A stretch of DNA of 40,827 nucleotides, from contig NZ_JAAVTO010000020.1 in NCBI RefSeq assembly GCF_013185065.1, forward strand, positions 1 through 40,827, written 5' to 3'. A program made the position numbers and the translations under genes. This document shows, one piece after another, positions 1 to 40,827 of this stretch; within the stretch, counting starts at the first letter, position 1, and every line of letters begins with the position of its first letter. Source of the DNA: Adlercreutzia sp. ZJ473. GTDB taxonomy: Bacteria; Actinomycetota; Coriobacteriia; Coriobacteriales; Eggerthellaceae. The notes below the pieces were generated by a model. The model saw only the letters and a list, made by a program, of their open reading frames with translations, was not told where the DNA came from and searched no databases.

Positions 1-1643
1 CACCTTACACGAACAGGATCCTTTCCACCGACATAGCTCGAAGCATCCACCTCGATTTTTCCGCCACTGCGCACTGCGACCTTTTCTGCGTATCGCCGCG
101 CCCGCTTCGCCAGCGCCTGCTCGGGCGTCAGCGTCTCGCGTTTCGGCTTTGGAGCGCCCGTCGGACGATTTGCCCTCCGCTCGGGATGGCATGTCGGACA
201 CACACACTTACCAGCCCTGATGCGGGGGTACGTCTCCTCCCACTCATGGTTACACGCTTTACAACGTACCTTGACTGGACTCGTCGAGTTGGCGTATTGA
301 ACGATCTCTATGCTTTCGCTGCTCAACACCGCAGATAAAGACTCTACTGCTTTATCTCGACGCTTGTTCGGCTTCTCCCCAGGGTACGTCCGAACCTTTT
401 TGAGCGTGAACGTGGCACTGGGCACATCACCGCCAGCGTCCCACTCCATGCCCAACAGATACGTTGTACGCCCCTTTGCTCCGTAGTAGAGCTGCTCGGC
501 ATAGCGTTCAGGGTCGCACGTTGACGTCTTTATCTCAAGAACAACGTCATCCGTCGAGAGGTCACAAAGTGCGAGAATGCCGAGTTCGTCATCGACGACG
601 AGTTCCTGCGATATCACCGGGGAGCCATGAAATACCTCATCGCTTAAGAATCTCGCAAGCGGTATGAGCTGAGGACGCGCTTGCTCAACCATCATGTTAA
701 ACCTCTTCTCGTGCTCCTTGTCCTCCTGACGAGCCGCTGTCACCGTTCCATCGCCGTTAAAAGACATAGGCATGAAGCTCAACGAGCTGTGCATATAGCC
801 CAGCAACTCGTTCTTCGCCGAGTTTTCGGCGAGGAACTCCGAGTTGTCAGCTTTGGTCACACCCAGCATCGAATCTATCAGGTTCTCGACGATCATACCC
901 GAGAAGTTCGTAGGAAAGCGCCTGATGTCTTCCCCGGAAATCTCAAGGCTATACACCTCCTCGGCATCATATCTGATGTAGGGACGCTTGATGATGCGAG
1001 ACAGGTTGTTGAACGTAGTAAGATAGCTCACAGGCACGATGTAGCCAGGGTTGAGCACCGCTAAGCGCCACATCCCATGATTCTGCCCGTTTGGTACGAT
1101 GCGGGCGAGCAAGAACCGCCCGTCGAGCTTCTTGAACAGCTCCCACTCAAGTTTGCAATCCGACAGACCGCTGTGAACCGCCGCAACACCCGCGATGCCG
1201 AAGAAATCGCAGAGGTTGTCTTTCGTAAGGCTGCCGTCAGAGAAGCCCGTCGAGCAAATGAGATGCTTGAAATTGAAGAAGCGCATATGCTCGAACCCAA
1301 CGAGACCGTGCCTCGCAAAATAGTCTCGAATAAAACGCGGATCGAGGCTTCCGTAGTGAAGAATCGTCCTCTTGCCGAGCTCGAAGTCATCAAACAGCTC
1401 GTTTACCTCAGCCTGCGTCAGGTGCTTCTTCCACCTGAGATCGCATTTCCTAATGCCGTTGATATCGGTTGTATAGACCTCCTCGTCGAGGTCGAGCGGC
1501 AAAAGCCTGTCGTACTCATTGCCATCGTCGGGTTTGTAGATCGAGATTGAGAGAAGGTCACATTCTTTGCTCTTGAGACCGTTCGTCTCGACATCGAGCA
1601 CGACATAATTCCTCGAAGACGTATCGATAGTCGGTAAACCCAT
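1..1643 (-). CDS. DEDDh exonuclease / PD-(D/E)XK nuclease / zinc-ribbon fusion (C-terminus beyond the window)
   Basis: This minus-strand frame is open from an ATG at 1643 to the left edge (547 codons visible, no stop). Residues 1-175 carry a DEDDh exonuclease signature: D17-V-E19-T, a weakly conserved middle motif around D101, and H157-x4-D162. Residues about 340-390 read like a RecB/Cas4-type PD-(D/E)XK core: D361, then E370-I-K372, then Q384 followed by Tyr residues. Residues 461-485 hold a C-x2-C ... C-x-C-x2-C zinc-ribbon pattern with a central Trp, and residues 517-547 repeat the segment that precedes it; the last partial codon is TG-, compatible with the next Cys. The RBS (AAGGAG) overlaps the stop of the upstream gene, so the two are probably cotranscribed. 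Nuclease activity is inferred from motifs; the biological role (defence, mobile element, repair) is unknown. Its G+C content is visibly lower than that of the core genes (48% in the first 60 bases). Confidence 0.8.
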   Translation of the reverse strand, partial: MGLPTIDTSSRNYVVLDVETNGLKSKECDLLSISIYKPDDGNEYDRLLPLDLDEEVYTTDINGIRKCDLRWKKHLTQAEVNELFDDFELGKRTILHYGSLDPRFIRDYFARHGLVGFEHMRFFNFKHLICSTGFSDGSLTKDNLCDFFGIAGVAAVHSGLSDCKLEWELFKKLDGRFLLARIVPNGQNHGMWRLAVLNPGYIVPVSYLTTFNNLSRIIKRPYIRYDAEEVYSLEISGEDIRRFPTNFSGMIVENLIDSMLGVTKADNSEFLAENSAKNELLGYMHSSLSFMPMSFNGDGTVTAARQEDKEHEKRFNMMVEQARPQLIPLARFLSDEVFHGSPVISQELVVDDELGILALCDLSTDDVVLEIKTSTCDPERYAEQLYYGAKGRTTYLLGMEWDAGGDVPSATFTLKKVRTYPGEKPNKRRDKAVESLSAVLSSESIEIVQYANSTSPVKVRCKACNHEWEETYPRIRAGKCVCPTCHPERRANRPTGAPKPKRETLTPEQALAKRARRYAEKVAVRSGGKIEVDASSYVGGKDPVRVR

Positions 1644-1654
1644 ATCGCCTCTCC

Positions 1655-2254
1655 TTACGCCAGATTCGACGGAAGCACGGAGTGGAGCTTACCGTTCTCA
1701 GCTCGATATACACCAGGTGTCTGGATGCGACCGCGTGTAAGCGTCATACCGATCACATAAGACTTAGACGATGGGCTTTCGCCGATGAACGTCATGGGAT
1801 AAGCGTGCTCAAGGTTATAAACGAACGACACAATCTCTGGGATATCCTCGACCGAACAGTTAATCTCCGCGGTCGACTCGTCGAGCGCGTTGTAGATGGA
1901 GAGCGTCCAATCATCGTGCGAATAGCGCTCGATGAATTCCTTAACGCGTGTGTACCCGGCATCAGTTCCTGCGAGATTATCGCCACGCCAGATTTTGCCT
2001 CCTAGGAGAGATGTTTCGGTATAGCCTGCAATCATGTCGATCTCCGTTCCATATCGTCCTTGAAGTATTCGCCTTTTGCGCTCGCGACCAATCATGTCAT
2101 GCAACAGAGCGGACTTGGTAACACCATCCTGATCAGCCCAGCCAGAGAGCTCAATGTCCTCGGCAGTGCTCATCGTAAAAAGCACCTTTTTACGCGAAGA
2201 CTCCCTGCGTCCGTCTCGAACTATATCCGCGCGCCTGTCCGTCGATTTCGTCAC
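1655..2254 (-). CDS. Hypothetical protein with ribbon-helix-helix-like N-terminus
   Basis: A 199-residue frame starts with GTG at 2254, eight bases after an AGGAG motif; no in-frame ATG lies closer. Residues about 22-55 fit a ribbon-helix-helix (CopG/MetJ-type) fold: a short beta strand (KKVLFTMS), a helix, a turn, and a second helix (TKSALLHDMI) followed by basic residues. The remaining 140 residues are not recognised; they are mixed alpha/beta without membrane segments. It ends 11 bases before the nuclease fusion gene, whose RBS overlaps its stop codon, so the two form an operon. Three direct repeats spaced 11 bp lie just upstream, which is the kind of operator RHH proteins bind, so autoregulation is inferred. 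It could equally be an antitoxin-like or accessory partner of the nuclease. The gene itself is well supported; the function is not. Confidence 0.72.
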   Translation of the reverse strand: MTKSTDRRADIVRDGRRESSRKKVLFTMSTAEDIELSGWADQDGVTKSALLHDMIGRERKRRILQGRYGTEIDMIAGYTETSLLGGKIWRGDNLAGTDAGYTRVKEFIERYSHDDWTLSIYNALDESTAEINCSVEDIPEIVSFVYNLEHAYPMTFIGESPSSKSYVIGMTLTRGRIQTPGVYRAENGKLHSVLPSNLA

Positions 2255-2277
2255 AAAATCACTCCTATCTTTTTATG

Positions 2278-2306
2278 TATATCCTTAGTATATCCATTTT
2301 ATATCC
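2278..2306 (-). promoter_or_regulatory. Three 7-bp direct repeats with 11-bp period (putative operator)
   Basis: TATATCC on the plus strand (GGATATA on the minus strand) occurs at 2278-2284, 2289-2295 and 2300-2306, exactly 11 bp apart, so all copies face the same side of the helix. The array ends 24 bp upstream of the GTG start at 2254. A fourth copy lies inside the coding start at 2222-2228, out of phase. Ribbon-helix-helix repressors typically bind such short tandem sites cooperatively; binding by the adjacent gene product is inference. Confidence 0.6.
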
Positions 2307-2662
2307 ATTCGCATGACAAACATTAATTCCGAGCCCATATCCTTTATGACAAGGCGACTGAGTATGTTGATAGGCGTTAAGCATGGAAAGCTTGGGCTGA
2401 CTATGATATTCAGTAGGCAGGGAGGCTTTAAAGACCATACATCGGTGATTCGTTGGCTTTCGAGAGGATGATCGTAGGATAGACGATGACAGAGCCGGGG
2501 GTGTCCGCCATTGTGCGCGTACAAAGCCTCCGGCCGTCTCGTTTTCGGGTTATAGGACAAAAAGTTTTCAGAGAGCCACGACCCGTCATCAAACCGCACG
2601 TCATCGAGTTCTAGCAGGGTAACGGTGCGCTCAAGCGTGAACAACAAGAAGAGCATGATGTG
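2307..2662. other. Lower-G+C stretch without a confident gene
   Basis: No frame here is convincing. A minus-strand frame can be read to a stop at 2285, but it ends inside the repeat array and has no recognisable domain. A plus-strand frame of 52 codons (2313-2471) lacks a ribosome binding site. Either could be a decayed gene. The base composition resembles the 1-2254 island rather than the chromosome. Confidence 0.4.
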
Positions 2663-2687
2663 GAATTTGGAGTTCAACTCCAAATTC
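2663..2687. repeat. Perfect 25-bp palindrome
   Basis: GAATTTGGAGTT at 2663-2674 is followed by a single C and then its exact reverse complement at 2676-2687. As RNA it would form a 10-bp stem with a 5-base loop, followed by TTT on the plus strand. It sits where the lower-G+C patch gives way to the repeat cluster and could be a weak terminator, an operator, or a mobile-element end. Confidence 0.75.
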
Positions 2688-2716
2688 TTTCGGCTATTCC
2701 GCGAGCCGGGCGTGCC

Positions 2717-2981
2717 GATCTGGGATGAGATAAGGCCGTTACCGACAACGGCGTTTTTCCATCCACCTCCCAAGCGATCCCTGAGGCGAACCACCGACAA
2801 CGGCAGATTCCCATCCACCCCTCAGGTGATCCTGGATGAAACAAGGCCGTTATCGGCGGTTTCACGGGGAAAGTGGATGCGAAAGCGCCGTTGTCGGTGG
2901 TTTTAGGGGCTCGAACCGCCGACAACGGGCGCTTTCCATCCAGCTTCCCAAAATGGTGGATGGAAAAGGGGCGTTGTCGGT
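2717..2981. repeat. Cluster of five palindrome-forming intergenic repeats
   Basis: A unit of about 27 bp, beginning ACCGACAACGGC and ending CCATCCACC, occurs on the plus strand at 2741-2767, 2793-2819 and 2915-2943 and inverted at 2873-2898 and 2955-2981. A second element (TGGATGAAACAAGGCCGTTA and a variant) occurs at about 2720-2740 and 2831-2850. Neighbouring units in opposite orientation can pair into long hairpins. Arrangement and spacing resemble REP/BIME-type extragenic elements rather than a CRISPR array. The rest of the stretch to 3154 holds nothing else I recognise. Confidence 0.7.
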
Positions 2982-3154
2982 GCCTCGAGTGAGTGGCGGC
3001 CAAAAGCGCCACCGAGCCGTGAGGTTCCGCCTGCGCGCCTTGGCGCTGCCGAGCCGCCAGACCCGCCTGCGCGCCCTGGGCGCCGCCGGCCTGCGCAGAT
3101 GACGTTTTTTGTTTCTGGTTTATTAAAAGATCGCCACGCGGAAAGGCGCGATCA

Positions 3155-4587
<1,433 letters not shown>

Positions 4588-4643
4588 ATCCCCGCTTCCG
4601 CATCGCATGCCGCTGCGCAGGTGCCCCCGCTCGCGCAGGCATG

Positions 4644-4675
4644 AGCCCCCGCCTCGGTCACGAGACGGGGGCTTT
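4644..4675 (+). terminator. Rho-independent terminator of gdhA
   Basis: A 13-bp stem (AGCCCCCGCCTCG pairing with CGAGACGGGGGCT, one mismatch) with a four-base loop is followed by a short T run. It begins 57 bases after the gdhA stop codon. Confidence 0.85.
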
Positions 4676-4773
4676 CTCATGCATTCTGCTCCCAGCGCAG
4701 CGCGCCTGCGCGTGGGCGGGAGCGCTCGAACCCGCGCGAGCGCGCGCTCGGCGCAGGTGACTGGCGCGCCCTC

Positions 4774-5784
4774 TTACAGCGAGGTTATCACGCGCGCCGA
4801 GGGGACGTTGTTGGAGCTGAGCAGCACGACGCCGACCTGCCCCTTCTCCGGCGAGCGGGTGACGAGCGTGCCGTCGTGCGTCTCGCCGTCAACCGAGATC
4901 CCCTCGGAGTCGGTCGTCACGATGACCACGTCGGTCCCCTCGTAGGTGGCGAGGTAGGAGGCGCGCGGCGTCAGGCACACCATCACGTCGACGTCGCGGC
5001 TGTCGAAGTACGAGAGGTAGCGCTTGAGGCGCACCCTGTTCGTGTACGCGCTGATGGAGTAGACGCCCACGCGCTTGCCGTTCACGTAGAACACCTGCAG
5101 GTCAGCGTAGGAGTCGGCGTCGGCGACGTTCAGCGTGAGCGCATGCGCGCCCTTGTCCTCGTACAGGCGGCACACGTCCGACGCGTACACGGCCTCCTCG
5201 CCCTCCTCGACGGGGCGCGGGACGATCGACAGGATCCCCAGGCCGATGCTGTCCGCAGCCGAGGGAGGCTCGTTCGCGGAGCCCTCGGCGCTGCGGTCGG
5301 GGAACACGATCGAGAACCCGGGCGGGTCGGGAACGGGAATGGAGGAGCCTTCGGGATCGGCGGAGGTCGCGTCCGCGTCGGCCGCAGCTGAGCCGGAGTC
5401 GGCGGATTCGGAATTGTCGGCAGCCGCGCCGTCAGGCGCCTCGCCCGCAGCGGGGTCAGGGGCGGGCGCGGAATCAGCCGGGGCGCCATCGCCCGCCACG
5501 GGATCAGCGGCGGCTTCGGGTGCAGGCGCTTCGCCCGCGTCGGCAGGCGCGGCGGGCTCGGGCTCCGAAGCGGCTGCCTCATCAGGCTCGGGCTCGGGCT
5601 CGACCACGCCCGCGTACACGATCGCCGTGTAGCCGTCCATGCGCCCCATCGTGTCGTCGACGAACGACGCGGCGATGCTCCACGAGCGGCCCGTCGTGAA
5701 GTAGCTCGTCAGCACCGCCCCCGCGAACGCGACGAGCAGCACGAACAGGACGAGCGCTATTTTCTCCCGTGTTCGTTTTTGCAT
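4774..5784 (-). CDS. Membrane-anchored protein with long acidic Ala/Pro linker, unknown function
   Basis: The 336-residue product starts with a basic N-terminus and one hydrophobic segment (residues 9-27) without a lipobox, so it is probably an N-terminal anchor with the rest outside the membrane. Residues about 62-150 are a low-complexity linker rich in Ala, Pro, Glu, Asp and Ser. Residues about 178-336 look like a folded domain, with LYEDKGAHALTL and VFYVNGKRVGVYSI near its start and CLTPRASYL later; I do not recognise the family. The ATG at 5784 has no ribosome binding site but follows a perfect -10 hexamer by eight bases, suggesting a leaderless mRNA. It is transcribed alone. The gene is secure; no function is claimed. 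Confidence 0.85.
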   Translation of the reverse strand: MQKRTREKIALVLFVLLVAFAGAVLTSYFTTGRSWSIAASFVDDTMGRMDGYTAIVYAGVVEPEPEPDEAAASEPEPAAPADAGEAPAPEAAADPVAGDGAPADSAPAPDPAAGEAPDGAAADNSESADSGSAAADADATSADPEGSSIPVPDPPGFSIVFPDRSAEGSANEPPSAADSIGLGILSIVPRPVEEGEEAVYASDVCRLYEDKGAHALTLNVADADSYADLQVFYVNGKRVGVYSISAYTNRVRLKRYLSYFDSRDVDVMVCLTPRASYLATYEGTDVVIVTTDSEGISVDGETHDGTLVTRSPEKGQVGVVLLSSNNVPSARVITSL

Positions 5785-5792
5785 AATGGGCC

Positions 5793-5798
5793 ATTATA
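5793..5798 (-). promoter_or_regulatory. -10 element immediately before an ATG
   Basis: On the minus strand TATAAT (5798-5793) is followed by eight bases and then the ATG at 5784. Initiation 7-9 bases downstream would place the transcript start at or within two bases of the ATG. No -35 consensus is visible at 17 bp. Confidence 0.55.
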
Positions 5799-5905
5799 GA
5801 GCATCAGGCCCGCCAAACAGCGAACACGCCCCTGACCTGCGATTGCGAAATCGAGAAGGAGGATCGCGGAGGTGACGGGGCCAAGGGCGGCAGGCGCCCC
5901 CGGCC

Positions 5906-6655
5906 TCAGAGGAACCCGCGCACCTGGCGCTTGCAGTCCAGGAACTCGGGCGTGAGGGCGAAGTCGGGGGTGCGCGCCGCGGGTCCCCTGACGGCCACGT
6001 CGGCGGCGATGCGGCCGTCGGCGAGCACGAGCACGCGGTCGGAGAGCAGCACCGCCTCGTCGACGTCGTGCGTGACGAACAGCACCGAGAGCCCCAGCCG
6101 CTGCTGCGTCTCCAGGAACCACGCGTGCAGCTCCGACTTGGTGATGGCGTCGAGCGCCGAGAAGGGCTCGTCGAGGAGCATCACGTCGCGCGAGAAGAGG
6201 TACGTGCGGGCGAGCGCCGCCCGCTGGCGCATGCCGCCGGACAGCTGGGACGGCCACAGGCCGCCGGTGCCCGCGAGGCCGAAGCTGGGCAGGAGGGCCT
6301 CCGCCTCGGCCCGCGCCGCCGCCTTCGCGGCGCCGCGCAGCCGCAGCGGCAGGCCCACGTTGTCCGCCACCCGCATGCTCTCCAGCAGCAGGTCCTTCTG
6401 CATCATGTAGCTCACGTGCCCCATGGAGCCGTCGATCGGCCGCCCGCCCAGCAGCACGCGCCCGGCGTCAGGCGCCAGCAGGCCGGATATCACGTTGAAG
6501 AGCGTGGTCTTCCCGCCGCCGCTCGCGCCCAAGAGGCTCACGAGCTCGCCGCGGCGCAGCGCGAGCGACACGCCGCGCAGCACGGGGCGCCCCTCGAAGG
6601 AGACGGCCACGTCCTGCACGTGCAGAAGGGGATGCTTCGACGTGCTCTCAGGCAT
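5906..6655 (-). CDS. thiZ: ABC transporter ATP-binding protein, thiamine-precursor (HMP) uptake
   Basis: This 249-residue ATPase has Walker A (GASGGGKTT near residue 43), the signature LSGGMRQRAALAR, Walker B (VMLLDEPFSALD) and the switch histidine in FVTHDVDEA, typical of the nitrate/taurine/HMP-type importers. Its ATG overlaps the stop of the substrate-binding protein gene (TAATG), indicating translational coupling. It is the last gene of the TPP-riboswitch operon. The substrate assignment (hydroxymethylpyrimidine or a formylamino precursor) rests on the riboswitch and on the ThiY-like binding protein, not on the ATPase itself. Confidence 0.9.
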   Translation of the reverse strand: MPESTSKHPLLHVQDVAVSFEGRPVLRGVSLALRRGELVSLLGASGGGKTTLFNVISGLLAPDAGRVLLGGRPIDGSMGHVSYMMQKDLLLESMRVADNVGLPLRLRGAAKAAARAEAEALLPSFGLAGTGGLWPSQLSGGMRQRAALARTYLFSRDVMLLDEPFSALDAITKSELHAWFLETQQRLGLSVLFVTHDVDEAVLLSDRVLVLADGRIAADVAVRGPAARTPDFALTPEFLDCKRQVRGFL

Positions 6656-7710
6656 TACAGGTACTCGTTGGTGAAGCCGGACGTCGGGTCGAGCGCGGCG
6701 TCGATCAGCTGGTTGTCCAGCAGCCACTGGTAGAAGGCGCTCCAGCGGCCGGAGTCGATGACGCCCCACGCCGCCGCGTCCGCGCGGTACTGGTCGGCCA
6801 GGTAGCGCTGGGACGCGCGGATGAGGTCCTCGGAGCCCGCCAGCTCCGGCACCTGCTCCATCAGGATGTCCGCCGCCGCATCCGGGTCGTCGATGGCGAA
6901 CTCGTACCCCTTCTTCAAGGCCGCCAGGAACTTCTTGGCCACGTCCGGATGCTGCTCAAGGAACTCGTCGTTGCCGATGACCACCGGCGTGTAGTAGTCG
7001 AACACCGGGTCGATGTCGGCGAAGTTGAAGTAGTCGGTGTCCAGGCCGGCCACGTCGCAGGCCACGCCGCCCCATCCGCGGAACACCCAGATGGCGTCCA
7101 CCTGCTTCGACTGGAGCGCGGAGACCTCGTCGGTCACCGACTCCGGGTACAGCTCCACCTTGGAGAAGTCCCCGCCGTCATCCTTCATCACCTGGGCGAT
7201 CGTCGCCTGCTCCACCGGCATCTCCCACGTGGCGTACTTGTGCCCCTCGAGGCCGCGCGGGCGGTCCATCCCCTCGCCCGCCCGGGAGAGGATGCCGGAC
7301 GTGTTGTGCTGGACGATCGCCGCCACCGCCGTGACGGGCATGGCGTCGTCACCGACGAGCGCCGGCGCCAGGGTGTCCTGGAAGCTCACCCCGAACTGGG
7401 CCTTCCCCGAGGCCACCAGCGGCTCGGCCGCGCCGTCGGGCGGCTGCACCACCTCGACGTCAAGCCCCTGCTCGGCGAAGTAGCCCTTCGCGGCGGCCAC
7501 GTAGAGGCCCGTGTGGTTGGTGTTGGGCGTCCAGTCCAGCGCGAACGTGATCTTCTCCGCCTGCGGGGAGGTCCCGCCTGCTCCCTCGCCGGACGCGGCC
7601 GACGAGCTCTGGGGCGCCTGGCCGCAGCCGGCGAGCGCCAGGGCCAGCACGGTCCCGCACGCCGCGGCGGCGATGAGGGCCGCCCTCTTCAAGTGCTTCG
7701 GTCGTTTCAT
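6655..7710 (-). CDS. thiY: ThiY/NMT1-type substrate-binding lipoprotein
   Basis: The 351-residue product is a secreted lipoprotein: basic N-terminus, hydrophobic core, and a lipobox LALAGC with Cys29. The mature part begins with the NMT1/THI5-like motif LDWTPNTNHTGLYVAAAKGYF, followed by typical family segments such as GVSFQDTLAPAL, HKYATWEMPVEQA and VDAIWVFRGW. The family captures pyrimidine precursors of thiamine outside the membrane and passes them to the permease. Its ATG overlaps the permease stop by four bases (ATGA), and its stop overlaps the ATPase start. Regulation by thiamine pyrophosphate follows from the upstream riboswitch. The exact ligand (HMP, formylaminopyrimidine or thiamine) cannot be read from the sequence. 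Confidence 0.92.
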   Translation of the reverse strand: MKRPKHLKRAALIAAAACGTVLALALAGCGQAPQSSSAASGEGAGGTSPQAEKITFALDWTPNTNHTGLYVAAAKGYFAEQGLDVEVVQPPDGAAEPLVASGKAQFGVSFQDTLAPALVGDDAMPVTAVAAIVQHNTSGILSRAGEGMDRPRGLEGHKYATWEMPVEQATIAQVMKDDGGDFSKVELYPESVTDEVSALQSKQVDAIWVFRGWGGVACDVAGLDTDYFNFADIDPVFDYYTPVVIGNDEFLEQHPDVAKKFLAALKKGYEFAIDDPDAAADILMEQVPELAGSEDLIRASQRYLADQYRADAAAWGVIDSGRWSAFYQWLLDNQLIDAALDPTSGFTNEYL

Positions 7711-8486
7711 CGTTTCTCCTTTTCAGAATGTACGTGACGCCACGGCATCGCGCGCCGCTCGACGAGGCCCACCAGCAGCATGAGCACGAGCGAGATCGCC
7801 GACACCACGAATATCACGGCAAACATCTTGTCGAAGGCGAACGCCTTCTGAACACGGGTCATGTAGACGCCCAGCCCGCTGAACCCGCCCAGCCACTCGC
7901 TGATGACCGCCCCCACCACCGCGTACGCGGCGGCGATGCGCAGGCCCGAGAAGAACTCCGGCAGCGCGCCGGGGATCTTGACGAAGCGGAAGACCTGCCA
8001 GCGGCCGGCTCCCATGGAGCGCATCAGACTCACCTCGTCCGGGTCAACCGACTGGAACCCCTGCAGCAGGCCGACCGCCACGGGGAAGAACGTCGCAAGG
8101 GCCACGAGCACCACCTTCGGCGCGATGCCGTAGCCCAGCCACAGCACGAGAAGCGGCGCGATGGCGACCACGGGGACCGTCTGGCTGAGGACCAGCAGCG
8201 GGTAGACGGCGCGGCGCAGCGTGCCGAACGCGTCCATGAGCACCGCGAACGCGAAGCCCGCCGCCACTCCCGCCGCCAGGCCGAGAGCCGCCTCCTGGAG
8301 CGTCACCAGCGTGTGGTGCGCGAGCAGCGCGCCGTCCTGGGGGAACACCGCCAGCACGTCTCCCGGCGAGGGGAGCATGTAGCTCGGCACCGCCCCGCTC
8401 GTGGCCAGCGCCTGCCACAGCGCCAGCAGCGCCAGCAGCGCGATCGTCGCCGGAAGGTACTTCCTCGCGAGCTGCTTCAAGCTCAT
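7707..8486 (-). CDS. thiX: ABC transporter permease, thiamine-precursor uptake
   Basis: A 259-residue integral membrane protein of the nitrate/sulfonate/HMP permease family (BPD_transp_1). About six hydrophobic segments are visible, starting with one at residues 12-30. The cytoplasmic EAA-like loop (SLMRSMGAGRWQVFRFVKIPGALPEFFSGL) contacts the ATPase. I placed the start at ATG 8486, which overlaps the stop of the upstream gene by four bases (ATGA); the open frame extends further upstream, but that part is the shadow of the neighbouring gene. The basic C-terminus overlaps the start of the binding protein gene. Confidence 0.92.
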   Translation of the reverse strand: MSLKQLARKYLPATIALLALLALWQALATSGAVPSYMLPSPGDVLAVFPQDGALLAHHTLVTLQEAALGLAAGVAAGFAFAVLMDAFGTLRRAVYPLLVLSQTVPVVAIAPLLVLWLGYGIAPKVVLVALATFFPVAVGLLQGFQSVDPDEVSLMRSMGAGRWQVFRFVKIPGALPEFFSGLRIAAAYAVVGAVISEWLGGFSGLGVYMTRVQKAFAFDKMFAVIFVVSAISLVLMLLVGLVERRAMPWRHVHSEKEKR

Positions 8487-8785
8487 GCGAGGTGGTGCTT
8501 CGTGACCTTGCGGTCGATCGAGAGCACTTCGCCCTCCGGCTTCCACTCCACCTTGATGTAGGCGGACACCTTGGGGGCGCCGGCGGCGATGGCGACGTGC
8601 TGGCACTCCTTCAGGACGTCCATCAGCTGGTCGTAGTCATCCCCCTCGATGGTGGTCTCGAACGGCCCCACGTAGCAGGACAGGCCGGTGGACTTGATGT
8701 AGTCGATCACCTCGTCGACGATGCGCACCACCTCGTCATCGTCGAGCGTGGCGGGCAGCACTTGGATGGCGACGCTTGCTTGCAT
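8483..8785 (-). CDS. Thiamine-binding protein, MTH1187/YkoF-like family
   Basis: This 100-residue protein matches the small ferredoxin-like family (Thiamine_BP, MTH1187/YkoF domain): an opening strand ASVAIQVLPA, a helix containing IVDEVIDYIKSTGL, and a second half CYVGPFETTIEGDYDQ-like with a following helix. YkoF-type domains bind thiamine or its pyrimidine part. It is the first gene after the TPP riboswitch and is coupled to the permease by a four-base overlap, so it probably buffers or senses the imported ligand in the cytoplasm. GAGGAG six bases before the ATG supports the start. Confidence 0.85.
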   Translation of the reverse strand: MQASVAIQVLPATLDDDEVVRIVDEVIDYIKSTGLSCYVGPFETTIEGDDYDQLMDVLKECQHVAIAAGAPKVSAYIKVEWKPEGEVLSIDRKVTKHHLA

Positions 8786-8811
8786 GAGAACTCCTCACGG
8801 TCGGAATACAA

Positions 8812-8842
8812 AGGCCCCGCCTGCGAAATGCAAGCGGGGCCT
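8812..8842 (-). terminator. Hairpin between TPP aptamer and first thi gene
   Basis: A nine-base-pair stem, AGGCCCCGC with GCGGGGCCT, encloses a 13-base loop and is followed on the minus strand by TTGTATT. It lies between the aptamer and the first ORF, the usual place of the expression platform. The U-tract is short, so attenuation by termination is likely but not certain. Confidence 0.65.
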
Positions 8843-8866
8843 CATGCGCTCAACCGGTGTCACGCT

Positions 8867-8950
8867 AAGTCCCTACGCTGGCATTACCCAGATCAGGTTC
8901 GCGGGTCGCAGGAGCACCTGCCTCTCAGCCCTTCGATTCGGGCTCCCCGT
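8867..8950 (-). promoter_or_regulatory. TPP riboswitch aptamer
   Basis: On the minus strand the conserved elements GGGCTGAGAGG and, further on, GAACCTGATCTGGGTAATGC and CAGCGTAGGGA appear in the right order and spacing for the thi box. The aptamer starts near GGGGAGCCC (about 8950) and closes near 8867. Binding of thiamine pyrophosphate would switch off the four-gene transport operon downstream. Confidence 0.96.
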
Positions 8951-9014
8951 AGCAAGGGCCATTGTGGACGATGCGCCCCGGCCTGTCAAGAAGCCTTCGG
9001 CATGCGGGCGGAAG

Positions 9015-11909
<2,895 letters not shown>

Positions 11910-11948
11910 GAGCTCCGCTTTCCCGCTCGTTCGTTTTCTCGAACACGC

Positions 11949-11978
11949 ATTGTAGCTCAAAAAGCGAAACTATGTTCG
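11949..11978 (-). promoter_or_regulatory. uvrA promoter with LexA (SOS) box
   Basis: A TACAAT -10 (11954-11949) lies 39 bp before the uvrA start. The sequence CGAAACTATGTTCG at 11965-11978 matches nine of the ten fixed positions of the Gram-positive SOS box CGAAC-N4-GTTCG and covers the position of the -35 element. LexA bound there would block RNA polymerase; the operator function is inferred from the consensus and the target gene. Confidence 0.7.
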
Positions 11979-12034
11979 TAAAAAAGCGACGTTTTCCTCG
12001 ACTTCAGCGATTTCGCACATCTCGCTTGGCGCGC

Positions 12035-12109
12035 CTACATGAAGAACGGGGCGAACGACAGGGCGGTCAGGGCGGCGGCGAACAGGGCGCGGGCTTTCTT
12101 GCGGCTCAT
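12035..12109 (-). CDS. Small ORF, 24 residues, hydrophobic
   Basis: An ATG at 12109 follows a perfect AAGGAGG by five bases and opens a 24-codon frame ending in TAG at 12035. The peptide is basic at its start (MSRKKAR) and then hydrophobic (LFAAALTALSFAPFF), like a minimal membrane or signal-type peptide. It lies alone between xerC and uvrA on the same strand. The strong ribosome binding site is the main evidence; there is no recognised family, and the remainder of 12110-12342 holds nothing else I can identify. Confidence 0.5.
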   Translation of the reverse strand: MSRKKARALFAAALTALSFAPFFM

Positions 12110-12342
12110 GGCGACCTCCTTTGCGACGAGGCGTTTCCGATGCCGCCAGCATACGGGGAGGCAGGCGCGCCCGCGAGGCGCAGCCGGCATCCGTCAGCGC
12201 CCCACCGCCAACCCGTAACCGCCCCGGGATGTTGCGCGCACCGCGGACTGCGCCCTGGTAGCCCTTGCGCTCGCACCACCCCGCAGCTTGCCCGCGCCGC
12301 GACGCCCCATCGCGCCCCAGCCCTTTCCGGCGCTCGACGCCC

Positions 12343-13383
12343 CTACCCGCGGGGATGGGCCTGGGCGTGGACGGCTTTGAGGCGCTCGGGTGAGACGTGC
12401 GTGTAGACCTGCGTGGTGGACAGGCTCGCGTGCCCGAGCATCTCCTGGACGCTGCGCAGGTCGGCGCCGCCGGAGAGCAGGTCGGTGGCGAAGGTGTGCC
12501 GCATGGCGTGGGGCGACAGGCTCTCGTCGAGCCCCGCCGCGCGCACCGTCGCCTTGAACATCTTGCGGATGGCGTCGGGCGACATCTGGTTCCCGCGCGC
12601 GGAGACGAAGAAGAACTCCGAGGCCCTCCCCCTCAGCAGCTGGGGGCGGCCCTCTGCGGCGTAGGCGCGCATGGCCTGCACGGCGAGCTCGTGGATGGGG
12701 ATGATGCGCTCCTTCGCGCCCTTGCCGAGCACCTTCACCTGGCCGCGCGCGAGGTCGACGTCGGCCGCCTTGAGGCCCGACGCCTCCGACACGCGCGCGC
12801 CGCATGCGTAGAGGAGCTCGAGCAGGGCCAGGTCGCGCAGGTCCTCGCAGGTCTGCTCGCGCGGGGTGCCGTCGAGGGCGCGCGGGGCATGCACCGACAG
12901 AAGCCGCGCCATGTCAGCCGGCTTGATCACCTTCGGCAGGCTCCGAGGCGTCTTGGGGCCCTGCAGCACGCTCGCGGGGTCAACGTCCACGCGGCCCTCG
13001 CCCACCAGCCAGCGGAAGAAGCTGCGCAGCGCCGACAGGCGCCGGTTCACCGTGGTGCGGCAGTAGCGCGCCTGGTCGAGCTCGCCCAGGTAGAGACGCA
13101 GCTGCTTGTGCGTGACGCGCAGCGGGTCGAGCGAGGCGCGCTCGGCCCAGCGCAGGTAATCGGTCAGGTCGACGCGGTAGTTGCGCACGGTGTGCGCGCT
13201 CGCGTTGCGCTCGACGGCGAGCGCGCGGCAGAAGTCCTCGACGTGCGTCGCGCCGGGAAGCGCGGGGGCGCCGCCCGGTGACGCAGGCGCTTCGGCTGCG
13301 AGCGCGGATCCGACCTCGCCAGCGGCGGGCGCCCGCCTGCCAGCCGCAGCCTCCGCCGCGGGCTCGCCGGGATCGGGCGTCAT
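12343..13383 (-). CDS. xerC: Tyrosine recombinase XerC/XerD
   Basis: The 346-residue product is a site-specific tyrosine recombinase, most likely the Xer enzyme that resolves chromosome dimers. The N-terminal SAM-like DNA-binding domain (FCRALAVERNASAHTVRNY) is followed by the catalytic domain with Arg about 197 (CGARVSE), Lys about 221 (GKGAKER), His292-x2-Arg295 (HAMRHTF), His318 (LGHASL) and the nucleophile Tyr327 (TTQVYTHV). The first 45 residues are Ala/Pro-rich and not part of the fold. Its ATG overlaps the trmFO stop by four bases. Position next to trmFO and near dprA is the standard xerC context; XerC versus XerD cannot be settled from this alone. Confidence 0.92.
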   Translation of the reverse strand: MTPDPGEPAAEAAAGRRAPAAGEVGSALAAEAPASPGGAPALPGATHVEDFCRALAVERNASAHTVRNYRVDLTDYLRWAERASLDPLRVTHKQLRLYLGELDQARYCRTTVNRRLSALRSFFRWLVGEGRVDVDPASVLQGPKTPRSLPKVIKPADMARLLSVHAPRALDGTPREQTCEDLRDLALLELLYACGARVSEASGLKAADVDLARGQVKVLGKGAKERIIPIHELAVQAMRAYAAEGRPQLLRGRASEFFFVSARGNQMSPDAIRKMFKATVRAAGLDESLSPHAMRHTFATDLLSGGADLRSVQEMLGHASLSTTQVYTHVSPERLKAVHAQAHPRG

Positions 13384-14924
13384 GCGCCCTCCCCTTCGCC
13401 TGCCAGCCCGTTCCCAGCCGCCGCGTTCGCCGCGCGCACGCCTACGCCTGCCGCACCCTCATCCGACGCGCTCGCGCGCGCCGCATCCCCATCCGACGTG
13501 CTCGCGTTCGCCGCATGCGAGCCCGCGCTCGCGCTCGCCGCGCCTCGCGAGGCCCACGCGGGGAGGAGCCCCGCCGCCTCAAGTGCGCTGCGGTAGCGCA
13601 GGAGCGCCTCGTTCGCGCGCACGGCGTAGACGTGGTAGCGCGCCGCCTTGTTGCGGACGCGCTCGGGCAGAGGCGGCATGATGCCGAAGTTCACGTGCAT
13701 GGGCTGGTAGTCGGCGGTCGCCGCGTCGGTCGCATACGCCAGAAGCGCACCGTACACCGTCTCACGCGGCAGCTCCGGCAGCGCAATTCCGCGCAGGTCG
13801 GCCGTCGCGGCAAGCGCCACGTGCAGCCCCGAGCGGATGGCCTCGCAGTACCCCTCCGTGCCCGCGAGCTGCCCCGCCACGTACACGGGCGCGGGGAGGG
13901 CGCGCGCGGCGGGCGTGGTCAGGCGCCCGTGCGCGTCGAGCAGGCGCGGCGCGTCGATGAACGTGTTGCGGTGCATGACGCCGAACCGCGCGAACTCGGC
14001 GCCCTCGAGGCCGGGGATCATGCGGAACACGCGCTTCTGCTCGGGGAAGGTGAGGTTGGTCTGGAATCCCACCAGGTTGTAGCTCGAGCCGAAGGCGTCC
14101 TCGGCGCGCAGCTGCAGGGCGGCCCACGGACGGCGCCCCGTGCGCGGGTCGGTGAGGCCGACCGGCTTCAAGGTGCCGAAGCGCGGGGCGTCATGCCCCG
14201 CGCGCGCGATCTCCTCGATGGGCTGGCAGGCTTGGAACAGGTCCTTGCTCTCGAAGTCCTTCGCGATCACGCGGTCGGCGGCGAGCAGCGCCTCAATGAA
14301 GGCGTCGTACTCCTCGCGCGTGAACGGCGCGTTGAGGTAGTCCCCCGCGCCCCCCGAGACGTCCTCGTAGCGGCTCTGGCGGAAGAGCTTGCCCAGGTCG
14401 AGCGAGTCGGCCATGACCACCGGCGCCGCCGCGTCGTAGAACGCGAGCGACTCCCTGCCCGTGAGGCGCGCGATCGACGATGCCAGCGCGTCGGAGGTGA
14501 GCGGGCCCGAGGCCAGCACCACCGCGTCGGCGCGCGCGGCCTCCGCCTCCACGTCGACGACCTCCTCGCGCGCCACCTCGATGAGCGGGTGCGCCTCGAC
14601 GAGCGCCGTCACGTCGCGCGAGAACTCCGCGCGGTCCACCGCGAGCGCGCCGCCCGCCGCCACCTCATGGCGGCGAGCCGCCGAGAACACCTGCGACCCG
14701 AGCGCCTCGAGCTCGGCCTTGATGAGCCCTGCGGCGCTGTCGGGCTTCATGCTCTTGAGCGAGTTCGAGCACACGAGCTCGGCGAGGCCGCCCGTGTGGT
14801 GCACCGGCGTGGGAACGTGGGGGCGCATCTCCGCCAGGCGCACGCGCACGCCCGCGTCAGCCAGGGTGAGGGCTGCCTCGCTCCCCGCGAGGCCGCCGCC
14901 GACGATTGTCACAAGTTTCTTCAT
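13380..14924 (-). CDS. trmFO: Methylenetetrahydrofolate-tRNA-(uracil-5)-methyltransferase TrmFO
   Basis: This folate- and FAD-dependent enzyme makes 5-methyluridine at position 54 of tRNA. The N-terminal FAD-binding GGGLAGSEAA is at residues 9-18, and family motifs include TGGLAELVCSNSLKS, FFD/AFYDAAAPV and CQPIEEIA, then GLTDPRTGRRPWAALQLR and AGQLAGTEGYCEA near the end. It is 514 residues, longer than the usual 435-460, because of an Ala/Ser-rich tail (about the last 55 residues) encoded partly by 30-bp tandem repeats. ATG 14924 fits the conserved start MKKLVTIVGGG; there is no clear ribosome binding site, and TATCCT lies seven bases upstream. Its stop overlaps the xerC start. Confidence 0.95.
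   Translation of the reverse strand: MKKLVTIVGGGLAGSEAALTLADAGVRVRLAEMRPHVPTPVHHTGGLAELVCSNSLKSMKPDSAAGLIKAELEALGSQVFSAARRHEVAAGGALAVDRAEFSRDVTALVEAHPLIEVAREEVVDVEAEAARADAVVLASGPLTSDALASSIARLTGRESLAFYDAAAPVVMADSLDLGKLFRQSRYEDVSGGAGDYLNAPFTREEYDAFIEALLAADRVIAKDFESKDLFQACQPIEEIARAGHDAPRFGTLKPVGLTDPRTGRRPWAALQLRAEDAFGSSYNLVGFQTNLTFPEQKRVFRMIPGLEGAEFARFGVMHRNTFIDAPRLLDAHGRLTTPAARALPAPVYVAGQLAGTEGYCEAIRSGLHVALAATADLRGIALPELPRETVYGALLAYATDAATADYQPMHVNFGIMPPLPERVRNKAARYHVYAVRANEALLRYRSALEAAGLLPAWASRGAASASAGSHAANASTSDGDAARASASDEGAAGVGVRAANAAAGNGLAGEGEGA
13450..13515. repeat. 30-bp tandem repeat inside the trmFO 3' end
   Basis: Two adjacent 30-bp copies (13450-13479 and 13480-13509) share GCCGCA(C/T)CC(T/C)CATCCGACG and CTCGCG, with the first six bases of a third copy following. 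The length keeps the frame, so copy-number changes would only lengthen the low-complexity tail of TrmFO. Confidence 0.7.
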
Positions 14925-14952
14925 GCCGAAAAGGATACCAAACGAACGGCCG

Positions 14953-15198
14953 TCATACCGCCACGCTTTCCCGATAGAGCACGCACGGGTCAATGTCCTG
15001 CCCGTTCGGCCAGCAAACCGACCAGCCGTCCATGAGCAGGCCCACTTGGGAGAAATAGCCCGGGTCGGCCAGCTCGCCCATCCAGCTGCCGTATATGCAC
15101 GGCTTCGCGTCATAACGGCGCCGCTCTCCCGTCTCGTAGACGAGGAGGAGCTCGAAGCCGTCCTGCGGGGTGACCTTCGTGATCTTCGGGTTCAACAC
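14953..15198 (-). CDS. DUF2442-family protein
   Basis: An 81-residue protein with the DUF2442 pattern: I-T-x-V-x-P near the start, a strand-turn-strand GFELLLVYETGERRRYD, and a C-terminal DGWSVCWPNGQDIDP with the family hallmark of a strand ending in D-I-D. GTG 15198 follows AGGAGG by seven bases. It directly follows a frameshifted DUF4160 gene; the two families are commonly adjacent and have been proposed to act as a toxin-antitoxin-like pair, though the activity is not established. Both sit between dprA and trmFO. Confidence 0.85.
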   Translation of the reverse strand: MLNPKITKVTPQDGFELLLVYETGERRRYDAKPCIYGSWMGELADPGYFSQVGLLMDGWSVCWPNGQDIDPCVLYRESVAV

Positions 15199-15208
15199 GG
15201 GCTGCCTC

Positions 15209-15474
15209 CTAGCGCAGAGGGTCGATCTTGAGCGGAGCCCGCCCGCTTGCCGCCAGCTCCCAACTCGCCTGCAGCTCGTCGCGGTGGATCTCCATCCATG
15301 CCCATAGTAGCCGCTCTTTCCCCTGGGGTAAATGCCCCGCGAGGCGCTTTCCGCCCAAGGCGTAGCTCGCCTCGTGCTCGCCGCATCGCACATGGACGTG
15401 CGGCTCGTGGTGTTGCTGCCCGCCTCGCAGAACATCATCACGACGAGGCCGTAGAACGTGCTGAGCACGGGCAT
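15209..15474 (-). pseudogene. DUF4160-family gene interrupted by a frameshift
   Basis: The frame from ATG 15474 gives MPVLSTFYGLVVMMF, the typical DUF4160 start, but then leaves the family. Moving to the -1 frame at base 15421 restores the rest: GQQHHEPHVHVRCGEHEA, a middle KRLAGHLP, and a C-terminus WMEIHRDELQASWELA ... LKIDPL that ends at a TAG at 15211-15209. The reconstructed product is 88 residues, the family's normal size. One missing base (or an assembly error) explains this; no classical slippery heptamer is visible. The start is five bases after the dprA stop, and DUF2442 begins ten bases after its end. Confidence 0.8.
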
Positions 15475-15479
15475 GGCGA

Positions 15480-16445
15480 TCACCCGGCGCTCTTGAGGTA
15501 GGGGCCGTACCTGCCGTCGGGGTACTGGGCTATGAGGCCGTCGCGCTGGGCCTGGGCGAGCCACACCATGAGCCAGGTGAGGGCCTCGTCCTGCGGGCCC
15601 GCCTGGGCGGCGAGGCTCCGCAGCGCCTCCATCCCCAAGGGCTCCGCGCGCAGCGCCTCCAGGATCACCCGCGCCCGCTCGTCGCGCACAAGCGCGCCCG
15701 CGTCCCCGCGGCCCGCGCCGCCGACGCCGGGCGCGCCCGCGCGCGCGTCCTCCTGCCTGAGGCAGCCGAACAGGCTGAAGAGCTGGTCGGCGAACGTCTC
15801 GTCGTCCACCACGGGCGTAGCGCCCTGGTACAGGAGGCGGTTGGCCCCGCGGGAGTTCGCCGACGTGATGGCGCCGGGCACCACGAGCACCTCGCGGTTG
15901 GCGGCCAGCGCCTCGTCAGCCGTGGAGAACGTGCCCGATGGCAGCCCCGCCTCCACGATGAGCGTCGCCTTCGCCAAGCCTGCGATCAGGCGGTTCCGCT
16001 CGCGGAACGCGAACGGCAGCGGCTTGAAGCCCCAGTCGTGCTCCGAGGCCACCGCCCCGCCCGCGTCGACCACGCGCTGGAAGAGCCCCGCGTTCTCCGC
16101 GGGGTAGAGCTCGTCGCACCCGCCGCCGAGGAACACCACCGTCGGCGCGCCCGCTGCGAGCGCCGCCTCGTGCGCCACCGCGTCGCACCCGCGCGCGCCG
16201 CCCGAGATGATCGCGATGCCGCGCGCGGCCGCGAGCCCCGCAAAGCGCCGCGCGCAGCTCTTCCCGTACGGCGTCGCCTTGCGCGCGCCCACCACGGCCA
16301 GCCCCTCCTGGAGCGCCGCGGGGCTCCCCACCACGCGCAGGCACGCAGGCGGGTGCTCGATCGCCTCGAGCGCCGCGGGGTAGCCCGCGTCGCCGCGCCT
16401 GATCTCGTGGCGCTCGCCCGAGAGCGCCGGCTTTGCCATGGGCAT
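15480..16445 (-). CDS. dprA: DNA-processing protein DprA (Smf)
   Basis: The 321-residue protein loads RecA onto incoming single-stranded DNA during transformation. The Rossmann-like core is clear: VVGARKATPYGKSCARR, IISGGARGCDAVAHEAAL, GGGCDELYPAEN, FRERNRLIAGLA and GLPSGTFSTADEALAANREVLVVPG. A C-terminal winged-helix-like part covers roughly the last 70 residues; the N-terminal SAM domain of long DprA proteins is absent. AGGAGG precedes ATG 16445, whose start is one base after the comM stop. Together with comM it suggests at least an ancestral competence or DNA-uptake capacity. Confidence 0.93.
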   Translation of the reverse strand: MPMAKPALSGERHEIRRGDAGYPAALEAIEHPPACLRVVGSPAALQEGLAVVGARKATPYGKSCARRFAGLAAARGIAIISGGARGCDAVAHEAALAAGAPTVVFLGGGCDELYPAENAGLFQRVVDAGGAVASEHDWGFKPLPFAFRERNRLIAGLAKATLIVEAGLPSGTFSTADEALAANREVLVVPGAITSANSRGANRLLYQGATPVVDDETFADQLFSLFGCLRQEDARAGAPGVGGAGRGDAGALVRDERARVILEALRAEPLGMEALRSLAAQAGPQDEALTWLMVWLAQAQRDGLIAQYPDGRYGPYLKSAG

Positions 16446-16446
16446 G

Positions 16447-17973
16447 TCAGCCTCCTATCCCCTCGCGCAGGCGGAAGCCCAGCGCCTCCGCCAGATGATC
16501 CGCGCCCACGGCGTCGCGCTCGGCGATGTCGGCTATGGTGCGCGCCACGCCGAGCACGCTCACGAGCGCACGACCGCTCATCGAGCACGCCTGCGCCGTG
16601 GACACGATGAACGCCTCGGCCTCCGGCGAGAGCCGGCATGCCGCGATCACCTCCTGCGGCCCTCCTCGGCGCGCGCATGACGCCGCGCCACCAGCCTCGG
16701 CCGCGTCGCGCGCCCGTCGCCGCGCCGCGAACTCCCGGCCGCGCATGACGCCCTCGCGCAGCTGCGCCGAGCTCGTCCCCCGCCCCGCGTCGAGCACGCC
16801 GCTCGGATCGAGGCGCGCCACGTCAAGCTGCAGGTCGATGCGGTCCATGAGCGGCCCGCCGATGCGCCCCTGATACTGCCTGATCTGCGGCAGCGTGCAC
16901 GTGCAGGCGCGCTCCGGGTCGCCGAAGTACCCGCAGGGGCAGGGGTTCGACGCCGCCACCAGCATGAAGCGCGCGGGGAACGACACGTTCCCGTCAGCGC
17001 GCGTGAGGCACACCACCCCTGACTCCATCGGCTGGCGCAGCGCCTGGAGGGCCGCGCCCTTGAACTCCGCAAGCTCGTCGAGGAAGAGGACGCCCTGGTG
17101 GGCGAGGGAAATCTCGCCCGGGCGCAAGGGGTTCCCGCCCCCGACGAGCCCTGCCGGGGTCGCCGAGTGATGCGGGTGCCGAAACGGCCGCTCGCCCGCC
17201 AGGATGCCGGAGACGTCCTCCCCGGCCACCGAGTGCACCACCGCCGCCTCGAGCATCTCGTCCTGTCCGAGCGGCGGCAGGATGGAGGCGATGCGCGAGG
17301 CGAGCATGGTCTTGCCCGACCCCGGAGGCCCCATCATGAGCAGCCCGTGCCGACCCGCCGCCGCGATCTGCAGCGCGCGCTTCGCCGCCTCATGGCCCGA
17401 CACGTCCCTGAAATCGGGCGCGGAAGCGTCGGTCGGGCGCGGCTGAGCGACGCTCGAGCACGCCACGGGCGCAAACGGCTCCTCCGCGTGCAAGCGGCCC
17501 AGCGAGGGCAGCGCCAGCTGCACGAGGCTGTCGAGCGGCACCGCCTGCTCCCCTGAGCTCACCAGCGCAAGCCCCTGGCGCGCGGCGCAGATCCCGAAGG
17601 CGAGCGCGCCCGCCACCGACCGCACGCTCCCCTCGAGCGAGAGCTCCCCCACGAAGAGCCGGCCCGCGAGCAGCCCCGGGTCCACCTGCCCCGTCGCAGC
17701 CAGGATGCCCAGCGCTATGGGCAGGTCGAACCCCGAGCCCGTCTTGCGCACGTCCCCCGGCGCCAGGTTCACGACGATCTTCTCGTTCGGCATCGCGAAC
17801 CCCGACGCCCGGATGGCGGCGCGCACGCGCTCGCGCGCCTCCTGCACGGCCACGTCGGGCATGCCCACGATGGCCATGCCGGGAAGCCCGCTCGACACCA
17901 CCACCTCCACGGCCACGGGCCGCGCCTCCACGCCCCGCAGTGTCGCGCCCACGACCATGCACTGCGCGCCCAC
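16447..17973 (-). CDS. comM: ComM/YifB-type Mg-chelatase-like AAA+ helicase
   Basis: A 508-residue protein of the YifB/ComM family, a branch-migration helicase that helps integrate heterologous DNA in transformation. It has the N-terminal Lon-S2-like domain (GLPGMAIVGMPDVAVQEARERVRAAI), Walker A GPPGSGKTM near residue 217, Walker B GVLFLDELAEF, the zinc-like NPCPCGYFGDPERACTCT segment, and the C-terminal Mg-chelatase domain. The start is probably GTG 17973, three bases after the yraN stop; ATG 17958 is an alternative. It forms a tight run with yraN and dprA. Confidence 0.94.
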   Translation of the reverse strand: MGAQCMVVGATLRGVEARPVAVEVVVSSGLPGMAIVGMPDVAVQEARERVRAAIRASGFAMPNEKIVVNLAPGDVRKTGSGFDLPIALGILAATGQVDPGLLAGRLFVGELSLEGSVRSVAGALAFGICAARQGLALVSSGEQAVPLDSLVQLALPSLGRLHAEEPFAPVACSSVAQPRPTDASAPDFRDVSGHEAAKRALQIAAAGRHGLLMMGPPGSGKTMLASRIASILPPLGQDEMLEAAVVHSVAGEDVSGILAGERPFRHPHHSATPAGLVGGGNPLRPGEISLAHQGVLFLDELAEFKGAALQALRQPMESGVVCLTRADGNVSFPARFMLVAASNPCPCGYFGDPERACTCTLPQIRQYQGRIGGPLMDRIDLQLDVARLDPSGVLDAGRGTSSAQLREGVMRGREFAARRRARDAAEAGGAASCARRGGPQEVIAACRLSPEAEAFIVSTAQACSMSGRALVSVLGVARTIADIAERDAVGADHLAEALGFRLREGIGG

Positions 17974-17976
17974 CTC

Positions 17977-18438
17977 TCACGCCGTCCCGAACGCGCTGAT
18001 GATGTGGCGCACGAGCGCCCGGTCGGGCGAGACCGCCACGATGGACACCACGTCGAACCGCACGGGCAGATCGACGTCGGTCTCGTAGCGTGACAGGAAG
18101 GCGAGCGCGATCTTCTCGTACTTGTCGCGCTTGCCCGCGCTCACCGCCTCGGCCGGAAAGCCCTTGCTGCAGTTCGAGCGCGTCTTCACCTCCACGAACA
18201 CGAGCGCGTTGCTGTCGCGCGCGATGATGTCGGCTTCGCCGAAGCTGCACGTCCAGTTGCGCGCCACGATGTCGTAGCCGCGGCGGTACAGGAAGCGCGC
18301 CGCCGCGTCCTCCCCGCGCTGGCCGAGCTCGCGGTTGCGCTGGCCGCGGCTCCTCCCCCTCTTCTTGGCGGCAGCGTCATCGCGCTCGCGCTCCTCAGGA
18401 CCGAGCTCGACGTACTCCGCCTGGCTTGACCGTGCCAT
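17977..18438 (-). CDS. yraN: UPF0102 (YraN) endonuclease-like protein
   Basis: The 153-residue product has the YraN core with the PD-(D/E)XK-type active-site residues FGEAD (E68, D70) and FVEVKTR (E83, K85), preceded by LGQRGEDAAARFLYRRGYDIVARNW. The first 35 residues are charged and variable. ATG 18438 follows AAGGAGG by seven bases; the longer upstream frame is not supported. It heads the yraN-comM-dprA run. A nuclease role is predicted from the fold; its cellular job is not established. Confidence 0.92.
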   Translation of the reverse strand: MARSSQAEYVELGPEERERDDAAAKKRGRSRGQRNRELGQRGEDAAARFLYRRGYDIVARNWTCSFGEADIIARDSNALVFVEVKTRSNCSKGFPAEAVSAGKRDKYEKIALAFLSRYETDVDLPVRFDVVSIVAVSPDRALVRHIISAFGTA

Positions 18439-18775
18439 AGCCTGCCTCCTTGTCTCTCGCAAGGCAAGCATAGAGGCGCCGTCTGACGGGCATATGGCGC
18501 AGGTCGGGCAGGAAGGCGCGCGGACTTGGCCCGCCATGCGGCGAGCTCGTCGCAACATGCCGGCGGCAGCGCGCCGCCGCGGTGCCGCCGCGCCGCGCGC
18601 ATCTGGCGCGAATCAAGCAGGGGCCGCACGCGCTTCAGGCGGAATCATCCGCCCAACCTGGCAGAAGAGTCGAAAGCAGCGGGACGAAAGGAGGGGCGGG
18701 ACGGCGAGCCGCGCCCCGAGCCGCGCCCCGGACCCGCTTTGAAGGGAACTCCGGGGAGGAGAAGGACCTGACCCC
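18439..18775. other. 337-bp G+C-rich intergenic stretch
   Basis: I see no gene, repeat or clear promoter here. The sequence between yraN and rnhB is very G+C rich apart from the yraN ribosome binding site at its left end. The rnhB stop codon is at its right border. Transcription of yraN may start within it, but no good -10/-35 pair stands out. Confidence 0.4.
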
Positions 18776-19567
18776 CTAGAACAGCGTCGGCTGCGTGAAG
18801 GCCGTGCAGAACGACGCGCGGTGCGCGGGGCTCAGCCCCCGCTCCTTGATGGCGCGGATGTGCTCCTCGCTCCCGTAGCCCTTGTTGGAGGCGAGGCCGT
18901 AGCCCGGGTACTGCGCGTCGAGCTGCACCATGAGGGCGTCGCGCTCCACCTTCGCCACGATGGAGGCGGCGGCAATCGAGGCGCACCGGGCGTCGCCCTT
19001 GACCACGTTGACCTCGCGCGCGTCGAGGTGCAGCGGGTTTCCGTCGAGCAGGATGACGTCGGGGATGACGCCCGCCGCCTCGACGGCGGCCACCGCGTGC
19101 CTGAACGCCGCCGTGAGCGAGGCCGTCATGCCCGCTGCGTCGATCTCGTCAGGCTGCACGTACTGGACCGTCCACGCGAGCGCGCGCTGCCTCACCTGCG
19201 CGGCGATCGCCTCGCGCTGCTCGGGCTTCATCTGCTTGGAGTCGTTGAGCCCCTCGATCACGTCGTCGTCGCGCAGCACCACCGCGCCCACCGCGAGCGG
19301 CCCCGCCAGAGGCCCGCGGCCCACCTCGTCGAGGCCCACGCACACGCGCCCGCCGCGCTCGGCGGCCAGCGCGCGCTCGAAGGCGTACATGCCCGCCACG
19401 CGCTCGCGCTCGGCGGCCTCGGCCTCGAGGCGGCGGCGCGCCACCTCGACCGCGCGGCGCACGCCCTTGCGCGTGTCGGCCACCAGCGAGCGTTCGAGCA
19501 CCGCGAAGGCCGCCTCGTCGGCCTCCTGCAGCTTGCGCTTGATCTCGGGAACCGTCAGGTCCAGCAC
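18776..19567 (-). CDS. rnhB: Ribonuclease HII
   Basis: This 263-residue enzyme removes ribonucleotides from DNA by cutting RNA in RNA-DNA hybrids. The catalytic region starts with GLDEVGRGPLAGPL (D80, E81) and continues with LNDSKQM, VILLDGNPLHL and GDARCASIAAASIVAKVERD. The last part, YPGYGLASNKGYGSEEHIRAIKERGLSPAHRASF, is diagnostic. The first 70 residues form a helical extension like that of the longer Gram-positive RnhB proteins. GTG 19567 follows AGGAGG by seven bases. It lies downstream of rplS, separated from it by a terminator-like hairpin. Confidence 0.95.
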   Translation of the reverse strand: MLDLTVPEIKRKLQEADEAAFAVLERSLVADTRKGVRRAVEVARRRLEAEAAERERVAGMYAFERALAAERGGRVCVGLDEVGRGPLAGPLAVGAVVLRDDDVIEGLNDSKQMKPEQREAIAAQVRQRALAWTVQYVQPDEIDAAGMTASLTAAFRHAVAAVEAAGVIPDVILLDGNPLHLDAREVNVVKGDARCASIAAASIVAKVERDALMVQLDAQYPGYGLASNKGYGSEEHIRAIKERGLSPAHRASFCTAFTQPTLF

Positions 19568-19684
19568 GTCTCAGCCTCCTTCGTCACGTCTCGCCCCCGC
19601 CCCGCCGCGCGCGTCGCGGAAGACGGGGCGAGCGGGAGCGCCGCCCACCGCCTCGCCTCGTCCCGCCATCCGCACCTCAAACAA

Positions 19685-19708
19685 AGAGCTCCCCCAAAGG
19701 AGAGCTCT
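19685..19708 (-). terminator. Terminator-like hairpin after rplS
   Basis: On the minus strand AGAGCTCTCC pairs with GGGGAGCTCT around a short loop and is followed by TTGTTT. It sits 25-48 bases after the rplS stop, so it should cut read-through into rnhB at least partially. Confidence 0.65.
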
Positions 19709-19732
19709 CAGACAGGTTATGCGGCATGGGCC

Positions 19733-20080
19733 TTAGCGGAAGGACTTCTCCTTGATCTTGGCAGCCTTGCCCACCTTGTTGCGCAGGTAGTACAGCTTGG
19801 CGCGACGCACGTCGCCGCGGCGAGTGATCTCGATCTTCTCGATCTTGGGGGAATGCACCGGGAAGGTGCGCTCGACGCCCACGGAGAAGCTGATCTTGCG
19901 CACGGTGAACGTCTCGCGCGAGGAAGCGCCCTGGCGGCGGATGACGTCGCCCTGGAACACCTGGATACGCTCGCGGTTGCCCTCGGTGATGCGGTAGTGG
20001 ACCTTCACGTTGTCGCCCACGTTGAAATCAGGGATGTCCTGCTTGATCTGCTGTTGCTCGATAGCGCGAATGATGTCCAT
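19733..20080 (-). CDS. rplS: Ribosomal protein bL19
   Basis: The 115-residue protein lies at the 30S-50S interface of the ribosome. Family motifs are clear: [54 protein letters not shown] and the C-terminus [20 protein letters not shown] lies nine bases before the ATG. It is normally in one operon with rpsP and trmD, but here it is 17.7 kb from lepB and has its own promoter. Confidence 0.98.
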
Positions 20081-20145
20081 TGTCGATTCCTTCTATATTC
20101 CCACGGTTACACTTAAGTATCGTTTAGGTAAAGACACGATTTGGA

Positions 20146-20174
20146 AGCATATCACCTCATCCCGCAGTTTGCAA
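20146..20174 (-). promoter_or_regulatory. rplS promoter
   Basis: On the minus strand TTGCAA (20174-20169) and TATGCT (20151-20146) are separated by 17 bp. This predicts a leader of about 60 bases before the rplS ATG. The same TTGCAA -35 with 17-bp spacing precedes rpsP. Confidence 0.7.
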
Positions 20175-20298
20175 GCAAAACAGCACGATCAACGGCGAAT
20201 TTTTCCGAAAGGCGCGCTTCGGGCTGACCTCATCGGGCTTCTCGGGCTGGTGGCCGCGCCGGCGGGGCAGGCGAAGCGCAAGCCTGCGAGCGCCTCCC

Positions 20299-20931
20299 CT
20301 ACCGCTCCCCCGCCGCCGCGTGCTCGGCGCGGGCGGCCGCCAGGTCGACCGTGCGCGTGGCGATGCGCGCGGTGAGCGCCGGCGAGTGCGAGACGAGCAC
20401 GATCCCCATGCCGCGCTCGTCCGCCGCCGCGATGATGAAGCGCCACAGCTGCGCCTGCGTGACCGCGTCGAGCATGGTGGAGATCTCGTCGGCGACGAGG
20501 TAGCGCGGGCTCGCGGCGAGGGCGCGCGCGATGCAGAAGCGCTGGAGCTCGCCGCCCGAGAGCTCGTGCGGGAAGCGGCGCAGCCACGCGTCCCGGATGC
20601 CGAGCGCGTCGAGCAGCTCGTCCGGCACCGCGCCCGCCTCGGCGAGCGACGCCTCCATGCGCATGCGCGGGTCGAGCACGCTCTCCGGATGCTGGCCGAT
20701 CAGCTGCACGGGGCAGGCGCCGCGGCGCGGCAGGGGCGCGCCGTCGACCGTCACCGCGCCGCCCTGCGGGCGCTCGTATCCGGCCAAGATGCGGCAGAGC
20801 GTCGTCTTGCCGAACCCCGAGGGCGCGCTCAGGGCCACGCGCTCCCCCGGCGCCACCTCGAGCGAGAAGCCCGCGTAGAGCGCGGGGCGCCCCGCGTACC
20901 CGAACGTGATGTCACGTGCCACGAGCGTCAC
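20299..20931 (-). CDS. nikE: ABC transporter ATP-binding protein, nickel/peptide type (second ATPase)
   Basis: A compact 210-residue ATPase of the oligopeptide/nickel family with Walker A APSGFGKTT, the Q-loop segment VQLIGQHPESVLDPRM typical of NikE/DppF, signature LSGGELQRFCIARAL, and Walker B YLVADEISTMLD. It lacks the C-terminal oligopeptide-type extension, so it is shorter than E. coli NikE. GTG 20931 overlaps the stop of the first ATPase gene by four bases. It closes the nik operon. The nickel assignment comes from the NikR-like boxes and the His-rich partner. Confidence 0.85.
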   Translation of the reverse strand: MTLVARDITFGYAGRPALYAGFSLEVAPGERVALSAPSGFGKTTLCRILAGYERPQGGAVTVDGAPLPRRGACPVQLIGQHPESVLDPRMRMEASLAEAGAVPDELLDALGIRDAWLRRFPHELSGGELQRFCIARALAASPRYLVADEISTMLDAVTQAQLWRFIIAAADERGMGIVLVSHSPALTARIATRTVDLAAARAEHAAAGER

Positions 20932-21965
20932 AGCGCCTCGCCTCCCCTGCTCGGCGCGCCCGCGGAGGCGTACGCGCTCCCCGCGCCCGCGCCCGCGGCG
21001 AAGCCGTGCTCGGGCAGCGCGTGCCAGAGCGCGCGCGAGAAGGGGTGCTCGAGCAGCTCGGGCGCGGCGAAGTTCGTCACCGCCGTCTCCTCGACCACGG
21101 TGCCGTCCCTGAACACCGCCACGCGGTCGGCCACGCGTAGCGCGAGCTCGATGTCGTGCGTGATGAGCATCACGCCGCCGCCCGCGTCGGCGAACGCGCG
21201 GAAGTCGTCCATGGCGCGCACGGCGAGCTCCAGGTCGAGCCCGGGCGTGGGCTCGTCGGCCACGATCACGCGCGGCGCGTCCATGAGCGCGCAGCACAGA
21301 AGCACGCGGCGCGCCATACCTCCCGAGAGCTCGTGCGGGTAGAGATCCTCGACCTCGGGGGCCAGCCCGTAGCGCGCGAAGAGCTCGCGCTGCCGGCGGG
21401 TCCGCCGCGCCGCGTCCTCGCGCCGCGCCCGCCCGCACCCGCATGCCGCGCCGCGCACGAACGCGCCCACCTTCATGAGCGGGTCGAGGCTCGCCACGCT
21501 CTGCGGCACGAGCGCGATCCCCCGCCCGCGCACGCGCGCGAGCGCCGCGGCGTCCATGGGCTCGCCGTCGAACCAGATGCGCCCCATCACCGTGGCGTTC
21601 GGCTCGAAGAGCCCCATGACGGCGTCGGCCAGAAGCGACTTGCCCGAGCCGCTCGCACCCACCACGGCCACGATCTCGCCCGCGTGCACCGAGATCGACA
21701 GGCGCTCGATGGGCCGCGCCTCGCGCTGCCTCGCCGTGAGGTAGGGCTCGTCGGCGTCGTACATGCGAAACGCCACCGTGAGGTCCTCCACCTGCAGGAG
21801 GTGGTGCCCGTGCGCATGGCGCGACGCGGGCGCGTGCGTGTGGTGGTGGTGCGCCTGCGCGTCCTCGTGCCGCGTCTGCTCATGGTGCGCCCGCGCGCGG
21901 TGCGCCGCGTCCTCATGGCGCGCCCGAGCGTCCTCGCGATGCGTCATCTTCTCTTCCCTAACCAT
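20928..21965 (-). CDS. nikD: ABC transporter ATP-binding protein with His-rich N-terminus (nickel type)
   Basis: The 345-residue ATPase has Walker A GASGSGKSLLAD, the oligopeptide-type Q-loop ALVPQSVASLDPLMKVG, signature LSGGMARRVLLCCAL, and Walker B VIVADEPTPGLD. Before the ABC domain is a roughly 55-residue extension with 15 histidines, including four in a row at residues 39-42, alternating with Ala, Arg, Asp and Glu. Such a stretch can bind Ni, Co or Zn and is not part of the fold. The start may be ATG 21965 or ATG 21947; neither has a strong ribosome binding site. Four-base overlap couples it to the second ATPase. Confidence 0.87.
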   Translation of the reverse strand: MVREEKMTHREDARARHEDAAHRARAHHEQTRHEDAQAHHHHTHAPASRHAHGHHLLQVEDLTVAFRMYDADEPYLTARQREARPIERLSISVHAGEIVAVVGASGSGKSLLADAVMGLFEPNATVMGRIWFDGEPMDAAALARVRGRGIALVPQSVASLDPLMKVGAFVRGAACGCGRARREDAARRTRRQRELFARYGLAPEVEDLYPHELSGGMARRVLLCCALMDAPRVIVADEPTPGLDLELAVRAMDDFRAFADAGGGVMLITHDIELALRVADRVAVFRDGTVVEETAVTNFAAPELLEHPFSRALWHALPEHGFAAGAGAGSAYASAGAPSRGGEAL

Positions 21966-21979
21966 TCTCGCTCACCCGC

Positions 21980-22837
21980 CTACTCCTGGGCCGAATGCGG
22001 GTCGACGAGCTTGCGCAGGCTCGAGCCCGCCACGTCGAACAGCATCACCACGCCGATGAGCGCCAGGCCCGGGAACAGCGCGAGCCACCAGGCGCCCGCC
22101 GACAGGTACGTCATCGACTCCGACAGGATGATGCCGATGGCCGGCTGCTCGGGCGGCAGGCCGAAGCCCAGGAACGTCACGGCCGCCTCGTGCAGGATGG
22201 CGTGCGGGAACATCAGCACGAGCCCCACGAGGAACTGCGGCAGCACGTAGGGCAGCATGTGGCGCAGCGCGATGCGCACGCGCCCCACGCCGAGCTGGCG
22301 CGCCGCTCCCACGAAGCCGGCCTGCTTGCATTGCAGGATCTCGGCGCGGATCACGCGCGTGAGGCTCGGCCAGTGCGTGAGCGCCACGCCGACGGTCACG
22401 CCCCAGAACCCCTTCCCCAGCGCGAACGAGATGAGGATGAGCAGCACGATGTGCGGGACGCCCATCATGAGGTCCACGAGCCACGACACCACCGCGTCGG
22501 CGCGCCGCCCGCCGAGCGCCGCCGCCGCGCCGAGCGCCAGCGCGATCAGCGACGACGCCACCGCCGCGATCAGCCCCACGAGCACGCTGGTCGAGAGCCC
22601 CGCGAGCGTGCGCGTGAGCATGTCGCGGCCCATCCAGTCGGTGCCGAAGGGGTGCTCAAGCGAGGGCGCGAGGTTCTTCTGCGTGAAGTCGGTGCTCGTC
22701 GCCGCGTCGAAGCAGGCCAATCCCGCGCCCACCACGCACGCCAGGAGCAGCGCCGACGCCACGCACGCCAGGAGCGTCGCGCGGCGGTTCGCCATGCGCC
22801 GCGCCTGCGGCCGATGGAAGGTGGTGACGGCGCTCAT
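21980..22837 (-). CDS. nikC: ABC transporter permease, nickel/peptide type
   Basis: The 285-residue permease starts with a cytoplasmic tail and a membrane segment at residues 21-42, then the family motif EHPFGTDWMGRDMLTRTLAG. The EAA-type loop that contacts the ATPases is ILQCKQAGFVGAARQLGVGRVRIALRHMLP, followed by AAVTFLGFGLPPEQPAIG. Its ATG overlaps the nikB stop by four bases (ATGA). It pairs with NikB to form the channel. Confidence 0.9.
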   Translation of the reverse strand: MSAVTTFHRPQARRMANRRATLLACVASALLLACVVGAGLACFDAATSTDFTQKNLAPSLEHPFGTDWMGRDMLTRTLAGLSTSVLVGLIAAVASSLIALALGAAAALGGRRADAVVSWLVDLMMGVPHIVLLILISFALGKGFWGVTVGVALTHWPSLTRVIRAEILQCKQAGFVGAARQLGVGRVRIALRHMLPYVLPQFLVGLVLMFPHAILHEAAVTFLGFGLPPEQPAIGIILSESMTYLSAGAWWLALFPGLALIGVVMLFDVAGSSLRKLVDPHSAQE

Positions 22838-23817
22838 CGCGCGCCTCCCCTTCGCCGCATGCGCGGGTCGACCACGCCGTAGAGCACGTTCGCCGCCAGG
22901 TTGCCGCCGAACACGAGCGCCGCCGACACGAGCGCGATGCCCGCGAGCAGCGCCACGTCGCCGCCGAGGCCCGCCGTCACGGCCGCCTGCCCGAGCCCCG
23001 GGTAGGAGAACACCTGCTCGACGAGGACCGACCCGCCGAAGATCTCGGAGATCTGCGCGAACTGCAGCGTGATGGCGGGGAGGACCAGGTTGCGCAGCCC
23101 GTGGCGCCGCGCGACCTGCCAGGCGGTCATGCCGCGCGCCCGCGCGAAGCGCACGTAGTCGCTCTCCATGACGTCGATCGTCTTCTCGCGCGTGTGCAGC
23201 GCCACGTTGGCCACCCCCACCACCGACAGCGTGATGGCGGGCAGCGCGATGTGGTGCAGGGCGTCGAGCAGCGTCACGTCGGCGGCCGCCTTGCCCACCG
23301 GCACCGAGAAGCCCAGCGGGAACCACCCCAGCCCCACGGCGAACACCATGAGGAACAGAAGGCCGATCCAGAACGTCGGGCTCGCCGCCAGCACGAAGCA
23401 GTAGCTCTTCACGAGCTTGTCCACGAGGCTGCCGCGGCGCACGCCCGCCAAGACGCCGAGCAGAAAGCCGATCACGCCGCTCGCCACCCAGGCGATCGCC
23501 ATGAGCGCCAGCGAGTTCGCGGCGCGCGCGGCGATCACCTGCGCCACCGGCGCGTTGTAGCGCAGCGACGTCCCCATGTCGCCCTGCACGAGCGCCGACG
23601 CCCAGCTGAGGTAGCGCTCGGGGAGCGGCGTGCCCACGCCCCAGTAGGCGTCGAGCTGCGCGCGCTTCTCAGGGCTCATGGAGAGGAGCGCCGCCTGCCC
23701 CACGTTCGCCTGCACGGGGTCGACCGGCGAGAGGCTCACCAGCGTGAACACGACCACGCTCACCGCCACCATGAGCAGCAGGAACCTGAGCGCGTTATGT
23801 AGGATGTACTTCGCCAT
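22834..23817 (-). CDS. nikB: ABC transporter permease, nickel/peptide type
   Basis: The 327-residue permease of the DppB/NikB family has an N-terminal membrane segment (residues 9-29), the extracellular DPVQANVG region, the motif GVGTPLPERYLSW with GDMGTSLRYNAPV, and a cytoplasmic loop ESDYVRFARARGMTAWQVARRHGLRN that fits the EAA contact. The late EIFGGSVLVEQVFSYPGLGQAAV is diagnostic. It follows nikA by 23 bases and overlaps nikC by four. Confidence 0.91.
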   Translation of the reverse strand: MAKYILHNALRFLLLMVAVSVVVFTLVSLSPVDPVQANVGQAALLSMSPEKRAQLDAYWGVGTPLPERYLSWASALVQGDMGTSLRYNAPVAQVIAARAANSLALMAIAWVASGVIGFLLGVLAGVRRGSLVDKLVKSYCFVLAASPTFWIGLLFLMVFAVGLGWFPLGFSVPVGKAAADVTLLDALHHIALPAITLSVVGVANVALHTREKTIDVMESDYVRFARARGMTAWQVARRHGLRNLVLPAITLQFAQISEIFGGSVLVEQVFSYPGLGQAAVTAGLGGDVALLAGIALVSAALVFGGNLAANVLYGVVDPRMRRRGGAR

Positions 23818-23840
23818 GGCGCGCTATCGTAGCATAAAAC

Positions 23841-25505
23841 CTAGCGCCATTCCCACTTGTCGACGTTGTTGACGAGCGACCAGCCGTGACCGTGCGGATG
23901 CGGCTTCTGCTCGGCCACGTGCAGGCCCGCGCGCTGGAAGTACAGGTGGTCGACGTTGGCGAGCCACACCCACGTGGAGGCAGCCTGCGGCGCCACGCCC
24001 GTGCGCGTCTCGGGGTCCCACTGGGCCTTCTGGTAGAACGCGTAGGAGTCCTCGACGTTCGTCTGGGCGAGCGCGGCGTCGAGGTTGGCGTCCACCTCGG
24101 CGCTCTCGTAGCTCGCGTAGTTGCCCCAGCCCTCCGAGTGCGAGAGCTCGTAGAGCTCCACCGGGGCGTTGGAGCCCCAGCCCCACAGCACCGGGTCGCT
24201 GTACTGGTGGGGGTAGATGTCGTCCCAGCTCGCGCCCTTGACGTTCACCTCGATGCCGAGCTCCTTGCACTGGTCGGCGAAGTCGGCGGCGAGCGCCTGG
24301 CGCGTGGAGTCGCCGGCGGAGTAGTACAGGTCGAACGCCGCGCGGACGCCGTCCTTCGCGCGGATGCCGTCGGCGCCCGCCGTCCAGCCGCCCTCCTCGA
24401 GCATCTGGCGCGCGCGGTCGGGGTCCACCTCGACGCGCATGTCGGGCGACGACCACGGCATGCCGTCGCCGACGCTCCACGCCTCGGTGCCGTAGCCGTT
24501 GAGCACGTGGTCGATCATGCGCACGCGGTCGATGCCGTAGTTGAGCGCCTGGCGCAGCGCGAGGTCGCACGTCACGTCGTTGCCCACCTTGTAGGCCACG
24601 TCGCCCTCCTCCACCTTGTCAGGGCTGCCTGCGGGCACGCACGGCAGCGAGATGCCGCGCGAGTCGACCGTCTTGCAGTTGAGCAGCTCGTAGCCCGCCG
24701 GGGAGGAACCGGCGAGCGTCGCCGAGGTGTACGCCACGTCAACCTGGCCCGACTGCGCCGAGGCCAGAGACGCGTCCTCCTCCATGAACAGCACCACCAC
24801 GCGCTCGATCAGGGGCGCCTCGCCGTAGTAGTCGGGGTTGGCCGTGAGGATCACCTGCTGGCCGCGGTCCCACTGCTCGAGCAGGTAGCGGCCGGACCCC
24901 ACGGGGTTCGACCCGTAGTCGGCGCCGTAGGCGTGCGCGGGCACGATGCCCACCACGGCGAGCGTGTACAGAAGCGCGTTGTTGGGCTTGGCCATGGCCA
25001 GCTCGACCGTGACGGCGTCGAGGGCGCGCGCCTCGCGCACCGACGACAGGTCGGCCTCGGCCGCCTCGTTGTTGATGATGCCGTTGACGGTGAACGCCAC
25101 GTCCTCGGCCGTGAGCGGCTTGCCGTCGGTGAACTTCACGTCGTCGCGGATGGTGAACTTCCAGGTCATGCCGTCAGGCGCGCACTCGTAGGAGGTGGCG
25201 AGGTCGTTCTGGAACTCAAGGTTGACGTCCGTGGTGATGAGCGTGGACTGGATGAGCGGCTCGTGCACGTGCTCGCCGCAGCCCCAGGAGTACAGGGGGT
25301 CGAAGCCGGCGGCCGGCTCGGAGCCCGGGGTCATGGAGACCACCACCTGGCTCTTCGCGCTTGCGTCGCCTGCGGCGCCCGCCGAGGACGCGCTCTGGCC
25401 GGAGGAGCCCTCGCCCGCGCAGCCTGCGAGCGTACCCCCGAGGGCCGCCGCCAAGGCGCTCATGCCAGCGACCTTCACAAACGATCGACGCGTTATCTCG
25501 GACAT
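23841..25505 (-). CDS. nikA: Nickel/peptide-type substrate-binding lipoprotein (NikA-like)
   Basis: The 554-residue SBP_bac_5 protein is probably exported by the Tat route: RRSFVK at residues 6-11, a hydrophobic stretch and a lipobox TLAGC with Cys29. Typical family segments follow: YECAPDGMTWKFTIRDDVKFTDGKPLTAEDV, NNALLYTLAVVGIVPAHAYG, VGSGRYLLEQWDRGQ and LRQALNYGIDR. Near the C-terminus is HPHGH (residues 536-540), a possible metal-binding patch. ATG 25505 has AGGAG seven bases upstream. Two NikR-like palindromes lie 53-131 bp upstream, which is the main reason for calling it a nickel system rather than a peptide importer. Confidence 0.85.
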   Translation of the reverse strand: MSEITRRSFVKVAGMSALAAALGGTLAGCAGEGSSGQSASSAGAAGDASAKSQVVVSMTPGSEPAAGFDPLYSWGCGEHVHEPLIQSTLITTDVNLEFQNDLATSYECAPDGMTWKFTIRDDVKFTDGKPLTAEDVAFTVNGIINNEAAEADLSSVREARALDAVTVELAMAKPNNALLYTLAVVGIVPAHAYGADYGSNPVGSGRYLLEQWDRGQQVILTANPDYYGEAPLIERVVVLFMEEDASLASAQSGQVDVAYTSATLAGSSPAGYELLNCKTVDSRGISLPCVPAGSPDKVEEGDVAYKVGNDVTCDLALRQALNYGIDRVRMIDHVLNGYGTEAWSVGDGMPWSSPDMRVEVDPDRARQMLEEGGWTAGADGIRAKDGVRAAFDLYYSAGDSTRQALAADFADQCKELGIEVNVKGASWDDIYPHQYSDPVLWGWGSNAPVELYELSHSEGWGNYASYESAEVDANLDAALAQTNVEDSYAFYQKAQWDPETRTGVAPQAASTWVWLANVDHLYFQRAGLHVAEQKPHPHGHGWSLVNNVDKWEWR

Positions 25506-25557
25506 TTCCCGCTCCTTCCCTCGCACCCCGCGCATCCGGTGCTTCCGTCGCCGCAGG

Positions 25558-25584
25558 GTGTTACCAATTCAGTATGCGTAACAC
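25558..25584 (-). promoter_or_regulatory. NikR-type operator 1
   Basis: GTGTTAC at 25558-25564 and its exact inverted repeat GTAACAC at 25578-25584 are separated by 13 bases. This is the operator form described for NikR of Geobacter-type bacteria, different from the GTATGA-N16-TCATAC of enterobacteria. A -10-like TATACT (25590-25585) directly abuts it, so repression is expected when nickel is plentiful. Confidence 0.8.
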
Positions 25585-25609
25585 AGTATAGCAGGGAACG
25601 CCGCCTGCG

Positions 25610-25636
25610 GTGTTACGAATTAAAGATTGGTAACCT
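25610..25636 (-). promoter_or_regulatory. NikR-type operator 2 (degenerate right arm)
   Basis: GTGTTAC at 25610-25616 is followed after 13 bases by GTAACCT at 25630-25636, which keeps five of seven positions of the inverted arm. It lies exactly 52 bp (about five helical turns) from operator 1, so two NikR tetramers could bind the same face. Confidence 0.65.
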
Positions 25637-25767
25637 TCGGTGGGCGCGAACGGCGGAAGACGGGCGCAGGCGGCAAGAGGAGTCGACGCAAGGGGGACCG
25701 GCGGATGGAGGGTGACGCAGGCCGCGCGGACGGCAAGCCGTCGCGAGCTAGGCGCACGAACAACGCA

Positions 25768-25787
25768 GGCGGCGGGCTGCCGCCGCC
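25768..25787 (-). terminator. Terminator-like hairpin after azlD
   Basis: GGCGGCGG pairs perfectly with CCGCCGCC around a four-base loop, 20 bases beyond the azlD stop. The sequence that follows on the minus strand (TGCGTTGTTC) has only a weak T run. The rest of 25637-25806 shows nothing recognisable. Confidence 0.5.
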
Positions 25788-25806
25788 AGAGCGCGCAAGC
25801 CGCGCG

Positions 25807-26130
25807 TCAGAGCGCGAGCAGGAGCGCGTAGGCCGCCACGCCGGCGACCGCGCTCCACAGAAGCGAGCGCGTCTTGGCGGCCACGAGGACCACCACGAGC
25901 GCCGGCGCCAGGGGCACCGCCGCGGGCCAGACGCCTGCGGCGAACATGCCGGGGGCGAGCAGGTCGTTCGCCACCAGGGCGGCGAAGGCGGCAGGCGGGA
26001 TGAACCCGAGCGCGCGGCTCAGGGAGCTCGGCAGCTCGCGGCCCTTCAGGAAGAGCAGGGGCAGCGTGCGGCACGCGAGCATGCACGCGCCGCAGATGAC
26101 GAGCACTATCCAGAACTCCTCCCAGCTCAC
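25807..26130 (-). CDS. azlD: AzlD-family branched-chain amino acid transport protein
   Basis: This 107-residue membrane protein has about four hydrophobic segments, with the family motif CRTLPLLFLKGRELPSSLSRALGFIPPAAFAALV. AzlD partners with AzlC to form a branched-chain amino acid (and analogue) exporter. GTG 26130 overlaps the azlC stop by four bases (GTGA), so translation is coupled. Confidence 0.9.
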   Translation of the reverse strand: MSWEEFWIVLVICGACMLACRTLPLLFLKGRELPSSLSRALGFIPPAAFAALVANDLLAPGMFAAGVWPAAVPLAPALVVVLVAAKTRSLLWSAVAGVAAYALLLAL

Positions 26131-26867
26131 GAGCGCTCCTCCCGCCCCTGCTCGCCGGATGCGGCGCGGGCGGCGGCCACGATGCGCCGGTCGCGCGCGC
26201 CTGCGTACGCCATGGCGCCCGCCACGCCGAGGAGCGCGCCCACCAGGATGGCCGGGCCCGTGAGGCCCGCGGCCTTGCATGCGTACACGCCGATCATCGC
26301 CAGCACGATGGCCACGATGTTCGCCGAGGTCATCTTCTGGGTGACGAGCAGGCAGATGAAGATGGACGTCATGGCGAACGCCGCGATGTCAAGCGGGATG
26401 CCGATGGCGCTGCCCACCAGCACGCCCACCACGTTCGAGACGGTCCAGGAGGTCTGCGAGAACAGGTTCACCATGAGCGCGCGGTCAACCGACCAGCCGC
26501 CCTCCGCGAACTTGGCCGTGGAGACGCCGTAGCTCTCGTCGGTCACGGTGGCTGCGAAGAGAAACGCGAGGCGGCGGCTCACGTTCTGGCACTCCGGCGC
26601 GAACGACGCCGCGTAGAGCATCTGCCGCGTGTTCACGAGCGACACGCTCGCGATGATGGAGGCCAGGGGCGAGGCCGCCAGGTACATGTTCGGGATCATG
26701 AACTGACCCGCACCCGAGTAGAACAGCGCCGAGAGCAGGAGCACCTGCAGGGCGTTGAGGCCGATGGAGTCGCACAGGATGCCGCAGGGGATGCCGATGG
26801 CGACGTAGCCCAGCATGATGGGCACCGCCGCGTGGAACGCGTCTTTGATGTGGTCACGGGTAAACAT
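26127..26867 (-). CDS. azlC: AzlC-family branched-chain amino acid exporter
   Basis: The 246-residue protein has the AzlC pattern: AFHAAVPIMLGYVAIGIPCGIL, LFYSGAGQFMIPNMYLA, SLVNTRQMLYAASFAPE and TDESYGVSTA, with about six or more membrane segments. Two upstream ATGs are possible (26906 and 26879), but 26879 overlaps the -10 hexamer of a strong promoter, so ATG 26867 is the best start. It lies only ten bases after the -10, implying a leaderless or nearly leaderless mRNA. It forms a two-gene operon with azlD. Confidence 0.88.
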   Translation of the reverse strand: MFTRDHIKDAFHAAVPIMLGYVAIGIPCGILCDSIGLNALQVLLLSALFYSGAGQFMIPNMYLAASPLASIIASVSLVNTRQMLYAASFAPECQNVSRRLAFLFAATVTDESYGVSTAKFAEGGWSVDRALMVNLFSQTSWTVSNVVGVLVGSAIGIPLDIAAFAMTSIFICLLVTQKMTSANIVAIVLAMIGVYACKAAGLTGPAILVGALLGVAGAMAYAGARDRRIVAAARAASGEQGREERS

Positions 26868-26877
26868 AAGCCTAGCC

Positions 26878-26906
26878 ATTATAGCCGTGCGGCCCGCCGT
26901 TTCCAA
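26878..26906 (-). promoter_or_regulatory. azlCD promoter (leaderless type)
   Basis: On the minus strand TTGGAA (26906-26901), a 17-bp spacer and TATAAT (26883-26878) form a near-consensus promoter. The expected transcript start falls two to four bases from the ATG at 26867, leaving no room for a ribosome binding site. The stretch 26907-27072 is C-rich and otherwise featureless. Confidence 0.75.
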
Positions 26907-27072
26907 ATCATTCCGCGAAAGGCGGCGTACCCCGCTGAAACCCGCTAAGCCCGGCCACCCCGCAGCGCTCCAACGCGGCCCTTCGTAGCCCGCCGTTCTT
27001 CGCCGCCCTTCGCCGCTTCGCGCCGCGTCCGCCCCCCAACGCGTCCTTCGCCGCCCCGCGCCGGCAGCTCCG

Positions 27073-28116
27073 CTAGTAGTGGATCGAGCTCGGCTCGAAC
27101 AGCAGGCGGAACTGGCTCTTGGCGTAGCGGTCGGTCATGCCGGCCACGTAGTCGGTCACAGCGCGCAGGTCGTCCCCCGCCGAGATCGCCCGGTACTCGG
27201 CGGGCACCTCGCCCACGTGCTCCACGTAGTAGGAGAACAGCGCCTCGATCAGGCGCTGCGCCTTCTCCACCTCCTCGAGCACCACGCTGGCCTGGTACAC
27301 GTTGTCGAACAGAAACGCCCGCAGCTCCATCATGGCGTCCCACACCGGCGCGCTCATGCGGATGTCGTCCTCGCGCGCCGAGGTGACCACCATGTCGGTC
27401 ACGAGCGTCTGGATGCGCGAGGAGTGGTCGGGGCCGAGCACCGCGTGCGTGGAGGCGGGCAGGTCGCGCTCGCGCAGGACGCCCGCGCGGATGGCGTCGT
27501 CGATGTCGTGGTTCACGTACGCGATGCGGTCCGCCACGGCCACGATGCGCCCCTCGAGCGTCTCGGCGCGCTCGCGCCCGGTGTGATGCACGATGCCGTC
27601 GCGCACCTCGGGCGTGAGGTTCAGCCCGCGCCCGCCGTTCTCGATCACCTCCACCACGCGCAGCGACTGCTCGTTGTGCTGGTAGAGCGCCGCGGCCTCG
27701 GGCGAGGCGGGGTCGATGCCGCGCAGGCGCGCCAGGCAGCCCGCGAGGGCGTCCTCGCCCGTGTGCCCGAAGGGCGTGTGCCCCAGGTCGTGCCCGAGCG
27801 AGATGGCCTCGGTCAGGTCTTCGTTCAAGCCGAGCGCCCGCGCGATGGTGCGCGCGATCTGCGCCACCTCGAGCGTGTGCGTGAGGCGCGTGCGGAAGTG
27901 GTCGCCCTCGGCGGCCAGGAACACCTGCGTCTTGTGCGACAGCCGCCTGAACGACTTCGTGTGCAGGATCTTGTCGCGGTCGCGCTGGAAGTCGCCGCGC
28001 AGCATGTCAGGCTCCGTCGAGCGCTCGCGCCCCTCGCTCTCGTCGGAGAAGCACGCGTCCTCCGACAGGTTCACGTGCTCGAGCTGCTCGCGATCCTCGC
28101 GGTAGACGATGCGCAT
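27073..28116 (-). CDS. dgt: dGTPase-like HD phosphohydrolase
   Basis: This 347-residue enzyme belongs to the dGTP triphosphohydrolase family, which splits dGTP (or other dNTPs) to deoxynucleoside and triphosphate. The HD-domain metal ligands are visible in FRTRLTHTLEVAQIAR, ISLGHDLGHTPFGHTGE and RIAYVNHDIDD; LLHTKSFRRLSHKTQVF-like text before them is the family N-terminus. AAGGAG precedes ATG 28116, and the mtnA stop is three bases upstream, so the two are cotranscribed. Substrate specificity within the family is not determined. Confidence 0.93.
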   Translation of the reverse strand: MRIVYREDREQLEHVNLSEDACFSDESEGRERSTEPDMLRGDFQRDRDKILHTKSFRRLSHKTQVFLAAEGDHFRTRLTHTLEVAQIARTIARALGLNEDLTEAISLGHDLGHTPFGHTGEDALAGCLARLRGIDPASPEAAALYQHNEQSLRVVEVIENGGRGLNLTPEVRDGIVHHTGRERAETLEGRIVAVADRIAYVNHDIDDAIRAGVLRERDLPASTHAVLGPDHSSRIQTLVTDMVVTSAREDDIRMSAPVWDAMMELRAFLFDNVYQASVVLEEVEKAQRLIEALFSYYVEHVGEVPAEYRAISAGDDLRAVTDYVAGMTDRYAKSQFRLLFEPSSIHY

Positions 28117-28119
28117 GTC

Positions 28120-29268
28120 TCACTCCTTCCGGTAAGCCGAGGCCAGCTCGCGCGGCGCGTACACGCCGTGCTCGGTGATGATCTTGCAGACGAGGTCGGC
28201 CGGCGTCACGTCGAAGGCGGGGTTGAGCACGTCGACGCCGGGGATGGGCTCGGGGCACACCTCCGCGGCCGCGCGCTGCTCGATGGGGATGTCCTCGCCC
28301 CGCTCGAGCGCAAAGTCGATGGTCGACGAGGGGGCCGCCACGTAGAAGGGGATGCCGTGGTGCGCCGCGAGCACCGCCACGCCGTACGTGCCGATCTTGT
28401 TGGCCACGTCGCCGCGCGCCGTGATGCGGTCGGCGCCGACCACCACCGCGTCAACGAGCCCGGCGGCCATCACCGACGCCGCCATGTCGTCGCAGATGAG
28501 CGTCACGGGCACGCCCGCGCGTGCGAGCTCCCACGCCGTCAGGCGCGCGCCCTGCCCCACCGGGCGCGTCTCGTCGGCGTACACGCGCTCGATCTTGCCC
28601 TGCCCGGCGGCTGCGTACACCACGCCGAGCGCCGTGCCGAAGAAGGAGGTGGCGAGGCTGCCCGCGTTGCAGTGCGTGAGCACGCGCGCGCCTTCGGGCA
28701 GAAGGCCCGCCCCGTGCGCGCCGATGGCGCGGTTGGCCGCCTCGTCCTCGGCGGCGAGCGCGCGTGTGAAGTCGAAGAGCGCGTCGGCCACCTCGCGCGG
28801 CCCGGAGCCCATGTCGAGCGCCGTGCGCGCCACCGCGCACGCGCGGCGCACGGCCCACGAGAGGTTCACCGCCGTCGGGCGCGCGTCGGCGATCATGCGC
28901 GCCGCGAGCTCGAGCGCGGCCCAGTAGAGGTCGGGGTCGAAGGCGCGCTCGTCGAGCACGAAGACCCGCTCGAAGTCGCCCGCGCCGGCGCGGTGGTCGT
29001 CGGCGCGCGCCCACACGAACTCCGCCGCGCGCAGCGCCACGGCCGCCGCGCCCGCGATGCCGATGGCAGGCGCCCCGCGCACGCGCAGCGCCTTGATGGC
29101 CTCGATCACCTCGCGCCAGTCGAAGATCTCGCAGTACACCTCACGCGAGGGAAGCTGCGTCTGGTCGAGCAGGCGCAGCGCAGGCACGCCCCCCTCGACG
29201 CCCGCAGCCCGCTGCTCAGTGCGCACGAGCTCGACGGTGCGCGGCAGCCGTTCCATGTGAAGTTCCAT
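28120..29268 (-). CDS. mtnA: S-methyl-5-thioribose-1-phosphate isomerase
   Basis: The 382-residue enzyme converts methylthioribose-1-phosphate to the ribulose form in methionine salvage (some homologues act on deoxyribose or 5-methylthioadenosine by-products). It has RGAPAIGIAGAAA, PTAVNLSWAVRR, the catalytic Cys in THCNAGSLATS, DETRPVGQGARLTAWEL and the catalytic Asp in VVGADRITARGDVANKIGTYG. I chose ATG 29268; a TTG at 29295 and an ATG at 29256 are possible, and none has a clean ribosome binding site. No other salvage genes are nearby, so it may process methylthioadenosine-derived sugar independently. Confidence 0.92.
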   Translation of the reverse strand: MELHMERLPRTVELVRTEQRAAGVEGGVPALRLLDQTQLPSREVYCEIFDWREVIEAIKALRVRGAPAIGIAGAAAVALRAAEFVWARADDHRAGAGDFERVFVLDERAFDPDLYWAALELAARMIADARPTAVNLSWAVRRACAVARTALDMGSGPREVADALFDFTRALAAEDEAANRAIGAHGAGLLPEGARVLTHCNAGSLATSFFGTALGVVYAAAGQGKIERVYADETRPVGQGARLTAWELARAGVPVTLICDDMAASVMAAGLVDAVVVGADRITARGDVANKIGTYGVAVLAAHHGIPFYVAAPSSTIDFALERGEDIPIEQRAAAEVCPEPIPGVDVLNPAFDVTPADLVCKIITEHGVYAPRELASAYRKE

Positions 29269-29536
29269 AGGCACCCATTTCCCCGACAAAGTCAACCTAG
29301 GTAAAACAGCCCCATTTTAGCGCAACTGGGGAGAAACACACGCCGCATGCCGGGCCCGCCCAAAAAAGAAGAGCCCCCGCAGGGACGCTTCCACATGGAG
29401 CAGATGCCGCGAAGTGCAACAGGAGCGCGTTCTGATATCACTACGGCAATGTCTACGAGCTGGCTGGGGACGTTTTGGAGAGAACGATTCCGTGGGAGAT
29501 CCCGAACATGATGCTCGTCATAGAACGCCAAGCCCC
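29269..29536. other. 268-bp stretch with a possible coding relic
   Basis: No confident gene. On the plus strand about 29438-29551 can be read from just after a stop as YHYGNVYELAGDVLERTIPW and onward to a TAG, which looks protein-like but has no start codon or ribosome binding site. It may be the remnant of an inactivated gene. Confidence 0.3.
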
Positions 29537-29824
29537 TTACGGCACCAGGTAGTCTTTCAGCCGCCGAGAGGGGTCCTTTGACGCAAAGCGCCCCGGACGA
29601 TGACCGAAGACAGCGCCGCGCCCCTTCACTTCCGCATCGGCGCAAGCTGAGCCTTGATCGCATTGCGCGGGTTTCGCTTCATTGCGCGCATCTTCACGTC
29701 CACGTTCCACCAGGCGCACGTCGCCCGCGGCCGCAGCCGCCCCAAGGCTCCCATAGGCCGCCACGTAGCGGACAAGCGCTTCGTCGGTAATGAGCGCGCC
29801 GGTCGCATCCTGCCATATCCTCAT
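29537..29824 (-). CDS. Small hypothetical protein coupled to fic
   Basis: A 95-codon frame starts at ATG 29824, which overlaps the fic stop by four bases (ATGA). The first 25 residues (MRIWQDATGALITDEALVRY) look like a genuine small protein; after residue 35 the composition becomes Arg/Ala-rich and less convincing, so the gene may be frameshifted or shorter than drawn. It is not recognised. Its coupling to fic suggests a partner or antitoxin-like role, but nothing in the sequence proves this. Confidence 0.4.
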   Translation of the reverse strand: MRIWQDATGALITDEALVRYVAAYGSLGAAAAAGDVRLVERGREDARNEAKPAQCDQGSACADAEVKGRGAVFGHRPGRFASKDPSRRLKDYLVP

Positions 29825-30600
29825 GGCAAACCCCCTGCATGGCCTGCGCAACCAGCGCGCTCGCCCCACGTCTTCACCGTCTCGACCATGAGAAAGCTGA
29901 CGAACGGATCCAGATAGCCATCCGCGTCGAACGCATCAAGCGCACCGTAGTACGAAAGGCGATCTGCCTCGTCGACGGAAACGGGCAGATGCCGCAGCGA
30001 AAGCAAGACGAAGTTCCCGAGCAAGCGCGCCGTGCGGCCGTTGCCATCCGCAAACGGATGGATGCGCGCAATCTGCGCATGCAGGTACGCAGCGATAACG
30101 AGCGCGTTCTTCTGGGCATTCGAAGCCTCCAGCGCCTCCCGAACCTCGCTGAGCACATCGCCGATCGCCCGAGGGACGTCACCTGCGGCAACTCCCGTAT
30201 CGCGTGCTCCCACAACGTAATCGCCAAGCTTGAACGTTCCCGGGCGCTCGCCTCTCGCCCATCGATCCTCATCGTACGTGCCCCGGGTTAGCAGGCGATG
30301 TGCCTCGAGCAGCAAGTCCTCGTCGACGGAAGCGCCTTTGCGCACCGACGAGAGCAGCCACTCCCATGCCGTTTTCAAGTTCTTGATCTCGAAGAGCGTG
30401 CGCAAGCTCCCCGTATACGACGTCACGCCATCCCTGTCGAACACCTCATGCGTGTCGCGATACGTGATCTCGTCGTTTTCGATCTTTCCAGAGTTGTAGG
30501 AGAACCTCACCGCAAACGCATCGAGTGCCACGGCGCGCGCATCGGCATCAAGGCCGCGCCACCACGAAAGCGCCGCGCTGTAGGCATCGCGCACATCCAT
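29821..30600 (-). CDS. fic: Fic-domain AMP-transferase with N-terminal inhibitory motif
   Basis: The 259-residue protein has the full Fic motif HPFADGNGRTAR at residues 181-192 with catalytic H181, and a flap region TFKLGDYVVG before it. Fic enzymes usually transfer AMP to a hydroxyl group of target proteins. Near the N-terminus, S37-x3-E41-N42 (SGKIEN) fits the inhibitory alpha-helix motif [S/T]xxxE[G/N] of class II Fic proteins, so it is probably self-restrained. ATG 30600 is preceded by GGGGTGA. The frame extends to 30738 without support. The target is unknown; a toxin role is only one possibility. Confidence 0.92.
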   Translation of the reverse strand: MDVRDAYSAALSWWRGLDADARAVALDAFAVRFSYNSGKIENDEITYRDTHEVFDRDGVTSYTGSLRTLFEIKNLKTAWEWLLSSVRKGASVDEDLLLEAHRLLTRGTYDEDRWARGERPGTFKLGDYVVGARDTGVAAGDVPRAIGDVLSEVREALEASNAQKNALVIAAYLHAQIARIHPFADGNGRTARLLGNFVLLSLRHLPVSVDEADRLSYYGALDAFDADGYLDPFVSFLMVETVKTWGERAGCAGHAGGLP

Positions 30601-30710
30601 CGTATCACCCCGATTCCGCCACCGAGCCCTTTCAAGCCATTTTACCGCAGACGAGGCATGCGGCCGGCTGAAGCGGACGACGGCATCGCCGTAGGCGGCA
30701 ACGACGTAGA

Positions 30711-30742
30711 AAGGGTGCGTCGTCTGGAGACGACGCACCCTT
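30711..30742 (-). terminator. ppdK terminator
   Basis: A perfect 14-bp stem (AAGGGTGCGTCGTC with its complement) around a TCCA loop is followed by TTTCT on the minus strand, 130 bases after the ppdK stop. On the plus strand it is followed by CTTCG, so it acts mainly on the minus-strand transcript. The rest of 30601-30872 is empty. Confidence 0.8.
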
Positions 30743-30872
30743 CTTCGATTCGCGCTTGAGCTTGCAGCCCCGGCACATCATGCCGCGGCGCCGCGGCGAA
30801 GCATTGCGTTGCGACCGAGCCGTGCGGCCCGCCGTGACGCGCGCCGCAGCGCTCAGGCCGCATGGCGCGCGC

Positions 30873-33590
<2,718 letters not shown>

Positions 33591-33699
33591 CTTTTTCTCC
33601 TTATAATGCGTTGCACCAAAAGCGTGCAGTTGCCTACCTGCGCGCCCCACCTCCCGGCCGAAGGCGCGCATTGGAAATCCAGACCCGCGTAAACGAGTC

Positions 33700-34590
33700 C
33701 TAGTCAATAGTACCAGTTAGCGGGGGGTGCGAGCGCTCGTAGTACCGTAAAATCTCCTGAGCGGTCTCCTCAACGGCGCGTTTTTCGGTGTGTACGATAA
33801 TGCAGCCGAGCTGCCGCATGAGGGCGCGGGCGCGCTCGAGGTCCTCGTAGACGTACTCCAGCTCGGCGTAGCGGCCCGCCACGAGGCTCGCCTTGCCCGC
33901 GCCGAGCCGGCGCTGGCGGATGTCGACGAGCACCTCGGCGGTGGTCATGAGCCCGAACAGCCGCGTGCGGTCGACGTCGTAGATCTCCTTCGGCGGGGTC
34001 GTGGACGGGTCGAGCGGGATGTTCGCCACCTTGTAGCCCTGCTGCGAGAGGTAGATGGACAGCGGCGTCTTCGACGAGCGCGACACGCCGATGAGCACGA
34101 TGTCGGCCTGCGTGAGGTCCTGGGGGTTGCGCCCGTCGTCGTGCTCGATGGTGAACTCGATGGCCTCGATGCGGCGGAAGTAGTGCGGGTCGGCCACGCG
34201 CAGCGAGCCCGGCTTGGACGCGGGCTCGAGGCCGCTCATGTGCGCGATCGCGCCGACGGCGCCCGTCATGAGGTCGACCGCCACGATGTTGGGGTGCTCC
34301 TCCAAGTACGCGAGCATGCCGCGGCGCACCTCGTTGTTCACGAGCGTGTAGAACACGAGCATCTCGTCGTTGCCGAGGTCGTCGATGTGGTAGTGCACGT
34401 GCTCGTCGAGGAAGTCGCTGATCTCCTCGCAGGTCTTCACCTTCGACAGCGTCTCGATCTTGGGGTTCATGACGCCGAACTGCGCGGCGGCGGCGCGCGC
34501 CACCGCCTGGGCGGTCGCGCCCACCGAGTCGGAGATGATGTGGATGGTGGGGATGCGCGCGGCGCGCTCCTTGGGGCTGTGGTTCTCCAT
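33700..34590 (-). CDS. PPDK regulatory protein (bifunctional kinase/phosphorylase, DUF299)
   Basis: The 296-residue protein of the DUF299 family phosphorylates the active-site threonine of pyruvate phosphate dikinase with ADP and removes it with phosphate. The P-loop-like GVSRSSKTPLS (G168-K174) and the opening IHIISDSVGATAQAVARA are diagnostic; AVDLMTGAVG and DRTRLFGLMTTAEVLVDIRQ-like segments follow. It sits next to ppdK, the usual arrangement for the dikinase version rather than the PEP synthase version of the family. ATG 34590 has GGAG five to eight bases upstream; a GTG at 34608 is less likely. Confidence 0.94.
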   Translation of the reverse strand: MENHSPKERAARIPTIHIISDSVGATAQAVARAAAAQFGVMNPKIETLSKVKTCEEISDFLDEHVHYHIDDLGNDEMLVFYTLVNNEVRRGMLAYLEEHPNIVAVDLMTGAVGAIAHMSGLEPASKPGSLRVADPHYFRRIEAIEFTIEHDDGRNPQDLTQADIVLIGVSRSSKTPLSIYLSQQGYKVANIPLDPSTTPPKEIYDVDRTRLFGLMTTAEVLVDIRQRRLGAGKASLVAGRYAELEYVYEDLERARALMRQLGCIIVHTEKRAVEETAQEILRYYERSHPPLTGTID

Positions 34591-34670
34591 GAGAGGCTCC
34601 GATCTCACAGGGCCAGCAAAGTCGACGAGAAGGGCTCGCCCCCGGCGCAGCCGGAGGCGAGCGGTGCGAG

Positions 34671-36764
34671 CTACTTCTTGGCCATGAGGCCGAAGTCGGC
34701 CACGTGGGCGAACACGCCCACGAAGCGGTTGAGCAGGCGCAGGCGGTTTGCGCGCAGCGCCTCGTCGTCGGCCATGACCATGACGTCCTCGAAGAAGCGG
34801 TCGACGGGCGCCCGCAGGGCGGCGAGCGCGCGCAGGGCAGCCGCGTAGTCGTCGGCCTCGAGCGCCGCGGCGCAGGCTCCCTCGGCCGCCTCGACGGCGT
34901 CCATGAGCTCGCGCTCGGCGGCGTCGGCGAGCGCGGCGGGGTCGACGTCGGCGCCGAGCGCCTCGTCGCGCAGGTTGTTCGCGCGGGCGAAGGCCGTGGC
35001 CAGGTCGTCGAACGTCTCGCGCTCGGCGCGGCGCGCCACCTCGAGCGCGCGCACGCGCCTCACGAACTCCACCGGCTCCTGCACGCCTGCGGCGAGCACG
35101 GCGTCGACGGCGTCGGCGCCCATGCCGGCGTCGCGCAGCATGACCTTCGTGCGCGTGACGAAGAAGTCAACCACCTCGGCGCGCACGGCCTCGCGGTCGA
35201 ACTCGAGGCCCGCCTCGGCGTAGGCCGCCAGCGACGCGTCGACGGCGGAAAGCAGCGACACCTCGAGCGCGCCCTCCTCGGCGAGCAGCATGGTCATGAT
35301 GCCGAGCGCGCTGCGGCGCAGGGCGAACGGGTCGGACGAGCCCGTGGGGCCCTGGCCTGCGGCGAACAGGCCGCAGATGGTGTCGAGCTTGTCGGCCGTG
35401 GCCACCACCTTGCCCACCAGCGACGCGGGCGGCTCGTCGCCCGAGAAGCGCGGGCGGTAGTGGTCGCCGATGGCGCGCGCCACCTGCTCGCCCTCGCCCG
35501 AGGCGAGCGCGTAGTAGTAGCCCATGACGCCCTGCACGCTGGTGAACTCCACCACCGCGCCCGTGACCAGGTCGGCCTTACAGAGGAGCGCCGCGCGCGC
35601 CGCGTCGGCGGCGTCGGCGGCAGGAAGCTGCGCGTCGGCGGCGAGGTGGGTGGCCACGCGCACGATGCGGTCGGCCTTCGCGCGCATGGTGCCGAGGCTC
35701 TCCTGGAACACCACCTCGTCGAGGCGCTCCACGTAGTCGGCGAGCGGGCGCTTGCAGTCCTCGTCGTAGAAGAACTTCGCGTCGTAGAGGCGGGCGGCCA
35801 CCACGCGCTCGTTGCCGTCGACGATGTTGGCCTCGAAGGCCGGGTCGCCGTTGGACGTGATGAGGAACTTGTTGGCGAGCGTGCCGTCGGCGTTGAACAG
35901 CGGGAAGTAGCGCTGGTGCACGAGCATGGCGTCGACGGTGATCTCCTTGGGCACGGCCAGGAACAGCTCGTCGAAGGTGCCGACCATGACGGTGGGGTAC
36001 TCGGCGAGGTTCACGACCTCCTCCATGATCTTGGCCGGGAGCTCGGCGACCAGGCCGGTCGCCTCCTCGGCGGCGCGCACCTGCTCGCGGATGATGGCCT
36101 CGCGCTCGGCCTCGCTCGGCACCACGAAGGCGCCGCGCAGCACGTCGACGTACTCCTCGGCGCACGCGACCGCATGCGGGCCGGGGGCCAGGAAGCGGTG
36201 GCCGCGCGTCAGGCGGTCGGCCGCGAGGCCCGCCCACGCGACCGGCACCACGTCCTCGCCGAACAGCGCCAAAAGCCAGCGCACCGGGCGGCTGAACTGC
36301 TCGGAGCGGCTCCCCCAGCGCTGGGTCTTGGGCCACGAGACGGCGCCGATCACGCCCTCGAGCACCGCCGGGAGCAGCTCGACCACGTCGCGCTCGGGCG
36401 TGCGCCTCACGGCGTACACGTACTGGGTGCCGTTCTCGTCGCGCAGCTCGAGGCTCGACGCGTCGACGCCCTTGCCGCGCGCGAACCCGAGGGCGGCCTT
36501 GGTGGGGTTGCCCTCCGCGTCGAACGCGATCTTCGCCGCGGGGCCGCGGAACACCTCCTCCGTGGCCTCGGTGCGCGCGGGAACGTCGTGCGCCACCACC
36601 GCGAGGCGCCGCGGCGTGGTGTACGCCTCGACCGCGCCTACCGGGATGCCCTCGGCGTCAAACGCGGCGCGGAAGAGGCCCTCGAGCTTCCCCGTGACCG
36701 CATGCAGGTCAAACGCCGGCAGCTCCTCGGTGCCGATCTCGAAAGCAAGCGTCTTGTTCGCCAT
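34671..36764 (-). CDS. glyS: Glycyl-tRNA synthetase beta subunit
   Basis: The 697-residue beta subunit completes the tetrameric bacterial glycyl-tRNA synthetase; it carries tRNA-binding and other functions. Family text includes TLAFEIGTEELPA at the start, TPRRLAV, FSRPVRWLLALFG, VHQRYFPLFNADGTLANKF, DAKFFYDED and the C-terminal anticodon-binding domain ending PVDRFFEDVMVMADDEALRANRLRLL. ATG 36764 lies five bases after the glyQ stop, with GGGGAG just before it. It is cotranscribed with glyQ. Confidence 0.96.
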   Translation of the reverse strand: MANKTLAFEIGTEELPAFDLHAVTGKLEGLFRAAFDAEGIPVGAVEAYTTPRRLAVVAHDVPARTEATEEVFRGPAAKIAFDAEGNPTKAALGFARGKGVDASSLELRDENGTQYVYAVRRTPERDVVELLPAVLEGVIGAVSWPKTQRWGSRSEQFSRPVRWLLALFGEDVVPVAWAGLAADRLTRGHRFLAPGPHAVACAEEYVDVLRGAFVVPSEAEREAIIREQVRAAEEATGLVAELPAKIMEEVVNLAEYPTVMVGTFDELFLAVPKEITVDAMLVHQRYFPLFNADGTLANKFLITSNGDPAFEANIVDGNERVVAARLYDAKFFYDEDCKRPLADYVERLDEVVFQESLGTMRAKADRIVRVATHLAADAQLPAADAADAARAALLCKADLVTGAVVEFTSVQGVMGYYYALASGEGEQVARAIGDHYRPRFSGDEPPASLVGKVVATADKLDTICGLFAAGQGPTGSSDPFALRRSALGIMTMLLAEEGALEVSLLSAVDASLAAYAEAGLEFDREAVRAEVVDFFVTRTKVMLRDAGMGADAVDAVLAAGVQEPVEFVRRVRALEVARRAERETFDDLATAFARANNLRDEALGADVDPAALADAAERELMDAVEAAEGACAAALEADDYAAALRALAALRAPVDRFFEDVMVMADDEALRANRLRLLNRFVGVFAHVADFGLMAKK

Positions 36765-36769
36765 CTCCC

Positions 36770-37714
36770 CTATGCCTCCTTCTCGTCTTCGGCAGCCGGC
36801 GCCACGCCCGCCACGTGCTCCAGGTAGCTCGCGCAGCACGCCTTCGCGATGGTGCGCACGCGCAGGATGTAGCCCATGCGCTCGGTCGCCGAGATGACGC
36901 CGCGGGCGTCGAGCAGGTTGAACGCGTGGCTGCACTTGAGCACGTAGTCGTAGGCCGGGAGCGGCAGGCCCTGCTCGAGCACGCGGTTGCACTCCGCCTC
37001 GTAGCGGTCGAACTCGCCGAAGAGGAGCTCGGTGTCGGCCACCTCGAAGTTGTAGGCCGAGAACTCGCGCTCGTTCTCGAGGAACACGTCGCCGTAGGTG
37101 AACACGGTGCCGTCGTCGCCGCGGCTCCACACGATGTCGTACACCGAGTCGACGCCCTGGATGTACATGGTCAGGCGCTCCAGGCCGTAGGTGATCTCAG
37201 CGGGCACGGGCCTGCACTCGAAGCCGCCCACCTGCTGGAAGTAGGTGAACTGCGTGCACTCCATGCCGTCGATCCAGACCTCCCAGCCGAGCCCCCAGGC
37301 GCCGAGCGTCGGGCTCTCCCAGTCGTCCTCGACGAAGCGCACGTCATGCTCCTCGACGTTGATGCCGATGGCGCGCAGCGAGTTGAGGTAGAGCTCCTGC
37401 ACGTTGTCGGGCGAGGGCTTCATGATGACCTGGAACTGGTAGTAGTGCTGCAGGCGGTTGGGGTTCTCGCCGTAGCGGCCGTCGGTGGGGCGGCGCGACG
37501 GCTGCACGTAGGCGGTGCGCCACGTGCCCGGGCCGAGCGAGCGCAGGGTGGTGGCGGTGTGGAACGTGCCCGCGCCCACCTCGTTGTCGTAGGGCTGCAG
37601 CACAACGCAGCCCTGGTCGGCCCAGTAGCGCTGCAGGTTCATGATGACGTCCTGGAACGTCGGCGGCATGCCCTGCGCGGCTGCGCCGGCTCCGCCCGTT
37701 GTTTCCGTTGACAT
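36770..37714 (-). CDS. glyQ: Glycyl-tRNA synthetase alpha subunit
   Basis: The 314-residue alpha subunit holds the class II catalytic core that charges glycine. Conserved segments are [97 protein letters not shown] and the motif 3 region [17 protein letters not shown] 37714 has AGGAG six bases upstream. The gene follows lepB by 63 bases. No T-box or other leader is visible in that gap. Confidence 0.97.
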
Positions 37715-37777
37715 GGCTCTCCTCGAATATGTCACGTGTGCCACTTCGCGCGCAGTGGCCGCGCCTGTTTACTTGCG

Positions 37778-38359
37778 TCAGCCCTCGGACGAGAGCAGGC
37801 CGAACCGGTCAAGCGGCCAGTACGTGAGCACCGCCTTGCCGGTGACCGTGGAAGCGTCGATCGCGCCGAAGTAGCGCGAGTCCTGCGAGTTCGTGCGGTT
37901 GTCGCCCATGACCCACAGCTCGCCCTCCCCGACGGTGTAGGGGTAGCTGATGTCCTCGCCGTAGGCCGGGGTGAGCGGGTAGGAGGGGAGGTTGCGCGTG
38001 TAGGGCTCCACGAGCGCCACGCCGTCGATCACCACGCGCCCGTCGATGAGCTCGACCGTCTCGCCCTCGGTGGCGATCACGCGCTTGATGAGGATGCGCG
38101 AGGGGATCTCGGGGTCGGCGAAGGTGACGATGTCGCCGCGCTCGGGCTCGCCGAGGTAGTAGCTGACCTTCTCGGAGAACACCATGTCGCCGGTCATGAT
38201 GGTCTCCTCCATGGAGCCCGACGGGATCTCGTAGGCTTGGAACACGAAGGTGCGCAGGCCCCACGACAACGCGACGATCAGGACGACCATGCCCAGCAGG
38301 GACGCGAGCTTGCGTCCGATGCTCGGCTTGCGCGCGTCAGCGTGTTGACCGGAGTACAT
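37778..38359 (-). CDS. lepB: Signal peptidase I
   Basis: The 193-residue membrane serine protease removes signal peptides from exported proteins. A cytoplasmic tail is followed by one membrane segment (residues about 20-40), then the catalytic Ser49 in IPSGSMEETI and the Lys92 base in ILIKRVIATEGE. The conserved GDIVTF, GDNRTNSQDSRYFG and VLTYWPLDRFG complete the fold. It is the single-span Gram-positive form. It lies between trmD and glyQ on the same strand, but a terminator-like hairpin separates it from trmD. Confidence 0.95.
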   Translation of the reverse strand: MYSGQHADARKPSIGRKLASLLGMVVLIVALSWGLRTFVFQAYEIPSGSMEETIMTGDMVFSEKVSYYLGEPERGDIVTFADPEIPSRILIKRVIATEGETVELIDGRVVIDGVALVEPYTRNLPSYPLTPAYGEDISYPYTVGEGELWVMGDNRTNSQDSRYFGAIDASTVTGKAVLTYWPLDRFGLLSSEG

Positions 38360-38382
38360 GTGGCCTCAAGGTCCCCTTTCAG

Positions 38383-38414
38383 AAAAACGCGCCGCGCCAC
38401 AGGCGCAAACGCGT
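38383..38414 (-). terminator. Terminator-like structure between trmD and lepB
   Basis: On the minus strand ACGCG ... CGCGT encloses an inner GCGCC-TGT-GGCGC stem and is followed by TTTTCT. It is 45-76 bases downstream of the trmD stop and would partly insulate lepB from the rpsP operon. Confidence 0.55.
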
Positions 38415-38458
38415 AGAGTCGACAGGTTGCGGTAATCGCTTATGATAGCGCTTCGGGC

Positions 38459-39505
38459 CTAACTCCCCTGCTCACCCGCTAAAGTCTCCAGAAATTCCCG
38501 ATCAGCGGGCGTGAGGTTGCCCGCGCGCTCGAACGCCTCGAGCAGGTCGGGACGCCACCGCGCCGTGCGCTCGAGGCTCATGTTCCGCCGCCAGCGCGCC
38601 ACCGCGCCATGGTCCCCTGACAGGAGCACCGCCGGCACCTCCTGGCCACGGAAGCTCGCCGGGCGCGTGTACTGGGGGTACTCCAGAAGCCCGCTCGTGA
38701 ACGACTCGTCGACGGGGCCGTCGGGGGCGCCGAGCACGCCGGGCAGCTTGCGCACCACCGCGTCGATCACCACCATGGAGGCGAGCTCGCCGGAGGTGAG
38801 CACGTAGTCGCCGAGCGATATGACCTCGTCGGCGAGGGCGTAGGCCCGCTCGTCGATGCCCTCGTAGTGCCCGCAGACGAACAGCAGCCGCTCGCGCTGC
38901 GCCAGCTCGGAGGCGTACGCGTCGTCGAAGCGGCGGCCCTGCGGGGCAAGGAAGATGACCGTGGGGGCGGGGGCGCCGTGCCCGGGAGCGCATTCGCGCT
39001 CAAGCTCGAGGGCGCCCTCGTACTCGGGGACGTCGGCGCGCTCAGGGGAGCTCAGTCGCTCGGACAGTCCTGCTCGCGCGAAATGCCCGCCGGGCATTTC
39101 GGCTCGTGCGGAACTCGCTTGGTGAGCACCCCTGGGCGCGCCTTCCTCGCTCGCGGCAAATGCGTCCCCGGCACATTCGCCGGCGCTTTCGTGCGAGCAG
39201 GACTGTCTGAGCGACCGAGCATTCCCCTGCCCGCGGAGCAGGGCGAAGGGATCAAGAGTGGGAACAGGAGCAGGAGCGCCGACGATGTCCTCGTAGGCTT
39301 CGAAGAGGGGCTCGCACTTCATCACGAGGCCGGCGCCGCCGCCGTAGGGGTCGTCGTCGGTGGTGCGGTGCCGATCGTGGGTCCAGTCGCGCAGGTCATG
39401 CGCGTGAAACGAAATGATCCCCTTGTCCTGGGCGCGCTTCATCATCGACGACCCCATGACCGAGTCGTACATGCGGGGGAACGTGGAGAGCGTCTCGATG
39501 ATCAC
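38459..39505 (-). CDS. trmD: tRNA (guanine-N1)-methyltransferase with large insertion
   Basis: TrmD methylates G37 of tRNAs to prevent +1 frameshifting. The SPOUT methyltransferase core is present: IIETLSTFPRMYDSVMGSSMM, DDDPYGGGAGLVMKCEPLFEA, VIFLAPQGRRFDD, the knot GHYEGIDERAYALADEVISLGDYVLTSGELA and FTSGLLEYPQYTRPASF. At 348 residues it is about 100 longer than normal. The extra residues (about 77-180) sit in the loop between the first half of the knot domain and VIFLAPQGRRF, where E. coli-like enzymes have only a short linker. Much of the insert (residues about 93-155) is encoded by an inverted-repeat element. The frame stays open, so a functional enzyme is plausible. It follows rimM by ten bases. 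Confidence 0.94.
   Translation of the reverse strand: MIIETLSTFPRMYDSVMGSSMMKRAQDKGIISFHAHDLRDWTHDRHRTTDDDPYGGGAGLVMKCEPLFEAYEDIVGAPAPVPTLDPFALLRGQGNARSLRQSCSHESAGECAGDAFAASEEGAPRGAHQASSARAEMPGGHFARAGLSERLSSPERADVPEYEGALELERECAPGHGAPAPTVIFLAPQGRRFDDAYASELAQRERLLFVCGHYEGIDERAYALADEVISLGDYVLTSGELASMVVIDAVVRKLPGVLGAPDGPVDESFTSGLLEYPQYTRPASFRGQEVPAVLLSGDHGAVARWRRNMSLERTARWRPDLLEAFERAGNLTPADREFLETLAGEQGS
39043..39229. repeat. Palindromic element inserted in frame in trmD
   Basis: The 33-bp arms 39051-39083 and 39187-39219 are inverted copies with 30 identical positions, and the similarity extends outward with CAGGGGA on both sides. Between them lie a further perfect palindrome, AATGCCCGCCGGGCATT, and a related diverged copy (ATGCGTCCCCGGCACAT). 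The element therefore looks like two inverted copies of a smaller unit. It lies wholly inside the extra loop of TrmD without breaking the frame, similar in kind to Rickettsia palindromic elements. Confidence 0.85.
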
Positions 39506-39515
39506 GGGCGGCTCC

Positions 39516-40040
39516 TCACAGGTCGAGCAGGCCGGCCGGGCAGTCGAGCTCGATGCGCCGCGCGTCCTCGTCGATGCTCACGACGAACTCCTCCACGAGA
39601 GGGATGAGCGCGGACGAGCCGTCCGGCCGCGCCACCACGAGCAGGGGCTGCAGCGGGCGGTCCTCCACGACCTCGACCTCGCCCACGTGCCCCGCGCGCA
39701 CGTCATGCACGCTCCACCCCTCCCACGAGGGCAGGTCGGATGCAACGTCGGACGAAGAGAGGTCGACCTCGTCGCGGCGCATGAGGCAGTGGCAGCCCAC
39801 GAGCAGCTCGGCCATGTCGGCGGTCTCGACCTCCTCGAAGAACACGAGCGCCTCGTCCTCGGATCGCGGCACGACGCGCGCGACGGTCACGTCACGCGGG
39901 GCGTCGAGGACCGGCGGCACCAAGGCGACGCGCACGCCCTCGGACAGCAAAAGAGGAAGGCCCGACGCAGCACGTGCGACGAGCCCTCCGTTCAGATTTT
40001 TCGTATGCGCCAACGTGGCGACATCAATCCAGCTGCGCAT
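39516..40040 (-). CDS. rimM: Ribosome maturation factor RimM
   Basis: The 174-residue 16S processing factor binds ribosomal protein uS19 during 30S assembly. The C-terminal PRC-barrel is clear (EGWSVHDVRAGHVGEVEVV, LLVVARPDGSSALIPLVEEFVVSIDEDARRIELDCPAGLLDL). The N-terminal RimM domain is diverged: the usual G-x-x-G motif near the start appears only as HTKNLNGGLVAR. Its ATG directly follows the khpA stop codon. Position between khpA and trmD supports the call. Confidence 0.92.
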   Translation of the reverse strand: MRSWIDVATLAHTKNLNGGLVARAASGLPLLLSEGVRVALVPPVLDAPRDVTVARVVPRSEDEALVFFEEVETADMAELLVGCHCLMRRDEVDLSSSDVASDLPSWEGWSVHDVRAGHVGEVEVVEDRPLQPLLVVARPDGSSALIPLVEEFVVSIDEDARRIELDCPAGLLDL

Positions 40041-40295
40041 CTAGTCGATGAGCTCCACTTCGACGGGAACGCCCGAGCGCGACGCGGCAGCGCGGGCGAG
40101 CGTGCGAATGGCCTTGATGACGCGGCCCTGGCGGCCGATGACCTTGCCGGCGTCCTCTTCGTTGACGCGAATCTCAACGATGACGGCGCCGTCCTCAGCC
40201 TCGTCGGCAGTGATCTCGAGATCCTCCTCGAACTCGATCAAGGGGCGGACGACCACGTCCACCAAGCCCGCGAGATCCTCCGTCAGCTCAGACAT
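40041..40295 (-). CDS. khpA: KH-domain RNA-binding protein KhpA
   Basis: The 84-residue protein is a single KH domain with the RNA-contacting GxxG loop in VIGRQGRVIKAIR, preceded by VIVEIRVNEEDAGK. KhpA works with KhpB/Jag in Gram-positives and lies in the standard place between rpsP and rimM. It follows rpsP after three bases. Confidence 0.95.
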   Translation of the reverse strand: MSELTEDLAGLVDVVVRPLIEFEEDLEITADEAEDGAVIVEIRVNEEDAGKVIGRQGRVIKAIRTLARAAASRSGVPVEVELID

Positions 40296-40298
40296 GGC

Positions 40299-40544
40299 TT
40301 ACGCGTCCTCGCGCGCGCCCTTGAGCAGACGAGCGACGGTGTCGGTGGGCTGAGCGCCGTTGGCGATCCACTTCTCAACCTTCTCCATGTCGAACTTCAC
40401 CGTGGCAGGCTCGGTCAGCGGGTTGTAGCGGCCAACCTCGTCGATGAACTTGCCGTCGCGCGGGGCGCGCGAGTCGGCGACGACGATGCGGTAGTACGGG
40501 CGCTTCTTGGCGCCATGGCGAGCGAGGCGAATCTTAACAGCCAT
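40299..40544 (-). CDS. rpsP: Ribosomal protein bS16
   Basis: The 81-residue 30S protein has the family start [42 protein letters not shown] and the later [22 protein letters not shown] precedes the ATG by nine bases. It is the first gene of the rpsP-khpA-rimM-trmD operon and has a clear promoter about 80 bases upstream. Confidence 0.98.
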
Positions 40545-40626
40545 GAAGTGTGACTCCTTCTAAAAATACTCTCATTCGATATAGGCATGCACTGCTCACG
40601 CAGCACAGCGAAAACAGCAGTTGTTT

Positions 40627-40655
40627 ATTCTACGGCTCCCCTCAGCGTTTTGCAA
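40627..40655 (-). promoter_or_regulatory. rpsP operon promoter
   Basis: On the minus strand TTGCAA (40655-40650), a 17-bp spacer and TAGAAT (40632-40627) precede rpsP with a leader of about 75 bases. The -35 hexamer is the same as that of rplS. Confidence 0.75.
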
Positions 40656-40753
40656 GGGGATTCATCCACATAATAGGCCGCAGGCCGCTTGCGACGTTGC
40701 CGTTAATTTTCATTGCCAGCCGAACACCTGCTCATTTTCGACATCTTTTCTCA

Positions 40754-40781
40754 CACTCAGCCGAACGCGTACGGTTGAGTG
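40754..40781. repeat. Inverted repeat upstream of the rpsP promoter
   Basis: CACTCAGCCG and CGGTTGAGTG form a ten-base-pair stem (one G-T pair) around AACGCGTA. No T run follows on either strand, so it is more likely an operator or the structured end of an upstream transcript than a strong terminator. No gene is visible in 40656-40827. Confidence 0.5.
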
Positions 40782-40818
40782 CGGAGGCCGCAGCGACCCC
40801 GCAGCGGCCCAGCCGATG

Positions 40819-40827
40819 AAAGGAGGT
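40819..40827 (+). promoter_or_regulatory. AAAGGAGGT at the right edge
   Basis: The last nine bases form a perfect Shine-Dalgarno sequence on the plus strand, so a divergent gene may start just outside. The same string is also the reverse complement of the 3' end of 16S rRNA, so an rRNA gene or assembly break cannot be excluded from this window. Confidence 0.35.

Follow-up and report, generated by a model that had tools for sequence, protein, structure and literature searches.

The window analysed here, a stretch of 40,827 nucleotides from Adlercreutzia sp. ZJ473, is one contig of a 2.6-Mb, 119-contig genome and opens on a gene that encodes two predicted nuclease domains and is truncated by the contig end (Table 1). 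The open reading frame encodes 547 amino acids and is still open at the edge. Judged by relatives with two ribbons, about 25-30 residues are missing past the contig end, corresponding to the rest of a second zinc ribbon, and the rest of the gene was not found on any other contig of the same assembly. In full order, the protein comprises a DEDDh exonuclease domain, a PD-(D/E)XK domain, a zinc ribbon and the start of a second ribbon copy. This is the two-nuclease fusion of the original prediction, made from the bare sequence, in which every residue named proved correct. The description of the locus as low in G+C also holds, with 52-55% at positions 1-3000 and 64-76% further on.

Two further elements lie in the window. 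A palindromic dispersed repeat of about 200-250 bp (positions 2737-2990, with units around CCGACAACGGC...CCATCCACC) occurs about 25 times in the genome, its copies being 74-92% identical; it resembles a MITE or REP-type element and has no Rfam match at gathering score. A TPP riboswitch (Rfam RF00059, E 4.3e-11; positions 8851-8959, minus strand) lies upstream of ABC-transporter-like genes and is ordinary.

Table 1. Features at the left end of the window (positions in the window; residue numbers refer to the two-nuclease protein).
Feature	Position	Strand	Residues, basis or remarks
Two-nuclease gene	1..1643 (ORF 3-1643)	-	ATG at 1643; 3′ end cut by contig end
Predicted DEDDh 3′-5′ exonuclease domain, aa 9-177	1113..1619	-	D17, E19, D101, H157, D162
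Predicted PD-(D/E)XK nuclease domain with N-terminal beta extension, aa ~196-418	390..1058	-	E253, D361, E370, K372, Q384
First zinc-ribbon module, aa 440-488 (C461, C464, C482, C485)	180..326	-	Sequence; weak Pfam matches; PHROG match
Start of second ribbon module, aa 505-547	3..131	-	Cut before first Cys (codon TG-)
Upstream gene, 199 aa	1655..2254	-	Same strand as nuclease, 11-bp gap
Remnant stretch common to sister genome G028 (85%)	2379..2546	+	Matches upstream region and first codons of G028 Abi_2 gene
Low-G+C accessory stretch upstream of gdhA	1..3057	.	Homology to G028 continuous again from 3058

By its fold and its D-x-E, D and H...D residues, the protein is a member of the DEDDh (DnaQ-like) superfamily, with predicted 3′-5′ activity. 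First, PF00929 matches the window protein above its gathering score (E 3.5e-5), and a PADLOC DEDDh model reaches E 1.7e-12 (PDLC01247 among the best matches); sequence matches in the PDB are to Cas2-DEDDh and PolC. Second, a full-length relative (L066), modelled at pLDDT 89, matches DnaQ epsilon with a Z score of 17.9 (2.5 Å, 158 residues) and TREX1 and Cap18 with Z scores of about 15. Third, in the 41 aligned members over which residue conservation and ribbon counts were taken, the window copy included, D17, E19, D101, H157 and D162 are invariant (41/41); the original prediction had named D17/E19 and H157/D162, and D101 is a further acidic residue. The best sequence and fold matches, CRISPR-associated, PolC- and DnaQ-type DEDDh exonucleases (PDLC01247, PDB 8fy9, 2p1j and 8h18), share the fold and the catalytic residues with the window protein, whereas the matched entries are fused to Cas2, a polymerase or a DinG helicase, or stand alone, all without PD-(D/E)XK or ribbons. 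The N-terminal DEDDh part of PDC-S48, a single-gene defence candidate in PADLOC, also aligns in 8 of the 41 members (best E 2e-5), but the remainder of this 411-residue model is unmatched by the window family.

The middle domain received no name from any sequence library scanned (Pfam, NCBIfam, PADLOC and PHROGs). Because a PDB search with the full-length model was swamped by DEDDh matches, we folded residues 174-432 of the window protein alone, with 24 relatives in the alignment, obtaining a model with a pLDDT of 91.5. Its best six structural matches are three Dna2 structures, Cas4 SSO0001, RecE and a putative exonuclease from Eubacterium rectale (3l0a among them), all of them RecB-clan nucleases, with Z scores of 6.8-7.4 and rmsd of 4.2-5.5 over 126-162 residues; the seventh drops to 3.9. 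With Foldseek alone there was no match below E 1e-3, and acetyltransferases came first, at a probability of 0.13. The predicted membership of the RecB/Cas4/RecE clan, a Z score of about 7 being modest by itself, rests on the top matches of the second aligner being one clan, together with the motif E253..D361..E370-x-K372..Q384. These residues are kept in 39 (E253), 40 (D361), 38 (E370), 40 (K372) and 39 (Q384) of the 41 members, the exceptions being L101, L106 and L110, and conservation and fold matches alike agree with the RecB/Cas4-like core first proposed from the last four, to which E253 is an addition.

Fold and catalytic order (E..D..ExK..Q) are thus common to the window protein and the RecB/Cas4/Dna2/RecE clan. 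In contrast to Cas4 and Dna2, with their four-cysteine Fe-S cluster, the domain of the window family lacks these cysteines, and the window protein has no helicase; across 25 sequences we found one invariant cysteine (C360 in ALCDLS) and not the four-cysteine 4Fe-4S signature of Cas4, AddB and Dna2. TM0106-type RecB nucleases (NCBIfam TIGR03491) join a RecB-type and an RNase H-like (exonuclease-like) domain in one chain, in the order opposite to that of the window protein; TIGR03491 was not among the NCBIfam scan matches of the window protein.

The C-terminal end is built from ribbons. PHROG HNH-endonuclease ribbons match the first module (E 1.4e-7), and the second module starts 87 residues on, where V459-R460-C461 is echoed by VR and then the cut codon TG- at 548. 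Relatives show C..C...C..C at that place, as expected if the cut codon is a cysteine, and the second-ribbon module of L066 matches both window modules, with 78% identity to the second and 31% to the first. The ribbon C461..C464..C482..C485 and its repeat are real; the further ribbon copies that had been anticipated come to exactly one more, never exceeding two among the 41 members. Two ribbons, 70-91 residues apart, occur in 21 of these members, and the protein then ends at most 7 residues past the last ribbon; a single ribbon is seen in the truncated window copy and in six further members, and 13 have none. A helix-turn-helix-like end replaces the ribbons in L088, L090 and L096 (Cro-type in L090; PF13443, E 4.2e-6), next to which the one-ribbon L092 is nested in the tree. 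At the other end, the double-nuclease core of L100, L102, L103, L104, L106 and L107 carries an N-terminal extension of 150-320 residues, with no Pfam family match in the two that were scanned (L100 and L103). The variation of ribbons and helix-turn-helix at the C terminus and the N-terminal extensions therefore describe a constant double-nuclease core with changing ends. The ribbon pair has relatives elsewhere: HNH endonucleases encoded by Enterococcus phages align to that of L068, and the pair of the window family is homologous to that of phage homing-type HNH endonucleases, which carry zinc-ribbon repeats (phrog_559 and phrog_681). These proteins, however, are phage-borne HNH nucleases, whereas the window family combines DEDDh and PD-(D/E)XK.

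A search of 398 Coriobacteriia genomes for the two-nuclease core gave full-length copies in five, including the window's own and a frameshifted copy in G029, a genome of the same genus; four more hold partial or shortened copies, bringing the genomes with the core or part of it to about 9 of 398. A first scan of species genomes with the window protein alone as query returned no relatives, and a pattern scan derived from the alignment, run over 84,980 species, found relatives at 52 loci in Bacillota and Actinomycetota, mainly gut members of the Clostridia, Bacilli, Erysipelotrichaceae and Coriobacteriia, plus a single locus from Bifidobacterium. With the window protein and L068 as queries, 50,697 phages and 72,556 plasmids yielded no relative of the nuclease core, nor did scans of viral contigs; the L068 query matched the ribbons of HNH enzymes alone among phage proteins and had no plasmid match. 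A DEDDh-only relative in G311 (L061/L112) sits among phage-like genes, named by eye.

As the original prediction had supposed in knowing no named family with this order, a full-length model for the protein is absent from Pfam, NCBIfam, PHROGs and PADLOC (to 2023), in which the separate domains alone match, and we found no description of a fusion of DEDDh, PD-(D/E)XK and ribbon in the open-access literature. Each domain is known; the combination, the exchangeable ends and the distribution appear undescribed as far as searched, and a name for the family may exist in CDD, DefenseFinder, PADLOC releases after 2023 or closed-access papers, which lie outside the libraries searched.

Immediately upstream of the nuclease lies a gene that had been taken for an RHH gene and for the possible second half of a defence or mobile-element system. 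It has no family match, and hence no RHH identification, in Pfam, NCBIfam, PADLOC and PHROG scans. Outside the window's own genome it adjoins the nuclease in a single case (L065, 55% identical), and it is found at full length in 2 of the 398 Coriobacteriia genomes, both of which have it beside the nuclease. We rejected the two-gene system, as the gene is not a conserved partner; what stands of the earlier suggestion of defence or mobility is the mobility of the nuclease gene and the presence of defence neighbours at some loci.

No partner gene is conserved among the loci, and most have no recognised defence gene alongside. At about 8 loci, defence genes, either known or candidate, are found close by: Shango SngA, SngB and SngC at L077 (E 5e-22, 1e-132 and 5e-174, with SngA 123 bp downstream); Wadjet JetC/JetD 536 bp upstream at L087, where an HNH gene that matches a type IV model also follows about 40 bp downstream; a type II methylase and restriction enzyme near the gene at L104; a type IIG gene about 2.8 kb away at L058/L114; the candidates PDC-S11 at L097, PDC-S19 at L094 and PDC-S41/AbiO-like at L102; and a caspase gene near the nuclease at L073. 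At a threshold of 1e-10, 112 neighbours matched 166 PADLOC models, against 51 matched by 105 control proteins encoded far away in the same genomes, an excess in a small sample that is suggestive only, because models and not genes were counted and three of the neighbours were picked by hand. Among the first 25 of the 51 control models, most belong to one kinase family, PD-T4-6, and Cas1 and Cas2 are absent among the first 25 of the 166 models listed for neighbours.

Two other kinds of neighbour recur. In Erysipelotrichaceae, the nuclease gene overlaps an upstream DEDDh gene with an extra 145-aa N-terminal domain of no assigned family (L097:7397-8344, L099:9566-10513 and L111:3923-4870), giving tandem exonuclease genes. 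Large zinc-finger-array proteins, ribbon-array endonuclease-like and by eye DUF4379-like, are encoded near the nuclease at L065:4725-7301, L076:1-2199, L080:12394-13839, L082:1-1263 and L111:1487-3820.

The dN/dS ratio of 0.07-0.15 across six pairs of close copies shows a protein that is therefore under selection. In the tree, the window copy clusters with copies from Collinsella and Atopobiaceae (support 100/99), and the copy from its own genus, in G029, falls outside. L068, L069 and L072 share 88-94% DNA identity across the gene and a few tens of bases, with nothing of note common to their surroundings, and L065 and L066 have the gene alone in common. Read from these alignments, the gene is horizontally mobile, with homology often stopping at the gene itself. 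In G029 (locus L098/L013), a 2.95-kb insert with a G+C content of about 44-50% holds the gene; the insert is bordered by an mtaB-like gene on one side and by the next conserved genes on the other, and two relatives that lack it have about 230-340 bp at that place. The nuclease copy in the insert is frameshifted between its two nuclease domains (L013:3290-3371), whether by assembly error, decay or recoding, and is directly followed by a 234-aa gene (L013:4245-4949) with no above-chance match in Pfam, NCBIfam, PADLOC or PHROG scans. In the sister genome G028, whose gdhA is 99% identical to that of the window, an Abi_2 gene (E 8.6e-36; L141:10435-11520) occupies the site of the window's nuclease pair. 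The site beside gdhA thus likely behaves like an (abortive-infection) defence hotspot.

On balance, we lean towards a stand-alone, horizontally transferred nuclease that degrades DNA and protects its host, or the island that carries it, against invading DNA. Both active sites, DEDDh and RecB/Cas4-type PD-(D/E)XK, look intact on one chain in sequence and model. The C-terminal module would bind DNA and help to choose the target; the PD-(D/E)XK domain would make the first cut or resect one strand, as Dna2, Cas4 and RecE do; and the DEDDh domain, like DnaQ and TREX1, would remove 3′ ends. Jointly, the two domains could degrade both strands without an ATPase, the end result being destruction of the invading DNA. 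There are precedents for the parts. Of the DEDD diDNases found on islands of Gram-positives, 41.9% have defence genes nearby (PMC11706625), the ApsA antiplasmid system combines a helicase with PD-(D/E)XK (PMC11096173), UvrD-Cas4-like fusions have been predicted to be parts of defence (PMC5704561), and DNA ends are trimmed by Cas1-Cas2/DEDDh (PMC10284694). The diDNases, from genomic islands of Actinomycetes and Clostridia, resemble the window family in having a DEDD nuclease in Gram-positive islands, but that study concerns a dinuclease subfamily (NrnC homologs), and its text never uses 'fused', 'domain architecture' or 'zinc' (PMC11706625).

Against a role in defence, a chain with two nucleases would suit recombination, conjugation or a selfish element just as well. 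Integrative elements might use the protein for their own DNA processing or stability, or against rival elements, a reading that we hold to be unlikely while taking it seriously. In L088 and L091 a conserved block of 19 kb holds the gene together with primase- and coupling-protein-like genes (named by eye), relaxase- and ParA-like genes lie just upstream at L105, and integrase-like genes are present at L075, L081 and L083; yet the copies in G029, L095 and L106 sit between housekeeping genes with no element visible, and element-borne defence against rivals would look alike, so that this reading merges with that of defence.

A selfish homing-type nuclease, which would cut DNA lacking the gene and be copied in during repair, with the DEDDh domain widening the break, strikes us as improbable. 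It would account for homology that so often stops at the gene (L068/L069/L072 and L065/L066), for a ribbon module common to phage HNH endonucleases and for the ribbon-array endonuclease-like (DUF4379-like) genes nearby at five loci. However, near-identical copies sit in unrelated flanks, and therefore no conserved target is visible; we found neither such a target nor shared flanks, a comparison that a very short target would escape. Homing enzymes, moreover, are not known to carry a DEDDh exonuclease, and the core was not found in the phages searched, in which homing genes thrive.

We give little credence to an RNA-directed effector, an abortive-infection enzyme that would destroy tRNA or mRNA on infection. 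DEDDh enzymes act on RNA too, the DEDDh domain here also resembles the RNase T and ERI exoribonucleases in fold matches, and the ribbons could bind RNA; but the structures that best match the PD-(D/E)XK domain are those of DNA nucleases, and L090 swaps the ribbons for a Cro-type helix-turn-helix, a DNA-binding fold. Least credible of all is an accessory nuclease of DNA repair or recombination that plays no part in defence, for although RecB, Dna2 and DnaQ domains typically serve in repair, the gene is rare and patchy within genera, low in G+C and horizontally acquired, unlike housekeeping repair genes.

Returning to the protective DNA-degrading nuclease, we put forward more tentatively a wider version, in which the family would be a widespread single-protein immune nuclease with two catalytic types and an exchangeable targeting module (ribbons, helix-turn-helix or other), degrading both strands of invading DNA without ATP, guide RNA or methylase. 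The family recurs in gut Bacillota and Actinomycetota, yet its annotation is limited to separate domains in the libraries searched, and it connects the zinc-ribbon repeats of phage homing enzymes with host-side nucleases. If its role is defence, it would be a one-gene system that needs no helicase, methylase or guide and is easily tested and transferred, and the sharp question would be what replaces self/non-self marking and spares the host genome.
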